Below, one piece after another: positions 1-64,000 of a stretch of DNA of 64,000 nt. Both the position numbers and the translations under genes were made by a program. The stretch lies in assembly GCF_038751955.1 (NCBI RefSeq), contig NZ_JBCEXH010000001.1, forward strand, positions 204,300 through 268,299, read 5' to 3'. Position 1 is the stretch's first letter, and every line of letters starts with the position of its first letter. The notes under the pieces are model-generated. The model ran no database searches. It saw only the letters and a list, made by a program, of their open reading frames with translations, and was not told the DNA's origin. This DNA is from Methanocalculus natronophilus (GTDB taxonomy: Archaea > Halobacteriota > Methanomicrobia > Methanomicrobiales > Methanocorpusculaceae).

Positions 1-377
1 TCTGTCACGGGAAGGGCGACATCGGACTCAAGCAGGATCATCTCAAGTTCAAAGAGCGGCTCCTCAAGATCCTTCTCTGTCAGGATGAATTCACGCTCTG
101 TGACAAGCGTTGCGAATTTTTTAAAAAAGCCTGCCTTCTCAACCTTTTTATCAGCATCAGATGCCCATTTCTGAGCCGGTGGCTGCGCCTGGCTATCTGC
201 CGTCACTGCCTCGCCTGCAGTCTCTCCGTGAGATGAAGCAACAGGAGCCTCGATGGCAGTGGCTGTATCTGGATCATCCTGGGGGGAGGAGTCCGGGGCT
301 GCCTGAATATTTTCCTCAATAGAGAGGCCGATCTTCGCGCGGACATCCCGCAGCTTCGTCTTCAGGCCTTCAAACAT
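1..377 (-). CDS. ftsY: Signal recognition particle receptor FtsY, N-terminal part (cut by window edge)
   Basis: About 125 codons are visible, starting MFEGLKTKLRDV. They form an acidic, Ala/Pro/Gln-rich A region followed by a helical stretch (KKFATLVTEREF, then EKDLEEPLFELEMILLESDV) typical of the N domain of SRP-type GTPases. FtsY docks ribosome-SRP complexes at the membrane for co-translational secretion. The GTPase (G) domain would lie beyond the left edge, so catalytic motifs cannot be checked. The start lies 10 nt after the prefoldin stop, as the last visible gene of the minus-strand translation operon. The sister GTPase Ffh is the only real alternative, but the acidic N-terminal extension favours FtsY. 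Confidence 0.85.
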   Translation of the reverse strand, partial: MFEGLKTKLRDVRAKIGLSIEENIQAAPDSSPQDDPDTATAIEAPVASSHGETAGEAVTADSQAQPPAQKWASDADKKVEKAGFFKKFATLVTEREFILTEKDLEEPLFELEMILLESDVALPVT

Positions 378-387
378 GCTTCTTTGT

Positions 388-843
388 TCAGCTCCGGCCA
401 GAAGACTGGCCCATGCCAGCCTGGTACAGCTGCTCAAGGCGCCTTCCAACCTCTTCAGCCTGCGCCTGGAGTTTCTGGATCGTCTCTGCGAGACGCTTTC
501 CCTGGGCTTCCATCTCAACAATCCGCTCTGTCAGATAGGAGACAGTCTCCTCATTGGTCTTCTCAACAGAAACATCAGCACCGATTGCAACAATACAGGT
601 ATCGGGATCGAGAATTTTTGCACGGACTGCTGCACCACCGCCAATCGGGAGGAGGCATACCGCATCAGTTGTGCCGGCAAGCCCCCTGAGGGTCTCAATT
701 GAGGTGTTCATATCCATCCGTGCATTATCGATGAGCTGAAACTGTCGGGAGAAGGCTTCAATCTGCTGATTGTACTCGTTCAGGTACATCTGAAGCGTCT
801 GAAACTCCTGTTCAGGTGTCCGGGCACTGGTATTATTCGCCAT
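388..843 (-). CDS. pfdA: Prefoldin subunit alpha
   Basis: A 151-residue protein with the prefoldin alpha layout: an N-terminal coiled coil (about 10-50), a central beta-hairpin region rich in Gly (LLPIGGGAAVRAKI, VAIGADVSVEKT) and a C-terminal coiled coil (about 100-140). With the beta subunit it forms the hexameric jellyfish-shaped holdase that hands unfolded proteins to the thermosome. Length matches archaeal alpha subunits (about 140-150). Its start overlaps the end of the LX gene by 11 nt, and it is followed by ftsY, an order common in euryarchaea. Translational coupling within the operon is likely. Confidence 0.95.
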   Translation of the reverse strand: MANNTSARTPEQEFQTLQMYLNEYNQQIEAFSRQFQLIDNARMDMNTSIETLRGLAGTTDAVCLLPIGGGAAVRAKILDPDTCIVAIGADVSVEKTNEETVSYLTERIVEMEAQGKRLAETIQKLQAQAEEVGRRLEQLYQAGMGQSSGRS

Positions 844-1024
844 TGACCTTCTCTACGCTCTCAATTTTGATTAATCTTCTCTCGAGACGGTGTTTGCTTC
901 CCATCAGGGTATAAATCCGTTCTCTTGCCTGTGCTTCGTTCGGTGCCTCGATCACCTTGATGTATGGTTTCCATGCATCACCGATCTTCATCGTACCGCG
1001 TACTTCAAATTCTGCTAACTCCAT
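833..1024 (-). CDS. rplX: Large-subunit ribosomal protein LX (L18a/L20a family)
   Basis: A 63-residue basic protein beginning MELAEFEVRGTMKIG, with the family pattern of a short beta-strand start, a helix (EAPNEAQARERIYTLMGSKH) and a basic C-terminus (RRLIKIESVEKV). This is the small archaeal ribosomal protein LX, homologous to eukaryotic L18a/L20a. It lies 5 nt downstream of aIF6 and overlaps prefoldin alpha, the usual euryarchaeal neighbourhood. No anomaly is visible. Confidence 0.9.
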   Translation of the reverse strand: MELAEFEVRGTMKIGDAWKPYIKVIEAPNEAQARERIYTLMGSKHRLERRLIKIESVEKVNGE

Positions 1025-1029
1025 TCAGC

Positions 1030-1692
1030 TCACCGTAATAATCCAAAGACGTCTTCCATACGTCCAAGCTCAAAACCTGTTGTGGTACCGCCTGCAACAA
1101 ATCCTTTTGAGTTGGCAAGGACACCTGTTCCAACCAGATTTGAACCCATATTGACAGATCCACACCCGACCGGAAGCGAGGTGAGTGCCTCGACCCGCTC
1201 GATCTCCTGCCGGGTTGCCCGTGGAGAGAGAAGAACGCCTTTGTTTGTCGCAGCAGCTGCCATCCCGACTGTCGGGATACCGGCAACCTGCATCCGCTCA
1301 ACCACGACATTGAGAAAATCCCTGATCTGGTCAGTTATTCTAGCAGGCATCTCGGGATGAACAAGCGCAAACTCGTCATTTACCAGGATACAGTTGCCAG
1401 CGGCGTTCATCGTCTCTTCCAGAAGCATCACTTCCCCGTACTCCTCCAGCTTCCCGCGCTCCTCCCGGGATATCAGGCCTGAAGCGATCATTCCGCGGCT
1501 GTTGCCGGTGAGGAGTGAGCCGATGATGGATGACCCCTGCAGGGACATCCGCACGATCTCAACATCCAGGCTCTCCGTAACAGCGTCAGCAAAGGCATCG
1601 GAGACTGTTGCGGGAAGGACGGCAAACTCCTCAAATGCCCGGCAATAGACCCCGATATTCGGATCGCCATTGAGGGACAGGGTATGCTTCAT
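1030..1692 (-). CDS. Translation initiation factor 6 (aIF6)
   Basis: A 220-residue aIF6 when started at MKHTLSLNGDPNIGVY (ATG at 1692-1690). A longer open frame runs upstream only because it crosses the L31e gene, and its N-terminal 41 residues do not resemble aIF6. The family has five quasi-repeats around a pentein-type core. Visible repeats include GSSIIGSLLTGNSRGMI, PTVGMAAAATNKGVL and GSNLVGTGVLANSKGFV. aIF6 binds the 50S subunit and prevents premature joining with 30S. The ATG lies one nucleotide after the L31e stop, so coupling is expected. The usual family length is about 220. Confidence 0.95.
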   Translation of the reverse strand: MKHTLSLNGDPNIGVYCRAFEEFAVLPATVSDAFADAVTESLDVEIVRMSLQGSSIIGSLLTGNSRGMIASGLISREERGKLEEYGEVMLLEETMNAAGNCILVNDEFALVHPEMPARITDQIRDFLNVVVERMQVAGIPTVGMAAAATNKGVLLSPRATRQEIERVEALTSLPVGCGSVNMGSNLVGTGVLANSKGFVAGGTTTGFELGRMEDVFGLLR

Positions 1693-1693
1693 C

Positions 1694-1957
1694 TCATTCT
1701 CCGGCAAGTTCTGCCTGAACCTGACCATCCGAGAAGCGCATCGCACGGATACGGATCTTTGACGGGGGCTTCTGGCCACCGCGCTCCCATACCTTCTCGT
1801 TGATGCTCCGGTCAAGTTTGACGTCGTCGCTTTTCATATGCTTTTCAAGATATTTGCGAATATCCTTCATTGCAATCTTGGAACGCTTCCATTTAGGGGC
1901 GCGTTTTGTGTCCCGGAGCGGGATGATATAGATCTGCTCCTTCTCTGCTTCTACCAT
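1694..1957 (-). CDS. rpl31e: Large-subunit ribosomal protein L31e
   Basis: 87 residues starting [18 protein letters not shown], with the L31e core: an IPLRD strand, a basic helix ([19 protein letters not shown]), the [16 protein letters not shown] loop and the RIRAM strand. This archaeal/eukaryotic protein sits near the peptide exit tunnel. It lies between L39e (4 nt upstream) and aIF6 (1 nt downstream), a conserved archaeal cluster. Confidence 0.95.
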
Positions 1958-1960
1958 TGC

Positions 1961-2113
1961 TCACACCTTCAGAGTGCTGCGCCTCCAGTTGCGCCGCTTT
2001 GGATGCGATACAACCGCACGCTTTGTTTTTATCATAACCCAGGACGGAACCCTCCGGTTCTGCCGGGTGGCTTTTGCCATACGAATCTTTCGACCCTTTG
2101 TCAGTTTGCTCAT
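1961..2113 (-). CDS. rpl39e: Large-subunit ribosomal protein L39e
   Basis: A 50-codon gene read directly from the minus strand. It starts ATGAGCAAACTGACAAAG and ends with TGA at 1961-1963. The product begins [18 protein letters not shown], contains [16 protein letters not shown], and ends [13 protein letters not shown], which is unmistakable L39e. L39e threads along the nascent-peptide tunnel. The gene is short enough to be missed by length filters. Spacing of 7 nt from the upstream PP-loop gene and 3 nt to L31e fits one operon. Confidence 0.95.
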
Positions 2114-2120
2114 GAATTAC

Positions 2121-2723
2121 TCACCAACCTGATCTCTCAATTGTGTTGCCGGTTACCAGCGACTGTGTATGGTTCACCGGAAAGATCCCGGACCAGTCAA
2201 TACCACGCCTGGTCATCTCGTCGCGGATCTCGTGTTCATAATCACCATTTGGGATCGTCGATGTCTCACCATATATGACGGTGAACATCCGGCCGACCAG
2301 GCGATCGATCTCGCGCCTCCCATATCCAAGAAGGGGGCGTACGTAGGAGACCCCCAACCTGTCTTCAAAGCTCTGCACCTCAGCCGGGCCAAGCATAGGC
2401 ACCCGGTCTAGAAACCGGGTACCATCGGCGACCACCTCATATTCCTGTGCAAGCGCACAGAGCGACCGTCGGTGGATCTCATTGATGGCCTCGTTTGGAT
2501 ACCCACACCGATTGAGTATCCCGATGACCTCATCAATGAAACCGGACGCAAAGGTTTGTTTTCTCCAGGGCAGACCCAGAGCCTCTGCCGCCGCCGCGAC
2601 CTGTGGAACCTCCCGATGGGAATCAAAGACGAACGTGTTCAGCTCTACCGAATAATCCCGCGACAGCAGGACGGCAGCAAGAGAACTATCCTTGCCGCCA
2701 CTGTAGAGCAGACCAGCCTTCAT
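2121..2723 (-). CDS. PP-loop ATP pyrophosphatase-like protein (archaeal, unknown substrate)
   Basis: A 200-residue member of the N-type ATP pyrophosphatase superfamily. The PP-loop is SGGKDSS at residues 8-14 (MKAGLLYSGGKDSSLA), followed by a Rossmann-like fold and a conserved ADGTRFLDRVP segment. Such proteins adenylate a substrate, as in tRNA thiolation, diphthamide synthesis or asparagine synthesis. The family is routinely found in this archaeal ribosomal operon between PDCD5 and L39e, but its substrate is not established to my knowledge. Its ATG overlaps the PDCD5 stop by 4 nt (ATGA). The genomic context suggests a translation-linked modification, which is an inference. Confidence 0.8.
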   Translation of the reverse strand: MKAGLLYSGGKDSSLAAVLLSRDYSVELNTFVFDSHREVPQVAAAAEALGLPWRKQTFASGFIDEVIGILNRCGYPNEAINEIHRRSLCALAQEYEVVADGTRFLDRVPMLGPAEVQSFEDRLGVSYVRPLLGYGRREIDRLVGRMFTVIYGETSTIPNGDYEHEIRDEMTRRGIDWSGIFPVNHTQSLVTGNTIERSGW

Positions 2724-3058
2724 CCTACCCTTCGGATTTTAAAGTCCTTTTTCTGCGGCACCAGCTGTGCAAGGAGCTGTTTGAGCTGTGCATCAGTGAT
2801 CTTTTGTGTACTGGAGAGGCGACCCTGCTGGGCAAGTATGACAATCTGCTGCTCAACGGCGCGGGCAAAGTCAGGTTTTGTCAGCTTGATGGTGTTTAGG
2901 CGCTCACGTGCCTCTGGCTCGAGATACTGCATGAGCACCATCTGCATCTGCTGATCCATCTGAGCCTGTTTCTCCGCCTCATGGGCTTCAGCCTGCTGTT
3001 GCTGCTGCATCTGGGCCATGCGCCGTTGCCGGAGTTCCGCTAACTCGTCATCCTCCAT
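2720..3058 (-). CDS. PDCD5-family DNA-binding protein
   Basis: A 112-residue PDCD5/TFAR19 homologue. It has an acidic start (MEDDELAELRQRRMAQMQ), a Gln/Ala-rich helix, then the compact triple-helix core with LEPEARERLNTIKLTKPD and the C-terminal KDFKIRRVG. Archaeal members are small nucleic-acid or chaperonin-associated proteins of unclear role. It sits 12 nt after S19e and overlaps the PP-loop gene by 4 nt, the standard archaeal arrangement. Confidence 0.9.
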   Translation of the reverse strand: MEDDELAELRQRRMAQMQQQQQAEAHEAEKQAQMDQQMQMVLMQYLEPEARERLNTIKLTKPDFARAVEQQIVILAQQGRLSSTQKITDAQLKQLLAQLVPQKKDFKIRRVG

Positions 3059-3070
3059 GTACAGGTCACC

Positions 3071-3520
3071 TCAATACTTCCCGAGTTCCGGGGTGGTTGT
3101 GGCAGCTTCAGCTTTGAGCTGGTGAGCTGTATTATCCAGGAATGAACGGCCTGCCGGGGAGACCTGGCGGCCTCCGGGAACCTTCTCAAGAAGGCCCGCT
3201 GCTTCCAGCTGCTGGAAGATCTTCCGGGCAATCGATCCGCTCCCTTTTCTGAAGCGGGACTGGCGCGATCCCCGATTCTGGGGTCCGCCATAGACCGTTC
3301 TCATTCTCTCAACGCCAACCGGTCCGTCGACGTATACGCGGCGCAGCACTGCAGCTGCGCGGATATGCCACCAGTCGGTGTTTTCAGGTGGCATCTCCTT
3401 ATGAACGCCCGTCTTTACAAACTCTGCCCATGAAGGAGCCTGGATCTCGGGTTTTTCCCTGAGTTCCAGAGCAATCTTCCGGATAAAGAGTTCGGCGGGG
3501 ATATCAAATACTGTGGTCAT
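3071..3520 (-). CDS. rps19e: Small-subunit ribosomal protein S19e
   Basis: 149 residues with the S19e signature: start MTTVFDIPAELFIRKIA, then PENTDWWHIRAAAVLRRVY and the basic loop around GSRQSRFRKGSGSIARKIF. S19e is a 30S head protein needed for late subunit maturation in eukaryotes and archaea. It is the first gene of the minus-strand operon that runs to ftsY. A TATA element lies about 60 nt upstream. Confidence 0.95.
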   Translation of the reverse strand: MTTVFDIPAELFIRKIALELREKPEIQAPSWAEFVKTGVHKEMPPENTDWWHIRAAAVLRRVYVDGPVGVERMRTVYGGPQNRGSRQSRFRKGSGSIARKIFQQLEAAGLLEKVPGGRQVSPAGRSFLDNTAHQLKAEAATTTPELGKY

Positions 3521-3578
3521 TCACTACTCCTTACTGCTGTGGTTCACTAACAGTCTTTACGTATAGGGTGGATCAGCA

Positions 3579-3592
3579 GATATAAATTTCGA
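3579..3592 (-). promoter_or_regulatory. Archaeal promoter (BRE + TATA) for the S19e-ftsY operon
   Basis: On the minus strand the sequence reads CGAAATTTATATC, a purine-rich BRE followed by a TATA box, in the 85-nt gap between S19e and the YhbY-like gene. A start about 25 nt downstream would give a leader of roughly 35 nt before the S19e ATG. No other TATA-like element stands out in the gap. Confidence 0.6.
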
Positions 3593-3605
3593 GGAAGGGA
3601 GTTCT

Positions 3606-3854
3606 TCACCCCTGCCTCCGCTTCTTTGCTATCACCATCATCCGGCCCCGGGTCTCTATCACCACGCCGCCGGTTCCGACAACAATTGCATCAGCGTCAA
3701 CATCTGCATTCTTCAGCCATTTGATCTTGATAACCTCTTTCTTTTCGAGCTGGGATCGGATCTCGGCTGTAATCTCGGGCGTCACACCGTGCTTTCCCAC
3801 CCAGATCGTTGGTTTCAGCGTCTGAATGGCTGACTTGTCATATCTATCCGGCAT
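3606..3854 (-). CDS. YhbY/CRM-domain RNA-binding protein
   Basis: An 82-residue single CRM domain. It has the TIWVGKHGVTPEI segment, the helix IRSQLEKKEVIKIKWLKN and the GTGGVVIETRGRMMVIAKK strands. Bacterial YhbY associates with pre-50S particles; archaeal versions are stand-alone CRM proteins presumed to act in RNA processing or ribosome assembly. Its start overlaps the end of the RNase P component 4 gene by 11 nt, so the two are probably translated together. Confidence 0.88.
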   Translation of the reverse strand: MPDRYDKSAIQTLKPTIWVGKHGVTPEITAEIRSQLEKKEVIKIKWLKNADVDADAIVVGTGGVVIETRGRMMVIAKKRRQG

Positions 3855-4164
3855 GTTGCTTCACCACCGGGTAGCGCCGTACCTGGCCACAGTGAAGACA
3901 GGTCACAATAACCCGCCTGCGCTGCACCCTGACCCGGGAGGTATGCCCCGGGACAAGAAGGGTGTTGCAGGAGCGGCAGAACTGTCTTCTCAGATGTTTT
4001 GGAAGTCGCAGCCGCTGTTTCATGGCGATCTTTCTGGCAAGCCCGATATACCGTTGTGCCTGCTCAGGGTTCCCGGATATACTGGCAGATGCAAGGGAGA
4101 TGAGGATCCCAACCCGTTCACGGGCAATTTTTTTCCCATTCCGGAACCGTCTGGCATCCCTCAT
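3844..4164 (-). CDS. rnp4: Ribonuclease P protein component 4 (Rpp21/Rpr2 family)
   Basis: A 106-residue basic protein. The N-terminal helices (RVGILISLASASISG, QRYIGLARKIAMKQRLRLP) are followed by a zinc ribbon with CRSC and CLHC pairs (residues about 63-66 and 89-92). This is the archaeal homologue of Rpp21. With Rpp29 it supports the specificity domain of RNase P RNA in tRNA 5' processing. It lies in an operon with purN upstream (4-nt ATGA-type overlap) and the CRM protein downstream. Confidence 0.92.
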   Translation of the reverse strand: MRDARRFRNGKKIARERVGILISLASASISGNPEQAQRYIGLARKIAMKQRLRLPKHLRRQFCRSCNTLLVPGHTSRVRVQRRRVIVTCLHCGQVRRYPVVKQHAG

Positions 4165-4817
4165 AGCCGGGAGCCCTCCGTCATGGATCCGGGCACCTGA
4201 CCAGGTCCTGGTTTCTGATTCCTCAGAACCAGCCTCTCACGGAGGGTGATCTGATCAGAACAGAAGAGTGCCACTGCCTCTGGAAGCGCGATATGCTCCT
4301 CAGCAAGAATCCGTGCGCTCAGGCGCTCTTCATCATCATCATCCAGCACCAAAACACAGCGTTGCAGCACAATTGGGCCGGTATCTGTTCCTTCATCAAC
4401 AAAATGAACCGTGCAGCCGGAGACCTTCACGCCATAGGCAAGTGCCTGTTTCTGGGCTGAAAGGCCTGGAAACGCAGGGAGCAGAGACGGGTGGATATTC
4501 ATGATCATGCCCTTGTATTCCCTGATAATGGCTGATCCGAGGATCTTCATATACCCGGCAAGTACGATAAGATCGGGATCAAGCAGCCGGAGGGTCCGGA
4601 GCAGTTCCTCTTCATACTCTTCTTTTGCAGAAAACGATGAATAGTCAATGAGAGAGACCGGGATGCCGTGCTCTTCGGCGATATGCGCAGCCCCGGTCCC
4701 CTCCCGGTCCACGATCAGTCCGACGCACCGCCCGTGTATTGTACCGGATTCTATTTCAGAGAGGACGGCAAGGAAGTTTGATCCTCTCCCTGATGCCAGG
4801 CAAACGATGCGTTTCAT
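4161..4817 (-). CDS. purN: Phosphoribosylglycinamide formyltransferase (GART)
   Basis: A 218-residue PurN. It has the N-terminal LASGRGSNF phosphate-binding loop, and the catalytic triad at the usual positions: N107 and H109 in NIHPSLLPAF, and D145 in DEGTDTGPI. It transfers a formyl group from a tetrahydrofolate-type donor to GAR in purine synthesis; methanogens may use a pterin variant of the donor. The last ~17 residues (PGPGQVPGSMTEGSRL) extend beyond the usual fold. The gene overlaps rnp4 by 4 nt and appears to lead this small operon. Confidence 0.93.
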   Translation of the reverse strand: MKRIVCLASGRGSNFLAVLSEIESGTIHGRCVGLIVDREGTGAAHIAEEHGIPVSLIDYSSFSAKEEYEEELLRTLRLLDPDLIVLAGYMKILGSAIIREYKGMIMNIHPSLLPAFPGLSAQKQALAYGVKVSGCTVHFVDEGTDTGPIVLQRCVLVLDDDDEERLSARILAEEHIALPEAVALFCSDQITLRERLVLRNQKPGPGQVPGSMTEGSRL

Positions 4818-4854
4818 GGTTCTTAGTATGGGTTGGTTCTCCCGATAATACTGA

Positions 4855-6117
4855 TCAGTCCGTCAGCGGCCTCTCCAGGGTGAGCTTGACTTTCAGGATC
4901 TGCCTCCCCCGCATCTGGGTGACTGTAAGGCGGCCATTGATCTCTGGAATGGTTATCGACTCGCCGATATGCGGTATCCTGCCCAGACGGGCAAATACCA
5001 GCCCGCCGACGGTTTCATAATTATCCGGGTCCTGCGGGAGCGGGGCTTCCAGCACCTCGTTGACATCATCCACCCACGCCTGGGCATCAATGATATAGAC
5101 CCCGTCCCGGAGATTCTGCACCTCTTCCTCCTCGATGTCAAACTCATCCAAAATATCCCCGACAAGCTCCTCCAGGATATCCTCGATCGAGACGACACCG
5201 GAAAATACTCCATATTCATCCAGGATGATTGCAAGATGTGTCTGTTTATATTGGAGTTCTTTCAGGAGATCATCGATTTTCTTGGATTCCGGAACAAACG
5301 AGACGTCATGAATGATGTCTTGTATCGGGATATCCGAATTTGTATTGTGCACTGCCCTGAAGACATCCTTGACATTGAGGAGCCCGATGATATTATCAGG
5401 ATCATTGTGGTAGACCGGGAGACGGGAGAACCCGGTCTCGTGGAAGATCTCAAGGGCATCCTCAAGGCGCCAGGTACCCTCGATCATGGTTACATCCGGC
5501 CGCGGGGTCATAATCTCCCGTGCAGTGGTATCCCCGAACCGGAATACCGAATGGAGCATCTCCCGTTCATTCTCTTCGATAGCCCCGCTCTCTTCGCCGA
5601 CATCGATCCATTCCTTGATCTCTTCCTCTGTGACGCCGACATGGATGGGCTCATCCTCTGTCGTCCGGACCTTCTTTATCCTGTCATAGAGCCAGAGTAA
5701 CGGGGAGAAGAGTTTCTTGAGCAGAAGGATCGGGCGGGATACAAAGAGTGCAAAGGCATCAATATGTTTTGAGGCATAAGTTTTCGGACCGATCTCGCCG
5801 ATGATAAGCATCAGGATAACCACAATACCTGTTGCTATCCCGACACCGGCATCCCCGAAATAGTCGATTGCAATTGCTGTTGCGATGGCTGCTGCAGATA
5901 CATTCACAATATTGTTCCCAACCAGGATGGTGATCAGGAGGTGATCGGTATTTTCTTTGAGTTCTGCAAGTGCATGCGCACTCCGTGTCCCTTCTGCAAC
6001 AAGTGTCCTCACTTTCGCCCGTGTTATCGCGATCAGTGCAACTTCTGATCCGGAGAAGAAACCGGATAGAAAGAGGCAGACAAAAAAGAGAATAAAATGG
6101 AGTGGATCAGACGCCAT
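4855..6117 (-). CDS. CNNM/DUF21 transporter-like protein with CBS pair and CorC_HlyC domain
   Basis: A 420-residue membrane protein when started at the ATG at 6117, which has GGAGTGAG about 8 nt upstream. A TTG 30 nt further up is possible. Order: DUF21 with about four hydrophobic segments (1-140, including LFLSGFFSGSEVALIAI and the GEIGPKTYASKH loop), a CBS pair (about 195-320, REIMTPRPDV through GVVSIEDILEELVGDI), then a CorC_HlyC domain. Bacterial and eukaryotic relatives move or sense Mg2+ and cobalt; substrate specificity is not visible. It is often annotated as hemolysin, which is misleading. It is transcribed alone. Confidence 0.9.
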   Translation of the reverse strand: MASDPLHFILFFVCLFLSGFFSGSEVALIAITRAKVRTLVAEGTRSAHALAELKENTDHLLITILVGNNIVNVSAAAIATAIAIDYFGDAGVGIATGIVVILMLIIGEIGPKTYASKHIDAFALFVSRPILLLKKLFSPLLWLYDRIKKVRTTEDEPIHVGVTEEEIKEWIDVGEESGAIEENEREMLHSVFRFGDTTAREIMTPRPDVTMIEGTWRLEDALEIFHETGFSRLPVYHNDPDNIIGLLNVKDVFRAVHNTNSDIPIQDIIHDVSFVPESKKIDDLLKELQYKQTHLAIILDEYGVFSGVVSIEDILEELVGDILDEFDIEEEEVQNLRDGVYIIDAQAWVDDVNEVLEAPLPQDPDNYETVGGLVFARLGRIPHIGESITIPEINGRLTVTQMRGRQILKVKLTLERPLTD

Positions 6118-6216
6118 ACCAGCACTCACTCCATACAGGTGCTCCAAAAAGCATTATCGTTCATGGTTGTGTCGTTTCAATCAATAATAGAACTCAAAAA
6201 AGATAAAGGTACCTGT

Positions 6217-7038
6217 TTAGCAGGCAGCATCCCAAAATGCTGCTGCCTCACCTGAGAGGATGGCGCACTTCTCTTCAAAGGAAGGTCTTTGTTTGAGGCC
6301 GAGGTCTTCTATCTCAAAGATAACCGGCCCGTCATAGGAAAACGATGAGAGCAGGGCTGCACATGCATTCATTGCCTCTGTTCTTCCAAGAGGGGAATGC
6401 ATATCTGCCGGGGAGCCGCTGCTCGCATGGACATTGACGATCCGGTCAGAACAGAGGTTGACAAACTCTTCCGGAGCCCCGCTCTCACCTGCGGAGGCGT
6501 GGGCATAATCAAATGTCAGGGAGAGGTGCGGGTAATCGTCAAGCACGCTGGCAACCGATTCCGGAGTCGTAAGCAGAGCATTGACCCGGGGTTCCATGTT
6601 CTCGATTGCTATCGTGACAGAGACGTCGCGGGATTGGGCCTCGACTGCCTCCATATAGAGACTGAACCGGTGCATATCAGCTGCTGATGGCGGCCGTTTT
6701 GCCGTTCTCCTCCCGGGATGGATTGTAATCACCTCTGCCTGCAGCTGATCGGCAACCCGGATAGCCTCGCAGGCAGATTCAACCGAAAAAGCAGCAATAC
6801 CAGGATTTATCGAGACCGGGTTCAGATCAAGAACCGGCGCATGCACTGTTATCGGCAGAAGCGACGGATACTCACTGAGTGTCTCTATAAGCTCCGGGAC
6901 AGATTGCCCGGTTGTCCAGAAAGACGGTGTTTCCAGCCAGAATTCAACCGTATCCAGGCCTGATGCAGAGATGCCATGAAAAATTGTTTCCAGCGCATAT
7001 TCATGAAAGAACATGCTTGATGCACCGATCCGCAGCAT
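6217..7038 (-). CDS. TIM-barrel sugar phosphate isomerase/epimerase-like protein
   Basis: A 273-residue AP-endonuclease-2/xylose-isomerase-like TIM barrel when started at MLRIGASSMFFHEYAL (ATG at 7038). Visible barrel strands carry likely metal ligands: VEFWLETP, ITVHAPVL, VITIHPGRR, IAIENMEP, LTFDYAHA, VNVHASSG and VIFEIEDLG. These match the E/H/D pattern of the family. The substrate is unknown. The frame stays open upstream across the divergent xseA gene; a start at 7077 would overlap xseA's own ATG and is less likely. The gap to xseA is only 37 nt, so the two divergent promoters must overlap. Confidence 0.8.
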   Translation of the reverse strand: MLRIGASSMFFHEYALETIFHGISASGLDTVEFWLETPSFWTTGQSVPELIETLSEYPSLLPITVHAPVLDLNPVSINPGIAAFSVESACEAIRVADQLQAEVITIHPGRRTAKRPPSAADMHRFSLYMEAVEAQSRDVSVTIAIENMEPRVNALLTTPESVASVLDDYPHLSLTFDYAHASAGESGAPEEFVNLCSDRIVNVHASSGSPADMHSPLGRTEAMNACAALLSSFSYDGPVIFEIEDLGLKQRPSFEEKCAILSGEAAAFWDAAC

Positions 7039-7075
7039 ACACAGTTTCTTCACATCCTGCCACAAATAGATTCTC

Positions 7076-8311
7076 ATGCCCGGTGAAGAACAGGCAGCAC
7101 TTGTCCATGAGGAGCCCGGGATCCTCTCTGTCGCTGACCTCTCCGGGATCATCAGGGAGAGGCTCGATACACCGGATCTTCGCGGGGTCAGGGTGCGGGG
7201 CGAGGTATGGAATTTTCGCCTGCACTCTTCCGGCCATATGTACTTCTCACTCTCTGAGAAGGGTGATGATGGGAATGCCTCGATAGATTGTGTCATCTGG
7301 AAGCGTGCAGCGCAGAAGATTTCGCCACCACCTGAGAATGGCATGGATGTCATCGTCTCCGGCTATATCGATCACTATCCCCCCTTTGGCAAGACCCAGT
7401 TTGTTGCAGACAGCCTTCTCCATGCCGGGCTCGGAGGCAAGTTTCTCCTGCTTGAAGGCTGGAAGAAGGAGCTTGCGGCTGAGGGCTGTTTTGCAGAAGA
7501 GAGGAAAAAACCACTACCTGTCTTTCCCACCAGGGTGGGGGTTGTGACCTCTCCTACCGGAGCGGTGCTGCAGGATATCAGAAATGTCATCCAGCGCCGG
7601 TTTCCAATGGATATCATCCTCTCTGGCACCGCTGTCCAGGGGGAGACTGCACATCTCGATATCAGAGACGCGATCTTCAAAATCGACCAGACCGTTGATG
7701 TGATTATCCTTGCCCGGGGCGGCGGCAGCTTTGAGGACCTCTTTGCCTTCAACCACCCGGATGTGGTGCGGGCAATCGCCTCCTGTGAGACACCGCTCAT
7801 CTCGGCAATCGGCCATGAAGTTGATGTGACGCTCGCTGACCTTGCAAGCGATCTCCGGGCACCGACACCGTCTGCTGCTGCTGAGCTGGTTGTCCCTGAC
7901 CGCCATCAGCTGGCAAGGGAGCTTGCAGAGCAGCGGGCATCCATGCAGAACCTGCTCTTTGAGCGGCTTGATCGCCTCTCAACCGATCTCGAGGATATCA
8001 GGCTGAGAATGGCAGGCAGAAGGCTTGACCGCCGGATCAGCGATATGAAGCAGACTGCTGCAGAACTCCGTGAGCGGCTTGAGAGGGCAGTCAGCACACG
8101 GCTCCTGCAGGAGAGAAAAGATATCGGACACCTTGCGGGTGCATTGCGGTCCGCAGACATCCGTGCCCCTCTCAGGCGCGGGTATGCGCTCCTGTTGGCT
8201 GATGGCATGCTGATCAGGAGTGTGCAGGCACTGGAGACGGGCAAAAACCTTACAATCTATCTCCCGGATGGGGAGGCCGATGCAACAATAGAGACGGTGC
8301 GTTATGACTGA
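7076..8311 (+). CDS. xseA: Exodeoxyribonuclease VII large subunit
   Basis: 411 residues. The N-terminal OB-fold contains ILSVADLSGIIRERL and VRVRGEVWNFRLHSSGHMYF. The catalytic domain has FPTRVGVVTSPTGAVLQD, the ARGGGSFEDLFAFN motif and ISAIGHEVDVTLADLASD. A long coiled coil follows (about 290-370), and the C-terminus carries the APLRRGYAL strand. With XseB it degrades single-stranded DNA in both directions. The family is bacterial in origin and was passed to several methanogens. The stop overlaps xseB by 8 nt. The length is slightly below E. coli XseA (456). Confidence 0.95.
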   Translation: MPGEEQAALVHEEPGILSVADLSGIIRERLDTPDLRGVRVRGEVWNFRLHSSGHMYFSLSEKGDDGNASIDCVIWKRAAQKISPPPENGMDVIVSGYIDHYPPFGKTQFVADSLLHAGLGGKFLLLEGWKKELAAEGCFAEERKKPLPVFPTRVGVVTSPTGAVLQDIRNVIQRRFPMDIILSGTAVQGETAHLDIRDAIFKIDQTVDVIILARGGGSFEDLFAFNHPDVVRAIASCETPLISAIGHEVDVTLADLASDLRAPTPSAAAELVVPDRHQLARELAEQRASMQNLLFERLDRLSTDLEDIRLRMAGRRLDRRISDMKQTAAELRERLERAVSTRLLQERKDIGHLAGALRSADIRAPLRRGYALLLADGMLIRSVQALETGKNLTIYLPDGEADATIETVRYD

Positions 8312-8486
8312 GACCTATGAAGAGATGGTAACACGGCTCCGCGAGATTGTCCGGATGCTTGAAAACCCGGACACGCCGCTGGATGAGAGCGTCCGGCTTT
8401 ATAAGGATGGAATCGAGCTTATTAAGAAATGCGAGGATTTTTTGACGAAAGCCGAACTCCGCATCCTCGAGATAACAGAGGAATAA
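8304..8486 (+). CDS. xseB: Exodeoxyribonuclease VII small subunit
   Basis: 60 residues, an antiparallel helical hairpin with the XseB pattern (YEEMVTRLREIVRMLEN, LDESVRLYKDGIELIKKCEDFL). It binds the coiled coil of XseA and is needed for activity. It overlaps xseA by 8 nt, implying coupled translation. The usual family length is 60-80. Confidence 0.93.
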   Translation: MTETYEEMVTRLREIVRMLENPDTPLDESVRLYKDGIELIKKCEDFLTKAELRILEITEE

Positions 8487-8510
8487 GGAGAGACGCTTTA
8501 TGGATCCCTG

Positions 8511-8939
8511 CTAGTCCGGCCTTTCTGCTATCAGGGTAACCTCCATTGCAGATCCCCTGGCAAGAGCGGCAATCAGCTCCCGCGGGAGTGTGCGGGCGAC
8601 ATGATCTGATCTGATTCCGATGGTGCGGCCGCAGACATACCCGCTCCGGCGCCAGACGAGATCAGTCTCGTGATCAAGAGCCATCGCTGCTGAGCCGGAT
8701 GATCGGATCTCGCATACCACTCCTCCTGCCTTCAGCAGCGTCCTCAGGACGGCATGATCATCTGCCAGAAGGTCGCAGAATGCATCCGGGAGATCAAGGG
8801 CAGCTTTGTCTGCGGATACGCCGATGATACAGTCGCCCTGGAGGGTGAGCTCGTCGTCACGGGTAATCTCAAATGTTGTCGGATGCCTGCCGGTGACATT
8901 CGCATGGCCCTGGCAGTGAATATGTTCTCTGATCTCCAT
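8511..8939 (-). CDS. DUF371 family archaeal protein
   Basis: 142 residues with the conserved archaeal DUF371 pattern: an N-terminal GHANVTGRHPTTFEIT segment, the LTLQGDCIIGVSADKAALDL block, and a C-terminal half with SGYVCGRTIGIRSDHVARTLPREL. No enzymatic motif is recognised and the function is unknown. It is convergent with xseB (24-nt gap) and divergent from the zinc-finger gene, sharing a 33-nt promoter region. Confidence 0.85.
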   Translation of the reverse strand: MEIREHIHCQGHANVTGRHPTTFEITRDDELTLQGDCIIGVSADKAALDLPDAFCDLLADDHAVLRTLLKAGGVVCEIRSSGSAAMALDHETDLVWRRSGYVCGRTIGIRSDHVARTLPRELIAALARGSAMEVTLIAERPD

Positions 8940-8972
8940 TGTTTATGATGTCAGCATGCAAACAATATAGAT

Positions 8973-9545
8973 ATGTCAATAACCGCACGATGCCCTGCCT
9001 GTCAGGAGGAGACAGATCATGGAATCATCCGGGACGGGTCGCCGGCAACAATTCAGTGCCGTGATTGCGGTCATACGCATCGTGAGATCCTCAAGGTACC
9101 AAAAGTCATTGAGATACGTGCAATCGTGAGCCTGGAGGGAGAATCCCGGCAGGGAACAATCGAGCTTGCTGATGATGACGTTGTCACCTGCGGCAACACC
9201 TTTGTTGCCGATGTCGGTGACGATATCTTTGGTGTTGAAGTGACAGGGATTGAGGTCTCTGCTGCCCGGCGAAAGAGAGCAGCAGCAGGGGAGATCACCT
9301 GCCTCTGGACCCGGGTCATCGACTCAGTCATTGTCCGGGCATCCCTGCATAAGGGTGCAACAACCCATCCCCTCTACGAGGAGGTTGATGGTGAAACAAC
9401 CTATACCGTGGGAGAGATCACATCCGTTGGAGGACGCCAGTTTCGTATTACCCGGATTAAGAAGAGAGACGGGGCTTTGATCAGGAAACCTGGATCCTAT
9501 ACAGAAGCACGGTTTATCAAGCGGATCTACGGTGAGCGATCATAG
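8973..9545 (+). CDS. HVO_0476-type zinc-finger protein
   Basis: 190 residues. The N-terminal zinc ribbon has CPAC (residues 8-11) and CRDC (29-32), followed by a beta-rich domain (IELADDDVVTCGNTFVAD, VFGVEVTGIEV) and a C-terminal segment containing ITRIKKRDGALIRKPGS. This layout is typical of the euryarchaeal HVO_0476 family, whose role is unknown though a nucleic-acid role is plausible. The very short upstream gap suggests a leaderless or nearly leaderless mRNA. The end overlaps the convergent thioredoxin-like gene by 6 nt. Confidence 0.8.
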   Translation: MSITARCPACQEETDHGIIRDGSPATIQCRDCGHTHREILKVPKVIEIRAIVSLEGESRQGTIELADDDVVTCGNTFVADVGDDIFGVEVTGIEVSAARRKRAAAGEITCLWTRVIDSVIVRASLHKGATTHPLYEEVDGETTYTVGEITSVGGRQFRITRIKKRDGALIRKPGSYTEARFIKRIYGERS

Positions 9546-9800
9546 GTACTTCGTCAGGAGCTCGAGAAACTCCTCCTGGAGGAGAATACCTTCCACCTTC
9601 TCAACAACCTGGTCATCACAAAGGATGATCGTCGTCGGCGTTACTTTCAGCCCGTACCTGCTGATATATTCCTGATGCTCCTTTGCATCAATTGCCTCTA
9701 TCTCTATTTCCAGGTCAGCTTCAATTTCCTTATTGATCGATTCCTGCTCCAGACAACCCATGCATCCATCCTGGTAAAAGGAGAGAACTTTCACTGCCAT
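9540..9800 (-). CDS. Thioredoxin-like small redox protein
   Basis: 86 residues with a thioredoxin-fold pattern: FYQDGCMGC places the active-site CMGC at residues 13-16, and VTPTTIILCDD holds the cis-Pro. The CxxC is atypical (CMGC rather than CGPC), as in many archaeal mini-thioredoxins and glutaredoxin-like proteins. It is likely a cytosolic thiol-disulfide reductant. A TATA-like TTTTTATC lies on the minus strand near 9826-9833, about 30 nt upstream, so the leader must be short. Confidence 0.8.
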   Translation of the reverse strand: MAVKVLSFYQDGCMGCLEQESINKEIEADLEIEIEAIDAKEHQEYISRYGLKVTPTTIILCDDQVVEKVEGILLQEEFLELLTKYL

Positions 9801-9844
9801 AGTAGTGGAGACTCTTGGGATGCGAGATAAAAAAGGTATTGGAT

Positions 9845-10531
9845 CTATGAGAGAGCCCTGACGGAGTTTATGGTGACAACCGCGTATTCATAGCCATACC
9901 TGACCAGAACCATATCGTCGGTTTTTTCCTTCACATATGCAATCCGGAGCATGCTTTTGGATTCTGCATCATCAACGAGAATCTCCGGAGATTCGACAAA
10001 GCCAAGCACAATCATCTCTCCAACCAACAGATCATCAAATTCGTATCCCATCTTCTCCACATCGTCGCTTGTCATAGCCATCTCCAGTGGATCGTCCCTG
10101 CTCTCAAAGGTGAACGGCACTGTGATCCGATCCCGTTCACGATGACCGATAGGAGCTTCGACTATTTCCCTGAATTCAGAGGAGAGAAGTGCAAACGGAG
10201 CCAGCGTGTTATGCCGATCCGGTATAGGGAGCATTGAATCATCCGGTACATACCCTGTATTGTTCTCAATTGGACCGGAGAGATACACAAACCCTTCTGC
10301 CTGCGAGGCTACTGCTTCTGAGCTTGTCAGGACAGGAACACCCTCCTTTGCATAGACCGTATAATCAAGAACAACAAGATCACCCGGCTCAATGGAGCGG
10401 AGGCCGCCAATCCATGCGGTGCCGACAAGCGAGAGTGCCATCATGAACGCAAGGAGGACTGCAAAGCCGACAGCCCCAATCTTCACCCAGTTGACCTCTT
10501 CTTTCTTTTTTGAACGTCTCTGCTGTGCCAT
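9845..10531 (-). CDS. Membrane-anchored protein, possibly FKBP-like (uncertain)
   Basis: 228 residues from the ATG at 10531; a GTG 24 nt upstream would add eight residues. A basic cytoplasmic start (MAQQRRSKKKEE) is followed by one transmembrane helix (about 16-42). The outer domain begins IEPGDLVVLDYTVYAKEGVPV, which resembles the first strands of FKBP-type peptidyl-prolyl isomerases. The remainder has no recognised catalytic signature. A membrane-tethered foldase is plausible but unproven. It is transcribed alone. Confidence 0.6.
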   Translation of the reverse strand: MAQQRRSKKKEEVNWVKIGAVGFAVLLAFMMALSLVGTAWIGGLRSIEPGDLVVLDYTVYAKEGVPVLTSSEAVASQAEGFVYLSGPIENNTGYVPDDSMLPIPDRHNTLAPFALLSSEFREIVEAPIGHRERDRITVPFTFESRDDPLEMAMTSDDVEKMGYEFDDLLVGEMIVLGFVESPEILVDDAESKSMLRIAYVKEKTDDMVLVRYGYEYAVVTINSVRALS

Positions 10532-10555
10532 TATGGTATATGATTTGTCCCTCAC

Positions 10556-10821
10556 ATGGTAAAGCGTTTGTCGATCACGTACGATACCCGCTGATCTTTT
10601 GCTGATCTCTTTGGAAGATGCGCTGGCGGCTGAGAATCCATTAATTTTTATTTAAGAATATTCGAAAACTGTTAAGTCTGAATCAGAAAGGTACTATACT
10701 GGAATCTGACATAGCGTCCATCACATGATGAGTACATAACTATATTATCTATCAGTGAGTGTAGTTATTCATTTGAAAGCTTTATTCACCCGCATGGTGT
10801 CAATAGCACAGAGGTGTTTCA
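10556..10821. other. Intergenic region upstream of the osmolyte transporter
   Basis: An AT-rich 266-nt gap with no convincing ORF. It holds several TATA-like stretches on the plus strand, notably near 10738-10750 (ACTATATTATC) and 10777-10788 (AAGCTTTATTC). It ends in AGAGGTG, a Shine-Dalgarno-like element 6 nt before the transporter ATG. Osmotic control is expected for this kind of transporter, but I see no defined operator. Confidence 0.4.
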
Positions 10822-12042
10822 ATGGAGAATGAATATGAACCAGAGGTTCAGATAGAAGTACGCGATATCTACAAGGTTTTTGGCAGTAAGCCTGAAAAAG
10901 GGCTTGAATTGTTGAAAAAAGGAGAGAAAAAAGATAAAATTCTTGAGAAGACCGGGCAGACAGTCGGTCTTGACAATGTCTCTTTCCAGGTGCATAAAGG
11001 CGAGATTTTCGTCCTGATGGGCCTCTCGGGATGTGGAAAATCGACACTCTTACGATGCTTAAACAGGCTCATTGAGCCGACTGCAGGAGAGATCATCATC
11101 AAGGGAAAGGATATCGTTGCAATGAATGAAGACGAGATCCGCGAGTTCAGGAGGCAACAGGTCGGCATGATCTTCCAGAACTTCGCACTTCTCCCTCACA
11201 AAACCGTCATCGACAATGTGGCATTCGGCCTTGAGATCCAGGGAATGGCTCTCGAGGAGCGCCATAAGAAGGCCCAGGATGCGTTGCAGCTTGTTGGCCT
11301 GACCGGGTATGAGACCAGTATGCCCGATCAGCTCTCAGGAGGGATGAAGCAGCGTGTCGGACTTGCCCGGGCGCTTGCAAGTGATGCTGAGATCCTGCTG
11401 ATGGATGAAGCATTCAGCGCACTTGACCCCCTGATCAGGCGGGATATGCAGGACGAACTGATTGATCTGCAGGAGAGGCTCTCCAAAACCGTCATCTTTG
11501 TGACGCACGATCTCGACGAGGCATTAAAACTTGGAAACCGGATCGCATTGATGAGGGATGGGAAAATCATCCAGGTGGGGACAGCAGAAGAGATCCTGAC
11601 AAATCCAAGCAACGAGTACGTTGAGCGGTTTGTTGCCGATGTCGATATGACGCGGGTACTGACTGCACAGGATGTCATGAAGAAAGCCGACCCCGTCATC
11701 TCATGCAAGAGCGGGCCACGGCTTGCTGCCCGGCTGATGAAAGAGTATGGCATATCAAACCTCTTTGTCGTGACCCAGCACCGCATTATCAAGGGAATCG
11801 TCACAATTGACGATGTTGTCAGGGCGGTACAGGAAGACCACAAGACGCTTGAGGATATCGTTATCAACGACATTCAGATGATCCAGACAGATACCCCGCT
11901 TGCTGATATTATTCCGCTTATTGCAGAGAGCAGGTATCCGATCCCGGTTGTTGATGAAGACACCAGGTTAAAAGGAATCATCGTGAGAGGATCGGTCCTC
12001 TCAGCACTTGCACGCAAGGAGAGTGAACCAATTGTTGCCTAA
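10822..12042 (+). CDS. proV: Glycine betaine/proline-type ABC transporter ATPase with CBS pair
   Basis: 406 residues. The ABC ATPase has Walker A GLSGCGKST (about 74-82), the Q-loop IFQNFALLPHKT, signature LSGGMKQR and Walker B ILLMDEAFSALD. A C-terminal CBS pair follows (about 285-395: TAQDVMKKADPVI, then QTDTPLADIIPLI). The extended N-terminus and GLSGCGKST are typical of ProV/OpuAA. CBS domains in this family act as ionic-strength sensors, so gating by osmotic stress is likely. It forms an operon with the permease (overlapping) and the binding protein. Confidence 0.95.
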   Translation: MENEYEPEVQIEVRDIYKVFGSKPEKGLELLKKGEKKDKILEKTGQTVGLDNVSFQVHKGEIFVLMGLSGCGKSTLLRCLNRLIEPTAGEIIIKGKDIVAMNEDEIREFRRQQVGMIFQNFALLPHKTVIDNVAFGLEIQGMALEERHKKAQDALQLVGLTGYETSMPDQLSGGMKQRVGLARALASDAEILLMDEAFSALDPLIRRDMQDELIDLQERLSKTVIFVTHDLDEALKLGNRIALMRDGKIIQVGTAEEILTNPSNEYVERFVADVDMTRVLTAQDVMKKADPVISCKSGPRLAARLMKEYGISNLFVVTQHRIIKGIVTIDDVVRAVQEDHKTLEDIVINDIQMIQTDTPLADIIPLIAESRYPIPVVDEDTRLKGIIVRGSVLSALARKESEPIVA

Positions 12043-12877
12043 AATTCCAATCGGCCAGGTTGTGTCCGATGTTGTGGACTGGATAGACGCAAACCTCGGG
12101 TGGCTTCTTGATGCCATCACGACAGTGCTCAGGTTCCTGCTCAACGGCTTCCAGGATCTCCTGATGGTCCTGCCGCCGCTTGCCATGATCCTGGTGCTCG
12201 GCGTGATCATCTTCTTTATCACAAGAAAGGATCTCCGCCTTTCTCTCCTGAGTATTGCCGGGCTTCTCTTAATCTGGAATCTCCAGCTCTGGAGCCATGC
12301 CATGCTGACGCTGGCACTTGTGCTGTCATCAACAATTATAGCACTCATCATCGGCATACCCCTTGGTATCCTGGCAGCAAACAGTGATACATTCAATGCC
12401 GGAATCCGGGTGCTTCTTGACTTTATGCAGACGATGCCTGCTTTTGTCTACCTTGTTCCGGCTGTCATCTTCTTCAGTCTCGGGAATGTACCGGGCATGA
12501 TCGCAACAGTCGTCTTTGCAATGCCCCCGGCAATCCGGCTGACCAACCTGGGTATCAGGCAGATACCGGTTGAGCTGATCGAGGTTTCAGATGCGTTCGG
12601 TGCTACACCACGGCAGAAACTGATAAAGGTTCAGCTCCCGGTTGCCCTTCCAACCATTATGGCAGGAGTCAACCAGTGTATCATGCTCGCCCTCTCAATG
12701 GTTGTTATTGCATCCATGATCGGCGCAGGAGGGCTTGGCTACCAGGTGCTTGTCGGCATCCAGCGGGTCAATATCGCGATGGGCTTTGAGGCAGGCCTTG
12801 CCATTGTGATCATTGCAATCATTCTTGACCGTATCACCCAGAACCTGATAAAGACAGAGAAGGGACGGGAGGAGTGA
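12032..12877 (+). CDS. proW: Glycine betaine/proline-type ABC transporter permease
   Basis: About 281 residues with multiple membrane helices and the binding-protein-dependent permease loop (EVSDAFGATPRQKLIKVQLPVALPTIMAGVNQ split over the EAA region). The start is probably TTG at 12032 or 12035, overlapping the ATPase stop, because GGAGAGTGA ends about 5 nt upstream. The frame is open further up inside the ATPase gene. QTMPAFVYLVPAVIFFSLG and MVVIASMIGAGGLG are family hallmarks. It is the membrane channel of the importer. Confidence 0.93.
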   Translation: MLPKIPIGQVVSDVVDWIDANLGWLLDAITTVLRFLLNGFQDLLMVLPPLAMILVLGVIIFFITRKDLRLSLLSIAGLLLIWNLQLWSHAMLTLALVLSSTIIALIIGIPLGILAANSDTFNAGIRVLLDFMQTMPAFVYLVPAVIFFSLGNVPGMIATVVFAMPPAIRLTNLGIRQIPVELIEVSDAFGATPRQKLIKVQLPVALPTIMAGVNQCIMLALSMVVIASMIGAGGLGYQVLVGIQRVNIAMGFEAGLAIVIIAIILDRITQNLIKTEKGREE

Positions 12878-13003
12878 GAAGGCAACCAGCCAGCAAATAT
12901 AAAACAGACCCACAACTTTTTTTACAGATAAGTCACTAAGTTCAAACTGTCTTTTATCAGACATAAGACATATTCACGAAACTGAGTGAATTGGATGGTG
13001 TAA
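12878..13003 (+). promoter_or_regulatory. Spacer with possible internal promoter before the binding-protein gene
   Basis: This 126-nt spacer contains AAATATAAAACA (about 12894-12905), a good archaeal TATA match, and then a CTTTTTTT run that could serve as a terminator for the upstream genes. The binding protein may therefore have its own transcript, which would allow the excess of binding protein usual for such importers. Confidence 0.4.
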
Positions 13004-13876
13004 ATGATGATTTCCAGAAACAAAATCATGATGATTATGGCCGGGCTTCTGCTCGCCTCCGCACTTCTGGTTGCCGGATGTGTGGATGAGCCGACAGAGC
13101 CTGCAAAAGAGATATCTATTGGCTATGTCACCTGGGACTGTGCAATTGCAAGTACCCACGTGATGAAAGAGGTCTTTGAAGAGGCAGGGTACCGGGTAAC
13201 CCTGGTCGCAGTCGATGCAGGACCGCTGTATGCAGGCCTTGCCCGCGGTGATATCGACTTCACAACAACCGCATGGCTCCCCCACACCCACAGCATGTAC
13301 TGGGAGGAGTATGGAGACCGGCTTGACTACGTGCAGGACAACATTCCAGGAGATGCACGGATCGGCCTTGTTGTGCCGCAGTACGTCACCATCGACTCAA
13401 TTGAGGAGATGAACGAGGCTGCAGACAACTTTGAGGGCAATATCATCGGTATCGAGCCTGGAGCAGGCATCATGTCGGCAACCGAGGATGCAATTGTTGA
13501 GTATGACCTTGACTATGAGCTGGTTGCAAGCAGCAGTGCAGGCATGGCAGCAGAACTCAGGTCTGCATATGGACGGGAAGAATGGATTGTCGTCACCGGC
13601 TGGGCTCCGCACTGGAAGTTCGGCAGGTTCGACCTGAAGTTCCTTGATGACCCAAAGGGCGTCTATGGTGAGGCAGAGGATGTTGTCACGATTGCACGCC
13701 AGAACCTTGCAACAGATGACCCCGAGGCATATGCGATCCTTGAGCGCTTCGAGTGGACAGCTGTTGATATTGCAGAAGTGATGACCAGTATCGAGGATGG
13801 CGTACCTGATGATGAGGCAGCACGCGCCTGGATCTCAGCCAACCCCGACACGGTCGCATACTGGATCTCAGGGTAG
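13004..13876 (+). CDS. proX: Glycine betaine/proline-type ABC transporter substrate-binding lipoprotein
   Basis: 290 residues with a lipoprotein signal (MMISRNKIMMIMAGLLL, then lipobox LVAGC with the acylated Cys at about 27) and a mature OpuAC domain. Trp-rich segments (YVTWDC, TAWLPHTHSMYW, VTGWAPHWKF) are consistent with the aromatic cage that binds quaternary ammonium groups. It would sit on the outer face of the membrane and deliver betaine or a related osmolyte to the permease. The ligand cannot be fixed from sequence alone. Confidence 0.93.
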   Translation: MMISRNKIMMIMAGLLLASALLVAGCVDEPTEPAKEISIGYVTWDCAIASTHVMKEVFEEAGYRVTLVAVDAGPLYAGLARGDIDFTTTAWLPHTHSMYWEEYGDRLDYVQDNIPGDARIGLVVPQYVTIDSIEEMNEAADNFEGNIIGIEPGAGIMSATEDAIVEYDLDYELVASSSAGMAAELRSAYGREEWIVVTGWAPHWKFGRFDLKFLDDPKGVYGEAEDVVTIARQNLATDDPEAYAILERFEWTAVDIAEVMTSIEDGVPDDEAARAWISANPDTVAYWISG

Positions 13877-13906
13877 CTAACCTGTACTACATGAGAGGAG
13901 AAGGTG

Positions 13907-13922
13907 GGGGAATCTCTTCCCC
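13907..13922 (+). terminator. Possible stem-loop after the binding-protein gene
   Basis: GGGGAA-TCTC-TTCCCC forms a perfect 6-bp stem with a 4-nt loop, 31 nt after the proX stop. It is followed by a pyrimidine-rich stretch rather than a clean U-run, so termination is only a possibility. Confidence 0.3.
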
Positions 13923-14051
13923 TGACTCTTCCCTTATTTAAAAAAAACATTCTGCATTTCTTCTTTTGGCATCAGGCAGATGCCAGGCTTTTTTGATCTC
14001 TGCAACCGGGTCCGGGGGATCTGCTATAGCACCATGCAGGCAGGCGATACC

Positions 14052-14059
14052 TATATTAT
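14052..14059 (+). promoter_or_regulatory. TATA box placed for a leaderless transcript
   Basis: TATATTAT lies about 26 nt before the ATG at 14082. Archaeal transcription normally starts about 25 nt from the TATA centre, so the mRNA would begin at or next to the start codon. This also supports choosing 14082 over the upstream in-frame ATG at 13980. Confidence 0.5.
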
Positions 14060-14081
14060 TCATCCTCGCCACCTACAAATT

Positions 14082-15038
14082 ATGATACTGAAACAATCTG
14101 CCTGGTGGGTACTGGTGGGTTTGCTGCTCATCGGTCTTGTGCTGGCATCACCGGCATCTGCACGGGATATTAAATCCGGAGATACAATCTTTGTCCATGA
14201 ACGGGGGCTGGATCTCACCAATCTGGAGGTTGCTGGAAGCCATCCTGTCACTGCCCTGCATCATTACCGGGACGACGATACCAGCAAAGCATTGCTCAAT
14301 GAAATACCGGTTTCAGATCCGGCAAATGTCGATATTCTGGATTCTCTCGTCTTGGACTACCATGGACGGTACTATGCATATAACCGGACAGAAGGAGTTG
14401 ATGCAACACGATCTGTCAGGATTCTTGAGCCCAAGCTGACAATTGATGTCGTCCTTGCTGATCCCTACCATCATGAGTCGGTCACGAAGCTTGAGCGTCT
14501 CCCTGACACAACACATCTTGCTGTGAAGATTATCAGTCCGAATGTGGGATCGTTCTACCGTGATAACAATAACTATGCAGAGGTTGATGTGATCCTGATT
14601 GGACCGGCAGGTGCTGAGACGACACGGATAGGAACTGCTGATCTCAGTGGCATTGAGCTCACGCGCTCAGAAGTATTCACCGATACCGATGCAGACAGAG
14701 GTACATTCACCCTGAAGGATATGGGACCCGGCGTTCATGAGATACAGGCACGCTGGAAGAAACCACAGGGTTTTGCCAGTTATGCAGAAGATTCAAACAT
14801 CATAAGTTTCGAGCGCCTGGTCGTCACCACACCAACACCCACACCAACGCCAACGCCAACCCCAACACCCACCCCTCCGCCGACACCGACACCGGTTATA
14901 ACGCCGACACCAACGCCAACGCCCATACCAACGCCAACACCAACGCCGGAGCCAACACCAGCGTCCGCATCACTCCTTCTGCCGCTGGCTGCAGTGGCGG
15001 GTGCCGGACTGCTTGTGTATCTCAGGAAATCCGGATAA
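14082..15038 (+). CDS. DUF3821-type surface protein with Thr-Pro linker and C-terminal membrane anchor
   Basis: 318 residues from ATG 14082. A signal peptide ([17 protein letters not shown]) is followed by a beta-rich domain beginning [20 protein letters not shown], the pattern of DUF3821 proteins of Methanomicrobiales. Then comes a long Thr-Pro repeat (about 250-300) and a final hydrophobic helix ([17 protein letters not shown]) with a short basic tail. It should be exported and anchored by its C-terminus, with the TP stretch spanning the S-layer and probably glycosylated. The function of the ectodomain is unknown. Confidence 0.8.
14826..14964 (+). repeat. Degenerate hexamer repeat coding a Thr-Pro linker
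   Basis: Tandem, imperfect copies of ACACCA/ACGCCA encode alternating Thr-Pro inside the DUF3821 gene. Such repeats vary in length between strains through slippage. The repeat is in frame. Confidence 0.85.
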
Positions 15039-15060
15039 TAGCATAGACCAGGATACCATA

Positions 15061-16173
15061 TTATTCCCTTTTTTTCCGGTCCAGGCAGGCATTCAGAACC
15101 AGTTCAGCCGCATGCAGGGTACCTTCCGGCCCGGCGAGAGGGCGGCTGCCAAGCACCACCCTGCTCCGGTCAGGCGGGGTAATCCCGATAAAACCTGCAT
15201 CTGGCAGGATCCGCTGCTCATAGGAGGAGCCGAGAAGAAGATTATAGGAGTCCCGTTCAAGTGCCTCTTTGATCTGATCCAGATCAGTGACAGCCGGGGT
15301 GTCGGTTTCGTTTCTTGGCAGTATGCACGGTCTCTCAGCGCCAAGATACCGGGTGAGGAGATCTGAGAAGAAGCCGGCATACCCGGACTGGGCACAGATA
15401 ACGGCAAGCGGGGGATCATTTCGCCTGAGGTACTTCTCGCAGGCGGCGATCACAAGCTCCTCTGCCCTGTCACACCCGGCAATAAGCGGATCCGGATCCG
15501 CATCCGGCCAGGTATCCAGGAGGGCAAAAACCGTGTTGCGTGTATTTTCTATGCCAAGAAGCGTCCCGCCGTCTCTTCCGGATGGCATACCGTAGTCCGG
15601 GTTCGTTGTCACGGTAACCGGTCCTGCTTTCTGCAAAGAACCCAGCTGATCCCATGAGAAGACGGTTGCAATCGGGATGCCGGCAAGGGCGAGTATACGG
15701 GCGGCTTCATGCATATTGCCGCGCCAGAAGAGATCCAGCAGACAGATCCCCCCGATATTCACCCCTTCACCGGCAGGAGGTCGCGTCTGCAGAAGGCTTT
15801 CCAGTGCGATGCCATACCCCGCCTCTGCATTGCCGACAAATCCGGGTGAATCAACAAGTATAACCGGATACCCGGCAAGTTCTGCTGCCAGGTCCTCACC
15901 CATCAGTGCAGGCACACAGGAGTTTACAACCGCTACCTGCTCTGCCTCTAAAAGAGCCGTTTTGACCACCTGGCGGAGGCGATCACCTGCGCCGAAGATC
16001 ACCTCCTTCTCCAGGATGAAAGACCCGGTAAGAGGAGCTTTGATGAGAGATTTCGGGTAATAGTAGCAGCCGCTTGAGCCGTGTATCACCACACGCAGGC
16101 CCTGGATCCCCGCAAGACAGGCCGCTGCCCCGGTCAGTGCACAGGGCCAGACCGGGTTTGTGCAGTCAGGCAC
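15061..16173 (-). CDS. Nitrogenase component-1-like subunit (second)
   Basis: 370 residues from a GTG at 16173-16171. That start overlaps the preceding stop by 8 nt and has GGAGGTG 8 nt upstream (16182-16188). The longer open frame only reads back through the neighbour. NifD/NifK-type features are C11 ([12 protein letters not shown]), C36 ([11 protein letters not shown]) and C86 ([13 protein letters not shown]), spaced like the P-cluster cysteines of component 1. It is about 100 residues shorter than true NifD/K, and no FeMo-cofactor Cys/His ligand motif is apparent. It is probably one half of an alpha-beta pair with the 16166-17218 product, reducing an unknown substrate. Confidence 0.75.
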
Positions 16174-17218
16174 GACCAAGACACCTCCGGAAGAGATGGA
16201 GCATCCGTTTTGTGCCCTCAGTCCCGATCGGGGGATCAAAAGGGAGCCGGAGAGGGGTTCCGGTCTCTGATTCAGTCATGTTGAGTTGTCTGATCACCGT
16301 CCGGGCTGCAGCAACTGCTGCCGGATCGGCATGATGGGAATCGATCCTGATTTCGGCTCCCACCAGATCATCAAACCGGGCATAGAGATCATCAAGACGG
16401 CCTTCCTCATCCCTGATAGCCTCCAGGGGATTGATGCCCGCCGCCTCACCGACATCTTTCAGAAACCTGAGGGTGCCGTCCGGGCCGACCGGAAAGCCTG
16501 GCAGGACGGTTGTGCCAAACCGCCTGGTCAGATCAGATCCCACCTCAATAAGCCCGGGGTCACGCAGGATTGCAAGTGGTGCGGAACTGATCCTCGCACA
16601 GTCAGATGCCGTCATCCTCCTCACAAACCGGATGCCCGGATGGAGGCCGAGGAGAGAGAGGAGGCGGGCTACCTCGCAGTAGTTCTCCTCTGCCTCGTAC
16701 TCGAGGTTCTTTTCGCCGACAATAAGCACCTCGCCATCACGGGAGATCCGATCCTGGCGGGACGAGAGGGTCAGAAGGCTCCGGAGGGCATTTTTGATCC
16801 CTTCAGAGAAACCACCGCCAAGAAACCCGGCACCAGGTATATGGACAACCGGTGTTGATCGTTTCTCCCTGCAGAGAGCAGCAGTATCATCGCCGATTGT
16901 ATCTGCAAGGCAGGTTGATACAACACAGATAAGGCCTGGGCGAAGCTCGTCTGCGGCCCTCAGTGCCTCTTCAAGCGCCGCTTCCCCACCAAATATCACC
17001 TCGTTCTCCTGGAGGTTGCTTGAAACCAGGCGGGGAACCTCCAGATCACCGATCTCTGCCAGTGAGGCATGAAGGAGAGAGGCATTATGATGGGTGCAGC
17101 CTGACGGCCCATGGATCACGGTGACGGCACCCTCAAGAAAACCGGTGACCGAGAGGACGCCGGTTAAGGTGCACCCTTCACTCCTTGAGATATCGGTAGG
17201 CAAGAGACTCGAGTTCAT
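16166..17218 (-). CDS. Nitrogenase component-1-like subunit (first)
   Basis: 350 residues from ATG 17218. A TTG at 17203 is an alternative, since the start lies within the end of the NifH-like gene. C16 (SEGCTLTG), C41 ([12 protein letters not shown]) and C103 ([13 protein letters not shown]) reproduce the component-1 cysteine triad. A typical [12 protein letters not shown] helix and an [10 protein letters not shown] loop follow. It is distinct in sequence from the next subunit, so the complex probably resembles NifDK or BchNB rather than homodimeric CfbD. It overlaps both neighbours, and a conserved stoichiometry is likely. Confidence 0.75.
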
Positions 17219-17993
17219 CAATGGTTAATGGTGTTGGAATGGAGTATTCGGTATTGCCAAGGATTGCGCCTGCACTCAGGCGGTAGACCTCTGCCTGGGA
17301 CGAAGCGGGGGCATACTCGATGACGGTCTTCTTATTCAGTTCTGCCTGCTGAACAGTTGGGGAACGTGGAATAAACGTGATCAGCCGGGAACCGATCGCC
17401 TCTGCAAATTCAGCAACAAGTTCCTCTTCACAATCAATATTCTTTCCGTTCCCGATCACCCCGCCGAGGCGGACCCTGCTTCGCCGGTTTGCACTGAGCC
17501 GGGAAACCGCCTTTGCGATATTGTTTGCCGCATAGAGTGACATCAGCTCCCCGGATGTAACCAGGTAGACCTCTTCGGCATAGCTCTCCCGCATCGGCAT
17601 GGCAAACCCGCCGCAGACGACATCGCCCAGGACATCATAGACGATGATATCTCCCCTGAGCGCACCGAGCTTCTCGAGGAGCTGAAATGTCGCGATGATG
17701 CCCCTGCCAGCACACCCGACACCGGGATCAGGACCCCCTGCTTCAACGCACCTGACACCTGCATAGCCGGTGTAGATGACATCCGCAACCGGGATAGCAC
17801 TCCCGTTATCCCTGAGCAGATCGAGAACGGTCGGGATCACGGTGCCATTCATCAGCATCCGGGTGCTGTCATGTTTTGGATCGCAACCGATCTGAAGGAC
17901 ATCGCGTCCCTCTTCTGCCCAGGCCGCTGAGAGATTGGCGGATGTCGTGGACTTTCCTATGCCGCCCTTTCCATAGAGGGCTATCTGTCTCAT
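17178..17993 (-). CDS. NifH/CfbC-like ATP-dependent reductase iron protein
   Basis: 271 residues from [16 protein letters not shown]; the open frame continues upstream without homology. Walker A is GKGGIGKS at 8-15. The [4Fe-4S] ligands are C94 ([12 protein letters not shown]) and C127 (LGDVVCGGF), and the dimer-interface ADP-ribosylation region (CAGRG) is intact. Such proteins are homodimeric electron donors to a component-1 partner. CfbC (F430 synthesis) is the nearest well-known methanogen relative. However, two different component-1-like genes follow here, so a separate role is likely. It heads a three-gene minus-strand operon. Confidence 0.85.
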
Positions 17994-18060
17994 TCCAGAA
18001 TACTTGGCTGCGTAAGAGTATAGAACTTGTGCTAACGTAATCGGGATTGACAAAAGCCGA

Positions 18061-19524
18061 TCATGTACGGTCAAACCCTTTCAGAAGCCCGACAAGAAGC
18101 ACGATGACGGGGATCACCTCGAGACGGCCGAGCCACATCAGGATGATGAAGAAGATCTTGCTCCCATCTGACATCTCAGGAGAGATATGGCCTGTTGAGA
18201 TCCCGTTGTTGCAGGCAGCAGTGACAACATCAAAGATCACGTGGCTCGTATCATAGCCCGGGCCTTCAAACTGGATGATCAGGATGGTGCTTGCAAAGAT
18301 GATGATGACATAGAGCAGAACCACAAGAATGTTCCTGGAAACCTCGTATTCTGCAACCATCTTCGGGATGCTCCGCCCTTCATGCCTGAACGGAATAACA
18401 GCACGGCCGGATACAAAGATCCGCCGAAACCACCAGACAAGGCCTTCATAACAGACGATTGCCCGGCCAAGCTTGATACCGCCAGAGGTGCTCCCGGATG
18501 CGCCGCCGATGATCATCAGTGCCACAAGGAAGATGATTGTGGCTGTCGGCCAGAGTGCTGGATCAGTATTCTGGAAACCCGTAGTGGTCGCGGCAGAGAC
18601 GGTCATAAAAAGCCCCTGCCTGACGGAATCTGAGAGGGTATAGCCTGCAATATTCAGAAGATCATAGGTGACGACAAGGATTCCTCCACCTATGAGAGAG
18701 AACAGCAGAACGGCCTGAAGATCGCGGAAGAAGGCAAAGATCCGTTTTGCATAGAGCAGGAAGTAGAGCTTGAAGGGGAGGGCGCCTGCGATCATCACCG
18801 GGATCAGGGCTAGTTCCATAAACGGGTTGTTATAGTGTGCGATGCCCCCATCGTACATGGTAAACCCGCCGGTTGCAATCGCAACAAGCCCGAGGTTAAT
18901 GGCATCCCAGGGTCCGACTCCGGAGAGAGAGACAAGGAGGATGCCTGCAAGCGTCAGCACAAAATAAATCTTCCACATCTGGATTGCCGTACTGACAACA
19001 CTCGGCATGAATGCCTCTGAACGCGCCTCTGAACGGTAGAGTTCCTTCTGGATAAGCCCTGATCGGTGCACCATTGTCACGGTAAACGCAACAATCCCGA
19101 TGCCACCGAGCCACTGCATAAAAGAACGCCAGAAGAGGATTGTTTTGGGGAAGTCGTCAAGTCCCTCTGCCATTGTAAGTCCGGTTGTTGTCCATCCGGA
19201 CATCGATTCAAAGACAGCGTCGATATAAGGCATGCCACAGGCAAGGTAAAAGGGGAGAGCGCCGATGAGTGAGGCAATAAGCCAGATTATGGCCACCCCG
19301 CTGAGGGCTACTGAGAGCCGGGCCTGCCTGTTGGGAGCAGGCAGGGTTCTGAGGAAACTGCCAAGAAGGATAAATAATAACGGGACAAGAGCAATAAACG
19401 GCAATATATGCCATTCGCCATAGATCACTGCCACAACCAGCGGAGCGAGAGTTACAACTCCAAGGAACTGCAATATCCCCCCGAGATCACGGCCAATGAT
19501 CAGAAAATGCTCTCTTCTGTCCAT
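18061..19524 (-). CDS. trkH: Trk-type potassium uptake membrane subunit
   Basis: 487 residues, polytopic, with repeated selectivity-filter-like segments: [33 protein letters not shown] and [10 protein letters not shown]. These mark the four M1-P-M2 repeats of the Trk/Ktr/HKT family. RPQARL-type inserts and a C-terminal MWLGRLEV motif are typical of TrkH. It imports K+ together with a cytosolic NAD-binding TrkA subunit, which is not in this window. It lies 24 nt after the phosphoribulokinase gene. Confidence 0.93.
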
Positions 19525-19548
19525 AATCAGATCAGTGATTAGCGCCTG

Positions 19549-20523
19549 TCACCGTAAATAGGTTGACTGTCTTTTGGGTGCCCGGCTGAGGTTGCATTCA
19601 CGGCAGATGACCCTCCACGCAATGAGAAGCGATATGATATTTGTCGGAGTAACCTGCCTGCCCGGGTAGAACTGCAGGGCACATATCGTTGTCTGGTTCT
19701 CGATGCTCTCCTCAAGAGCGCGGGCAATTCCATAGGGAAGATACCCATCAAGCGTCAGCCGTACCATCTCCCGGCCATCAAGCGTCATCTCATCGCCGCT
19801 GATGCCAAAGGGCCCGTCTTCAAGTGGAATCACCCGTGCGAGATCCAGGGTGAGGGGGACCTGCGGGAGGCATTCGCTGCAACGTTTCTGGATCAGCTGG
19901 ACGCAGTAGAGTGGCGGGTCGGCATCCGGTGCGATGATGCTCTCCCCGATGTGCACCACGATATCCGCAAAAGCCCGCTGGAATTCAACGTACTGTTCAT
20001 AATCTGGTTTTCGTATCTCGATCTCCTCTTCCACTGCCTCGCGGGAGTGTCCCCTCTCTGCGACATCCCGTTTGATCTTCCATGCATATTTGACGGCGGG
20101 GTCGGGATCGACATAGATGGAGAGATCGATCATCTGCCGGATCTCTTCGGTGAAGAGGGTATGGAGACCTTCAAGAATGATGATATCGCCCGGAACGAAA
20201 GGCTCCTCGGGATCAAAAGTGCCGGTTTCGTGATTATATACCGGTTTTTGGATGCGTCGGCCCTGCCGTAGTGCCCCAAGATCTGCTGCAAGACGGTCAA
20301 ACCGGTTGGCATCAGGGTGGAGCGGGGTGACCTGCTTCTCTGCACGTTCATTCCGGTCATACCGGTGGTAATCATCAAGAGTGATCGTCGTGACGATCCC
20401 GGGCCCAAGAATCACCCGGATCGCCTCGGTGAAGGTCGTCTTGCCTGACCCGCTGTCTCCTGCAACACCTATAATGAAGGGGGTATGTTCTTCTGTAGAA
20501 TTGCCTGGGAAACCAGATGGCAT
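19549..20523 (-). CDS. prk: Phosphoribulokinase (archaeal class II type)
   Basis: 324 residues from ATG 20523, chosen because GAGGT lies 5 nt upstream. Other ATGs at 20535-20550 are possible, and the frame is open far upstream. Walker A is GDSGSGKT (22-29). The LDDYHRYDR, LHPDANRFD, PVYNHETG, ILEGLHTLF, KYAWKIKRDVAERGHS and IRKPDYEQYV segments follow plant/cyanobacterial-type PRK rather than uridine kinase. Archaeal PRK makes ribulose-1,5-bisphosphate for the RuBisCO-dependent reductive hexulose-phosphate pathway known in Methanospirillum. RuBisCO itself is not in this window. Confidence 0.85.
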   Translation of the reverse strand: MPSGFPGNSTEEHTPFIIGVAGDSGSGKTTFTEAIRVILGPGIVTTITLDDYHRYDRNERAEKQVTPLHPDANRFDRLAADLGALRQGRRIQKPVYNHETGTFDPEEPFVPGDIIILEGLHTLFTEEIRQMIDLSIYVDPDPAVKYAWKIKRDVAERGHSREAVEEEIEIRKPDYEQYVEFQRAFADIVVHIGESIIAPDADPPLYCVQLIQKRCSECLPQVPLTLDLARVIPLEDGPFGISGDEMTLDGREMVRLTLDGYLPYGIARALEESIENQTTICALQFYPGRQVTPTNIISLLIAWRVICRECNLSRAPKRQSTYLR

Positions 20524-20566
20524 TACTGACCTCATAACACCCACCATCATGTAAAGGTTTGCGGGG

Positions 20567-21580
20567 TCAGCCCCATGCATCAAGCCGCATCTGCCCGGAG
20601 GTATTCCTGGGCGGCCCGGCAATCCTGGCAAGAACCGGCTGAATCCGGTCGGGGGAGAAGCCGTAGTCATCACAGAGGATTGCCATAACCTGGTCTGGGT
20701 CGGGATCATTCCATTCCGGCGAGACATCTTCTCTGACCGGAGGTGCCAGGAAGAATGCTTCTATCTGATCGACATCCAGGTCCGGGAGCTTCTCCTCAAT
20801 GGTCTCCTCAAACGTCCCTAGAGTGACGATCTTCAATGCCTTCTTCGGGCCGATCCCATAGATGCCTTCGTTATAGTCTGTCCCGACCAGGATTGCAATC
20901 CGGATAAGCTGCTCACGGGTTAGTGAGAGGGAATCCAGAAACTCTGCAAGCCGGATCTCTTCAGGGGCCACCGTCACCTGCCTGCCGTGGATCCGCCGCT
21001 TCCCTGATACCGCAAGATTGCGGAGAAGCAATGGCGCTCCAAAGAGGAGGGAGTCATAATCCTGGGATACGGCATAGGTTGCAATTCCCTCTGCAGCAAG
21101 GTATGCAGACTGCGCCTCACCTTCAGAGGGGGCAACCATCCAGGGGACACCGAGTGCGTCAAGGAGCCGCTCTGCACTTCCCACAATAGCAGAGTCGACT
21201 TTTGAGGATCGGGTTGCCGCCCGGTAGGCTGCTGCCGTATCACCCCGCAGGAGCGCGTCAGCCCGCTCTGCCTCACCTGCCATACGGATATCGCGCCGGG
21301 CATCCAGCGTCTTCCCCTTGAATACAGGAGGCGGGCCATCAAAGATATAGAAGGGGCGGATCCCATGCTCCAGGAAATGTGCGGTCCTGAAGAGCAGGCC
21401 TGAGAGATGTGATGTCACCCGTCCCGATTCATCCTGGAGCGGTGTGCCGTCTGCCTGCCTGATGATCGAGAGGAACTGGTACAGGGTATTATGAGCATCG
21501 ATGGCTGCCACTCCCGCCAGATCATCCCACCTGACTGTGTGGCGGCACCCTTCCAGGAGAGGTCGTAATTGTACTCCCAT
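20567..21580 (-). CDS. fen: Flap endonuclease 1
   Basis: 337 residues. The N-terminal XPG domain starts MGVQLRPLLEGC, with AAIDAHNTLYQF and the FDGPPPVFK region. The internal domain has APSEGEAQSAYLA and AVSQDYDSLLFG, both carrying acidic metal ligands. A helix-hairpin-helix follows in LVGTDYNEGIYGIGPKKALK. The extreme C-terminus, QMRLDAWG, is a PCNA-interacting (PIP) motif. The enzyme removes 5' flaps in Okazaki fragment maturation and repair. It is the second gene of the 21914-18061 minus-strand run. Confidence 0.95.
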   Translation of the reverse strand: MGVQLRPLLEGCRHTVRWDDLAGVAAIDAHNTLYQFLSIIRQADGTPLQDESGRVTSHLSGLLFRTAHFLEHGIRPFYIFDGPPPVFKGKTLDARRDIRMAGEAERADALLRGDTAAAYRAATRSSKVDSAIVGSAERLLDALGVPWMVAPSEGEAQSAYLAAEGIATYAVSQDYDSLLFGAPLLLRNLAVSGKRRIHGRQVTVAPEEIRLAEFLDSLSLTREQLIRIAILVGTDYNEGIYGIGPKKALKIVTLGTFEETIEEKLPDLDVDQIEAFFLAPPVREDVSPEWNDPDPDQVMAILCDDYGFSPDRIQPVLARIAGPPRNTSGQMRLDAWG

Positions 21581-21599
21581 AGAGGCAAAACCCTACAGA

Positions 21600-21914
21600 T
21601 CAGCGGTACATCCGGCGTGTCAGGCTGTTGACAATCTCACCGAGCTGCTCAACAGTTCTGTCATATTTGCGGTTGAGGCTGACAGACATCTCTTCCATAT
21701 TGACCCGCATCGTCCTCTCACGGGCGATGATATTCTCTTCCAGCCTGCGGATCTTCATCCCGAGGGAGAGGAAGAGGCCGCCAAGAGCGAGCATCATCAG
21801 GGTTGCTCCAATGACAATTGTCGTATCCTGCCAGAGGCGGAGGACCAGCATGAGGGTTGCTGCCACGAGCACAACAATCAGGATCAGATCCCAGATATAT
21901 TCACGAAGATCCAT
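21600..21914 (-). CDS. Small membrane protein with C-terminal coiled coil
   Basis: 104 residues. Two transmembrane helices (about 8-26 and 32-53) are followed by a charged helical stretch (KIRRLEENIIARERTMRVNMEEM and on) predicted to form a coiled coil in the cytoplasm. No family is recognised. The TATA-like CTTAATCA on the minus strand near 21937-21945 is about 27 nt upstream, suggesting a leaderless mRNA. It shares the intergenic region with the divergent protease gene. Confidence 0.6.
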   Translation of the reverse strand: MDLREYIWDLILIVVLVAATLMLVLRLWQDTTIVIGATLMMLALGGLFLSLGMKIRRLEENIIARERTMRVNMEEMSVSLNRKYDRTVEQLGEIVNSLTRRMYR

Positions 21915-21969
21915 GTTTTACCATAAGAAGAACCATAATGATTAAGTTACCTATCCGGAGCAGACACAG

Positions 21970-22896
21970 ATGGACAGACAAAACCTACCCGCAATCATCG
22001 GCATGCCGATCATCTTCCTCGCCGTCATGATCGGCGGGGTGCTCCTCGCAGCACCTGTGGACGACGCAGGCCTGACCGCATTTGAAGACCCGGATTCAAT
22101 GGCAAACCCGTTCATCTTCCTGGCCATAATTCTTCTCATCACCTCGCTTCTCCTGCTGCTCATCCGGCAGGCCAGGCAGAACCTGATCTCGCTTATCATC
22201 GGCGGTGCTATCTTTCTCACCTATATCTATGTCTTCTCGGCAATTCTCCAGCACCTGATCGGCGATGGCATCCTTTCTTTTGCCGGAGCCGTTGCATCTG
22301 CCGGAGTAGCAGTCACACTCCTCTTCAAATATCCCCGGTGGTATATCATCAACTTCTTTGGGATAATCCTTGCTTCAGGGGTTGCTGCCATCTTTGGTGC
22401 TTCGCTTGCAGTGCTGCCGGTGATTATACTGCTAGCAATCCTTGCAGTCTATGATGCGATCTCGGTCTACCGGACAAAACACATGATAACGCTTGCAGAA
22501 GGCGTGATGGAGCAGAAGATGCCGATCCTCTTCATCATCCCGAAGAAACGCGGGTATACCGGAACCTATGAGAAGATTGCCCAGCCTGAAGAAGGACGAG
22601 GCACTGATGACAAAGGAATACAGCAGGCCAAACGGGAGCGGGGAACGTTTCTGATGGGGATGGGGGATGCAATTATGCCTGCTATCCTTGTTGTATCCGC
22701 ATTCACCTTTCTCGCAGATCCGGTGCCGGCACTGGGAGCTGCAGTTGGATCATTCATCGGCCTTGGCGTCCTCCTGATCATGGTCTTCTCAGGGAAGCCG
22801 CAGGCAGGGCTTCCCCCACTGAATGGCGGGGCTATTCTTGGTTTTCTTGCAGGGTCTGCCCTTGTGTCCGAGTGGGCCTGGCTGGTCGTTCTCTAA
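21970..22896 (+). CDS. Presenilin-like A22 family intramembrane protease
   Basis: 308 residues with about nine hydrophobic segments. The catalytic aspartates are in YDAISVYRTKHM (TM6) and GMGDAIMPA (TM7, the GxGD motif). A proline-rich LPPLNGGAI near TM9 corresponds to the PAL region. Homologous to the structurally characterised archaeal presenilin/SPP homologue of Methanoculleus, it should cleave transmembrane segments of substrate proteins; natural substrates are unknown. Its 3' end overlaps the convergent GTPase gene by 65 nt. Confidence 0.9.
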   Translation: MDRQNLPAIIGMPIIFLAVMIGGVLLAAPVDDAGLTAFEDPDSMANPFIFLAIILLITSLLLLLIRQARQNLISLIIGGAIFLTYIYVFSAILQHLIGDGILSFAGAVASAGVAVTLLFKYPRWYIINFFGIILASGVAAIFGASLAVLPVIILLAILAVYDAISVYRTKHMITLAEGVMEQKMPILFIIPKKRGYTGTYEKIAQPEEGRGTDDKGIQQAKRERGTFLMGMGDAIMPAILVVSAFTFLADPVPALGAAVGSFIGLGVLLIMVFSGKPQAGLPPLNGGAILGFLAGSALVSEWAWLVVL

Positions 22897-23809
22897 GAAC
22901 GGCGTCCAGCACCTCTTCCACCCCTTCCCCGGATACTGCTGACATGTTCAGGATGCCAGGGCATGACCTGAGATCAGATTTTGCTGCTGCAACCAGAACC
23001 GGGGCATGCGCCAGTCCCCTGACTTCAGCGAGGAGCTGCTTCTGGGTAGAGAGTTCGTATCCGCAGTGTTCGCTTGGATCAAGGATGAAGAGGATGACGT
23101 CTGCCACATAAATGAGGGCATTTAATGCCTGCTTCTCGATTGCATTCCTCTCCCTGCTTCCTCCCGCATCAAGGATACCAGGCGTGTCAATGAACTGCAC
23201 GCGCTCGCGCCATGAGAGTTCGCGATGGCCGACGATGACGCCCTTGGTGGTGAAAGGGTATGATGCAACCTCGGGAGTTGCGGTTGAGACGAGCCTGATA
23301 AACGAGCTCTTCCCGACATTTGGGTATCCGGAAACAACAACCGTGAACTCATCAGCCGAGACAACCGGGAGTTTCCTGAGGATGTTTCGTGCATCATTCA
23401 GATACCGCAGATCACCATCTATCTGGTGGACGACAGAGGCGATCCGTGCCACTGCCTGTTTTCGGACCTTTGGTTTATCCGGGGAGCGGCGCATGGATCG
23501 CGCCCTCTCCATCCCGATATCCCGTGTATTTCTGGCAGCCCACCCGACTGCACCGAACCGTTTTCTCATCTCCTCGATGCCAAAGAGGATATCCACGAGA
23601 TCGCGATAGAACGGCGGGATCGTATGGAACTCGGGAAAGCTCTGGATGATCGAGACCAGCCGGTCGTGAACGGCCTGGGTGACTGCCCGGACAAATTCCT
23701 CGTTTGCACGGTCTTTATTCTTCTTTTCCCGCATCTTTTTTGCGGCACGCCGGAAACTCCGGTCAAGGATCTCGTCGGCTGTCGGGACTGTTGGTATGGT
23801 ATCAAACAT
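22832..23809 (-). CDS. NOG1-like GTPase
   Basis: 325 residues from MFDTIPTVPTADEILDRSF (ATG 23809); the upstream extension is not homologous. The N-terminal helical domain typical of Nog1 precedes the GTPase: G1 GYPNVGKSS, a switch region with YPFTTKG, G3 DTPGILD, and G4 AAKSD in place of NKxD. Nog1 proteins act in large-subunit biogenesis. The C-terminal tail (ARPTRTQGQTLQENQE) is encoded in the region antisense to the protease gene. Confidence 0.88.
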   Translation of the reverse strand: MFDTIPTVPTADEILDRSFRRAAKKMREKKNKDRANEEFVRAVTQAVHDRLVSIIQSFPEFHTIPPFYRDLVDILFGIEEMRKRFGAVGWAARNTRDIGMERARSMRRSPDKPKVRKQAVARIASVVHQIDGDLRYLNDARNILRKLPVVSADEFTVVVSGYPNVGKSSFIRLVSTATPEVASYPFTTKGVIVGHRELSWRERVQFIDTPGILDAGGSRERNAIEKQALNALIYVADVILFILDPSEHCGYELSTQKQLLAEVRGLAHAPVLVAAAKSDLRSCPGILNMSAVSGEGVEEVLDAVLRERPARPTRTQGQTLQENQE

Positions 23810-23828
23810 CAGTTCTGCTTCCCCAAAT

Positions 23829-23836
23829 CTATTTAT
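23829..23836 (+). promoter_or_regulatory. TATA element for the CBS regulator (leaderless spacing)
   Basis: CTATTTATCAGG places a TATA-like element about 28 nt before the ATG at 23862, so transcription should start at the start codon. The 52-nt gap also has to hold the promoter of the divergent GTPase gene. Confidence 0.4.
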
Positions 23837-23861
23837 CAGGATATAGATGAACAATCTTAGT

Positions 23862-24740
23862 ATGGATCTCTCACTCATCCAGAAAGATATTCTTATAACC
23901 TTAATCTCACTCTATCATCAACATTCTCATCCCATCAAAGGAGACGATATCGCCGGCATCATCAGGAGAAATCCCGGAACGGTCAGAAACCAGATGCAGG
24001 CACTCAAGGCGCTTGGGCTTGTGGACGGCGTGCCCGGCCCAAAAGGTGGATACCATCCGACTGCGGCAGCATACAGGGAACTGAGTATCAAATCTGCTGA
24101 TGATGAGGCAGCAGTGACCATCACACGAAACGGCATACCGGTAGAAGGGGTGCGGGTCACCGAGATCGGGTTTACCACGCTCTGCCACCCCGACCTCTGC
24201 CATTCGCTTATCAGGGTTATCGGCAGTATCAGGGATTTTGCCATTGGTGAAGAGATTACCGTCGGGCCAACCCCGGTGAACAAGCTGATGATCCGGGGCG
24301 AGGTCTTTGGCCGTGATGAGATCCAGGGTGCGCTTCTCATCTCGATATCCGAGATGACGTCGCTGCCAAAGAAAGCGGTCCGCTCCTATATGAGCACGCC
24401 TGTCATCAGCGTGCTCCCTGACAACACAATACGTGAGACAATAGACGTCTGTTCCAAAAACCGGATTCGAGGGGTCCCGGTTATTCTGGACGATCAGCTG
24501 CTTGGGATTGTCACCCTGACCGATATTGCAGAGGCGATAGGCAGGAATCTTTCGCCAGACACCCCGGTCTCCACGATCATGACCCATGATGTCATCGAAG
24601 TCCAGGCAGATACCCGCCTCTACGAGGTGATACGGCGGTTTAAAGAGCGCGAGATCGGGCGGGTGATTGTGTTGGATGGGGGCAGGCCGGTCGGCATCCT
24701 GACCCAGTCGGATATTATCAGGGTATTTCCCACATTATAA
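23862..24740 (+). CDS. HTH transcriptional regulator with CBS-pair sensor
   Basis: 292 residues from MDLSLIQKDILITLISLYH; an ATG 15 nt upstream is also in frame. An N-terminal winged HTH (about 1-65: GDDIAGIIRRNPGTVRNQMQALKALGLV) is followed by a middle domain with TTLCHPDLCHSLI and EITVGPTPVNKLMI, and a C-terminal CBS pair (about 180-290: MSTPVISVLP and MTHDVIEVQ). This is a typical methanogen CBS regulator that probably responds to an adenosyl or other nucleotide ligand. Targets are unknown. Confidence 0.85.
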   Translation: MDLSLIQKDILITLISLYHQHSHPIKGDDIAGIIRRNPGTVRNQMQALKALGLVDGVPGPKGGYHPTAAAYRELSIKSADDEAAVTITRNGIPVEGVRVTEIGFTTLCHPDLCHSLIRVIGSIRDFAIGEEITVGPTPVNKLMIRGEVFGRDEIQGALLISISEMTSLPKKAVRSYMSTPVISVLPDNTIRETIDVCSKNRIRGVPVILDDQLLGIVTLTDIAEAIGRNLSPDTPVSTIMTHDVIEVQADTRLYEVIRRFKEREIGRVIVLDGGRPVGILTQSDIIRVFPTL

Positions 24741-24814
24741 GCACATCTTCCACCAAAGGTTTTTGTGTATCCGGGATAGGGAATCCCTGCAGTTCATTTG
24801 AAGAATTGGAATAG

Positions 24815-24822
24815 TTTAAATA
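24815..24822 (+). promoter_or_regulatory. TATA box for the PRC-barrel gene (leaderless spacing)
   Basis: TTTAAATA is centred about 26 nt before the ATG at 24845, so the transcript should be leaderless. A 5-nt A/T-rich BRE-like stretch precedes it. Confidence 0.5.
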
Positions 24823-24844
24823 GTTATCAGCCAACCTTCATTCT

Positions 24845-25093
24845 ATGACAAAGGCGTTTGCCCGTACGCTTCGGCGCAAGAAGATTATGAGCAGTGATGG
24901 CAAGGTGATTGGGCAGCTGAAGAATATCATTATCGATGTTGCCAGCGGTGAGGTTCTGAATTTGATCGTAAAACCGGATGCCGCCTTTGACACCACGAGT
25001 TACAAGCTTGATGACAACTGTATGCTGATTCCCTTTGAGGCTGTCAAGGATATCAAGGACTATATCGTCGTTGACCGCTATATGCTCAGGTGA
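24845..25093 (+). CDS. PRC-barrel domain protein
   Basis: 82 residues, a single PRC-barrel: KKIMSSDGKVIGQLKNIIIDVASGEVLNLIVKPD, with alternating beta strands, ending DYIVVDRYMLR. Euryarchaeal genomes carry several such small proteins. They are linked to RNA metabolism or cell division (CdpB-like) in some lineages, and the role here is unknown. A single-gene unit with its own promoter; convergent with the phosphatase. Confidence 0.85.
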   Translation: MTKAFARTLRRKKIMSSDGKVIGQLKNIIIDVASGEVLNLIVKPDAAFDTTSYKLDDNCMLIPFEAVKDIKDYIVVDRYMLR

Positions 25094-25101
25094 GACTCAG
25101 G

Positions 25102-25794
25102 TTATCCGAAGCGTTCAAGAAGAGAGAGCAGGCCTTCTGAGAACCCGTCACCATAGGGGCGCTCAGTAACAATATCCGCTATTTTTTTCACCCGTTCACT
25201 CCCGTTTGCCATTGTAAGCGAGTAGCCGGCAACCTGGAGCATCTCGAGATCATTATCAGAATCCCCTGCTGCCAGAAAATCCTGCGGGGCAAGGGAGAGG
25301 AGCGGTGCGAGCCGTCGAAGCGCCGTCCCCTTTGATATCCCGGGTGTCTGGAGATGGATGGCAAAGCCTGTGTCAATAACCCGGACATAGAGATCTGAGA
25401 GAAGGGATCTGACGTCTTCTACTGGTACCGTGCGGGCAAATGCCACATCGGCATATCTGAGTTCCATGCTGTAGGGGATGAGGTCAGTTCCCTGGTCAGC
25501 ATAGTGGGAGACCAGGCGATCATATGCCTGAAGGCAGACCGATCGATCGCCGTCTGTCTGCGGCTCCTGGTTAAAGCCCGGCCGGAAGACACCGCCGTTC
25601 TCTCCGATGACCGCACCGCCGGTTCCGATCATCTTGGCAAGCGCATCGAGAAAACAGAGGGTGTTGCCTGAGGCAAGCACCACCGGCACATCACGGTCAA
25701 TATAGTAGCGGAGCGCTTCAATTGCACTGGTGCTGATCCGCCGGTTCTGATCCGTCAGGGTACCATCGATATCACAGACGACTGCCTTCAGCAC
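25102..25794 (-). CDS. Phosphoglycolate phosphatase-type HAD hydrolase
   Basis: 230 residues, HAD superfamily type IIB: motif I DIDGTLTD (8-15), motif II ASGN (near 41), and motif [17 protein letters not shown]. The archaeal SPP-like family includes phosphoglycolate phosphatase of Thermoplasma. A role in removing 2-phosphoglycolate would fit a genome with PRK/RuBisCO or DNA-repair sources, which is an inference. Its start overlaps the end of radA by 7 nt. Confidence 0.85.
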
Positions 25795-26762
25795 GGTTTG
25801 ATCCCTGCCATTTCAACCATGAAGGTCGCTTCACCGTCAGGAAGGTTTGGGCTGTCGACGAGCCGGGCGATCCGCTTGCCAGCCTTGCTCTTGCGGAGAT
25901 ACAGCCTGAAGGTTGCCGAGTGGCCGACGATATTGCCGCCGATAGGTTTTGTCGGATCGCCGAAGAAGACCCCGGGGTTTGACATCACCTGGTTTGTGAC
26001 AAGGGCAACCGCATTATGTTCATCCACGAGTTTGAAGAGTTCATGCAGGTGCCGGTTCAGTTTCTGCTGGCGTGTGGCAAGCGTCCCCCTGCCGGCATAT
26101 TCGGCACGGAAATGGCCGGTAAGCGAGTCGATGATGAAGAGCTTGACCGGTTTGTCTGTCTGTTTCAGATCGTTTGCCATATCGCGTGCAGAGTCGATTA
26201 AGAGCATCTGGTGATCTGAGGTATGTGCTCTTGCAACATGGATATTTGCAAGGAAATCTTCCGGAGTTCCAACATCACAATCGACCTCAAGTCCATCAAC
26301 CATCTGGGTGATACGCTCGGGACGGAAGGTATTCTCTGTATCGATATAGATGCAGCTCCCGCTCAGGCCGCCACAGTCCTCGGGAAGCTGGCAGTTCACT
26401 GCCATCTGGTGAACGATCTGGCTCTTCCCGGATCCGAACTCGCCATACAGCTCGGTTATCGCCTGGGTCTCGATCCCGCCACCGAGGAGATCGTCAAACT
26501 CGGGGACAAAGGACATGAGTTTCCTCACCTCCTGCCGCCTGATCAGGACATCAGTGCCGGTCTTGAACCCGCCGATATCGGCCTTCTCCCGGGCGCCTTT
26601 GATCATCTTCTTTGCGGTCGCCTCACCGATTTCTGCAGCCTCTGCGAGATCCACAGGTGATGCGGTGGCAATACTCTCAATGGTTGTATAGCCTGCCTCA
26701 CGGAGCCGGTCAGCTGTCGCCGGGCCAACACCGGGCAGGTCTTCGAGATCGATCTCTGACAT
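25788..26762 (-). CDS. radA: DNA repair and recombination protein RadA
   Basis: 324 residues. The N-terminal helix-hairpin-helix ([19 protein letters not shown]) is followed by the RecA core: Walker A GEFGSGKS (about 106-113), Walker [13 protein letters not shown], the L1/L2 loops with [15 protein letters not shown], and [15 protein letters not shown]. The archaeal Rad51/RecA recombinase forms filaments on single-stranded DNA. It lies 54 nt downstream of the RPA gene, a functionally fitting neighbour. Confidence 0.97.
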
Positions 26763-26816
26763 AATATCTTCTTCCTCCTGTTGAGATACAATGCTAATCT
26801 TGTGATCGAGAGCTTA

Positions 26817-28115
26817 TCAATCCCTGACCATGGAGGGTGAAAGTGAATCAGGGGCCAGCCGGGAGACCCGCTCCAGGAGATCCGCCATATCATCTGGTGG
26901 CAGGAGTTCCTCTGATCTGACGATAAACCGGCTTCCTGAGAGCTCTCCGCTGAGGCGGAACCGTGCGGCAAGCGGAAGGGCTGCACCTTCCAGGATAGAG
27001 AGTGCATCTGCTGTTGCAAAGGAGAGGCCTTCCGGGGAGAGGACCGTCACCCCGACAAGCTCCCTCTCCATGCATTCCTCGCGGATGACCCGGACCGCAC
27101 TCCCGAACCCGACAGAGAGTTCGACGTCCCCATACCTGTTCAGGCGTGCTTTTGCATTATAAACCGCGATCGTCTCGCCCGGGAGCAGGGGATCACATGC
27201 CCGCTCTCCCCAGATCACGATCCGGAGACCTCCTTCGATGAAGAGGTTCCGCACCCAGGACGAATCTCCCCGCCGCGTGGTGAAGGGGCGCACCGGATGG
27301 ATGGTGGTGATCCTTCCACAGACAGTATAGGTTCCTTTATCCAGGACCTGTCCTGGCGGGGTATAGCAGATCTCTATCTCACCTGGGATCTGCTCAATCC
27401 CGGTTGCATCCCTTGCAAGATACTCGATGCCATCATCTGATGCCCGCCGTTCCGCATCTGTTATCCGGATCGATGAGCCTTCGACGATTCCCTCAAGAAG
27501 AGCAGGATCCCAGGTGATAAACCGTGCAAACCCCGTCGGATCCCCGATGATCGCCTCCTGGACAACACCAGCGCCTCCGTCTTTGCGCTGAAAACTCCGT
27601 GGAGGCTCTATTGCCAGTACCCGGGCATCGATCCCTGCGGTTGATGAGGAGCTATGGCCTCTCTTCTCCGGAAGCGTGATGGCAACAGCAGTCTCCCTGA
27701 CGGCTAAAGCATGCACCTCGGTCTGCCGTCCTGCTTTTGGCCTGCCGATCACTTCGAGGACCATGCCATCTTCGAGTTCAGGTACACCTGCAGCCATCTC
27801 GTCCCAGAGGACAAGCGGGATGGTGCCGGTCTCATCAGCAAGCTCGATCCGCGCGACACAACCCGGTGACCCGTCGTCACGGGTGAACTCTTTTGGATCG
27901 GTCCTGTGGACAACTTTCCCATACAGTGAGACAAGGGAGGGGGAAGGGGTGATGGAGCTGATCTTCTGGTGGCTCCTGCCGGTCTCCTCTACCACCAGCA
28001 GCGCAGCTGCCGTCTCATCGATGGCACCGCCATAGGAGGCTACCTTCTCCTCGATCTTATGGTCAAAGTCCTCCCTGGTGAGGATATCGTCGACAAGCGC
28101 GTAATGGAAGCCCAC
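26817..28115 (-). CDS. Replication protein A-like single-stranded DNA-binding protein
   Basis: 432 residues from a GTG at 28115; GTGs at 28142 and 28130 are alternatives because the start lies inside the lysA end. Three OB folds are visible: about 65-160 (VSLYGKVVHRTDPKEF and VARIELADETGTIPLVLWDE), 165-265 (DARVLAIEPPRSFQRKDG) and 270-365 (YTVCGRITTIHPVRPF). No C-terminal zinc finger is evident. It belongs to the euryarchaeal multi-OB RPA family, coats single-stranded DNA and would cooperate with RadA next door. Confidence 0.85.
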   Translation of the reverse strand: MGFHYALVDDILTREDFDHKIEEKVASYGGAIDETAAALLVVEETGRSHQKISSITPSPSLVSLYGKVVHRTDPKEFTRDDGSPGCVARIELADETGTIPLVLWDEMAAGVPELEDGMVLEVIGRPKAGRQTEVHALAVRETAVAITLPEKRGHSSSSTAGIDARVLAIEPPRSFQRKDGGAGVVQEAIIGDPTGFARFITWDPALLEGIVEGSSIRITDAERRASDDGIEYLARDATGIEQIPGEIEICYTPPGQVLDKGTYTVCGRITTIHPVRPFTTRRGDSSWVRNLFIEGGLRIVIWGERACDPLLPGETIAVYNAKARLNRYGDVELSVGFGSAVRVIREECMERELVGVTVLSPEGLSFATADALSILEGAALPLAARFRLSGELSGSRFIVRSEELLPPDDMADLLERVSRLAPDSLSPSMVRD

Positions 28116-28126
28116 AACCGATCCAC

Positions 28127-29428
28127 TCACTCCTGCTGCCACGAGGGCGTTACCATCATGGCAGCGAGATCTTCAAGTGTCTCGCCTCTCCGGATCACCT
28201 CGGCCCGATCTCCTTTCACCATAATCTCTGGCGGCCGTGGCCTTCCGTTGTACTGGGAGGACATGGCAAACCCGTATGCGCCCGTGTCCAGCACCGCGAC
28301 AAGATCTCCTGCTTCCGGTGTCGGGAGCTGGCGATCTCCTGCAATGATATCCCCGGTCTCGCAGATTGGGCCTGCAATTGTCACGGTCTCGTTGCCTGGT
28401 GCATCTGCCTTGTTTGCCATGATGACCTCGTGCCATGAGTCATACATCGCCGGGCGGATCAGGAGATTGAAACCGGCATCGACATTGGCAAAGGTCTTGT
28501 ATGCCCGTTTCACCGAGTTGACCTTCGTGAGCAGGACCGTTGAGTCGGCAAGGAGCCAGCGTCCGGGTTCGACCCAGAGTTCGGGGGAGATCCCGATCTC
28601 GTTGATGCCGTCAAGGAAGACGGGCATAACTGCGTCTGCATAGTCACGTGGTGTTGGTGCAACATCGGTTGCACGCTGGTACGGGACGCCAAGGCCGCCG
28701 CCGATATCCAGAAATTCCAAGTTTACGCCGAGATCGGTGACGTCACCAGCCACCCTGGTCATGACGGCGGCTGCACGGGCAAACGGCTCGACATCCAGGA
28801 TCTGGGATCCGATATGGCAGTGCATCCCGACCGGAACCACATATGGCATATTATGGGCTTCCTGGTAGGCCGGGATAATCCCGTCTGCCGGTATCCCGAA
28901 CTTGGTGGTCGCAAGGCCGGTTGCGATCTTTGGATGGGTCGGCACCTCAAGTGCCGGATTAACACGGAATGCTATCTGGACAGTCTTCCTGAGTTCTGAT
29001 GCCACCTGCCCAAGCTGGTGGAGTTCATCGGTTGAGTCGACAGAGACACGCACACCCGTCTCAACGGCAAGCCGGAGATCGTCAGATGATTTCGAGCTTC
29101 CGTTGAAGAGCAGGCGTTCCGGTTTCATGCCTGCCCGGAGCGCAAGGTGCAGCTCACCTGAGGAGAAGACGTCTGCGCCTGCACCGGCACCGGCAAGTGC
29201 CCGGAGCACCGCGAGGTTCCCGTTTGCCTTTGCTGCAAAGAGGAGCCGGGTGCGGGGGTACATACCGGTGAGTGCGGACTCAAATGCGTGGTAGTTCTCA
29301 AGAATCTGATCCTCGTTTGTGACAAAGAGCGGGGTGCCGTATTTCCCGGCGAGCATGGTGAGATCATGGGATCCGGTGTGCAGATGGCTGTTTTTGATGG
29401 AGAGGTGGGCTGGGAGTGTCAGGGTCAT
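28127..29428 (-). CDS. lysA: Diaminopimelate decarboxylase
   Basis: 433 residues of fold-type III PLP enzyme. The PLP lysine is in FAAKANGN, HCHIGSQI and LDIGGGLGVPY form the phosphate-binding region, and GPICETGDII and GAYGFAMSSQYN supply C-terminal active-site residues. It decarboxylates meso-diaminopimelate to lysine. Its ATG overlaps the dapL stop by 4 nt, so the last transamination and decarboxylation steps are encoded together. Confidence 0.95.
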   Translation of the reverse strand: MTLTLPAHLSIKNSHLHTGSHDLTMLAGKYGTPLFVTNEDQILENYHAFESALTGMYPRTRLLFAAKANGNLAVLRALAGAGAGADVFSSGELHLALRAGMKPERLLFNGSSKSSDDLRLAVETGVRVSVDSTDELHQLGQVASELRKTVQIAFRVNPALEVPTHPKIATGLATTKFGIPADGIIPAYQEAHNMPYVVPVGMHCHIGSQILDVEPFARAAAVMTRVAGDVTDLGVNLEFLDIGGGLGVPYQRATDVAPTPRDYADAVMPVFLDGINEIGISPELWVEPGRWLLADSTVLLTKVNSVKRAYKTFANVDAGFNLLIRPAMYDSWHEVIMANKADAPGNETVTIAGPICETGDIIAGDRQLPTPEAGDLVAVLDTGAYGFAMSSQYNGRPRPPEIMVKGDRAEVIRRGETLEDLAAMMVTPSWQQE

Positions 29429-30573
29429 TGCTTCATCCCCTCCATCCGGCCGACCGCTTCGGTGATCCGCTCAACTGATCGGGTGATTGCAAACCTGACA
29501 TATCCTTCGCCGGATGCGCCAAACCCGATGCCCGGTGTTGCCACGATACCCGCTTCGTCAAGGAGCCTTGCGGCAAACTTCATCGAATCATCAACCTTCA
29601 GCCAGACATAGAATGTCGCTTTTGGTGCAGTGATATCATATCCAAGGCTTTGAAGTCCTTTGACCATGACATCCCGCCGTTCCTGGTATATCCTGCATGC
29701 ATCTGCCACGCAGTCCTGGGGGCCGGTGAGTGCGGCGACACCCGCAAGCTGGATTGCATCAAATGCGCCTGAGTCGATGTTGGTCTTGACACGGCCAAGC
29801 CCTGCGATGATATCTTTGTTCCCGACAGCCATCCCAAGACGCCATCCGGTCATGTTATAGGTTTTTGAGAGGGAGTGCATCTCGATACCAACGTCAGTTG
29901 CACCGTCTGCCTCAAGGAAGGATGGTGCCCGGTACCCGTCAAAGGTGATCTCGGAGTACGCGTTGTCGTGGACGACGACGATTGAATGTTCGCGGGCAAA
30001 TTCGACTACCTCGTCAAAGAACTTCATCGGAGCAGTTGCTGCAGTCGGGTTGTTCGGATACCCGAAGAAGAGGAGTTTTGTCTTCTTCAGGACAGCTGCC
30101 GGGATTGCATCAAGATCCGGGAGGAACGCATTCTCTTCACGGAGGGGAAGAGGGTGGCAGATCCCCTCCGCAAAGAGGGTTGATGTCTTGTAGACCGGGT
30201 AGCCTGGATCTGTTGCGAGGACGACATCGCCTGGATTCACAAACGCCTCGGGGACATGGGCGACCCCTTCTTTTGATCCAATCAGGGTGATGATCTCTGA
30301 ACCCGGATCTGCTGTGACACCGAACCGTTTCTTCATCCAGGTGGCAACGGCTTCGCGGTAGGTGCCAAGGCCAAGGTACGAGGGGTAGTGGTGGTTTGCC
30401 GGGTCCTGTGCGGCGGTGCAGAGCGCCTCGACGATATGCGGGGGTGTCGGAAGATCGGGATCGCCAACGCCGAGATCGATGACATCGACACCTGATCTGA
30501 TCTTTGCTGCTTTCATCTCATCTATCGTTGCAAAAAGATAGGGAGGTAGGTTGTCTAGTCTGTCTGCATACAT
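29425..30573 (-). CDS. dapL: LL-diaminopimelate aminotransferase
   Basis: 382-residue class I aminotransferase. It has DLGVGDPDLPTP near the N-terminus, the FGYPNNPTAATA segment, and the PLP lysine in SLSKTYNMTGWRLG. DapL converts tetrahydrodipicolinate directly to LL-diaminopimelate, bypassing DapD/C/E, and is the usual route in methanogens. The operon partner lysA supports this substrate. The 110-nt region upstream is divergent with nifS. Confidence 0.9.
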   Translation of the reverse strand: MYADRLDNLPPYLFATIDEMKAAKIRSGVDVIDLGVGDPDLPTPPHIVEALCTAAQDPANHHYPSYLGLGTYREAVATWMKKRFGVTADPGSEIITLIGSKEGVAHVPEAFVNPGDVVLATDPGYPVYKTSTLFAEGICHPLPLREENAFLPDLDAIPAAVLKKTKLLFFGYPNNPTAATAPMKFFDEVVEFAREHSIVVVHDNAYSEITFDGYRAPSFLEADGATDVGIEMHSLSKTYNMTGWRLGMAVGNKDIIAGLGRVKTNIDSGAFDAIQLAGVAALTGPQDCVADACRIYQERRDVMVKGLQSLGYDITAPKATFYVWLKVDDSMKFAARLLDEAGIVATPGIGFGASGEGYVRFAITRSVERITEAVGRMEGMKQ

Positions 30574-30683
30574 AATGTGTATAGTTCAATCTGACGGTAC
30601 TTAAGAATCACTGAGGCGACAGGATGATCCGTTTCCAAAACGTCTATACCGCCATGAAGCATTACCATGAAACGAGGTGGAGG

Positions 30684-31865
30684 ATGGAGAAGAACCGCTT
30701 CATTTACCTGGATAATGCTGCAACAACAAAAACCCATTCCGATGTGGTATCGGCGATGCTCCCGTATTTCAATGAGCATTTCGGGAACCCGTCATCACTG
30801 TATGATCTGGCTGGGGCTTCGCGCACTGCTGTTGATTTGGCACGGGAGCAGGTTGCAGCTGCGCTTGGGGCAGATGCAAAGGAGATCTTTTTCACCTCCG
30901 GCGGAACTGAATCTGACAACTGGGCGATACGTGGTGTTGCCAGAGCCCATGCAAAGAAAGGCAGGCACATTATCACCTCGGCAATCGAGCACCATGCCGT
31001 CCTGCATACCTGTCTGGCTCTTGAGAAGGAAGGATACGAGATCACCACGCTTCCCGTGGACGAATACGGCCGGGTGAGTCCAAAAGATGTGGAAGACGCG
31101 ATCCGGCCCGATACAATCCTTATCACCGTGATGCTTGCCAATAACGAGATCGGAACGATCCAGCCCATACAGGAAATAGGGGCTATCGGCCGTGCCCGGA
31201 AGGTGATCGTCCATACCGATGCGGTGCAGGCTGTCGGCCAGATTCCAGTTGATGTGAATACATTGAATGTCGATCTCCTCTCGGTCTCTGCCCACAAGTT
31301 CGGCGGGCCAAAGGGTGTTGGTGCCCTCTATATCAAAAGGGGTGTCTATCTGCATCCGCTCCTGCATGGGGGTGCACAGGAGAAGCGGCGGCGGGCAGGA
31401 ACAGAGAATGTCCCCGGTATCGTTGGTCTTGGGAAAGCGATCAATCGTGCGACAGCAGACCTGCCAGACAAGGCAGAGCGGTTGATCCGGCTCAGGCAGC
31501 GGCTGTTTGACGGGCTCCTCACAATACCGGAGAGCCAGGCAAACGGCCACCCGACAGAACGGCTTCCAAATAATGTCAATGTCGTCTTCAGGTATATCGA
31601 GGGGGAGTCGATACTGCTCCTGTTGAATGCCCACGGGATCGCCGCATCCAGCGGGAGTGCCTGCACCTCGAGTTCGCTTGAGCCCTCGCATGTCCTGCTT
31701 GCCTGCGGACTCCCCCATGAGACTGCCCACGGATCGCTCAGGCTGACACTTGGGGAAGAGACGACAGACGAGGAGATCGATACAGTACTTGAGGTTGTGC
31801 CGACGGTGGTGCAGCGGCTGCGGGATATGTCCCCGCTGACACCGGCAGAACTCAGGAGCAGGTGA
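30684..31865 (+). CDS. nifS: Cysteine desulfurase
   Basis: 393 residues from [18 protein letters not shown], with GAGGTGG 3 nt upstream; the in-frame ATG at 30624 is less likely. The PLP lysine lies in [12 protein letters not shown], the substrate histidine region in IEHHAVLH, and the persulfide cysteine in [14 protein letters not shown]. It supplies sulfur for Fe-S cluster assembly. The adjacent scaffold gene (7 nt downstream) makes this a minimal Isc/Nif pair. Confidence 0.95.
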
Positions 31866-31872
31866 GAGAATC

Positions 31873-32295
31873 ATGTACTCTGAAAAGGTAATGGATCATT
31901 TCATGAATCCCCGCAACCAGCGGGAGATTCCGGATGCCGATGGGATCGGCGAGGTTGGCAACCAGAAATGCGGCGATATCATGCGGATGTACCTCACCAT
32001 CCGGGATAATCAGATCGAGGATGCGGCATTCCAGACATTTGGTTGTGGTGCAGCGGTTGCGTCTTCATCGATGGCAACCGAGATGATCATTGGCAAAACA
32101 CTTGAAGAGGCCTGGAGCGTCTCCAATAAAGCGGTCGCAGAGGCGCTTGAAGGGTTGCCGCCTGAGAAGCTGCACTGTTCGGTGCTTGCCGAGGAGGCGA
32201 TTCATGCGGCAATCAATAACTACCGGGAGAAGCAGGGGCTTCCTCCATGGGAGGAGGAGTCGGATGCCTGTGATGACTGCAAGGTGGACGGGTAG
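31873..32295 (+). CDS. iscU: Iron-sulfur cluster scaffold protein IscU/NifU N-terminal type
   Basis: 140 residues beginning [15 protein letters not shown]. The three scaffold cysteines are in [21 protein letters not shown] and [11 protein letters not shown], with the conserved Asp after the first. A C-terminal CDDC pair is an extra not found in standard IscU. It assembles Fe-S clusters with the upstream desulfurase. A T-run (about 32311-32319) follows the gene and may terminate the pair. Confidence 0.95.
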
Positions 32296-32352
32296 AGTGA
32301 TCTGACCCAATCTTTTTTTACAGGAGACCGCACCTGATGGTATGATTTGCCT

Positions 32353-32673
32353 ATGGACCGGACTGATGTTGTGCTGATACTCTGTACTGCCCCCGCGGGA
32401 GAGGCAGAGACGATTGCCCGGAGAATAATTGAAGAGCGGCGTGCTGCATGCGTCAATATCACCCCTGTTCATTCGGTCTTCCGGTGGGAGGGAGAGGTTC
32501 TCGCAGAAGAAGAGCACCTGCTGATCTGCAAGACAACAGAAGAACAGAGCAGGGATCTGATCCAGAGGATCGAAGAGATCCATTCCTATGATGTACCGGA
32601 AGTGCTGGCTGTCAGGGTTGATGACGGGAACAGGTCCTACCTTGACTGGGTGGGATCAGAGGTGCGTGGATGA
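32353..32673 (+). CDS. cutA: CutA-type divalent-cation tolerance protein
   Basis: 106 residues from MDRTDVVLILCTAPAGEAE, with the CutA1 pattern: AACVNITPVHSVFRWEGEV and a C-terminal YLDWVGSEV strand. CutA forms a ferredoxin-like trimer related in fold to PII. Its role in copper tolerance is weakly supported. The stop overlaps the fdhD start by 4 nt. Confidence 0.92.
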   Translation: MDRTDVVLILCTAPAGEAETIARRIIEERRAACVNITPVHSVFRWEGEVLAEEEHLLICKTTEEQSRDLIQRIEEIHSYDVPEVLAVRVDDGNRSYLDWVGSEVRG

Positions 32674-33398
32674 GGCTTGAGCGGCATACCGGGACTCTCT
32701 ATAAAAACGGATCGTTTACCGAGATAGATGACAGTATTGTCTGTGAGGAGACATTCAGGATCCATGTCAATGGAACAGAAGTCGTCCGGATGGTCGCATC
32801 ATCTGATCATCTCCGTGAGCTTGGCGCCGGGTTTGTCATCTGTTCGGGGATAGCAGATGCTGTTATGGATGTGCAGGTCTCGCTGCATGATATCTTCGTC
32901 GAAGCAGACGTCACAGGAGATTTTGCCGCGGTGCTTGAGTCTTCAGGCGGGTTCACGAGCAGGAGCGGTACAAAAAAGGTTCTCTCAAACCAGCGGGTAT
33001 TGCCTGAGACGGTGTTTCTCGTCAGGTCGACCATAGACTCGGATGCCTGGCTGAAGACCGGTGCGCTCCACGCATCGGTTCTCTTCTATAAAGGCGAGCT
33101 GGCAATCCGGTGCGAGGATATCGGCCGGCATAATACCGTTGACAAGGTGGTCGGCCATGCGGTCTTACACAACCTTGATCCCGCAGACTGTATCATCGGA
33201 TGCACGGGGAGGCAGCCATCGGGAATGGTTGCAAAAGTTGCTGAAGCGGGGATTCCAATCATCGTCTCGCGTGCAGCCTCAACTGATCAGGGTATTGTGA
33301 CGGCTGACGAGAGCGGAATAACACTCATCTGTTTCACCCGCGAGGGCCGGTTCACCATCTATACACACCCGGAGCGGGTCATCGGAGCGGTAAAATAA
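32670..33398 (+). CDS. fdhD: FdhD-family protein lacking the sulfur-transfer CxxC
   Basis: 242 residues with the FdhD core, including EDIGRHNTVDKVVG and AEAGIPIIVSRAAST. FdhD delivers sulfur to the molybdopterin cofactor of formate dehydrogenase. In E. coli a CxxC loop carries the persulfide. Here the equivalent loop reads SSGGFTSRSG and has no cysteine. This may be a diverged paralogue with another role, or one using a different cysteine. Methanogens growing on formate need formate dehydrogenase, which is not in the window. Overlaps cutA. Confidence 0.85.
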   Translation: MRLERHTGTLYKNGSFTEIDDSIVCEETFRIHVNGTEVVRMVASSDHLRELGAGFVICSGIADAVMDVQVSLHDIFVEADVTGDFAAVLESSGGFTSRSGTKKVLSNQRVLPETVFLVRSTIDSDAWLKTGALHASVLFYKGELAIRCEDIGRHNTVDKVVGHAVLHNLDPADCIIGCTGRQPSGMVAKVAEAGIPIIVSRAASTDQGIVTADESGITLICFTREGRFTIYTHPERVIGAVK

Positions 33399-33414
33399 CC
33401 AGGATGTGACATAA

Positions 33415-35049
33415 GTGAAGGATATATCTGTCTGTATCGGCGGCCAGGCAGGGGAGGGTATCAACAAGGCCGGGCTTCTGCTCGCGAGAATCCTCTCCTA
33501 TTCCGGCTACCGGATCTATATGTACTATGATTACCCCTCGCTCATCAGGGGAGGCCATAATTATGCGGTCATCCGTGGGTCGGCTGATGAGAGAGGGGCG
33601 GTGTCCGGGAGTCCGGATATCGTCTGCGCACTTGACCAGGAGACGGTGAGACGGCATGGAGGGAAAAGTGCGGTTATCTTTGACTCTGATGTTGTGAAGG
33701 CAGAGGGAACTGCAATCCCCGCAACCACGATCATCGGGGAGGAGAAGAGCCCGCCCATTGCACGGAACACTGTGCTGATCGGTGCCTTCTGCCGGGCTGC
33801 TGGTATCCCGCCTGAGATCATGGAGGATGCGATCCGGCATGAGTTTGGGAAGAAGGCAGATGGGAATATCCGGCTTGCACTCCGGGGATACCATGCCGGG
33901 GAGGAGGTGATGCCAATTGAGGTGTCGCCTGGCAACGGGTTGCCGATACTCACCGGCAACGACGCGATCGCACTTGGGCTGATCCGGGGCGGCCTTGACG
34001 CCTATGTCTCCTACCCGATGACACCATCCTCCTCCATCCTCCACACAATGGCAACCCTGGCAGAGGGCACACCGCTCCTTGTGATCCATCCCGAGAACGA
34101 GATCGCCGTCATCACGATGGCGCTTGGCCTCTCGTATGCCGGCAAAAAGGTGGCTGTCGGGACATCAGGCGGCGGGTTCTGCCTGATGAACGAAGGGGTG
34201 TCGCTTGCAGGCATGGCAGAGCAGCCAGTTGTCATCGTGATGGCGATGAGGCCTGGACCCTCCACCGGGATGCCGACCTATTCGTCACAGGGTGATCTCG
34301 GGTTTGTCCTGCATGCGGGCCATGGCGAGTTTCCACGGCTTGTTGTCGCACCCGGGACAGTGGCTGAGGCATACGAGTGGTCTGCCCGGATACTGCATCT
34401 TGCCTGGCAGTTCCAGATACCGGCATTCATCCTCTCAGACAAGAACCTCGGGGAACACCCGGCATCTGCTGCTATCGATCTCGAATTTCCCATGCCGGTT
34501 CCATCAGCAATCTCCATTCCGCAGACATATCACCGCTACTGCAGCACCCCTGACGGCATCTCCCCGTTCATCCCGCCTCCACTGAAAGGAAACGTGGTGA
34601 AGGTGAACTCTTATACGCATGATGAGCAGGGGATAACAACCGAAGACCCTGATACAGCATCGGTTGCTGCTGTGAAGCTGATCAGAAAAGGTGCTGCACT
34701 CGAGCAGCAGATGGGGCATTTCGGCTGTGTTGAGGTTGAAGGAGTTATTGATGCCCCGGTTGCCCTGGTCTGTTTCGGATCAACTGCCGGCGTCTGCCGG
34801 GAAGCAGGCGAGCGGCTTGGTCTGAGGGTGGTGCGGGTGATCGTCCTTGAACCGTTCCCGCTTGCCCAGCTTGGGACATCGCTCCGGGGAGTTGAAGAGA
34901 TTATTGTTGTTGAGGAGAACGCCACCGGCCAGCTGAACACTCTCCTCCGGACGTATGGGTACCGTTCCAGCCGCCGGATCGGATCGGTCAGCGGCCGGCC
35001 CTTTGGAGTCAGTGAACTGGTTTTGAGGATACAGGAGGTGTTGCAATGA
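33415..35049 (+). CDS. 2-oxoacid:ferredoxin oxidoreductase, fused gamma-alpha subunit
   Basis: 544 residues from a GTG start. The N-terminal gamma-type domain (about 1-180: CIGGQAGEGINKAGLLL, DYPSLIRGGHNYA) is followed by the alpha domain (about 190-544) with SYPMTPSSSILH in place of YPITPSS, plus HPENEIAVITMALG and GTSGGGFCLMNEG. Such fusions occur in two-subunit archaeal and bacterial 2-oxoacid oxidoreductases. Together with the next gene it would oxidise a 2-oxoacid to acyl-CoA while reducing ferredoxin, or run in reverse. Substrate (2-oxoglutarate or another) is not determined. Confidence 0.9.
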   Translation: MKDISVCIGGQAGEGINKAGLLLARILSYSGYRIYMYYDYPSLIRGGHNYAVIRGSADERGAVSGSPDIVCALDQETVRRHGGKSAVIFDSDVVKAEGTAIPATTIIGEEKSPPIARNTVLIGAFCRAAGIPPEIMEDAIRHEFGKKADGNIRLALRGYHAGEEVMPIEVSPGNGLPILTGNDAIALGLIRGGLDAYVSYPMTPSSSILHTMATLAEGTPLLVIHPENEIAVITMALGLSYAGKKVAVGTSGGGFCLMNEGVSLAGMAEQPVVIVMAMRPGPSTGMPTYSSQGDLGFVLHAGHGEFPRLVVAPGTVAEAYEWSARILHLAWQFQIPAFILSDKNLGEHPASAAIDLEFPMPVPSAISIPQTYHRYCSTPDGISPFIPPPLKGNVVKVNSYTHDEQGITTEDPDTASVAAVKLIRKGAALEQQMGHFGCVEVEGVIDAPVALVCFGSTAGVCREAGERLGLRVVRVIVLEPFPLAQLGTSLRGVEEIIVVEENATGQLNTLLRTYGYRSSRRIGSVSGRPFGVSELVLRIQEVLQ

Positions 35050-35882
35050 AGGGATCCGACTATATCAGCAATGCACAGAATACCTGGTGTCCGGGATGCG
35101 GGAACTTTGTGATCCAGCATACCCTCAAGGATCTGCTGGCAGCGTCTGTGCCACCTGAAGAGGTGGTTATAGTCTCGGGGATCGGTTGCCATGCAAAGAT
35201 TGCCGATTATATGCAGACGAACAGCTTCTATGCGATCCATGGCAGGGGTATCCCGGTTGCAACCGGGATCCACCTGGGAAACCCGGCACTGACGGTGATC
35301 TGTTCGGCAGGTGATGGGGATGCCTATGCCGAAGGCCTTGACCACCTCATCTTTGCTGCGAAGAGAAACGTTGATATCACCGTTATCATCCATGATAACC
35401 GCGTCTATGGCCTGACAACCGGCCAGTACACCCCCACCTCCCCGGCAGGGTTTGCAGGAAAATCCACGCCCGGAGGGACACAGGAGGATCCATTGAACCC
35501 GCTTGACCTGATGCTGGCTTCTGGTGCGACCTTCATCGGCCGTTGCTACTCCCGTGATAAGAAGGGGATGCAGACGGTGCTTACGCAGGCGGTTCAGCAC
35601 AAGGGGTTCTCGTTTGTCGAGGTGCTCCAGGTCTGTGCAAGCTTCTATGATGCCCACGACTGCTATGATGAGCACGTGTATACGCCAGAGGATCATGATC
35701 CCACAAACAGGGATGCAGCAGAGCAGCTGATCCGTGAATGGAACTATACCGGGCCGGGGAGGATTGCGCTTGGTGTGTTGTATACGCGTGATGCAATGAC
35801 CTTTGAGGAACGGATGCTTGCCGGAAAAGAGGGGACAATCGACAGAACCGGCATCATCAGAAACGCACTCTCGGGAAGATAA
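35046..35882 (+). CDS. 2-oxoacid:ferredoxin oxidoreductase, beta subunit
   Basis: 278 residues. It is the TPP-binding subunit, with WCPGCGNFV (two Fe-S cysteines), SGIGCHAKI (third), a VCASF segment (likely fourth), and the GDGDAYAEGLDH TPP/Mg motif followed by NRVYGLTTGQ. The start overlaps the alpha stop by 4 nt. No separate delta ferredoxin subunit is nearby, as expected for the two-subunit class. Confidence 0.92.
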   Translation: MKGSDYISNAQNTWCPGCGNFVIQHTLKDLLAASVPPEEVVIVSGIGCHAKIADYMQTNSFYAIHGRGIPVATGIHLGNPALTVICSAGDGDAYAEGLDHLIFAAKRNVDITVIIHDNRVYGLTTGQYTPTSPAGFAGKSTPGGTQEDPLNPLDLMLASGATFIGRCYSRDKKGMQTVLTQAVQHKGFSFVEVLQVCASFYDAHDCYDEHVYTPEDHDPTNRDAAEQLIREWNYTGPGRIALGVLYTRDAMTFEERMLAGKEGTIDRTGIIRNALSGR

Positions 35883-35940
35883 TTTTACCAATTTTTTTTG
35901 CCGATCCGGGTGCCGGAAACGCCTGGGAACGTGCAGCCAG

Positions 35941-35950
35941 ATTTAAATAC
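35941..35950 (+). promoter_or_regulatory. TATA box of the HEAT-repeat gene
   Basis: ATTTAAATAC sits about 38 nt before the ATG at 35984, with GTGAGAGG as Shine-Dalgarno element 5 nt before the start. This suggests a short leader. Confidence 0.5.
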
Positions 35951-35983
35951 AAATACATGTGTACTGTACCGTGAGAGGCTTCC

Positions 35984-37162
35984 ATGGCTTTCTTCGATAT
36001 ATTGCGGCCAAATATTGAGAAGTTACATGATAAGAAAGATATCCGGGGGCTGGTCAGGGCAGTTGAACATTCCGATGAGGAGATCCGTTCTGGTGCACGG
36101 TCAGCCCTCCTTGACCTGATGCCGGGATCATGTGAGGGGATTGTAGCGCTTGCAGTTGACCCGGATACGCTGGTGCGTTCAGGTGCAGTCCGGATTCTGG
36201 AGACGACAGGAGAGGTTGCCGTCTCCCCCCTGCTTGAGTTTTTTGCAAGAGGTACTGACGAGCAGTCCGGGTATGCTGCTCTTGCACTTGTTTCGATTGG
36301 GGAGGCAGCTGCCATGCCGCTTCTTGAACGGTTTCCTCTGCTGCAGGGTGAGCAGATCGAGTCCGGGATCACTATCCTGGTTGGGATCGGAACCCCGGCA
36401 CTACCGCACCTGAGAGAAGGGCTCCTGATGCCATCCCATATCCAGCGCCGGGGAGCAGCACTGGCTCTTCAGCACCTCGATGCCGAGCCGGCAGATGATC
36501 GTGAGAGGGCGGCACGGCTGGCTGCAACTGGCGAGTGGAAAGAAGTTGCAGCCTGCGGGAAGGAGGCAGTCCCGGTGCTTGCACACCTGCTTGGTGATGA
36601 CTACCATGTGCAGCGGGTCAATGCCGCACGGACACTTGGCCAGATCGGGGATCCTGCCACGCTGATGGATCTGGTCGGGGCGCTTTCGGATCCCGATGCC
36701 CGTGTCCGGGGGGCGGCAGTTCATGCACTTGGCGGGATTGGCGATACGGGTGCGGTACCGCATCTTGTATCCGCACTCAGAGACACTGACCATTATGTCC
36801 GGATGGAGGCGGCATCTGCCCTTGACCGGCTTGAGTGGTACCCGGAGAATGATGCCTGCCGGGTCCGGTACTTCATTGCGTCCCGGCAGTGGGAGAAGGC
36901 AGCGGCAATCGGGGAGCCTGCGGTTGGCCCACTGATAGAGATACTCAAGGATGAAGATCATATGGTCAGAAAAGAGCTTTCCGGGGCGATTCGAAGTCTT
37001 GGGGAGCTGTCGGTCAGGCCGCTTGAAGAGGCCCTGAACCATCCGGATCTCAGTATCCGCAATGTGGCAGGTGAGATTCTTGTCTCACTTGGCCAGACCG
37101 ATCTCGTCTACCGATCACTGTTGCCAAAGCAGGATGAGTCCGCTCGCCGGGAAGAGGAGTGA
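35984..37162 (+). CDS. HEAT-repeat protein
   Basis: 392 residues almost entirely of HEAT/PBS-lyase-like helical repeats. Examples are DDYHVQRVNAARTLGQIGD, DARVRGAAVHALGGIGD and DHYVRMEAASALDRLE, each about 30 residues. There is no signal peptide. Such alpha-solenoids are protein-interaction scaffolds, abundant in methanogens, and the partner is unknown. It is apparently monocistronic, with the MntP gene 53 nt downstream. Confidence 0.9.
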   Translation: MAFFDILRPNIEKLHDKKDIRGLVRAVEHSDEEIRSGARSALLDLMPGSCEGIVALAVDPDTLVRSGAVRILETTGEVAVSPLLEFFARGTDEQSGYAALALVSIGEAAAMPLLERFPLLQGEQIESGITILVGIGTPALPHLREGLLMPSHIQRRGAALALQHLDAEPADDRERAARLAATGEWKEVAACGKEAVPVLAHLLGDDYHVQRVNAARTLGQIGDPATLMDLVGALSDPDARVRGAAVHALGGIGDTGAVPHLVSALRDTDHYVRMEAASALDRLEWYPENDACRVRYFIASRQWEKAAAIGEPAVGPLIEILKDEDHMVRKELSGAIRSLGELSVRPLEEALNHPDLSIRNVAGEILVSLGQTDLVYRSLLPKQDESARREEE

Positions 37163-37215
37163 TGATGCTCCTTTGCCAGGCAGTAGGGATGTGCAGCCGG
37201 GAGCACTGAGCTGGT

Positions 37216-37782
37216 GTGAATGAGATCACCCTCTTCCTGATTGCTGTTGCCCTTGCCCTCGACTCCTGTGCGGTATCGATTGTTGCCGGTGCCACGATAC
37301 AGGAGAAGATCTGGTACTATGGTCTCCGGGCGGCAGTGATCTTCGGGCTCTTCCAGGGAGGGATGCCGGTTGCCGGATACCTGATAGGCGAGGCTGGCAG
37401 CGGGCTTATCGATCCCTATGGCTACCTGGTTGCGTTTCTGCTCCTTCTTCTGATCGGGGGGAAGATGTGTTATGAGTCGTTGTGGGGTGATGGGAGCGAG
37501 CCAGGTGCTTCGATCACCTCGTTTTCGACGGTTGTTGTACTTGCCATAGCAACAAGTATCGATGCGCTTGCAGCGGGGGTGACGTTTGCGGTGCTCCAGA
37601 TCCCGATTCTGCATGCCGCAGTCGTCATCGGGGTCGTGACAACAGCTGCATCACTTGCCGGGATCTGGGGCGGCAGAACCTTTGGCCCATACCTTGGGAA
37701 GAGAGTGGAGCTCGTTGGCGGGCTGATCCTGATCGGGATAGGCCTGAATATCCTGTTCGAAGGCCTGGCTGCCGGAGCCTGA
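37216..37782 (+). CDS. mntP: Putative manganese efflux pump MntP
   Basis: 188 residues from a GTG. Six hydrophobic helices form two repeats with the family pattern: VALALDSCAVSIVAG in the first half and IATSIDALAAGVTFA in the second, containing the conserved intramembrane Asp residues. MntP relatives export Mn2+. No regulatory RNA element was recognised upstream. Confidence 0.88.
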   Translation: MNEITLFLIAVALALDSCAVSIVAGATIQEKIWYYGLRAAVIFGLFQGGMPVAGYLIGEAGSGLIDPYGYLVAFLLLLLIGGKMCYESLWGDGSEPGASITSFSTVVVLAIATSIDALAAGVTFAVLQIPILHAAVVIGVVTTAASLAGIWGGRTFGPYLGKRVELVGGLILIGIGLNILFEGLAAGA

Positions 37783-37931
37783 AAACGGACAGGCCACGCA
37801 GAAGATGAGACTATCCGGGAATACCCTCCTGCTCCGAATAAGCCAGATGAAACCCGGAGAACCGGCGTTTTGGAGAAAGAAAAGAAAAGAATCGGGGTGC
37901 CGGGTTCCGGCACGGCTGCGTAATCCGCTAT

Positions 37932-38159
37932 TCAGAGCCCGAGATAGGGCGAGAGCCCGAGTATCCCATGCACGAGCGCAATCATAATTGTTAGTCTGGC
38001 CATCCAGAAGTGCCAGGTGAATGGCACCTTAATCTTGCCACTCCTCTTCAGCACCGCTATTGAGGCTGTGGTCAGGAGGCTCACGAGGAGAAGTATCCCA
38101 AGGACTGCAAGCAGCGAGAGGCCGAATACCTGGGTGTATGCAATTGTCTGGAGCATCAT
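37932..38159 (-). CDS. Small membrane protein, unknown
   Basis: 75 residues with two to three hydrophobic stretches (QVFGLSLLAVLGILLLVSLL, HFWMARLTIMIALVHGILG). Conserved-looking His and Trp in WHFWMARL are reminiscent of small haem-associated or DUF-type membrane proteins. It lies 8 nt downstream of the DOMON lipoprotein gene, so a shared electron-transfer or haem role is possible but speculative. Confidence 0.55.
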   Translation of the reverse strand: MMLQTIAYTQVFGLSLLAVLGILLLVSLLTTASIAVLKRSGKIKVPFTWHFWMARLTIMIALVHGILGLSPYLGL

Positions 38160-38167
38160 GTCTTTCT

Positions 38168-38767
38168 CTAGACCTCCCGAAGTGTTATGGTGGCAGTGCC
38201 ACGTTCCCGGTGCCTGACCCCGATATCATGTGTGTCTGAGAGTGCCCAGATGATTGGGATTGCCTCACCCGCCTCAAGAACATGATCATAGGGGTCCCCG
38301 GTATCCAGGGGGCGTTCGAACTCGATTGTGGTTATACCATCACGCTGGCTTCCGCCTGATCTGATGATATCATCTCTTCCACCAAGGTCGGTATCCGCAA
38401 CTATCGGGCACCGCGGACTCTCGCTGTACATGTCCCTGACGACTGCATCCCCATCGACGTACCCGACGATATAATCGATTCCGGAAGCCATGCGACCGGT
38501 GCCAAATCCGATGCCGACCCAGCCTTCAGCCCTGCCGACAAGCGCCATCTGAAGGGTGGTTTCGGTGGTTCTCCAGTGAATTGTCATGCTGTCTGAGAGC
38601 TGCTGAGAGTAGTGATACTCGCCTTCACCCACAGTACCATCTGGAACCCAGTCTTCTGTGACGGGTTGTTCGGGAACGACCTGATCCCCTGGCGGTGGTG
38701 CTTCAGCACAGCCACAGAGAAATACAAAGAGACAGAGTAGAGAGAAGAGTAGAGCCAACTGCTTCAT
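38168..38767 (-). CDS. DOMON-domain lipoprotein
   Basis: 199 residues from MKQLALLFSLLCLFVF. The lipobox is LCGC with the acyl Cys at about 20. The mature part is a DOMON/DOMON-like fold: MTIHWRTTETTLQMALVGRAEGWVGIGFG, DYIVGYVDGDAVVRDMYS and TTIEFERPLDTGDPYDH. DOMON domains bind haem or sugars and face the cell exterior. It pairs with the small membrane protein downstream. Divergent from tspO, with starts 62 nt apart. Confidence 0.85.
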   Translation of the reverse strand: MKQLALLFSLLCLFVFLCGCAEAPPPGDQVVPEQPVTEDWVPDGTVGEGEYHYSQQLSDSMTIHWRTTETTLQMALVGRAEGWVGIGFGTGRMASGIDYIVGYVDGDAVVRDMYSESPRCPIVADTDLGGRDDIIRSGGSQRDGITTIEFERPLDTGDPYDHVLEAGEAIPIIWALSDTHDIGVRHRERGTATITLREV

Positions 38768-38829
38768 ACTGATGTTGCTTGCCATGGGAGATGAAAAGTT
38801 TTTCTGTTACCGGGTATACAGAGAACCAT

Positions 38830-39324
38830 ATGGAATCTCCAGTGAAATCCCTCCGTGACGTTGCGCTCCTTATCGGGACGGTGCTGCTGTCTCTTTCTGC
38901 AGGTGCAATCGGTAGTTTTGCGACTGCTGCAAATGTCGCAGGCTGGTACCAGACGATTACACGGCCCTGGTTTACTCCTCCCGACTGGGTTTTTGGGCCT
39001 GCCTGGACGACGTTGTATATCCTGATGGGTATCTCGATCTTTCTGATCCTCAAAGTCGGATGGGAACGGCGGGATGTCAGGGTCGCAACAGGCATATTCG
39101 CCCTTCAGCTCTTTGTGAACGCGATCTGGTCGTTCCTCTTCTTCGGGATACCGTCTCCGCTCCTTGGGCTCATCTGTATCGTGATTTTGTGGTTTTTGAT
39201 CCTCTGGATGATCATTGCCTTCTACCGGATCAGGCCGGTTGCCGCGTACCTGAATATCCCCTATATCGCATGGGTCAGTTTTGCAACGCTGTTGAATGCA
39301 TCCATCTACCTGCTGAACCCCTGA
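38830..39324 (+). CDS. tspO: TspO/MBR-family membrane protein
   Basis: 164 residues from MESPVKSLRDVALLIG; an ATG at 38791 is also in frame. Five membrane helices carry the family motifs WYQTITRPWFTPPDWVFGPAWTTLY (split over TM1/TM2), NAIWSFLFFG and AYLNIPYIAWVSFATLLN. TspO binds porphyrins and may degrade or move them. Proximity to the DOMON lipoprotein suggests a haem or tetrapyrrole theme. Confidence 0.93.
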   Translation: MESPVKSLRDVALLIGTVLLSLSAGAIGSFATAANVAGWYQTITRPWFTPPDWVFGPAWTTLYILMGISIFLILKVGWERRDVRVATGIFALQLFVNAIWSFLFFGIPSPLLGLICIVILWFLILWMIIAFYRIRPVAAYLNIPYIAWVSFATLLNASIYLLNP

Positions 39325-39393
39325 CGTGAGATTTGTGTTGTCAATAATGGGATCGGGTGGCATTGAACGGCTGAAGAGGGTGTGAGATCAGAT

Positions 39394-40629
39394 ATGCGGA
39401 TTAAACAGGTGAGTTGCACAAATTTCAAGAGTTTCTCGGATCTGTCAGTGGATCTGGACGCATACAATATCCTGATTGGCACAAATGCCGCAGGCAAGAC
39501 AAACTTTATCCGTATACTGCGGTTCTTCCGGGATATTGCCCGACATGGCCTCGGGAATGCCATCTCTCTCCAGGGTGGAGCTGAGTATATCCAAAACACG
39601 AGGATTCCGAGCGATCTGCCGACCAGGCTTGGGATCGTCTTTGAGAATGACCTTGGAGTCTTCAGGGGCGTGCGGGATACTAACGGGAACCGGCATATCC
39701 TCACCTTCAACGGGATCGACTATACGTTCTCACTTGGCACCCATGAAGGGGGGTATCATATTCTCGATGACCGGCTCCATATCTGGTGTTCGTGCCGGCC
39801 TGAAGAAGGGGAGGGGGAGAGCCGGGCAGGGGAGCTTGTTATCACCCATACCTCAGACGGCGTCTTCTATGAGCTGAATACAGCAGATGATATACGGATT
39901 GATATCTCCGAGATCATCCCGCCGTATCTCCAGAGCAATACGCCAAAGGAGGGGACGCTCCTCATCGAGAACCCGCTGATGATCCCGCTGCCGGGTTTCC
40001 AGCGGTTCTTCGCAGATATTGCCATCTATGATTTCGATCCCAGGACCCCGAGAAAGGCAATCCCCCTTGCCGGGAGGAGCGATCTCGAGGAGGACGGGTC
40101 AAACCTCACCCTTGTCCTGAAGACTATCCTGGCTGATCCAGAGAAGAAGAGGCGGTTTTCAAACCTGATGCAGGATCTTCTGCCATTTGTCCGGGATGTC
40201 GATGTTCGGAAGTTCATGGATTCGTCAATCTACTTCACGGTGACCGAGCGGTACGGGGATGACCAGACACTGCCGTCCTCGGTGATTTCTGACGGAACCG
40301 TGAATGTGATCAATTTGATCTGTGCCCTCTACTTTGATGAAAGGCCGTTCATCGTCATCGAGGAGCCGGAGAAGAATATCCATCCCTACCTGATCGGAAA
40401 GGTGGTCTCGATGTTTGCCGATGCCGCCCGGAATAAGCAGATCCTGATCACAACCCACAATCCCGGGGTTGTGCGGCATGCAGATATTGAGGATATCCTC
40501 CTCATCTCACGGGATGCTGACGGGTTCTCGGTGATTTCAAAGCCTGCATACCGCGAGGAGGTCAGGACGTTCCTGAAGAACGAGGTGGGGTTGGAGGAGC
40601 TGTATATCCAGAACCTGCTTGGGCTGTGA
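39394..40629 (+). CDS. AAA/RecF-like ATPase (first gene of a candidate defence operon)
   Basis: 411 residues from MRIKQVSCTNFKSFSDL. Walker A is LIGTNAAGKTNF (about 29-40), and a long insertion carries the coiled or lid region. The signature-like ISDGTVNVINL is followed by Walker B VIEEPEKNIHP and the ITTHNPGVV H-loop. This is the overcoming-lysogeny (OLD)/COG4637-type ABC ATPase class. The stop overlaps a GTG of the repeat ORF (GTGA), and that ORF overlaps a TOPRIM-like gene, so three genes are coupled. ATPase plus TOPRIM pairs are typical of antiphage systems. A function here is inferred. Confidence 0.8.
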   Translation: MRIKQVSCTNFKSFSDLSVDLDAYNILIGTNAAGKTNFIRILRFFRDIARHGLGNAISLQGGAEYIQNTRIPSDLPTRLGIVFENDLGVFRGVRDTNGNRHILTFNGIDYTFSLGTHEGGYHILDDRLHIWCSCRPEEGEGESRAGELVITHTSDGVFYELNTADDIRIDISEIIPPYLQSNTPKEGTLLIENPLMIPLPGFQRFFADIAIYDFDPRTPRKAIPLAGRSDLEEDGSNLTLVLKTILADPEKKRRFSNLMQDLLPFVRDVDVRKFMDSSIYFTVTERYGDDQTLPSSVISDGTVNVINLICALYFDERPFIVIEEPEKNIHPYLIGKVVSMFADAARNKQILITTHNPGVVRHADIEDILLISRDADGFSVISKPAYREEVRTFLKNEVGLEELYIQNLLGL

Positions 40630-40865
40630 CGATGATGGTGGATCACTCTGCTGCCGGCAGGATAGTGACGGTTCGGGATAGCGGTGGAGCCGGTATGGTT
40701 GTACCTGGTATGGTTGTACCTGGCATGGTTGTACCCGGCATGGTTGTACCTGGCATGGTTGTAGCCGGGATGGTTGTAGCCGGGATGGTTGTACCTGGCA
40801 GGGGGTTTGCGGGGATTGCGGCAATGGCAGGTTTGGCGGGTTTGGCAGGTGCCACGGGTCCATGA
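40626..40865 (+). CDS. Pentapeptide-repeat ORF between ATPase and TOPRIM-like genes
   Basis: 79 codons from GTG 40626. The middle is seven copies of G-M-V-V-P/A, followed by an Ala/Gly/Met-rich tail (GFAGIAAMAGLAGLAG). The start overlaps the ATPase stop (GTGA) and the stop overlaps the next ATG (ATGA), exactly as in translationally coupled genes. Other frames across the repeat are also open, because the unit is 15 bp, so it may simply be a repeat expansion between two genes. If translated, it would be a small hydrophobic, possibly membrane-active peptide. Confidence 0.4.
   Translation: MTMMVDHSAAGRIVTVRDSGGAGMVVPGMVVPGMVVPGMVVPGMVVAGMVVAGMVVPGRGFAGIAAMAGLAGLAGATGP
40692..40796 (+). repeat. 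Seven 15-bp tandem repeats
   Basis: Seven contiguous copies of GG(T/C/G)ATGGTTGTA(C/G)C(T/C) with few mismatches, followed by a shorter 9-bp run near 40823-40850. The unit length is a multiple of three, so all frames stay open on both strands. Confidence 0.95.
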
Positions 40866-41380
40866 ACCGGCTCTTTGTCTTTCTGGAAGGATCTGATGAT
40901 ATCAGGTTCTTCGAAGGTGTCCTGAAACACGAGCTCCGGGAAGGGTATGCGAGTGTTGAACTGATCGCCTATGCCGGGATGAAGCATGTCCGGGTGGATG
41001 GTTTCATCCGGGGCATCGGGGCGATGGGAGATGACTACCTGATGGTTGCGGATATCGATACTGACCGCAATGTCCGTGCCAAGAAGAAACGCCTGAAAGG
41101 GTGGTACAGGGATCTTGACACCGACAGGGTAATCGTTGTCATCAAAGAGATCGAGGGATGGTACCTTGCCGGGCTCACTGATCATGCATCGCAGATCCTC
41201 GGGCTCAGGCCGCTCCCCGGAACAGACCGGGTGACAAAGGAGCGGTTCAACCAGATGATACCGGATCACTACGGGTCGCGGATCGATCTCTTCATCGAGA
41301 TCATCAGGCGGTACTCGATCCAGGTTGCCAGGGAGAAGAACCGGTCGTTCTCATTCTTTTACTGGAAGTGTCTGGAGTAG
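40862..41380 (+). CDS. TOPRIM-like (OLD-type nuclease-like) protein
   Basis: 172 residues. LFVFLEGSDDIRFFEGVL provides the TOPRIM glutamate (E9), YLMVADIDTDRN the DxD motif, and VIKEIEGWYLAG a later acidic helix seen in DUF4276/DUF4435-type proteins. Metal-dependent nuclease or ATPase-regulated effector activity is plausible. It is coupled by ATGA to the repeat ORF and lies in one operon with the ATPase, a layout seen in OLD/PARIS-like antiviral systems. The exact family is uncertain. Confidence 0.65.
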   Translation: MNRLFVFLEGSDDIRFFEGVLKHELREGYASVELIAYAGMKHVRVDGFIRGIGAMGDDYLMVADIDTDRNVRAKKKRLKGWYRDLDTDRVIVVIKEIEGWYLAGLTDHASQILGLRPLPGTDRVTKERFNQMIPDHYGSRIDLFIEIIRRYSIQVAREKNRSFSFFYWKCLE

Positions 41381-41456
41381 AGGGAGGATACGCGAAGGTG
41401 GTTTCGAACCGGGTTTTCGATCATGGCAGACATGAATGCCCGGCCCCCCGCGTGTC

Positions 41457-42386
41457 TTATACTATTGCAATCCCCAGGTTTTTAATATCCTGGAGACGCC
41501 CCGGTCCGATACCATCGATCCTGGTGAGATCATCGACCGAAGCGAAGGGACTCTCCTGCCTGAGCTCGATTATCTGCTGGGCACGTGCCTCATTGATATG
41601 CCTGATCAATGTGAGGTCGGCAAATGAGGCTCTGTTGATATTCACCCATGCAGGCTGCGGTGTGTCACCGACATAGGCGATCCCCTGGGCTTTGATTTGC
41701 TGGAGAGTTGTCTCTCCAATTCCAGTGACCCGTATAAGGTCATCAACCGAGGCGAAGGGGCGGTCACCGATGATCCGACCTGCAATAACAGGACCGACAT
41801 TTTTGATTAGTTGGAGCTCTTTTTCTGATGCGGTATTGATATTGACCATGCCCGGGCCTGGCCGTGCTTCTCTTCCCTGTACCGGAAGGGTCATCATTGC
41901 AATTATGACCTCTGAAACGGGATCAGAGATGACAAGATCAACTGTGTTCCCATCAAATCCCACACCCAGCGCTGCGGCCCTGGCGCTGTCCCTTGTGATC
42001 CTTGGGCCATCTGTTATTGTCGTATAGAGATAGACGGACTCGCCGGCTCTCCAGGTAAGAGGCGTGTCTGCGATTGCCCGAGCCGGGGCTGCCCCTCCAT
42101 ATGCAAGAGTGATCTCAGCGAGACGGCCGGATGCCCTGTCCGTGCCATACAGAGAGACGGTATCACCCCCCTGGTGCTGCACTGCGATATATTCCGTATT
42201 TGTATCCTCGAGAACAGCTGCATCTGCCACAATGAAGGAGGGTTTTTGCACAAGGCCGATTGAGCCCGTGAGTGAGGCCAGGACAATGAAGGCTGCAACC
42301 GCCGTGAGACCGACCATCAGGATGACGCCTATGACATTGGCAACTGCGTCCTCTGATCGTGTGGCTTCGTGTTTTTTCCTCTGCAT
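41457..42386 (-). CDS. Archaeal pilin-like protein with two ComEA-type helix-hairpin-helix modules
   Basis: 309 residues. The N-terminus has a class III-like signal: EATRSEDAVANVIGVILMVG then a hydrophobic helix, typical of archaeal type IV pilins (SEDAVANVIG ahead of the membrane segment). A beta-rich pilin domain follows (about 50-175). At the C-terminus are two ComEA-like HhH units (about 182-236, VNINTASEKELQLIKNVG; and about 247-306, VNINRASFADLTLI), each with an FASVDDL...GIG hairpin. It should be exposed outside the cell, where such domains bind DNA in bacterial competence. Function in this organism is unknown. Confidence 0.85.
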   Translation of the reverse strand: MQRKKHEATRSEDAVANVIGVILMVGLTAVAAFIVLASLTGSIGLVQKPSFIVADAAVLEDTNTEYIAVQHQGGDTVSLYGTDRASGRLAEITLAYGGAAPARAIADTPLTWRAGESVYLYTTITDGPRITRDSARAAALGVGFDGNTVDLVISDPVSEVIIAMMTLPVQGREARPGPGMVNINTASEKELQLIKNVGPVIAGRIIGDRPFASVDDLIRVTGIGETTLQQIKAQGIAYVGDTPQPAWVNINRASFADLTLIRHINEARAQQIIELRQESPFASVDDLTRIDGIGPGRLQDIKNLGIAIV

Positions 42387-42476
42387 CCAACCTCTCCCTG
42401 ACGATTGATGGTTCGACCTTCTATAATGCTGTTTGTATCGGGGCTTCCATCTGGTTTACGTACCGGGGTCAGTATC

Positions 42477-42710
42477 GGTGTGGTATCGATAGCCTGTTTG
42501 GGGATGGTGAGTCGGGAGCTTGGAGCGGTGTGGTATCGGAGCGGTGTGGTATCGATAGCCTGTTTGGGGATGGTGAGACGGAGGGTTGTATCGGTGTTGG
42601 TATCGATAGCCTGTTTGGGGATGATGAGCCGGGGGGTTGTATCGGTGCTGGTATCGGCAGCCTGTTTGGGGATGGTGAGTCGGGAGCTTGTATTGGTGTG
42701 GTTTTGGGAG
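42477..42710 (+). repeat. Four 51-bp tandem repeats plus one short unit
   Basis: The core GGTATCGATAGCCTGTTTGG recurs starting near 42482, 42548, 42599 and 42650 (the last copy reads GGTATCGGCAGCC). A partial unit lies at 42527-42542. Spacing between full units 2-4 is 51 bp. Divergence between copies is low, indicating recent expansion. Confidence 0.9.
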
Positions 42711-42732
42711 TTGTATCGGAAGAGGGTACAGG

Positions 42733-42819
42733 GTCAGTGGCCGATGAGTATTCTCTGCCGGGGTCTGCCTGCCACCGGCAAGACAACCTGCATCCACCAT
42801 CTCTTCACCGAGATCAGGG
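42733..42819 (+). pseudogene. 87-bp fragment copied from the Orc1/Cdc6-like gene
   Basis: This stretch aligns without gaps to 43993-44079 with only a handful of substitutions. It encodes the same SILCRGLPATGKTTCIHHL Walker A region. Homology stops abruptly on both sides (repeats to the left, unrelated sequence to the right). It is a partial duplication, not a gene on its own. Confidence 0.85.
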
Positions 42820-42857
42820 TGGGGGGTGCAGGAAGAGAGCAGAACAGTGAGGAAACC

Positions 42858-42947
42858 GGATGCAAGACCAACGGATGCAAAGCCACTGGATGCAAGGCCA
42901 CTGGATGCAAGGCCACTGGATGCAAGGCCACTGGATGCAAGGCCACC
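42858..42947 (+). repeat. Six 15-bp tandem repeats
   Basis: Copies of GGATGCAAGGCCACT, four of them nearly identical and the first two more diverged. In the plus frame they code G-C-K-A-T. They end 37 nt before the stop of the convergent RelE-like toxin gene. Confidence 0.95.
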
Positions 42948-42983
42948 AAAGGCTACAATCAATCAGAGATCCAAATCGCACAC

Positions 42984-43277
42984 TCAAAAGTCGCGATATG
43001 ATCGTTTCCGGGACTCGACTTCGAGAACATGTATAATTACAATATCATCATGAATGGATACAAGAGCCCTGATATCGCGCCGTATCCTGAGAGAATAGAC
43101 TGGATGCTGTGGGTTCGATGCCTTCAGCTTCTTAATCGAGAGATAGGGGGCATTTTTAATCTCAGAAATCCTGCGAACAACCATCCGGGCAGTTTCTTTT
43201 GGTAATTTTTCAAGATCCCGATCTGCACGAGGGGTATACCTGATAGTATAGGTAACCACAGGATCACTGAACTCCAT
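42984..43277 (-). CDS. RelE/ParE-family toxin
   Basis: 97 residues with the compact RelE fold: TYTIRYTPRADRDLEKLPKE, LKASNPQHPVYSLRIRRDIRALV and a C-terminal IIHVLEVESRKRSYRDF. RelE-type toxins cleave mRNA on the ribosome; ParE-type inhibit gyrase. The two cannot be separated here, although the terminal Arg/Tyr-rich tail suits RelE. It overlaps the antitoxin stop by 14 nt, the standard antitoxin-first operon. Confidence 0.88.
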   Translation of the reverse strand: MEFSDPVVTYTIRYTPRADRDLEKLPKETARMVVRRISEIKNAPYLSIKKLKASNPQHPVYSLRIRRDIRALVSIHDDIVIIHVLEVESRKRSYRDF

Positions 43278-43500
43278 ATTTCTTCATGATCCCGGATTCG
43301 GAGATGAACATCCCTGCCTTGATCTCTTCAAGAGCTTCTTCAAGGCCAATGATTGCCTCCTCACTGAGTGGCTCCTCATCAATGGCAAGGGTGAGCAGGC
43401 GCTCGATAACATCATTATATGACTCCTTCGGATGCTTTTTGAGGGATTTCAGCTGATCCTTCAGGTCATTTCTGATGTATATGGAGGTCGCTGTCTGCAT
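43264..43500 (-). CDS. Ribbon-helix-helix-type antitoxin
   Basis: 78 residues from MQTATSIYIRNDLKDQLKSL. An N-terminal RHH/VapB-like DNA-binding strand-helix-helix is followed by an acidic C-terminus (EEALEEIKAGMF) that should wrap the toxin. ATG 43500 is chosen because a perfect palindrome begins at the next base upstream, where autoregulatory binding is expected. Partner of the RelE-like toxin. Confidence 0.85.
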   Translation of the reverse strand: MQTATSIYIRNDLKDQLKSLKKHPKESYNDVIERLLTLAIDEEPLSEEAIIGLEEALEEIKAGMFISESGIMKKYGVQ

Positions 43501-43526
43501 AGTAATATTACTACGCACCTATAGGT
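43501..43526 (-). promoter_or_regulatory. Two palindromes upstream of the antitoxin (likely operator)
   Basis: AGTAATATTACT (43501-43512) is a perfect 12-bp palindrome directly abutting the antitoxin start codon. ACCTATAGGT (43517-43526) is a perfect 10-bp palindrome four bases further up. Toxin-antitoxin operons of this class are repressed by antitoxin binding to such sites. Binding itself is inferred. Confidence 0.6.
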
Positions 43527-43850
43527 AATAGAGGTAACGGCTACAATAGTACCCAATCCCCTCTATTCGTACTGTGCAGTCTCTTCTCTCTATGCACCAT
43601 CCTTTTTTGTTTCTGGTCAGGGAGAGCCTGGGCCTCACCGATATTGGTATCAGGGAGACCGGAATATCTGGTGCTGGTACATGTTTTGAACTCCGTGTTC
43701 CTGTTGGATATTTCCGGTGGAGTATAAATCAGGCTAATAGCGATGAGGCACTTTGAGAGAGGGGTAATTCACTTTCATCCTGCACGGTTCACTTCTTATT
43801 ACCTTGCAGGTGTTCTTTGTTGTATGTATTCAGCAGGCAGTTCAACGATC
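43527..43850. other. Intergenic region between toxin-antitoxin and Orc1-like genes
   Basis: About 320 nt without a convincing gene. It contains the antitoxin promoter side and a TATA element (TATAAATC, 43723-43730) on the plus strand. A short open frame 43574-43756 has no recognised homology. The frame of the Orc1-like gene is open from 43743, but the residues before 43851 do not look like Orc1. Confidence 0.5.
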
Positions 43851-45404
43851 ATGTCACGCCACTTCAGATGCCACGACAAGCCGCTTCTCAGGGATCCGGA
43901 GATCCTCGAATGCGATTACGTGCCAGACCAGGTGCTCTTCCGTGATGCAGAGCTTGAGGAGATGGCATTCCATATCAGGCCCGGCCTCCATGGCCAGCGG
44001 CCGACGAGTATTCTCTGCCGGGGCCTGCCTGCCACTGGCAAGACGACCTGCATCCACCATCTCTTCACCGAGATCAGGCAGGTCAGCACGAACCTCGTTC
44101 CGGTGTATGTGAACTGCCAGCGGAGCAGAACAGCATATGCGGTCTATTCATTGATCTACCTGGAGCTGGTCGGCCATGCTCCCCCGAGTTCGGGCATCCC
44201 CCTCAGGCGCCTGATGGATGCCGTTGCAAAGGCACTTCTCTCAAAGAACGTCGTTCTGCTGGTCTGCCTTGACGATATCCACCACCTGATCCATGAGAAG
44301 ACCGCGGGCCAGGTCATCTCCTCGATCCTCAGGATGTATCTCGATTATCCCGGGTGCCGTGCCTCCCTGATCCTGGTCGAGAGCGATCTCACACTTGATA
44401 TCCGGCAGACGCTCGATCGATCGGTTATCTCAAGCCTCCTTGCAGAAGAGGTCTTCTTTGCCCCCTACTCCCCGGAACAGGTACAGGGCATCCTGAAGGA
44501 GCGGGTCAGAAGAGCGGTCTATCCGGGTGTTCTTCCCCTTGAGATCCTCGACCTGATCACCGATAAGACCATAGAGGCAGGCGATCTCCGTGTCGGCATC
44601 GACCTCCTCAAGCGCTCAGTACTCAGGGCCGAACGGGCGGCGCACATCACCGTCACCGAAGAGGATGTCAGCGCCGCCTATGGGGACGCCAGCGCAACGC
44701 ACCTCCGGGGCCTCGTCTCGCTCCTCACCGAAAAGGAGCGCCGGCTCCTCCTGGTCATCACCACCATGATCGAGGAGGGCGAACGAGCAGAACAGGAGAG
44801 ACGGGAGGAGACGAAGACGCGGGAGGAGAAGGAGAGAGGGGAGATGGGGAGGCTGGGTAAAGAAGACAAAAAGAGTAGTGCTAAAGAGACGTCTGGACGG
44901 GCGAATAAAGGGACAGAATATGATGAGTCCATGCCCCCGACTTCCGGGAGGGTCTACGCCCGCCTCCTGAGGGTGATGGCAGGGGAGCCTCTCTCTGGGC
45001 CCCGGGCAGAACCATCATCAGCAGATGCATCTGCCGTGGGCGAACCGGGCCCTGGCTATGGTTCCAACACCGCCACCCCCGCTGCCACCTGCTCCACCAC
45101 CCACACCGGCAGCGGTCCCGGTAGCACCCATGTGAGCGGCCATGGGGGCGGCCATGGGGGCGGCCCAAGTAGTAGCGCAAACGGCAGTGCTTCCTTCTCC
45201 TATTCGTCCTTCTATGAGCATCTCCACACCCTCGCCAACTACTCACTCATCACTATCACGGTCAGGCAGGCGAAAGGCCGGACAAGCGAGATCACCCTCC
45301 GGCACCCGGCCCGGAAGATGAGGCAGATCTATGAGGAGGTATGGGGGAAGGTAGAGGGGGGTAGGATAGAGAGGAGAAGGAGAAGGGAAGGGGAGGTAGG
45401 ATAG
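43851..45404 (+). CDS. Orc1/Cdc6-like AAA+ initiator protein, divergent
   Basis: 517 residues from MSRHFRCHDKPLLRDPEIL. The AAA+ core has Walker A GLPATGKTT (58-66), Walker B LLVCLDDIHHL (D141-D142, where LDE is usual) and a sensor region LVESDLTLDI. The C-terminal winged-helix region (SSFYEHLHTLANYSLITI) is split by about 140 residues of low-complexity Glu/Lys/Arg then Gly/Ser/His-rich sequence (about 316-459), absent from normal Cdc6. It would recognise an origin, perhaps of an integrated element. An 87-bp copy of its P-loop region lies 1.26 kb upstream. Confidence 0.85.
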   Translation: MSRHFRCHDKPLLRDPEILECDYVPDQVLFRDAELEEMAFHIRPGLHGQRPTSILCRGLPATGKTTCIHHLFTEIRQVSTNLVPVYVNCQRSRTAYAVYSLIYLELVGHAPPSSGIPLRRLMDAVAKALLSKNVVLLVCLDDIHHLIHEKTAGQVISSILRMYLDYPGCRASLILVESDLTLDIRQTLDRSVISSLLAEEVFFAPYSPEQVQGILKERVRRAVYPGVLPLEILDLITDKTIEAGDLRVGIDLLKRSVLRAERAAHITVTEEDVSAAYGDASATHLRGLVSLLTEKERRLLLVITTMIEEGERAEQERREETKTREEKERGEMGRLGKEDKKSSAKETSGRANKGTEYDESMPPTSGRVYARLLRVMAGEPLSGPRAEPSSADASAVGEPGPGYGSNTATPAATCSTTHTGSGPGSTHVSGHGGGHGGGPSSSANGSASFSYSSFYEHLHTLANYSLITITVRQAKGRTSEITLRHPARKMRQIYEEVWGKVEGGRIERRRRREGEVG

Positions 45405-45657
45405 AGAGGAGAAGGAGAGGGGAGGGGAGGGGCAGGAAGATTTGTGAGGCATAGGCAAGGGATACGGAAGGAATAGAGAAGGGATAGGGAAAGAACAGAG
45501 AATTCACTTCCCTCTCAATTATCCAATTATCCAATTATCCAATTACCCAATCATCCGATTATCGAAATTATCCAATTTGTCGAACTCCAATTTTCATCAC
45601 TTTCGCATCCTACCCGCCAGTTATATAAGCGCTAAAATGTGACTCTTTCCATATACT
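45405..45657. other. Repeat-rich intergenic region after the Orc1-like gene (candidate origin)
   Basis: A purine-rich stretch (GGAGAAGGAGAGGGGAGG, about 45407-45435) is followed by 8-bp AT-rich tandem repeats. The 3' end carries a promoter, TTATATAA at 45621-45628, for the DUF488 gene. Purine tract plus AT-rich repeats next to an initiator gene resembles an origin, but no canonical ORB element with its G-string was recognised. Confidence 0.35.
45516..45563 (+). repeat. Six 8-bp AT-rich tandem repeats
   Basis: CAATTATC x3, then CAATTACC, CAATCATC and CGATTATC, followed by degenerate copies to about 45585. It could be an unwinding element or plain slippage repeat. Confidence 0.85.
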
Positions 45658-46476
45658 ATGATAACAAAAAAGAAGCGGGCTCTCTTATATCTGCTTGGTA
45701 AAAAACAAAGCCTTACAAAATTACAATTGGTCAAACTACTATTCCTGGCATCACAGGATAATCCCCTTTATGATTTTGTACCTTACAGGTACGGCCCGTT
45801 TTCATTCCAGCTGTATACTGATATAAGCCATCTGGAGAGGGACGGGTACCTGCTTGAAACAAATACCATAGTTACGTCCCTCAATCATGAGTTTCCCTTC
45901 CCGGATCGTTTTATCCAGATGTCAATCGATCAGGTAGTACGCCAGTTTGGTGATAAAACCGAGCGGGAACTCATTGAGTATATTTATTCACAGTATCCGG
46001 AAACCACCATTTTTTCTGAGATAGAGAAGCGGCAACCGTACGAGAGGGATGAAACCGGTGTTGTCACAATCGGATATGAGGGGAAAAGTATTGATCGTTT
46101 CCTCTCGGTCCTCATCGATTCAAAAGTCGGAAAAGTAATTGACGTGCGAAGGAATGCGTTCAGTATGAAATATGGTTTCTCAAAGAAGCAGATCTCAAAT
46201 TATCTTGAACATATGGGAATCACCTACCTCCATATGCCTGAACTTGGCATCCAGAGCACCCGGCGGCAGAACCTCACAGATGAAGGATATGCACGACTCT
46301 TCCATGAATATAACCAGGAATTAGGTGAAAAAGCGGCCTGTCTCAATACCATCAAAACCATTGCAGAAGATGAAAAAGTGGCACTGCTCTGCTTTGAGGC
46401 AAAGGCATCCGACTGCCACCGGGGAGTTATCGCAGAGCGATTCCGGGAGGAGGGGCTGGAGGTTGTTGACCTGTGA
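45658..46476 (+). CDS. Two-domain protein: Panacea/DUF4065-like N-terminus fused to DUF488
   Basis: 272 residues. The N-terminal ~110 residues (RALLYLLGKKQSLTKLQLVKLLFLAS, YDFVPYRYGPFSFQLY) resemble the socA/Panacea-like antitoxin fold. The C-terminal DUF488 domain starts TIGYEGKSIDRF and carries IDVRRNAFSMKYGFSK, LGIQSTRRQNL and ALLCFEAKASDCHRG. DUF488 has an uncharacterised Arg/Cys/His-rich pocket and is common in defence neighbourhoods. It is coupled to the next gene by a 4-nt overlap. The promoter TTATATAA lies about 30 nt upstream. Confidence 0.75.
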   Translation: MITKKKRALLYLLGKKQSLTKLQLVKLLFLASQDNPLYDFVPYRYGPFSFQLYTDISHLERDGYLLETNTIVTSLNHEFPFPDRFIQMSIDQVVRQFGDKTERELIEYIYSQYPETTIFSEIEKRQPYERDETGVVTIGYEGKSIDRFLSVLIDSKVGKVIDVRRNAFSMKYGFSKKQISNYLEHMGITYLHMPELGIQSTRRQNLTDEGYARLFHEYNQELGEKAACLNTIKTIAEDEKVALLCFEAKASDCHRGVIAERFREEGLEVVDL

Positions 46477-47297
46477 CCTGGAAGACGAAGAAGGTACTTG
46501 TCACAGTGAAGGCATATCCGGAAAAAAGTAAAAAGCACGGTTCATCTGTGTGTACTGCGGGAGTAACAGATGAGGGGGAGTGGATTCGATTATATCCAAT
46601 GCCTATTTCATTGTTTACCGGCTCTCAAAAAATCAGTCGATATGACTGGATAGAGGTGGAGTGTCAAAAGGCAACTGATGAGAAATTGGGAAGGAAGGAG
46701 AGTTATCGGGTTCGCCCCGACTCAATCCGGGTACTCGATCAGTCGCTCTCCTCCGGGAAGAGAGCGGGACACGCCCCATGGGATGAGAGAAACCGGATTT
46801 TGCTACCAAAAGTTGCTTCTTCTCTCGAAGTTCTTATGGAACAATATAAAACAGATAAAACATCACTGGGGCTCATCAAACCAACTGAAATTCTAAGATT
46901 TTATACAAGGGAACCATTACAGGAGCCTCCCCTCTCAACAGAATATCAACAGTCCCTGACCAGTGAAAGAATACCGATTATTGCGGATCTCCCTCATCCA
47001 TTTGCCTATGAATTCAAATGCGATGGATGTGTTGATGGAAAAACTCACGACATTAAATGCCTTGACTGGGAGCTATTTGAATCATATCGAAGCTGGTGGA
47101 GAAAATACCAGGATCTGCAACTCCTCTGGGAAAAGCTCCACCTGAAGTTTTTCAGCGAGATGAGAGAGAAGAACCTATATTTTTTCGTAGGCATGCATTC
47201 ACTCCAACCAACATGGCTCATAATAGGCTTATATTACCCTAAAAATGACAAAATATCCCCAATAACCAGAGTTAAATCTCTCAGTGATTTTTCATAG
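46473..47297 (+). CDS. Unknown partner of the DUF488 protein
   Basis: 274 residues from a GTG. The N-terminal domain (VLVTVKAYPEKSKKHGSSVCTAGV, EGEWIRLYPMPISLF, WIEVECQK) looks like a small beta-barrel. The C-terminal half has a CDGC...HDIKC cluster (about 187-203) with potential metal ligands and a Trp/Glu-rich helix. I do not recognise the family, though it recurs beside DUF488 genes. Start overlaps the DUF488 stop by 4 nt, implying a stable two-protein unit. Confidence 0.6.
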   Translation: MTWKTKKVLVTVKAYPEKSKKHGSSVCTAGVTDEGEWIRLYPMPISLFTGSQKISRYDWIEVECQKATDEKLGRKESYRVRPDSIRVLDQSLSSGKRAGHAPWDERNRILLPKVASSLEVLMEQYKTDKTSLGLIKPTEILRFYTREPLQEPPLSTEYQQSLTSERIPIIADLPHPFAYEFKCDGCVDGKTHDIKCLDWELFESYRSWWRKYQDLQLLWEKLHLKFFSEMREKNLYFFVGMHSLQPTWLIIGLYYPKNDKISPITRVKSLSDFS

Positions 47298-47370
47298 GGG
47301 AGTAAGGATAAAGCTGAGATGAGGACGATAAGAGAGGTCTCATGGTACGGCCGTGAATTGGCACCACCTC

Positions 47371-47898
47371 TCAGATCCGATCAGCCCTCTCCTTCAGATC
47401 AGCTGAAAACGCCTCCATCACATCCAGATCCTTAAAAACGGGGAAGATCACCTTCCCTGATGAAAAGAGGAGAGCGGTTCCCCTCTCCCCCCGGTAGACG
47501 ACACCGGGGAACTGCTCGGGCTCATATTCGACCTGCTCCATTCCTTCTGCGATAACAAACCGGGAGAGGTTGATCGGCACTCCGAAGTCTTCCATCCCGA
47601 CGATATTCTGCACTTTCGGCACCGACAATGGATCGGATGCCGCCGCACAATCGATGATGGAAGAGATGATGGAGAGGAACTCTTCAAAGGCTCCGTCGAT
47701 CTGGTCAAGGGATTTCAGACCATAAATGATATATTTCCCACTTCGATACAGGGTGACTTTGCCGCCGGAGATGAGGATATATGCCCCATGGTACTGCTTG
47801 GGATCATATCTATACGATGCAGAGGGAAGTTCCTCCAGCCGCTGAAATGATATTGTCTGGTGGAGGTCGCCGGAGCAGACGATGTTAATGATCTTCAT
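47371..47898 (-). CDS. TATA-binding protein (TBP)-like paralogue
   Basis: 175 residues forming the two direct repeats of TBP. Repeat 1 (about 1-80) contains YDPKQYHGAYILISGGKVTLYRSGKYII. Repeat 2 (about 95-170) contains NIVGMEDFGVPINLSR, YEPEQFPGVVYRGERGTALLFSSGKVI. Length is close to normal archaeal TBP (about 180), but conserved DNA-intercalating and stirrup residues look altered and repeat 1 is strongly diverged. It may be an alternative transcription factor or a regulator. It lies 24 nt downstream of the DUF365 gene in an accessory region, not with core transcription genes. Confidence 0.8.
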   Translation of the reverse strand: MKIINIVCSGDLHQTISFQRLEELPSASYRYDPKQYHGAYILISGGKVTLYRSGKYIIYGLKSLDQIDGAFEEFLSIISSIIDCAAASDPLSVPKVQNIVGMEDFGVPINLSRFVIAEGMEQVEYEPEQFPGVVYRGERGTALLFSSGKVIFPVFKDLDVMEAFSADLKERADRI

Positions 47899-47922
47899 TT
47901 AAGGCTGGTTAGAGTGTTGTCA

Positions 47923-48441
47923 TTAATCCCTTAGATATTGTCCCCCAACCGGCACAAACCGCTCCGGCTTCTGCACCGTCCTATACGCCCGGATATCCTC
48001 AAGCTCGAGTGCCATCCAGTCCCGCTTCCGGCTCTTATTCTCACTCCCATTCACATTCTCATTCTCACTTCCATTCTCATTTTCCTTCCCCTTCCTGACC
48101 CGGACGGCCTTCCACCGCTCCTGGTTCTCCAGATACGCGACCATCTCATCCCGTGTGAGAAAGACGGCGTCGCCATAGGTGTCATAGAAGGTGAGGGGAT
48201 CTGCTGCGATCAGTATCCGCCTGATCGTCGCCTCCCCCACATACCCGGTATCTTCGTGCGACTGGTAGAAGACGAGCCGCATCCCCCGCCGCAGCTCCTT
48301 GAAGACAGTCGCCGGTTTCACAAAGACGGTCTTCCCCCCGGAGAAGAACCGGTGCATATACTGTTTCGGGACGGGGAAGGTGACGCCGGTAACGCTGGTG
48401 GCGTTGGTGACGCCGGTGAGGGTCGTTTCGTCGGTCCTCAT
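47923..48441 (-). CDS. DUF365-family archaeal protein
   Basis: 172 residues matching DUF365: VTFPVPKQYMHRFFSGGKTVFVKPAT, LVFYQSHEDTGYVGEATI, DAVFLTRDEMVAYLEN, WMALELEDI and PERFVPVGGQYLRD. The fold is PUA/ASCH-like, suggesting RNA or modified-nucleic-acid binding. An inserted Asn/Glu/Gly/Ser repeat (ENENGSENENVNGSEN, about 120-138) is unusual. The N-terminal TGVT repeat is also atypical. An IS605 element ends about 25 bp before its start, so its promoter may be displaced. It forms a pair with the TBP-like gene. Confidence 0.8.
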   Translation of the reverse strand: MRTDETTLTGVTNATSVTGVTFPVPKQYMHRFFSGGKTVFVKPATVFKELRRGMRLVFYQSHEDTGYVGEATIRRILIAADPLTFYDTYGDAVFLTRDEMVAYLENQERWKAVRVRKGKENENGSENENVNGSENKSRKRDWMALELEDIRAYRTVQKPERFVPVGGQYLRD

Positions 48442-48466
48442 AAACGATTCGTTGGTATGGGGTGTC

Positions 48467-48610
48467 GTGAACTACCCCCCGCTTGCGCAGGGGGCTTCCT
48501 GCGAGTGTCCGGGGATCGATGCGATCTTCAGACCTGTATGTCGCAGATTACCGGTAAACTCCTGGTAGCCCGTCCACAGGGCATTTTGTGATAGGCAGCG
48601 TAGCATAATA
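48467..48610 (-). ncRNA. Predicted omega-RNA/reRNA region at the element right end
   Basis: TnpB guide RNAs are normally transcribed over the 3' end of tnpB to the right end, with the guide lying just outside the element. Here the tnpB tail overlaps the RE hairpin, matching that layout. The guide would come from the adjacent DUF365 start region. This is inferred from position only. Confidence 0.4.
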
Positions 48611-49725
48611 TTGACCGCAGCGTTTCTGTCGCGGTCGAACACGCTACCACAATCACACTGCATAACACGATCTTTGACGGTCATCTCTGGGTGGATTTTT
48701 CCACAGCAGCAGCACGTCTTGCTCGTGTACTCTTCGCCGATCTCTATTACCTGTTTACCTGCAAGGATCGCCTTGTAGGTCAGAAATCCGGCAAAACGTG
48801 CAAGGTATCCGGTTCCTTGCGTTGACCTGTTCATCAGTTTCGTTGCTGTCTTGGACCTCGGCATCTTCTTCACCGAGAGATCGCCGATAATGATCGTTGT
48901 GGCCTTGGTATTCTCAACGAGTTTCTTGCTTACCTTGTGCTGGAAGTCCTTGAGCTGGTTGCTCTTTTTCTTCTCCATCTTTCGCTTGACGGCGTTGTAG
49001 CGTTTCCACCTCCGGCTTGGTTGTTTCCCCTTGATCTTCTTGCAGTGATCCCGCTTGGACTGCACGGTATCAATCTTCTTGTTCCAGTACCGATCCGGGC
49101 GGATGTTCTGGACTTCAATGAACTTCCCCTGACTGTTGACGGCGGTCTGCTTTATTACTCCGAGATCCCATGCCTGATACTGGCCGTTGTCAACGGGCGT
49201 CGGGGGAACGACCACTTCAACCACGGCAAGATACCATTTCTCCTTGCCATCCTGGAATACCTCAACCTGCTTGACAACCCCAAACTCATGTTCCGGGATG
49301 GCAAAGATCAGATCTACCCCTCCCGGCAGCTTGTGCGACAGTTTGATTGAGTCTGTGTCGATCTTGAACCCCGACTGGTTGTGCTTCATAGTGGTGAAAT
49401 ACTTCCGCCCTTTGAATCCCGGGGGTTTTGCATCGGGATCAACCTTGATCAACTCGAAGAACGACCGGTAGTTGGCATCCAGCGTCTTGAGCGTCATCTG
49501 CAGGACTTTCGCGTTGACCTTCTTCAGTTCCGGCCACTCTTTCTTGAGTTCCGGAAGATCGTTCTGCTGTTTGATGTAGGTCACGCCTTTGGTTCCGGTA
49601 GCGTAGGCATCACGCCGTTCGTTGAGCGCCCTATTGTACAGTCTCCGGTTGATATCGGACAGATCCCACAGGACGGCTGCCTGCTCTTCCGTGGGGTAGA
49701 TCCTAATCCTCCTTGTGAACTGCAT
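48472..49725 (-). CDS. tnpB: TnpB RNA-guided nuclease of the IS605 element
   Basis: 417 residues. The N-terminal HTH (MQFTRRIRIYPTEEQ) is followed by the RuvC-I Asp in AWDLGVIKQTAVNS, a RuvC-II region IIIGDLSVKKM with no Glu at the usual place, a zinc ribbon (CCCCGK...CDCG), and the RuvC-III Asp in FDRDRNAAVNIML. GEEYTSKTCC carries glutamates that could supply a relocated catalytic Glu. TnpB cuts DNA next to the TAM under guidance of an RNA read from the element's right end. Its start overlaps tnpA. Confidence 0.9.
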   Translation of the reverse strand: MQFTRRIRIYPTEEQAAVLWDLSDINRRLYNRALNERRDAYATGTKGVTYIKQQNDLPELKKEWPELKKVNAKVLQMTLKTLDANYRSFFELIKVDPDAKPPGFKGRKYFTTMKHNQSGFKIDTDSIKLSHKLPGGVDLIFAIPEHEFGVVKQVEVFQDGKEKWYLAVVEVVVPPTPVDNGQYQAWDLGVIKQTAVNSQGKFIEVQNIRPDRYWNKKIDTVQSKRDHCKKIKGKQPSRRWKRYNAVKRKMEKKKSNQLKDFQHKVSKKLVENTKATTIIIGDLSVKKMPRSKTATKLMNRSTQGTGYLARFAGFLTYKAILAGKQVIEIGEEYTSKTCCCCGKIHPEMTVKDRVMQCDCGSVFDRDRNAAVNIMLRCLSQNALWTGYQEFTGNLRHTGLKIASIPGHSQEAPCASGG

Positions 49726-50134
49726 CTCGTTCCTCCGCCTGGCTATCTACATACTTCTTCAAAATGTCCAGCGTGACCTGTCCGGTGGTTGCAAGGAAAT
49801 AGGATCGTGACCAGAAGGCATCACGCCAGAGCACTTGTTTGACCTCGGGGAAGTTCCGCCGGATCTCCCGTGAGGAAATGGTCTTCAGGGCGTTGATGTA
49901 CTTCGGGAGATTCAGCGTCGGCCCCGCCTTGAACAGCATATGGAAGTGATCCGGGCTGCACTCGATGTTGGTGACTTCAACCCCGAAGGTTTCAGAGATG
50001 CTGTGGATCTTGGTCTTCAGGAGATCCACATACCGATCATCGACAAAGACTCCTCTCCGGTACTTGACACACTGCACCAAATGGTAGTGCAAAGCATAGA
50101 CCGAATGGGCGCCCTTATCTAATCGGTAGTCCAT
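49703..50134 (-). CDS. tnpA: TnpA Y1 transposase of the IS605 element
   Basis: 143 residues of the Y1 HUH family: HuH as HFHML (residues about 63-67, SPDHFHMLFKAG), and the catalytic Tyr in DILKKYVDSQ near the C-terminus. The core YRRGVFVDDRYV is also typical. It performs single-strand peel-and-paste transposition using hairpins at the element ends. It overlaps tnpB by 23 nt. It appears intact, so the element may still be mobile. Confidence 0.93.
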   Translation of the reverse strand: MDYRLDKGAHSVYALHYHLVQCVKYRRGVFVDDRYVDLLKTKIHSISETFGVEVTNIECSPDHFHMLFKAGPTLNLPKYINALKTISSREIRRNFPEVKQVLWRDAFWSRSYFLATTGQVTLDILKKYVDSQAEERDAVHKED

Positions 50135-50228
50135 AGTTGCTATCAGGTGTGATGAACCATAAAGGTTGCGCGAGCTCGTAGACGGCTCTCATCCCCCAGC
50201 TTGCGCAAGGGGACTTCTCGCATGTGGA

Positions 50229-50452
50229 GTTAAAGGCTATTGTGTGGTGATCGGGGAGATCAGCAATAATGTCAAATGAGTACACTTTTCTCCCTATCCA
50301 AGAAGTCTATAACTATCGGTGCTATACCTATCGGTGATAAGAGAGGGTTGGAAAGATGACGATGGAGGGGAGGAATAGAACAGAGAACGGCGCAATACCC
50401 GGATTAGAATTGAGACTCCGGGAGGTCGGGGAGAGCCTGCGGAGGGGCGTGT
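50229..50452. other. Region between the IS element and the YhcG-type gene
   Basis: About 220 nt with a direct repeat CTATCGGTG (near 50314 and 50329) around a TATA-like CTATAACTAT. It ends in GGAGGGG (50441-50447), a strong Shine-Dalgarno element for the YhcG-type gene. The only ORF is a 36-codon frame listed separately. Confidence 0.4.
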
Positions 50453-50466
50453 ATGGGTTTGAGTGA
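50356..50466 (+). CDS. Possible short leader ORF before the YhcG-type gene
   Basis: 36 codons, MTMEGRNRTENGAIPG onward, ending GVYGFE-stop 14 nt inside the next gene. It has a purine-rich sequence upstream and overlaps the downstream start, so it could couple translation. No homology is recognised. It may be chance. Confidence 0.25.
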   Translation: MTMEGRNRTENGAIPGLELRLREVGESLRRGVYGFE

Positions 50467-51481
50467 TGCACTCCCGGAGGATTATCCCACGTTTCTTGCG
50501 GCCCTGAAGGTGCGGATACGGCAGGCACAGACCCGGGCGGTTCTCTCGGTGAACCGGGAGCTCATCCTGCTCTACTGGCAGATAGGACGGGAGATCATGG
50601 AGAGGCAGGAGCAGGAGGGGTGGGGATCAAAGGTGATCGACCGGCTCTCAGACGATCTCAGAAAGGAGTTCCCGGATGTACGGGGTTTCTCTCCCCGAAA
50701 CCTGAAGTACATGCGCTCGTTTGCGGAGGCATGGCCCGATCCTGAATTTGTGCAAGAGGTGCTTGCACAAATAACATGGTATCATGCGATCACCTTACTC
50801 GACAAGGTCAAAGACCAGATGGCGAGGGAGTGGTATATCCAAAGAACAATTGCGAACGGGTGGTCAAGGAACGTTCTCGTGCATCAGATCGAGAGTGGGC
50901 TTATCAGACGCGAGGGGCGGGCGGTGACGAACTTTTCATCAGCACTTCCTGCACCTCAGTCAGATCTTGCACGATCGGTACTCAAAGATCCCTATATCTT
51001 TGATTTCCTCGGGATCGGGGAGGATGCAGCCGAGAGGGAGCTGGAGCGGGCGTTGATCGAGCATATCCGCGATTTCCTTCTGGAGCTCGGGGTAGGTTTT
51101 GCGTTCATCGGGAATCAGTACAGGCTCTCTATTGGAGGGAGAGAATTCTCTATTGATCTCCTCTTCTACCATCTCAAACTTCGGTCATACGTGGTGATCG
51201 AATTGAAAATTGGAGAGTTCATCCCGGAGTATGCCGGGAAGATGAACTTCTACCTCTCAGCGGTTGATGATCTCCTCCGCCACCCTGATGATAGCCCAAG
51301 CATTGGGATCATCCTCTGCAAGTCACAGAACCGCATCATTGCTGAGTATGCCCTCAGGGATATGGAGAAGCCGATTGGCGTCGCCGGATATGAACTGACT
51401 ACTCACCTCCCCGAGGATTTGCGGGGGAGACTGCCGACGGTGGATGAACTGGAAGAGGAGCTGGGGCGGAGGGAAGGCTGA
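50453..51481 (+). CDS. YhcG/DUF1016 PD-(D/E)XK nuclease-family protein
   Basis: 342 residues. The N-terminal helical DUF1016_N domain (LSVNRELILLYWQIGREIMER, GFSPRNLKYMRSFAEAWP) is followed by the YhcG nuclease domain with FSIDLLFYHLKLRSYVVIELKIGEF, giving the D...ExK catalytic set. These proteins are frequent beside restriction and other defence genes and are thought to process DNA or RNA. The start is fixed by GGAGGGG 5 nt upstream. Complete and apparently intact. Confidence 0.9.
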   Translation: MGLSDALPEDYPTFLAALKVRIRQAQTRAVLSVNRELILLYWQIGREIMERQEQEGWGSKVIDRLSDDLRKEFPDVRGFSPRNLKYMRSFAEAWPDPEFVQEVLAQITWYHAITLLDKVKDQMAREWYIQRTIANGWSRNVLVHQIESGLIRREGRAVTNFSSALPAPQSDLARSVLKDPYIFDFLGIGEDAAERELERALIEHIRDFLLELGVGFAFIGNQYRLSIGGREFSIDLLFYHLKLRSYVVIELKIGEFIPEYAGKMNFYLSAVDDLLRHPDDSPSIGIILCKSQNRIIAEYALRDMEKPIGVAGYELTTHLPEDLRGRLPTVDELEEELGRREG

Positions 51482-51499
51482 ATGAGGAGGGGGCGTCTG

Positions 51500-51703
51500 T
51501 AGCCGAACGACAACAACAACATCCTCTGGTTCAAAGAGCTCCAGAAACAACGCCGATTGTGTCGCTGCGATCACCTGCTTCCGGTGTGATACACTCCCGA
51601 TCAGTGCTGCCAGCACCTTGAGGCCAGAGGGGTGGAGACCCGGTTCCAGTCCCTCTGCATAGGTGAGGAGTTTCGTCTCGGAGTGTCCGGATTCGAGAAA
51701 GTC
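51500..51703 (-). pseudogene. C-terminal remnant of a RecF-like AAA ATPase
   Basis: The minus strand reads DFLESGHSETKLLTYAEGLEPGLHP, then LAALIGSVSHRKQVIAATQSALFLELFEPED. These correspond to the Walker B/D-loop (EEPEx-LHP) and H-loop (THS) region of OLD/COG4637-type ATPases. The N-terminal half with Walker A is absent, the Walker B acids are degraded, and the frame runs into the antisense of the nuclease gene. It is therefore a decayed fragment. Confidence 0.6.
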
Positions 51704-51856
51704 AGGAAGTGATCACCTATTATAAGTAATTGAAGACACTCGCCAGCTAGGCATTAATCAGGGTGTGGGAGGCGAAGGGACGGAGGAATGATACTAATAA
51801 GATGTGTGAGTGAAAATGAGGATCATGATGAGGAGCCATGAACCACCCTCAACTAC
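51704..51856. other. Non-coding spacer
   Basis: No gene, RNA or repeat was recognised between the ATPase remnant and the convergent PD-(D/E)XK gene. Confidence 0.5.
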
Positions 51857-52927
51857 TCACTTCCTCTCAAGCTTTTCCAGGACTTCTTTGACGGAATCCA
51901 CAAGATACCGAACCACCTCATCTTCATGAGCATAAAGTGGTGCAAACAATGGAATGGCAAGAATCCCACCTGCAGTTTTATCCAGAAACAACTTCTTGGG
52001 GGTGCTATATTCCCACTCCCGTAAAGCCTCATGAATTTCTCGGGCGTATTCCCAAGAGCCGTTTCCTTGTTTTCGTATTGTGAACCAGAATGGAGTCTCT
52101 GCATATTTCAACCAATAATCAATATTGAACTGAATGCTTACCCCCAGGCTATAGTGATCCAGATTTAGATACCTTATATATTTATTGAGAGTTGGTGTAG
52201 CTTTGAGTCCGTTGGTATTGGCCCCCATTGTGTTAATCAATTCACTCGCCACCCGGCTAACAATGTCATGATAACTCATAATCCTCTGTGCACGATCAAC
52301 CCCGAAATCCTCAGGCGTAAAAGGTTTGAAAGCTGCCAGATCCATCTGCTCGCACAACCCCTCCAACTGGTATAAATCCTTTACAAGCGGCGAATGTTCA
52401 GCTGAGAGTGCCTGCATCAGCATCTCAATAATCGCTCTCCAGGAGACAATTCCCAGAGGGATGCCATCAACAACTATCCTTCGATCTCCATCCCCGTCCT
52501 CAATGGAACACTCATCAGAATTCTTGCAGAGCCGAATCAACTCTCCCCAAAGGTTTGGAATCCTCTCATGTGGACAGATGAAAACAAGGGCTTTTTCACC
52601 ATCATTGCCATTCTCCCTGAGCCTTTTCAGGTACGCAAGGGGCTGATTGAAGGTCAGGCCTGCCCAGAACTTCGCTTCACAGACCAATAGCTCATTATTA
52701 TTCTGATCTACCCCGACAAGATCCGGGCGCTCCTTACCCTCTCCAACCACCTGAGTACTGAAGAAGAGATCCGGGAATGGTTCAACGCCAACTACTGTCG
52801 AGAGATAATTTGAGAATACCTTTCGTGCTGACAAGGAATTTTCCAGGATATAACAGAGGCTCATCGTCGCTACATCTTCAGGCGATCCCCGAATCCTCGA
52901 ATAGAGATGGGCTAATAGTGAACTCAT
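51857..52927 (-). CDS. PD-(D/E)XK nuclease-like defence-associated protein
   Basis: 356 residues. The N-terminal half looks like a restriction-endonuclease-type fold: ERPDLVGVDQNNNELLVCEAKFWAGLT gives D...ExK (E103-A-K105 approximately), preceded by helices and followed by NQPLAYLKRL, reminiscent of QxxxY. The C-terminal half (about 180-356) has no recognised domain. It lacks a methyltransferase partner next door. Its role could be a stand-alone nuclease effector. Codon use is more AT-rich than in the core genes. Confidence 0.6.
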   Translation of the reverse strand: MSSLLAHLYSRIRGSPEDVATMSLCYILENSLSARKVFSNYLSTVVGVEPFPDLFFSTQVVGEGKERPDLVGVDQNNNELLVCEAKFWAGLTFNQPLAYLKRLRENGNDGEKALVFICPHERIPNLWGELIRLCKNSDECSIEDGDGDRRIVVDGIPLGIVSWRAIIEMLMQALSAEHSPLVKDLYQLEGLCEQMDLAAFKPFTPEDFGVDRAQRIMSYHDIVSRVASELINTMGANTNGLKATPTLNKYIRYLNLDHYSLGVSIQFNIDYWLKYAETPFWFTIRKQGNGSWEYAREIHEALREWEYSTPKKLFLDKTAGGILAIPLFAPLYAHEDEVVRYLVDSVKEVLEKLERK

Positions 52928-53079
52928 TCTTTTACCTCAATGAATAATTGTCAATGGCATGCCAATAACGGGCCTTCACTCTCTTTTGCGATCGTACGAT
53001 GTATTAAGAGAAGAACAAATACTGGCAAATCGATTATTCAATGAGAGGAGATATGTAGCTACCGATTCAAACATGAAGT

Positions 53080-53316
53080 ATGGAACTAGATCAAACAGGG
53101 TTACATTATAAGATCATGAAAGAGATACCCCCTAACTACCCTCCGTATTTGGCTGGAACAAGTAACAATAGCGATTTGGCACAAGCGATGTGCATTTACT
53201 TGTGTAAACAGAATCCTAAGTGTTTGGCATGGATCGAGAATGTTAGTAATCCATGCAAGATTACAGAAAGTTCTAAACGATATTGGGCCAATAAGGTAAA
53301 GCAAGGTCAGGTTTAA
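53080..53316 (+). CDS. Possible small protein, unknown
   Basis: 78 codons (MELDQTGLHYKIMKEIPP onward) with a plausible amino-acid mix, three cysteines and a basic C-terminus. No strong Shine-Dalgarno and no recognised homologue, so it is a tentative call. It is AT-rich like the neighbouring island. Confidence 0.3.
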   Translation: MELDQTGLHYKIMKEIPPNYPPYLAGTSNNSDLAQAMCIYLCKQNPKCLAWIENVSNPCKITESSKRYWANKVKQGQV

Positions 53317-53479
53317 GGGAGAAGATGACAAGTAACAATTTTCAGTCCTCAAGTGCCGGGATAATATAATACCTCAGATGAAGGATTATCTTTCTTACAT
53401 TTCACCAAGACCTCACTATCCAATTACTCTTTCTTTTTTATATAATACTTCTATTACAGAAGATTAGTTACGTTACCCC

Positions 53480-53493
53480 GGGGATCGATCCCC
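53480..53493. repeat. Perfect 14-bp palindrome
   Basis: GGGGATCGATCCCC is a perfect self-complementary sequence at the left of a cluster of small repeats and hairpins. Role unknown. Confidence 0.7.
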
Positions 53494-53511
53494 ACCCTCT
53501 GGATGAAACAA

Positions 53512-53556
53512 ATGGATCTCTCTTAGATGGATCTTACTTAGATGGATATCTCTTCG
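53512..53556 (+). repeat. Three 15-bp tandem repeats
   Basis: ATGGATCTCTCTTAG, ATGGATCTTACTTAG and ATGGATATCTCTTCG in tandem. This is the third short array in the window with a 15-bp unit, though its sequence differs from the others. Confidence 0.8.
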
Positions 53557-53558
53557 TC

Positions 53559-53583
53559 GCAGGAGTATATACCCCTCTCCTGC
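53559..53583. other. Stem-loop next to the 15-bp repeats
   Basis: GCAGGAG and CTCCTGC pair perfectly over 7 bp around an 11-nt loop. It could be a terminator-like or processing structure for transcripts of this region. No U-run follows. Confidence 0.4.
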
Positions 53584-53941
53584 AGTCCGAATGTGTTTTC
53601 GTTCTTCGGCATCTCTCCTCTCCTGATGATTGATCATACCATGATGAATGATCATACTTTGCAATAGTACACTCTTCTTTTTCCTGACGGAATCGAAATC
53701 AAAAGAGAAGAGTCGAGAAGAGAACCTGCTCTGCCAAGAGAACGATAGGGTGGGAGAAAGGATGTTGTTTATTGTCAACTTTCAATCTCGGTCAGGTATG
53801 AGGCATAGCATCAGGGGTGCTTTCTTATCTTTCCCATAGTTGTTTAGGACTTTTAGACATTCGTACACATCCCCCTGTAATGGTCTTATGATGGTTATAA
53901 AATCCTTGATCAAATGGTAGATATCGCATATCGAGACATTC

Positions 53942-54112
53942 CTATTTGATCCAGAGGAAGCTCCTCCAGCCGCTGAAAGGAGAGAGCCTGATGGAGGTCG
54001 CCATTTTGACGAATACGATCTTCCCCCCGGAAAAGAACCGGTGCATGAACTGTTTCGGGACGGGGAAGGTGACGCCGGTGATGCCGGTGATGGTCGTTTC
54101 TTCGGCCTTCAT
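53942..54112 (-). pseudogene. Chimeric relic: start of a DUF365 gene joined to the start of a TBP-like gene
   Basis: From ATG 54112 the minus strand reads MKAEETTITGITGVTFPV then PKQFMHRFFSGGKIVFVK, nearly the first 40 residues of the intact DUF365 protein. At about 54003 the DNA switches to a copy of the TBP-like gene's early part; in the -1 frame it reads GDLHQALSFQRLEELP. The order and strand match the intact pair at 47371-48441, so a deletion fused two gene starts of a second copy of that pair. A 56-codon hybrid frame remains open. Confidence 0.8.
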
Positions 54113-54181
54113 GATTTTCCCTCATACACCTTTACACAGACCCGGTCACGGACCCAGTCACATACCCATTTACTCAGTCAT

Positions 54182-54224
54182 TTACTCACTCACCTACTCA
54201 CTCACCTACTCACTCACCTACTCA
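54182..54224 (+). repeat. 12-bp tandem repeats
   Basis: About three and a half copies of CTACTCACTCAC, directly after the stop of the EVE gene and overlapping its last codons. Simple slippage repeat. Confidence 0.8.
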
Positions 54225-54676
54225 CCCCGACCGAGGATCAACTGATAATCCTCTTCCGGGATCTCCCGCATCGCCACCCGGATATGGCCCGTCCACATCG
54301 TCTTGTTCTTGATAAACGAGAGCTCCGGGATGAGCGGCTTGAACTCAACTGGCTCCCTGAAGATCTTAATCGGCTTCAGTTTCACCCTATAGGGGAAGAC
54401 CTCATCCCCCATCCGCTCCGGCGTCACAAAGAGCGGCGCTGAATCTTCATATCCCTCAGATACGATCTCAAATGCACCGGCGACTGCTGAGGGGAGGATC
54501 TCATCGCCTTTACCTTCTGTCACCTCTTTCTTCTGCTGGGCGACATAGACCACGATTTTATCGCCCGGCTTCACCCGTTCAATAATCGATTTGTTCCGCT
54601 TCGGAACCCCCCAGATGTTCTTCTGCCGGATGATCTCCCAGTTGTCGCGATTGGAGGAGGCAAACCAGTATGTCAT
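54218..54676 (-). CDS. EVE-domain protein
   Basis: 152 residues, EVE/PUA-like: MTYWFASSNRDNWEIIRQKNIWG, VKPGDKIVVYVAQQK, AGAFEIVSEGYED and TMWTGHIRVAMREIPEEDYQLI. EVE domains bind modified bases (such as methylcytosine-type marks) in DNA or RNA and often sit next to restriction systems. Here it diverges from the helicase-Mod-Res operon, 108 nt away, consistent with a base-modification-reading role. Function in this organism is inferred. Confidence 0.85.
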   Translation of the reverse strand: MTYWFASSNRDNWEIIRQKNIWGVPKRNKSIIERVKPGDKIVVYVAQQKKEVTEGKGDEILPSAVAGAFEIVSEGYEDSAPLFVTPERMGDEVFPYRVKLKPIKIFREPVEFKPLIPELSFIKNKTMWTGHIRVAMREIPEEDYQLILGRGE

Positions 54677-54784
54677 GATTGGGAGTTGGTGGGGGGAGAG
54701 GATAAAGGTTGTAGCAAGTCAATACCCAGAATGAACCAATCTGCCATCAAAACTTATTACATACCTAAAGGATGATACTGTATC

Positions 54785-57700
54785 ATGACTGATGCTATCT
54801 CCTCTCCGGAGCAGATAATTCAAATTGTTAACACCGCTTTGCAAAATCGAAAAAGTAGTGTTGTAAATATTCTTAATGATAAATTGACCTTATCTGTTTT
54901 TTCTGAACTTGAGAGAAATTTACATAGCGTTCAGGAAATCAACCTCATCATCCGGGAAGGAAGCACAAATACCAATAGAAAAGAATTGGTACAGGAGTTT
55001 GAAATCACAACCTCGCCATCCGATGTGTTTTTGAATAATTATGAAATAACGCAGAAGAATAAACTGAGATACTTTCACAAAGCCAGATTGATGCACGATT
55101 TCATTGATTCTCATGTCAATGTGAAGAAAATTATTTCTCCGGAGATGGTAAAAGGCAATATTCTCATTATTGATGATGATATTCAGATTCAGGGGACTTC
55201 TTCACTTGAGATCACCCGGCCAAGAACCGTACATGGTCTCCCCCAAATACATTTTGATACATTTATAAATAGTTCAATGGATAAAGATCAAATAAGGAGA
55301 TCTCTTAAATTATTCAATGAGTTGTGGAATAACAGGGGTTATTCGATCGACTATAAAGAAGAGCTTTTAGAAGGGCTTCGTTATATTTACAAGGACTATT
55401 CTCCAGAATTTTTATATTATTTTACCATAAACACCCTCTTCGGCCATCAGCTGGATTCGAGTTTTGAACATCTGGAAAGTGATAGTAGCCGGTTTAAGAA
55501 GACCAGAATATGGACTGCCCTCTATAATTTTCAGAAAGATGCGGTTGCCTCTGGTATCCAAAAGATAAACAGGTATAATGGATGTATTCTTGCTGATAGT
55601 GTTGGTCTTGGAAAAACATATGAGGCACTTGCCATAATCAAATTTTTTGAGATGCGCAATGACAATGTTCTCGTTCTCGCTCCAGCAAAACTCTATGATA
55701 ACTGGGATTCATTTAGAAGCCCGTATGTTGATAATCCACTTGCGGAAGACAGGTTAAATTATAAGATTCTTTCTCATACGGATCTCTCTCGTAAGAAGGG
55801 AATGTCGCGTTCCGGTCTCGATCTATCGCGTGTGGATTGGGGGAGTTTTGACCTTCTGGTCATAGACGAATCGCACAACTTCCGGAACCGAATTGAAAGT
55901 AAGGATCACATCACCCGCTATCACAAGCTCATCTCAGATATCATTCAGAAAGGGACCAATACCAAAGTATTGTTACTATCTGCAACACCTGTGAACAATT
56001 CGTTGCGGGATTTGCGTAATCAAATAAGTATCATTACTTCCGATAGGGATTCTGCATTTGAAGAGGAGGGCATCCCCAGTATTCAACAATTACTGATCAA
56101 TGCTCAGAAGGAGATAAATGAATGGTCCGATTCTTCAAGAAATAATAAACTTGCACTCCTGGACAAACTACCCTCAGAGTTTTATAAACTTCTTGAAATG
56201 ATAACAATCTCCAGAAGCAGAAAACATATTACAAGGTATTATGGTTCAGGAGACTTTGGGGTTTTTCCAAAGAAACTTAAACCAATAGTATTTCGTCCTG
56301 AGATTGATTCAAATGGCATTCTATTAAAATTCTCCGATGTCAATGATGAATTGGAGACATTGATCTTATCTGTCTACTCCCCGATGGCATACATTCTCCC
56401 TCAATATAAAGAAATGTACCGGGAGAAATATGCAACAAAGGTTGATGGGCGAAGATTATTTGATCATGAGCAGAGAGAAGCTATTAATGTCAAACTCCAT
56501 CGATTCAATCTTTGTAAGAGGCTTGAAAGCTCAGTATATTCCTTCGGAACGACAGTTGAAAGACTCCTTGGGAGGATAGATTCCTACATATCTGCCTTAT
56601 CTTCAGATAGGATGAATGTCTCTACCGATGAAGATATCGATGATGAGGATGATTTTTTCCTTGATTACAAATATGATATTGATGTACGTCATCTGGATGT
56701 GAGGAATTATCTTGAAGACCTGGAATATGATAAAAACAAACTGGTAAATATTCAAACTCAGATCAAGTTGATCCTCGATAAGCAACGAGATTTGAAACTT
56801 CATGAATTATCAACGTTTACAAAAGAAAAAATTCAAGGCACTCCGTATAATTCTGGGAACAAAAAAGTCCTTATATTCTCTGCTTTTGCAGATACAGCAA
56901 ATTATCTGTATGATTCTCTCTCTCCGATGCTGAAGGAGAACGGTATTCATGCAGCGGTTGTCACAGGGAGTGACAAGCCACGCACGACAATAAAAGGAGT
57001 TAGTCTTCAATTCAACGAAGTATTATCACTTTTCTCACCTCGATCCAAAGGGCAGACCGATGTATCAGAGAGAACAATTGATGTGTTGATTGCAACGGAT
57101 TGTATATCCGAGGGTCAAAATTTACAGGATTGCGACTGCGTTGTCAATTATGATATTCAGTGGAATCCTGTCGTTCTCATTCAGCGTTTCGGAAGAATTG
57201 ACCGGCTTGGCAGTCAAAACCCTCACATTCAGATGGTAAATTTCTTCCCGAATATGGAATTGAATGAGTATCTCCAGCTTGAAGAGCGGGTAAAGCGGAA
57301 GATGGTTGCAGCCAATATCGGATCAACCGGGGATGAGGATCTCCTTAGTCCTGACATGAATGATCTTGAGTTCCGTCGTACTCAGCTTGAACGAATCCAG
57401 AAAGATGTTGTTGAACTGGAGGAGATGGGAGATACACTCTCTTTGACCGACCTGAACATGAATGACTATCTTAATGAATTATACGACTATATAAAGGCTC
57501 ATCCTGAGATTAAACAGGTACCTGCAGGTGTTTTCTCGATAACAAAGGGTACTGAAAAAGGATGCCTCTTCTGTTTCCGTCACAGTGAAGAACAGATCAA
57601 ACCAAAGAGTGACAGTTCTCTCTATCCATATTATCTGATGTATATAAAACATTCAGGTGAAGTGTATATTGGTATGCATAACGCCCGTGAGGCCCTGGCG

Positions 57701-57952
57701 GAGTTCCGGAGATTATCATATGGTAATTCTGAGCCCGATCATGCTCTTGTCCGTCAGTTTAAGGCAAAAACTCGTGATGCCGAGGATATGGCAAAATACT
57801 CGAAGATGATTACAAAAGCCATAACCGCGATTACAGGAGCCGAAAGGAGAAGGGCTGAGGAGAGTATATTTGATTTCACCGGATATAATGATGATTTCTC
57901 CCAAACCGTCGAGGATGACTTTGAACTGATATCATTCTTAATTGTTGAGTGA
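54785..57952 (+). CDS. SNF2-type helicase of the type III-like restriction island
   Basis: 1055 residues. The N-terminal ~250 residues have no recognised domain. The SF2 core follows: Walker A SVGLGKTYEAL (about 277-286), DLLVIDESHNFRNR (motif II), LLLSATPVNN (motif III), and a C-terminal RecA fold with VLIFSAFADTANYL and ATDCISEGQNLQDC...QRFGRIDRLGS (motifs V-VI). Such helicases accompany DUF4391 proteins and Mod/Res genes. It is likely a DNA translocase. GGATGAT lies 8 nt upstream. AT-rich relative to the core, so probably acquired. Confidence 0.9.
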   Translation: MTDAISSPEQIIQIVNTALQNRKSSVVNILNDKLTLSVFSELERNLHSVQEINLIIREGSTNTNRKELVQEFEITTSPSDVFLNNYEITQKNKLRYFHKARLMHDFIDSHVNVKKIISPEMVKGNILIIDDDIQIQGTSSLEITRPRTVHGLPQIHFDTFINSSMDKDQIRRSLKLFNELWNNRGYSIDYKEELLEGLRYIYKDYSPEFLYYFTINTLFGHQLDSSFEHLESDSSRFKKTRIWTALYNFQKDAVASGIQKINRYNGCILADSVGLGKTYEALAIIKFFEMRNDNVLVLAPAKLYDNWDSFRSPYVDNPLAEDRLNYKILSHTDLSRKKGMSRSGLDLSRVDWGSFDLLVIDESHNFRNRIESKDHITRYHKLISDIIQKGTNTKVLLLSATPVNNSLRDLRNQISIITSDRDSAFEEEGIPSIQQLLINAQKEINEWSDSSRNNKLALLDKLPSEFYKLLEMITISRSRKHITRYYGSGDFGVFPKKLKPIVFRPEIDSNGILLKFSDVNDELETLILSVYSPMAYILPQYKEMYREKYATKVDGRRLFDHEQREAINVKLHRFNLCKRLESSVYSFGTTVERLLGRIDSYISALSSDRMNVSTDEDIDDEDDFFLDYKYDIDVRHLDVRNYLEDLEYDKNKLVNIQTQIKLILDKQRDLKLHELSTFTKEKIQGTPYNSGNKKVLIFSAFADTANYLYDSLSPMLKENGIHAAVVTGSDKPRTTIKGVSLQFNEVLSLFSPRSKGQTDVSERTIDVLIATDCISEGQNLQDCDCVVNYDIQWNPVVLIQRFGRIDRLGSQNPHIQMVNFFPNMELNEYLQLEERVKRKMVAANIGSTGDEDLLSPDMNDLEFRRTQLERIQKDVVELEEMGDTLSLTDLNMNDYLNELYDYIKAHPEIKQVPAGVFSITKGTEKGCLFCFRHSEEQIKPKSDSSLYPYYLMYIKHSGEVYIGMHNAREALAEFRRLSYGNSEPDHALVRQFKAKTRDAEDMAKYSKMITKAITAITGAERRRAEESIFDFTGYNDDFSQTVEDDFELISFLIVE

Positions 57953-57957
57953 AAACC

Positions 57958-58686
57958 ATGTTTGGGATCCCATCAGAATACCACGCCGGAATTGTTACTG
58001 ATGTTCGTAAGATCTCTCTTACACATCTTAAACCAGCTGAGCGACGCCGGTTCCGCGAGGCTCTGAAGGAATTAATTCTGGAGTATGTCGTGAAGAGTGA
58101 TCACATCCCATCCTATGTGACTGAGACCGATTCGGTTATGGCAGTGCAGTTCATCACTGTAAACGTAGATGCCATTCGGTCTGCACCTTTTGTCTGCGGA
58201 ATTTTGCAGAGAATGATCAAAACACCCTGTGTTCTGAAGGTCAGAGGTAGAAGAGAGGAGATGTATTCCTTTGCCCTGAAACGACTGAATCTGATGGATA
58301 AGGGATCTGTTGTGGTTGATGATGAGTTCCTGACCTGGGCTCTCCCCTATGGTGTTCCGAGTGCTGATGATGGGTTAATCCATACATATGCAAGCTGGGA
58401 TACCGTCGTCAATAAGACAAATCTGTATTCATGGTATACTGAGATGATGGTTAAATGCTATATTATCACACACCGGACTATTTGGTCCGGTATGGACGGT
58501 CTGCTCTCATCCAAGGTCTGGTATAATACTGAAGATGTCATGGCGATGTATACTGAACTCAAAGATCTGGTGAAACTTACCGAGCAGAGAGGCAGGTCAG
58601 TAACTATTAGTCAATCTGCCAAATTGAACCGGGAGTTGAGGGGTATATATGAGAGGCTGAGATCTTTCATAGAAATATCCAATTGA
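57958..58686 (+). CDS. DUF4391-family protein
   Basis: 242 residues from ATG 57958, with GAGTGA about 5 nt upstream; a GTG at 57949 overlapping the helicase stop is possible. It has the DUF4391 pattern: LTHLKPAERRRFREALKELIL, SYVTETDSVMAVQFITVNV and MYSFALKRLNL. A helical C-terminus contains KLNRELRGIYERL. It recurs between such helicases and type III-like Mod genes. The biochemical role is unknown; a connector or specificity factor is a guess. Confidence 0.8.
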   Translation: MFGIPSEYHAGIVTDVRKISLTHLKPAERRRFREALKELILEYVVKSDHIPSYVTETDSVMAVQFITVNVDAIRSAPFVCGILQRMIKTPCVLKVRGRREEMYSFALKRLNLMDKGSVVVDDEFLTWALPYGVPSADDGLIHTYASWDTVVNKTNLYSWYTEMMVKCYIITHRTIWSGMDGLLSSKVWYNTEDVMAMYTELKDLVKLTEQRGRSVTISQSAKLNRELRGIYERLRSFIEISN

Positions 58687-58769
58687 CTATTGGTTTAAAA
58701 CGCTATCGGGCTCATTTTCAAAATTTGAGAATTTATTATGACTCTTTGATATATTAATCAGATTCGGAA

Positions 58770-58778
58770 CATATAAAA
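58770..58778 (+). promoter_or_regulatory. TATA box before the Mod gene
   Basis: CATATAAAA, about 50 nt upstream of the Mod ATG in a 137-nt AT-rich gap. This suggests that Mod and Res have their own promoter separate from the helicase-DUF4391 pair. Confidence 0.5.
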
Positions 58779-58823
58779 GATACACTCTCCTATTGTCACT
58801 TTACAACAGTACATGTGATGATC

Positions 58824-60749
58824 ATGGACGAACATAAAATCTCAAGCACAGTTTTCAATCCGGCATCTGATAATCTCCGAAAATTAACAGCTCTCTTCCC
58901 CTCGATTATGAAGGATGGCCAGGTGGATTTTGAGGCACTTAAAGCCGAACTTGGAACATTTGAAGAAGCTGGAAAAGAGCAATACGGACTGACATGGGCA
59001 GGCAAGCAGGAGGCAAAAAAGAACGCCGCTGAACCAGTATTTGGTCGCACTCTGAAGTATGTCCCGAAAGAGAGTAAGAATTTGAAGGCGACAGAGAACC
59101 TCTATATTGAGGGGGATAACCTTGAGGTGCTTAAGCTCTTGCAGAACAGCTTCATGGGCAAGATTAAGATGATCTATATTGATCCTCCTTACAATACAGG
59201 GAATGATTTTATTTTTAAAGATAAATTTTCTGTATCTGAGAGAGAAAATTCCCTTGCTGAAGGGGATATTGACGAGTTTGGAAATCGTTATATCATCAAT
59301 ACAACACAATCGGGACGATATCACGCCAACTGGTTATCGATGATGTATCCTCGCCTTCGGCTTGCAAAGAATCTATTGAGGGATGATGGAGTAATAATTG
59401 TCTCAATTGATGATAATGAAGTTCATAATCTTCGTCATATTTTAAATGAAATTTTTGGTGAAGAGTCATTTGTTGCAATGTTCCCTTGGCGAAAAAGAAC
59501 TGCAAAATCGGATGTTCCTTTTGGCATATCTCAGGATTATGAATGGCTCATAGCATATGCCAAGAGCAATACATTTATTGCTTGTATCAAAGGGGGTACA
59601 CGAAGATATTATACGACAGATGATCTACCAAATAGATCGTGGAGAGTCCATGATTTAACTACACAAAGAGATGCGGGGGAAAGGCCAAATAGTTTTTTTG
59701 ATATGATCAACCCAAAAAATGGCAAAAGATATCCTGCAAATCCTAATAGTGTTTGGAGAATTACAAAAGAAACGTTTGCGAAATATTATGAAGAGAACAG
59801 AATAGTATTCCCAGGTGATTATGATTTTTTAAATATTTCAAAACCTGTCTTAAGATATTTTAAGGAAGATGATGAGCAGAAGGCAGGAGAATTATTTGGC
59901 TATGTCCCTGTCAGTACTCATCTTCCTGAAAACATAGGTATGACACAAAACGGAACAAGGGATATGAGAAGTTTATTTGACAATAGAGTTTTTTCCTTTC
60001 CCAAACCAGTAAGTATTATAACATTTCTAATAAAAATAACATCCGCGATATATAAAGACGGTATTATCCTCGACTTCTTCTCCGGTTCAGCAACCACAGC
60101 CCATGCTGTGATGCAACTCAATGCCGAAGATGATGGAAACCGAAAATTCATAATGGTTCAGCTCCCTGAGGTATGCCCGCCGGATTCAGAAGCCGCTCGA
60201 GCCGGATACAAGACAATATCCGACATAGGGAAAGAACGCATCCGTCGTGCCGGTGACAAGATCGTGGCCGAATCCGGGAAAGAGATTGACATTGGCTTCA
60301 AAGTCTTCAAAACTGCTGATACGAATATCCGCTGGATTGCCCAGGAGAACGGAGTGCAGATCTCCCAGACACATCTTGATGACACCGCAAAGTCCGTTCT
60401 CGATCGTCGTGACTTTATGCCGGATGCAACCGACATTGATGTAGCATATGAAATTCTCTTAAGGCAATGGGATATTCCGCTCTCAGCTACGATGGAAACC
60501 CTCATAGATATCGGCCAGAGGACATACTGCTTTGCAGATACTGTTGTTGTATGCCTTGAGGAAGAGGTGACACGGGAGATCGTTGATAAGATCGCTTCGA
60601 TCGAACCGATGCCCCATAAGGTGATCTTCCGGGATAGCGCCTTTGGCAAGAACATCAGTCTGAAACTCAATACGATGGAGCGTTTTGACGCCATGATGAA
60701 GAAACATGGGGAGAAGACAAAACAGGCCTATACTGTTGAGTTCCTCTGA
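58824..60749 (+). CDS. mod: Type III-like restriction system DNA methyltransferase Mod
   Basis: 641 residues from MDEHKISSTVF. It is a beta-type N6-adenine methyltransferase: the catalytic DPPYNTGNDF motif (about 115-124) precedes the SAM-binding ILDFFSGSATTAHAV (about 415-429). The N-terminal region (KNAAEPVFGRTLKYVPKESK, ENLYIEGDNLEVLKLL) and the central target-recognition region (about 220-400) match type III Mod. It protects host sites and gives Res its specificity. The recognition sequence cannot be read from the protein. The central region is notably AT-rich. Confidence 0.93.
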   Translation: MDEHKISSTVFNPASDNLRKLTALFPSIMKDGQVDFEALKAELGTFEEAGKEQYGLTWAGKQEAKKNAAEPVFGRTLKYVPKESKNLKATENLYIEGDNLEVLKLLQNSFMGKIKMIYIDPPYNTGNDFIFKDKFSVSERENSLAEGDIDEFGNRYIINTTQSGRYHANWLSMMYPRLRLAKNLLRDDGVIIVSIDDNEVHNLRHILNEIFGEESFVAMFPWRKRTAKSDVPFGISQDYEWLIAYAKSNTFIACIKGGTRRYYTTDDLPNRSWRVHDLTTQRDAGERPNSFFDMINPKNGKRYPANPNSVWRITKETFAKYYEENRIVFPGDYDFLNISKPVLRYFKEDDEQKAGELFGYVPVSTHLPENIGMTQNGTRDMRSLFDNRVFSFPKPVSIITFLIKITSAIYKDGIILDFFSGSATTAHAVMQLNAEDDGNRKFIMVQLPEVCPPDSEAARAGYKTISDIGKERIRRAGDKIVAESGKEIDIGFKVFKTADTNIRWIAQENGVQISQTHLDDTAKSVLDRRDFMPDATDIDVAYEILLRQWDIPLSATMETLIDIGQRTYCFADTVVVCLEEEVTREIVDKIASIEPMPHKVIFRDSAFGKNISLKLNTMERFDAMMKKHGEKTKQAYTVEFL

Positions 60750-60760
60750 GGGGATTGAAG

Positions 60761-63700
60761 ATGACAGATAAGATTACCTTTCATTTCGATGATTCTCTCG
60801 ACTATCAGCTTGATGCAATCCGATCCACCGTTGGTCTTTTTGAGGGGCAGGAGAAGGCTGAGGGTACAACCATATATCGTCAGAGCAGGACCGAGCTTGG
60901 GGGCTCGCTTGAACGAAATCCCCGAATCAGTTTAGGAGGGCGTAGAATTCTTGATAATCTCCGTTCCATCCAGTTCCAGAACAGTCTGAATCCCGATGAC
61001 AGTCTCGATAATCACAATTACTCTATCGAGATGGAAACTGGAACAGGAAAGACCTATGTCTATCTTCGGACGATCCTTGAACTCTATAAGACATATGGAT
61101 TCAGGAAGTTCATCATCGTTGTTCCCAGTATCGCCATCAGGATGGGTGTTGAAAAAAGTATTGAACAGCTGAATGATCACTTTAAAGCGCTCTACGACGG
61201 ACTCGATATCAAATCGCGATCCTTTGTATATACCTCAAGTGCTCTTGGAAAGCTTCGGGATAGTTTTACTTCAAGTCCGGAGCTCTCCGTTGCCATAATG
61301 AATATCCAGGCATTTAACAAAGATACAAATATCATACGACAGGAACGCGAGGGAAGAGATCCCACATGGGATCTGCTCAAAGATGTTCAGCCGATTGTCA
61401 TAATTGATGAACCACAGAAGATCGAAGGGACACAGAGGAGAACCAGCTCATCATTAAAGGCAATTAATGACCTTGAGCCACAATTTATTCTCAGATACTC
61501 AGCAACCCATAAACAGCTCTATAATCAGATATACCGGCTGAGTTCGTATGATGCCTATGATAAAGGTATTGTAAAAAAAATTGAAGTCAAGACGGTCTAT
61601 GGAGAAGTGCCAAAAGACTTCCCTTATATTCGTTATGTAAAATTCACCAATGATCTCAGAGCAAAACTTGAAATTTTCTCTCGGGATCCGGAGCATGGTA
61701 TCGTCAAAAAGCAGTTCAATGTACTGAAAGGAAATTCCCTCTTTGAACTTTCAGGTGAGCTCTCCCAGTACAGGGATATGATTGTTCATACCAATCCACA
61801 TAAAATTGAAGGTGTCACAATCAGCAGCAGATATGGTCAGAGGGGGCTTTTTCCTGAGGATACCACATCTAATAAAACGTCCATCACTATCAAGAGCGGA
61901 ATGGCTGAGTTCATCAAGCTTAGTGAAGGTGATTGCACCTACAATGAAGAATTGACCGATGATATTGTCACCCGTGTTCAGATACGAATAGCTATCAGAA
62001 CACACCTTGACAAACAGTTCGCTATCCTTGATGCAGGTAAACAGATCAAGGCACTCACTCTCTTTTTCATTGATTCAGTCAAAAAGGTTCGTGATGACGA
62101 TGCACCTGATGGTCGGGGAGAGTACTTGAAGTTATTTGATGAAGAATATCAGAATATCATAAATGAGGATAAATACAGAACTGCATTCAAAAAATATGAA
62201 CAATATTTCCCGGAATATACCGATATCCTTCAGGTCAGAGAAGGCTATTTTGCACGAGATAAAAGTGGAAAGGCTGTTGAACCTGAATCATCTTCCCGAA
62301 GAGGCGAAACCGAAGCTGTGGAGGATAGTTATAAGGGTAAATCAAAAGAGGATATCGAGCGGGGAATATCCCTTATCCTCGAGAGGAAAGAAGATTTAAT
62401 ATCCTTCAAAACCCCTCTTGCTTTCATCTTCTCGCATTCAGCTCTTCGGGAAGGATGGGATAACCCCAATATCTTCACAATTTGTACTCTTAAACAAGGA
62501 AATTCCGATATAGCCAAAAAACAGGAGTTAGGACGAGGACTTCGTCTCCCGGTTGACACGAATGGAGAACGATGTCTTGAGGAAAAGATCAACTGGCTCA
62601 CCGTTATTGCAAATGCATATTATGAGGACTTTGCAAAACACCTTCAATCTGACTTTAATGCTGAAAGTGGTTTTGATAAAGACACTGTAACCATGAGAGA
62701 GCTGAAAGCCACGTTGATTGATGCCGGAATTCCTGTGGAGAAGATTACGCAGGACCTCGTCACCTCATTTCACAAAGAACTACGAAGTAACTCAATTATA
62801 AACTCAAAAGACAAGCTTACCGGAGATGCTACAAAGATCTCGGATATGGTATTTCAAGACGAAACTCTCCTCGAACACGCAATTGGAATCAGACGTTCTT
62901 TTGTTGATGTGATGAAGAATAAGGGTTCCACAAAAGTTCTTATCAAAAACGGAGATGTGCCCGATGCAACAAATGAATATCACTCCTATATGGATGAGGA
63001 TGGTTTTAAGCAACTTCTCCTGAATCTAAAAATGCGAATGGAGAAAAGAACATATTATGAGGTTGAAATTGATTCAGATGCGTTTATTCAAAGAGCCTCC
63101 AGAAAAATTTCAACTCTCCTGAGACGACCGGAGTTCACGAAGCAACAGATTACCGTGACAGAGGCACGGCTTGGGATGGAAGATACTGGTCAGGCACGGC
63201 TTAGTGAATCAGTTGAACAATATGAAACCGAAGAGGCAACGCATTTTCAGCAGAAGAAAACCGATTTCCAGATTGTCAATTATATTATGAGCCAGACAAG
63301 ACTTCCACGAATGGCAATATATTCGATTCTTGGAGAGCTTGAACCCGAAGAAAAGGAATATCTAAGAAACCAGGATATCCTTGATATTGTCGCTACGGAG
63401 CTGCGAAAAGAACTCCAGGATGCAAAGGCAGAGCGGGTTATTGGATACCATATCATAAGCGGATATGTTTTTGATGAGAACACACTCTTTGAATCGGATG
63501 TGATTGATCCGGATCTTTTAGAAGAAGAGAAGAAAGTATATTCAACTGATCCGAGTAAACGAAAAGCTCTCCATAAATACTATCGGACAGACAGTTCCGG
63601 TGAATGGACCTTTGCAGACCATTTGGAACATGATGATAATGTACTGCTCTTCACCAAACTTCATAAGGGTGGCTTCGTTATTGATACTCCCTATGGGCAT

Positions 63701-63919
63701 TATTCCCCCGATTGGGCGGTCATCTACAGAAATGGTGATTCGGCTCAGCTCTACTTTGTTGTTGAAACGAAATTTCAAAAAGAAAAACAAGGTTTGAGTG
63801 GAATAGAGTGTTGTAAGATAAAGTGTGGAGAATTACATTTCAAGGCCGTTGCTAATGACATTCAATTTATCTATGCTAAGGATTACCTGGACTTCCGGAG
63901 CAAGGCATTTGTAGGTTGA
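60761..63919 (+). CDS. res: Type III-like restriction enzyme Res subunit (helicase-nuclease)
   Basis: 1052 residues from ATG 60761, with GAGGGG 7 nt upstream. SF2 motifs are METGTGKTYVYL (Walker A, about 92), VIIDEPQKIEG (motif II), LRYSATHK (motif III) and LREGWDNPNIFTIC...QELGRGLRLPV (motifs V-VI). The C-terminal PD-(D/E)XK nuclease has YSPDWAVIYRNG and VVETKFQKEKQG. It translocates from Mod-bound sites and cuts unmodified DNA. It lies 11 nt downstream of mod. All catalytic motifs look intact. Confidence 0.93.
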   Translation: MTDKITFHFDDSLDYQLDAIRSTVGLFEGQEKAEGTTIYRQSRTELGGSLERNPRISLGGRRILDNLRSIQFQNSLNPDDSLDNHNYSIEMETGTGKTYVYLRTILELYKTYGFRKFIIVVPSIAIRMGVEKSIEQLNDHFKALYDGLDIKSRSFVYTSSALGKLRDSFTSSPELSVAIMNIQAFNKDTNIIRQEREGRDPTWDLLKDVQPIVIIDEPQKIEGTQRRTSSSLKAINDLEPQFILRYSATHKQLYNQIYRLSSYDAYDKGIVKKIEVKTVYGEVPKDFPYIRYVKFTNDLRAKLEIFSRDPEHGIVKKQFNVLKGNSLFELSGELSQYRDMIVHTNPHKIEGVTISSRYGQRGLFPEDTTSNKTSITIKSGMAEFIKLSEGDCTYNEELTDDIVTRVQIRIAIRTHLDKQFAILDAGKQIKALTLFFIDSVKKVRDDDAPDGRGEYLKLFDEEYQNIINEDKYRTAFKKYEQYFPEYTDILQVREGYFARDKSGKAVEPESSSRRGETEAVEDSYKGKSKEDIERGISLILERKEDLISFKTPLAFIFSHSALREGWDNPNIFTICTLKQGNSDIAKKQELGRGLRLPVDTNGERCLEEKINWLTVIANAYYEDFAKHLQSDFNAESGFDKDTVTMRELKATLIDAGIPVEKITQDLVTSFHKELRSNSIINSKDKLTGDATKISDMVFQDETLLEHAIGIRRSFVDVMKNKGSTKVLIKNGDVPDATNEYHSYMDEDGFKQLLLNLKMRMEKRTYYEVEIDSDAFIQRASRKISTLLRRPEFTKQQITVTEARLGMEDTGQARLSESVEQYETEEATHFQQKKTDFQIVNYIMSQTRLPRMAIYSILGELEPEEKEYLRNQDILDIVATELRKELQDAKAERVIGYHIISGYVFDENTLFESDVIDPDLLEEEKKVYSTDPSKRKALHKYYRTDSSGEWTFADHLEHDDNVLLFTKLHKGGFVIDTPYGHYSPDWAVIYRNGDSAQLYFVVETKFQKEKQGLSGIECCKIKCGELHFKAVANDIQFIYAKDYLDFRSKAFVG

Positions 63920-64000
63920 GGTTTTTTGGGGAATTGGAGATCGTTAGTTGTCTTTATACTCGTAATTCCTGATTAACGAGGAGGAATTCTTCTCCCCATC
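63920..64000. other. Sequence after Res to the window edge
   Basis: A short run GGTTTTTTGGGG directly follows the Res stop and may act in termination. No gene start is recognisable in the remaining bases. Confidence 0.3.

Follow-up and report, generated by a model that had tools for sequence, protein, structure and literature searches.

The question raised by this locus is what reaction is carried out by a nitrogenase-like iron protein and two different, short component-1 subunits that are encoded together in Methanocalculus natronophilus. The window (the whole stretch of 64,000 nucleotides that was analysed) carries the three genes, here called P3, P2 and P1, as follows:

17178..17993, minus strand: P3, iron protein of the NifH/CfbC type (271 aa; P-loop GKGGIGKS; [4Fe-4S] cysteines C94 and C127)
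16166..17218, minus strand: P2, alpha (NifD)-type component-1 subunit (350 aa; ATG at 17218; cysteines C16/C41/C103)
15061..16173, minus strand: P1, beta (NifK)-type component-1 subunit (370 aa; GTG at 16173; cysteines C11/C36/C86)
17178..17218, minus strand: overlap of P3 and P2, 41 nt
16166..16173, minus strand: overlap of P2 stop and P1 start, 8 nt, GTGCCTGA, the GTG of P1 lying inside the P2 stop region and preceded by a GGAGGTG ribosome-binding-type motif

Pfam search assigned P3 to Fer4_NifH (PF00142, E 7e-107) and both P2 and P1 to Oxidored_nitro (PF00148, E 7e-48 and 1.5e-26, respectively), and no NCBIfam equivalog came near its cut-off with P2 or P1. A sequence-only reading had described an iron protein of the NifH/CfbC type with C94 and C127, followed by two different component-1 proteins of about 350-370 residues with a cysteine triad each, and coordinates, Pfam domains and residues all confirm that description. 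The overlap between P3 and P2 has a similar size in nearly all related loci (n = 49 measured), which suggests translational coupling. The cysteine columns of P2 and P1 are invariant (23 orthologues of each), and a chance origin of the arrangement is excluded because the orthologues recur as an operon throughout Methanomicrobiales. Beside the operon, positions 10822-13876 of the window hold what by sequence is a glycine-betaine/proline-type ABC transporter operon (ATPase, permease and binding protein) of ordinary appearance.

Both phylogeny and fold identify P2 as an alpha (NifD/E-type) and P1 as a beta (NifK/N-type) subunit. The two proteins form clades separate from CfbD with support of 100, and they fall outside the Nif, Mar and Bch clades as well, so the trees bear out the earlier suggestion of a short, heteromeric component 1 distinct from CfbD and from the characterised clades. 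Profile scores agree: P2 and P1 reached 52 and 34 bits with the CfbD model TIGR03282 (cut-off 268) and stayed far below the cut-offs of the DPOR/COR models TIGR01279/TIGR01278. The AlphaFold2 models are confident (pLDDT 87.3 for P2 and 90.0 for P1). The P2 model matches MarD as its top fold match, BchNB and NifEN, and the P1 model matches NifK-type subunits; P2 has a shortened C-terminal third, the part with which BchN and NifD contribute to the pocket.

All three P-cluster cysteine columns are occupied by cysteine in both P2 and P1, compared with two of three in CfbD and one in BchB. The column of NifD Cys275, which is cysteine in NifD, NifE, MarD and NflS, holds an invariant arginine in P2 and leucine or asparagine in P1, and is also non-cysteine in CfbD, BchN and BchB; the column of His442 is not histidine in P2 or P1. 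Judged from these residues, a FeMoco or L-cluster site of known type is not present, and a metallocluster site in P2P1 is unlikely. The natural expectation is then that P2P1 reduces an organic substrate directly, in the manner of DPOR and CfbCD.

Among characterised systems, NifDK, VnfDK and AnfDK have the cofactor ligands Cys275 and His442, neither of which is found in P2 or P1. NifEN keeps the Cys275 equivalent and accompanies nifDK, whereas P2 lacks the cysteine and the genome has no nifDK, its PF00148 proteins numbering only three; the earlier claim that nifE and nifN are missing nearby holds genome-wide for NifE-/NifN-type genes. Cfb, Mar, Nfa and Isr are group IV enzymes (PMC11423573). 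Among these, MarHDK, IsrHDK and other metallocluster enzymes share with the operon three P-cluster cysteines on both subunits, but they form a separate clade, and P2 and P1 have neither the cofactor cysteine nor an adjacent radical-SAM NifB-like gene. CfbC/CfbD resembles the operon in the match of P3 to the CfbC model, in the compact subunits and in the absence of the cofactor cysteine; CfbD, however, is homodimeric with two cluster cysteines per subunit, whereas P2 and P1 differ from each other and have three each, and canonical CfbC adjoins cfbD and groups apart from P3. DPOR (BchL/BchN/BchB) and COR (BchX/Y/Z) share the two-component layout and a heteromeric component 1 without metallocluster site, and BchNB matches the P1 and P2 models with TM of about 0.7-0.8. 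BchB, in contrast to P1 with its three cysteines, has one cysteine and an Asp-type position, BchN is about 70 residues longer than P2, and the chlorophyll-pathway context of DPOR and COR does not apply to Methanomicrobiales, which are non-phototrophic methanogens.

Of the 83 Methanomicrobiales genomes sampled, 81 have an orthologue of P2, defined as a sequence scoring over 365 bits with the P2 profile (the next score was 188 bits), and the 311 genomes of other Halobacteriota have none. With the P1 profile, P1 was detected in 126 of 135 good Methanomicrobiales genomes and was absent from every listed genome of the genus g30. Related loci lie on contigs of Methanocalculus, Methanocorpusculaceae, Methanoculleus, Methanoregula, Methanofollis, Methanogenium and Methanolinea; P1 is retained in Methanoculleus-type genomes, though inverted and displaced by about 2-3 kb. 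In two genomes (G072 and G420) exactly P2-P1 is missing and P3 is kept, directly before the gene that elsewhere in the family follows P1. This clean loss supports the view that P2P1 is a functional unit, that it is dispensable, and that P3 has another partner. The conserved neighbours TrkH, a PRK-like kinase and an FprA-like protein were rejected as a functional clue because they reflect order-wide synteny, and no corrin, F430 or heme gene was found in the operon or among its conserved neighbours. No description of the P3-P2-P1 operon in Methanomicrobiales was found in the literature covered, a coverage that leaves out most subscription journals.

The Methanocalculus genome, which is 99.7% complete, encodes no full-length NifH-type protein other than P3. 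The gene for CfbD lies on a different contig, immediately after a CfbE-like gene; no CfbC was found beside this pair in the Methanocalculus genome, and canonical CfbC was not found in Methanomicrobiales. The search for separate cfbC and cfbD genes, as proposed earlier, thus recovered a cfbE-cfbD pair elsewhere and no separate CfbC. Since P3 is the sole full-length NifH-type protein and a separate CfbC is missing, P3 very probably serves CfbD too, and the view of the locus as a distinct reductase stands for component 1 and is not supported for the iron protein, which would not be exclusive to the P2P1 enzyme. In closed relatives, among them G010, G036, G038, G042, G045 and G061, there is one match over the cut-off of the CfbC model, and it adjoins P2; P3 is the gene immediately upstream of P2 in related genomes.

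The identity of P3 itself was assessed by profiles and by phylogeny. P3 passes the NCBI CfbC model NF033200 by one bit (403.0 bits, cut-off 402). Methanosarcinaceae-type and other genomes carry CfbE-CfbD-CfbC or CfbD-CfbC clusters, and the CfbC of these CfbD-linked clusters scores only about 240-255 bits against P3. In the Fe-protein trees canonical CfbC forms a separate clade and P3 is placed elsewhere (98/93 and 100/99 clades): its nearest neighbour is the NifH part of a NifH-NifD fusion (88/76), and this pair joins NifH (95/94). A clade of P3 and CfbC costs 10.7 log units, with an AU P-value of 0.12, and is hence not rejected. With regard to membership in the CfbC/CfbD clade, which the sequence-only reading had named as a possible outcome, P2 and P1 are clearly outside CfbD and P3 is split between model and trees. 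The most economical interpretation is a loss of canonical CfbC in Methanomicrobiales, with P3 serving CfbD instead. P3 would then probably be the electron donor of the F430 reductase as well, and P2P1 probably a second, dispensable acceptor of P3.

Two further observations concern the iron protein and its partners. The P3 sequences of genomes without P2P1 (L234:5902-6720 and L296:5858-6715) are basal in the P3 clade and have longer branches, as if constraint had been relaxed after the loss of P2P1. NflS is a single-subunit, D-like protein of about 400 aa (L231:4930-6159 in G036; also in L239, L243 and L245) with three P-cluster cysteines and the Cys275 equivalent, and its gene in G036 is about 2.4 kb away from that of CfbD. 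P3 is the only strong NifH-type protein in the closed genome G036, so three types of component 1 may draw on one Fe protein there.

The nearest relatives of the operon belong to an uncharacterised NifH-NifD fusion system, in which FusHD combines the Fe protein (FusH) and the alpha subunit (FusD) and FusK, encoded behind it, is a NifK-like protein. P2 is sister to FusD (support 97), P1 to FusK (84) and P3 to FusH, the support for the latter two pairs being moderate; the profile score between P2 and FusD is 377, against 276 for the next best. Like P3-P2-P1, the fusion system has an alpha subunit without the cofactor cysteine. It differs in that P3 and P2 are separate, overlapping genes and that FusK has one of the three cluster cysteines, whereas P1 has all three. 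A FecCD-type permease is encoded at 9 of 15 fusion loci, mostly together with periplasmic binding genes, and the same nine loci carry varying combinations of CbiZ, CbiK, CobN/Mg-chelatase (CobN/ChlH) and ChlI/VWA (ChlI/D-type) chelatase. Such ABC transporter, CbiZ, CbiK, CobN and chelatase genes, present at several fusion loci, are not found with the P3-P2-P1 operon. Fusion loci with a BtuCDF-type transporter and CbiZ, CbiK, CobN, ChlH or chelatase genes are L251-L253, L256-L258, L260-L262 and L265; L260 also contains ORFs that look like hemL and hemC. Among the fusion loci with longer ORFs, L254, L255, L263 and L264 have no obvious tetrapyrrole neighbours.

The genus without P1, g30, is enriched in fusion genes: 8 of its genomes carry them (G515, G517, G519, G520, G522, G523, G525 and G420), compared with 11 elsewhere in Methanomicrobiales. 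A one-for-one replacement of P2P1 by FusHD/FusK was rejected, since both systems are missing from G072 and occur together in several genomes, so the enrichment is only suggestive. Dos Santos et al. (2012; PMC3464626) mentioned, as data not shown, a fused nifH-nifE followed by a nifN-like gene. The same paper described nitrogenase-like pairs with three plus three cysteines in which both FeMoco ligands are absent, and the P3-P2-P1 operon is not named there; the gene pair that it gives as an example from Methanocorpusculum shows a 2+1 cysteine pattern and differs from P2-P1.

Taking these results together, we lean towards P3-P2-P1 reducing an organic substrate, probably a tetrapyrrole, in an ATP-dependent reaction, with P3 also serving CfbD. 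P3, P2 and P1 would form a two-component ATP-dependent reductase similar to DPOR (BchL plus BchNB). A P3 dimer with its [4Fe-4S] cluster would dock on a P2P1 heterotetramer, and electrons would pass to a cluster at the P2-P1 interface held by three cysteines from each subunit. As no FeMoco or L-cluster ligand is present, the electrons would then go directly to a conjugated organic substrate, most likely a corrinoid- or F430-related tetrapyrrole; this class is proposed mainly because the fusion relatives sit in corrinoid/tetrapyrrole clusters. The same P3 would reduce CfbD in F430 biosynthesis, replacing canonical CfbC in Methanomicrobiales. Several findings count against this mechanism: the operon contains no substrate gene, four fusion loci have no obvious tetrapyrrole neighbours, the 3+3 cysteines of P2P1 are nearer to nitrogenase and Mar than to BchNB (three cysteines and Asp) or CfbD (2+2), and P2 is short in a region that helps to form the pocket in BchN and NifD. 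The moderate support for the P1-FusK and P3-FusH pairs and the unrejected clade of P3 with canonical CfbC weaken it as well.

The lack of corrin, F430 and heme genes around the operon would also fit a P3-dependent reductase that acts on a non-tetrapyrrole organic substrate (a thioether, sulfonate, pterin or quinone-like compound) with Fe-S clusters only, and group IV enzymes beyond the tetrapyrrole reductases do use thioethers and isethionate (PMC12552129, PMC11423573). The Mar and Isr clades keep their metallocluster, however, while P2 and P1 have no cluster cysteine and lie elsewhere in the tree, and we regard such a substrate as rather unlikely. We give still less weight to a role of P2P1 in modifying or helping CfbD in F430 biosynthesis, either to make an F430 variant or as part of the six-electron reduction. 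The Fe protein that P2P1 and CfbD would have in common speaks for it, as does the occurrence in methanogens of modified F430s without known biosynthetic enzymes (PMC11411713). But G072, which has no P2P1, keeps P3 and a CfbD-type PF00148 protein, which indicates that canonical F430 synthesis is independent of P2P1, and the known variants of F430 mostly carry thio or vinyl modifications instead of being simply reduced.

It is improbable that P2P1 is the missing cobalt-precorrin-6A reductase of Methanomicrobiales corrinoid synthesis, in place of CbiJ. None of the 41 relatives tested has CbiJ (PF02571), while 79 of 83 have CbiD; the closest relatives of P2P1 occur in corrinoid clusters, and the reaction would reduce a macrocycle, as DPOR and CfbCD do (PMC7242693). 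Yet none of the 394 Halobacteriota genomes has CbiJ, and most of these genomes also have no P2P1. In addition, P2P1 does not track CbiD in six genomes: G072 and G420 keep CbiD without P2P1, and G052, G055, G336 and G395 have P2 without CbiD. This explanation was therefore demoted and survives weakly. Among the sampled Halobacteriota, CbiD occurs in 231 of 394 genomes and CbiJ in none. Least probable is a scaffold role like that of NifEN, in which P2P1 would mature [8Fe-9S-C] L-clusters for the MCR activation complex: the best PDB sequence match of the P2 profile is NifE and that complex contains L-type clusters (PMC12176620), but the cofactor cysteine kept in NifE is missing in P2, and the components McrC and Mmp7 of the activation complex are widespread in archaea whereas P2P1 is confined to one order and has been lost in one genus of it, probably all methanogens.

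In its wider form, the preferred reading of a P3-dependent tetrapyrrole reductase says that the enzyme is an order-specific, nitrogenase-like one whose Fe protein displaced canonical CfbC and feeds two (in some genomes three) component-1 enzymes, including the F430 reductase; this we put forward tentatively, as a plausible but somewhat doubtful proposal. P-cluster triads without a cofactor ligand, together with a sister system in corrinoid clusters, make the substrate class directly testable. If the proposal is true, the annotated CfbD donor in Methanomicrobiales would differ from canonical CfbC, and functional assignment would have missed a nitrogenase-like enzyme that nearly all members of this ecologically important order possess. 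F430 biosynthesis is essential for methane formation, and the F430 reductase of this order appears to depend on an Fe protein that is encoded with another enzyme.

Follow-up and report, generated by a model that had tools for sequence, protein, structure and literature searches.

A DUF488 fusion protein and its predicted OB-fold partner in Methanocalculus natronophilus match the candidate phage-defence system PDC-M19

What is the function of a pair of overlapping genes in Methanocalculus natronophilus that a first-pass annotation, made from the sequence alone, described as an uncharacterised toxin-antitoxin or antiviral unit? The window that we analysed is a stretch of 64,000 nucleotides (contig NZ_JBCEXH010000001.1, positions 204,300 to 268,299), and all coordinates below are those of the window unless another locus is named. 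Both genes lie on the forward strand. Gene 1 (45658..46476) starts with ATG and encodes 272 amino acids, gene 2 (46473..47297) starts with GTG and encodes 274 amino acids, and the two overlap by 4 nucleotides (GTGA), leaving no intergenic gap. A TATA box that we read directly from the sequence (TTATATAA, 45621..45628, forward strand) starts 37 bp before the ATG of gene 1 and is likely to be the single promoter of the pair. The two-gene unit, its overlap and its shared promoter had all been claimed in the first-pass annotation, and all of them held up, as did the assignment of part of gene 1 to DUF488.

The DUF488 domain of gene 1 (residues 144-261; 46087..46440, forward strand) matches PF04343 with E = 3.3e-24 and 86.3 bits, against a gathering score of 22.2. 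Nearly the entire protein (residues 3-264) also matches the PADLOC model PDC-M19A (PDLC04505; E = 1.1e-77), and NCBIfam has no match to the product of either gene at E ≤ 10. The residues C245-F-E247 and C253-H-R255 contain most of the conserved positions: C245, E247, C253, H254 and R255, along with D162 and R164, are invariant in 18/18 aligned gene 1 homologues. Across loci with a gene 2 homologue, the motif CxE(4-7)CHR is kept in 54 of the 57 distinct DUF488 sequences, and the other three (L056, L097 and L025) retain the C, the E and the CHR around a longer loop. Because this Cys-Glu...Cys-His-Arg motif is conserved, DUF488 looks like an active enzyme throughout the family. In the structure model of gene 1 (pLDDT 92.1), residues 131-272 resemble tetrapyrrole-methylase-like and tyrosine-phosphatase-like folds (Z = 7.8-9.5). 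Burroughs and Aravind (2023) reportedly placed DUF488 in a RapZ-C-DUF488-DUF4326 clade, with a predicted role in DNA-end processing in conflict systems.

The N-terminal domain of gene 1 (residues 1-126; 45658..46035, forward strand) had been called antitoxin-like and, more specifically, Panacea-like. An antitoxin fold is indeed what we found by structure comparison: residues 2-126 align over 124 residues with the DarG subunit in a DarTG complex (chain 7yk3_B), with Z = 12.0 and an rmsd of 3.0. (We take this 188-residue chain to be the DarT-binding C-terminal domain of DarG.) The structure matches that follow, at Z = 9.5 and below, fall on the DUF488 part of the protein. The same DarG chain was the single row, insignificant at E = 0.1, when we searched the PDB by sequence. 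By Foldseek, the match to DarG is weak (E = 1.1e-3), and we count this against the reading that we favour below. The Panacea part of the claim fared less well. PF13274 gives sub-threshold matches to 6 of 11 homologous N-termini, the best at E = 0.017 and 14.7 bits against a cut-off of 25.7, and when we compared the N-terminus of gene 1 with 16 Panacea domains taken from its own order, hhalign reported a probability of 0.2%. With the Pfam matches below the cut-off and the profile comparison negative, membership in the Panacea family is unsupported.

The first-pass annotation had found no known domain in gene 2. This did not hold: residues 5-260 match PDC-M19B (PDLC04508) with E = 3.6e-58, and there is a remote similarity to the Pfam family DuOB (PF22557). 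Together these rule out a new, domainless protein. As the two proteins match PDC-M19A and PDC-M19B, the pair is a member of PDC-M19, a catalogued phage-defence candidate. The similarity of the window protein itself to DuOB (E = 0.031, 14.8 bits) lies below the cut-off of 27, and 5 of 16 gene 2 homologues reach DuOB at E ≤ 1, the best at 6.5e-5. An hhalign comparison of three DuOB proteins with 65 gene 2 homologues aligned 60 columns with E = 4.2e-5 and a probability of 70%; the reverse direction gave 26%, an alignment of 16 gene 2 sequences gave 27%, and one Panacea control gave 0.2%. A search of the DuOB loci with a gene 2 profile HMM returned no DuOB protein at E ≤ 10. On balance, these comparisons make it likely that gene 2 and DuOB are remotely homologous. 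Among Pfam families at E ≤ 1, DuOB is the only match for gene 2, which matches no toxin family, and gene 1 has no match to a macrodomain.

Structure prediction of gene 2, one of the checks that the first-pass annotation had proposed, pointed to an OB fold. In the model (pLDDT 83.7, with residues 160-164 and 260-274 below 50), the highest VIA rows, on residues 1-114, come from OB folds of SSB and telomere-end-binding proteins (Z = 8.4-8.7). The five Foldseek rows at E ≤ 0.001 are Teb1, three RPA structures and a HIN domain; their TM-scores are low, about 0.2-0.4. The HIN domain, which consists of two OB folds, aligns with 154 residues of the model at a middling score (Z = 7.6), and matches to viral structures include SSB-like proteins and LEF-3. 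The best OB match is itself middling (Z = 8.7 over 84-91 residues), which also counts against our favoured reading. Searching the PDB by sequence gave a single insignificant row, an O-methyltransferase at E = 0.35. From the model we predict that gene 2 is an OB-fold protein, and it may have two OB folds.

Gene 2 does contain the CxxC...C cluster that had been singled out earlier (C183, C186 and C196); together with H192 and a DWE motif (D198, W199 and E200), it is encoded at 47019..47072 on the forward strand. The second cysteine is missing in 4 of 16 aligned homologues, and all of the Cys and His of the cluster are absent in five members from Bacteroidota. The cluster is not conserved in the family, and its importance is unsupported. 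We also rejected the idea that gene 2 is essentially a CxxC metal protein, given that several members have lost the cysteines. Where the cluster is present, it is possible that it forms a metal site. As a separate observation, four gene 2 homologues (L021, L087, L091 and L092) have a single in-frame stop codon (TAG or TAA) beside intact DUF488 partners.

Is the pairing itself conserved? The first-pass annotation had proposed a neighbourhood survey, and in ours the pairing proved to be conserved. In a collection of genome contigs, DUF488 is directly upstream of the gene 2 homologue in 16/16 loci; close named homologues are from Methanoregula and other Methanomicrobiales (53-65% identity). In a survey of the archaeal phylum, we found gene 2 matches in 40 of 392 genomes, a count that takes in the window's own genome and six matches seen only at E = 1e-4 to 9e-4. 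Not every match row yielded a locus, and of the 31 loci that resulted (the window counts as one of them, and another is a repeat of L004), 20 have a DUF488 gene within 1.5 kb. For the remaining 11, no DUF488 lies in the flanks covered, which reach at most 1.5 kb either way; two of these loci are incomplete (L046 runs into a contig end and L047 is partial) and nine are whole. The nine whole loci all come from one archaeal family; by eye, five of them adjoin the same aminotransferase-like gene and three adjoin another common gene. Therefore, gene 2 may serve some purpose other than defence, and the shared neighbours of most of these copies suggest a domesticated function.

Outside the archaea, gene 2 matches occur in 15 of 198 Bacteroidota genomes, with DUF488 in 15/15 loci, although one of these repeats L003 and two (L091 and L092) look alike. 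(L003 is 61% identical to the window, which suggests that it is a misplaced archaeal contig.) Among 72,556 plasmid records, 23 have a gene 2 match, and 21 of the 23 have DUF488 within 1 kb (19 by tblastn coordinates and two, from Fischerella and Calothrix, by HMM); within the stretches read, pSOG2 and the Natronococcus plasmid have no DUF488 beside gene 2. The paired plasmid copies are arranged in several ways: 14 of the 21 pairs converge (among them 7 from Rhizobium records whose matches are almost identical), five are co-directional with DUF488 first, and two are co-directional with DUF488 second. Among phages, all 7 matches in 50,697 records are from Gordonia phages. In Nymphadora, the phage that we read, gene 2 (gp43) comes directly after the immunity repressor gp44, near the integrase, and is convergent with gp42. 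The DUF488 partner here is not gp44 but gp42, which is annotated as a "HipA toxin" and matches PDC-M19A with E = 5.4e-29 (L049, 6789-7241). A search of viral contigs with two strict patterns gave 26 pattern matches, none of them related, which is a weak negative. At least 8 of the paired archaeal copies are on contigs of over 2.5 Mb, which are likely to be chromosomes. Gene 2 and DUF488 stay adjacent even where their order or orientation has changed, which points to a functional connection between them. We also noticed that in a Methanothrix MAG (L017, 7174-11433), the whole pair is tandemly duplicated, with both copies of gene 2 interrupted.

While the DUF488 motif is retained in these pairs, the sequences indicate that the module in front of it is exchanged. 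A DarG-like N-terminus is present in 12/16 genome-contig loci (by sequence), and in 16/20 paired loci of the archaeal survey and 14/15 Bacteroidota loci (by profile). At five loci we saw, by eye, an AbrB-like sequence before DUF488. A ParB-like region is fused to DUF488 at three loci (annotated in L056 and L097, by eye in L025), with ParB-DUF488 fusions among the pair members on Sulfolobus plasmids, and an XRE helix-turn-helix is fused to it at two (L055 by Pfam, L099 by eye). No fused domain was seen with DUF488 at L016 or L093, on the four Proteobacterial plasmids read, on two cyanobacterial plasmids, or in Nymphadora gp42. (Gene 1 of L015 begins at a contig end.)

The region around the pair had been described as rich in defence genes, and its downstream side bears this out. 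There we found a gene for a YhcG nuclease at 50.4 kb, followed at 54218-63919 by an EVE-domain gene, C3a139 (HKD+Snf2) accompanied by DUF4391, and a type III restriction-modification pair; the PADLOC match C3a139 and the type III pair span 54.8-63.9 kb. Upstream of the pair are Cdc6 and AAA_21 genes, and Cdc6-like and TBP genes flank it. In two sister genomes, the YhcG, DUF365 and TBP genes are kept at 78-99% identity, and the pair is absent from the 19 kb that was read; gene 2 is also found in 0/7 other genomes of the genus. This implies that the pair is accessory. The surroundings have several other features of their own. An IS200/IS605 element (Y1 transposase and TnpB-like) is at 48467-50229, and a sister genome has a near-exact empty site (L148, junction 9381/9382). 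Both sister genomes have repeated DUF365 and YhcG units (L148, 5497-9931; L149, 8895-12792), with YhcG paralogues that are about 47% identical to the YhcG of the window, and between DUF365 and TBP they have an AAA ATPase and a second open reading frame that the window lacks at this position. The Cdc6/Orc1-like protein at 43743-45404 has a low-complexity stretch rich in Ser, Gly and His before its C-terminus, and its relatives, some of them fragmented, are in 8/8 genomes of the genus searched.

To ask about defence neighbours more broadly, we compared pair-bearing regions (12 of the 14 fetched, 118 of 123 neighbour ORFs, with the pair genes removed) to controls (10 of 14 regions, 117 of 124 ORFs); regions and ORFs that were redundant or beyond the limits of the analysis were left out. 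At E ≤ 1e-30, 52 PADLOC models were matched in the pair-bearing set and 21 in the controls. Among the matches listed, the pair-bearing neighbours include type IIG, type I methyltransferase and specificity, mad3, DrmMI, PDC-S01, S05 and S23, and the control neighbours include SNF2-type helicase models (such as ZorD, DpdE and BrxHI), SngC, DpdJ and DrmD. Because several models can hit one protein, and the matches listed for the pair-bearing set cover 25 of the 52 models, this excess is suggestive only, and we count the weakness of the test against our favoured reading.

We considered several explanations for these results. In a classical toxin-antitoxin system, gene 1 would be the antitoxin of gene 2, or DUF488 would be a toxin that either gene 2 or the N-terminal domain holds in check. 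The DarG fold of gene 1, the 4-nucleotide overlap behind one promoter, the residence of some pairs on plasmids and phages, and the AbrB-like or XRE domains of other members (both kinds are often seen in antitoxins) would all fit. However, the N-terminal domain is missing in many members, the 14 convergent plasmid pairs (7 being Rhizobium records) are not co-transcribed, gene 2 occurs without DUF488 in 9 of 31 archaeal loci, and gene 2 resembles no toxin family in Pfam, so we consider this explanation unlikely. What survives of the first-pass description is a conserved two-gene unit in which an N-terminus of antitoxin fold is joined to DUF488; we find this unit to be patchy and sometimes borne on plasmids or in a phage, and PADLOC lists it as a phage-defence candidate. 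The emphasis on toxin-antitoxin does not survive, given the replaced front ends, the convergent plasmid copies and the partner-only copies.

The partner-only copies could instead suggest that the pair is a housekeeping system for nucleic-acid repair or metabolism whose association with defence is incidental; five of the nine share an aminotransferase-like neighbour. The patchy distribution of the pair, its absence from the 7 other genomes of the genus and from beside the syntenic genes of the two sister genomes, and the phage and plasmid copies are all at odds with this, and we think it slightly less probable than a toxin-antitoxin system. Those phage and plasmid copies would be expected if the pair were a regulatory or maintenance module of mobile elements (for plasmid partition, or for prophage immunity or exclusion) and not a host defence. 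The ParB-DUF488 fusions on Sulfolobus plasmids, the 23 plasmid records and the position of the Nymphadora gene beside the immunity repressor and near the integrase favour such a module; yet the long archaeal contigs show that the pair is also carried on what are likely to be chromosomes, and in the window it lies near YhcG, C3a139 and type III restriction-modification genes. We give this explanation the least weight of the three.

We lean, by a modest preference over all else, towards the reading that this PDC-M19 member is a two-component, DNA-directed conflict module, in which gene 2 would be the OB-fold binder and gene 1 the DUF488 enzyme. Computation shows that the pairing is conserved, the active-site motif intact, the front module exchanged and the distribution patchy, and it also predicts the folds. 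The nucleic-acid substrate, the chemistry, the targeting to DNA and the antiviral role are what we infer: the pair is probably antiviral, and a DUF488/OB module rather than a classical toxin-antitoxin pair. The probable ligands of gene 2 are nucleic acids that are single-stranded or present an end structure. DUF488, with its rhodanese- or tyrosine-phosphatase-like Cys...Arg site, would probably carry out a transfer or hydrolysis whose substrate is either a nucleotide or the nucleic-acid end held by gene 2. The exchangeable module at the N-terminus of gene 1 would tether the enzyme to DNA or sense invasion, and may autoregulate. Besides the points noted above, the sub-threshold DuOB score, the gene 2 profile search that returned no DuOB protein and the 11 archaeal loci without DUF488 in the flanks covered count against this reading.

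The DuOB relationship links PDC-M19 to a second candidate system. We found canonical DuOB genes in 4 of 148 Bacteroidota genomes, and DUF488 genes adjoin them in 4/4 loci: two in tandem at three loci, and one plus shorter pieces at L151. At the two loci that we scored, PDC-M45B is the best model for the first DUF488 (2.4e-45 and 3e-86), the second matches PDC-M45C best at L153 (1.4e-67) and PDC-M19A best at L152 (8.8e-16), and the DuOB protein itself matches no PADLOC model. In the window's order, DuOB was found in 0/61, where the controls likewise gave nothing, so that this negative is uninformative. As the two scored DuOB/DUF488 loci match PDC-M45 models, PDC-M19 and PDC-M45 have the look of two sister systems, each combining DUF488 with an OB protein. 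A bolder and doubtful idea is that they are two branches of one undescribed immunity class. In this class, a dual-OB protein would capture a DNA or RNA end that is exposed by infection, and the cysteine-dependent DUF488, with a swappable front end (DarG-like, AbrB-like, ParB clamp or XRE) to direct it, would chemically seal or edit the end and so block replication of the invader.

PADLOC models of a phage-defence candidate cover both genes, and our analysis links PDC-M19 to PDC-M45. According to PMC12988326, PDCs are unvalidated candidates that come from a "guilt-by-embedding" preprint; "M19" is absent from the main text of PMC12988326. In the literature that we searched, which mostly excludes subscription journals, we found no experiment on PDC-M19, which also counts against our favoured reading, and no study of the gene pair. 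Our survey makes PDC-M19 a testable hypothesis, with an invariant enzyme and partner and a variable front-end domain, spread across archaea, bacteria, plasmids and Gordonia phages. If our reading is true, this would be a defence that modifies nucleic-acid ends or nucleotides with a rhodanese- or phosphatase-like fold, for which the same literature gave no experimental example.

How does the pair compare with known systems? It is the same gene pair as PDC-M19, itself a candidate, with both proteins matching components A and B over nearly their full length, and we found no difference. The DuOB loci also have an OB-type protein beside DUF488, and their DUF488 domains cross-match the PDC-M19A and PDC-M45 models, but two DUF488 genes follow DuOB in 3/4 of these loci, they have no match to the N-terminal profile of gene 1, and gene 2 of the window is below the DuOB cut-off. 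DarTG shares the fold of the DarG chain with the N-terminus of gene 1; in contrast, gene 1 has DUF488 and no macrodomain, and no DarT adjoins it. The resemblance to Panacea (PanA) antitoxins is a weak one in sequence (6/11 N-termini, all below the cut-off), and the N-terminal domain of gene 1 differs in its negative profile comparison and in being exchanged in other pairs. PMC10440598 makes the case that Panacea acts as a sensor where a different domain does the neutralising, and by analogy, a sensor role is possible for the N-terminal domain of gene 1 too. Finally, the pair members on Sulfolobus plasmids are ParB-DUF488 fusions, like the archaeal ParB-CTPase fused to DUF488-HTH for which CTP binding is reported in PMC12704722. 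Gene 1 of the window differs in having no ParB domain, and by analogy, CTP binding by that fusion is consistent with a front end that directs the DUF488 enzyme to DNA.
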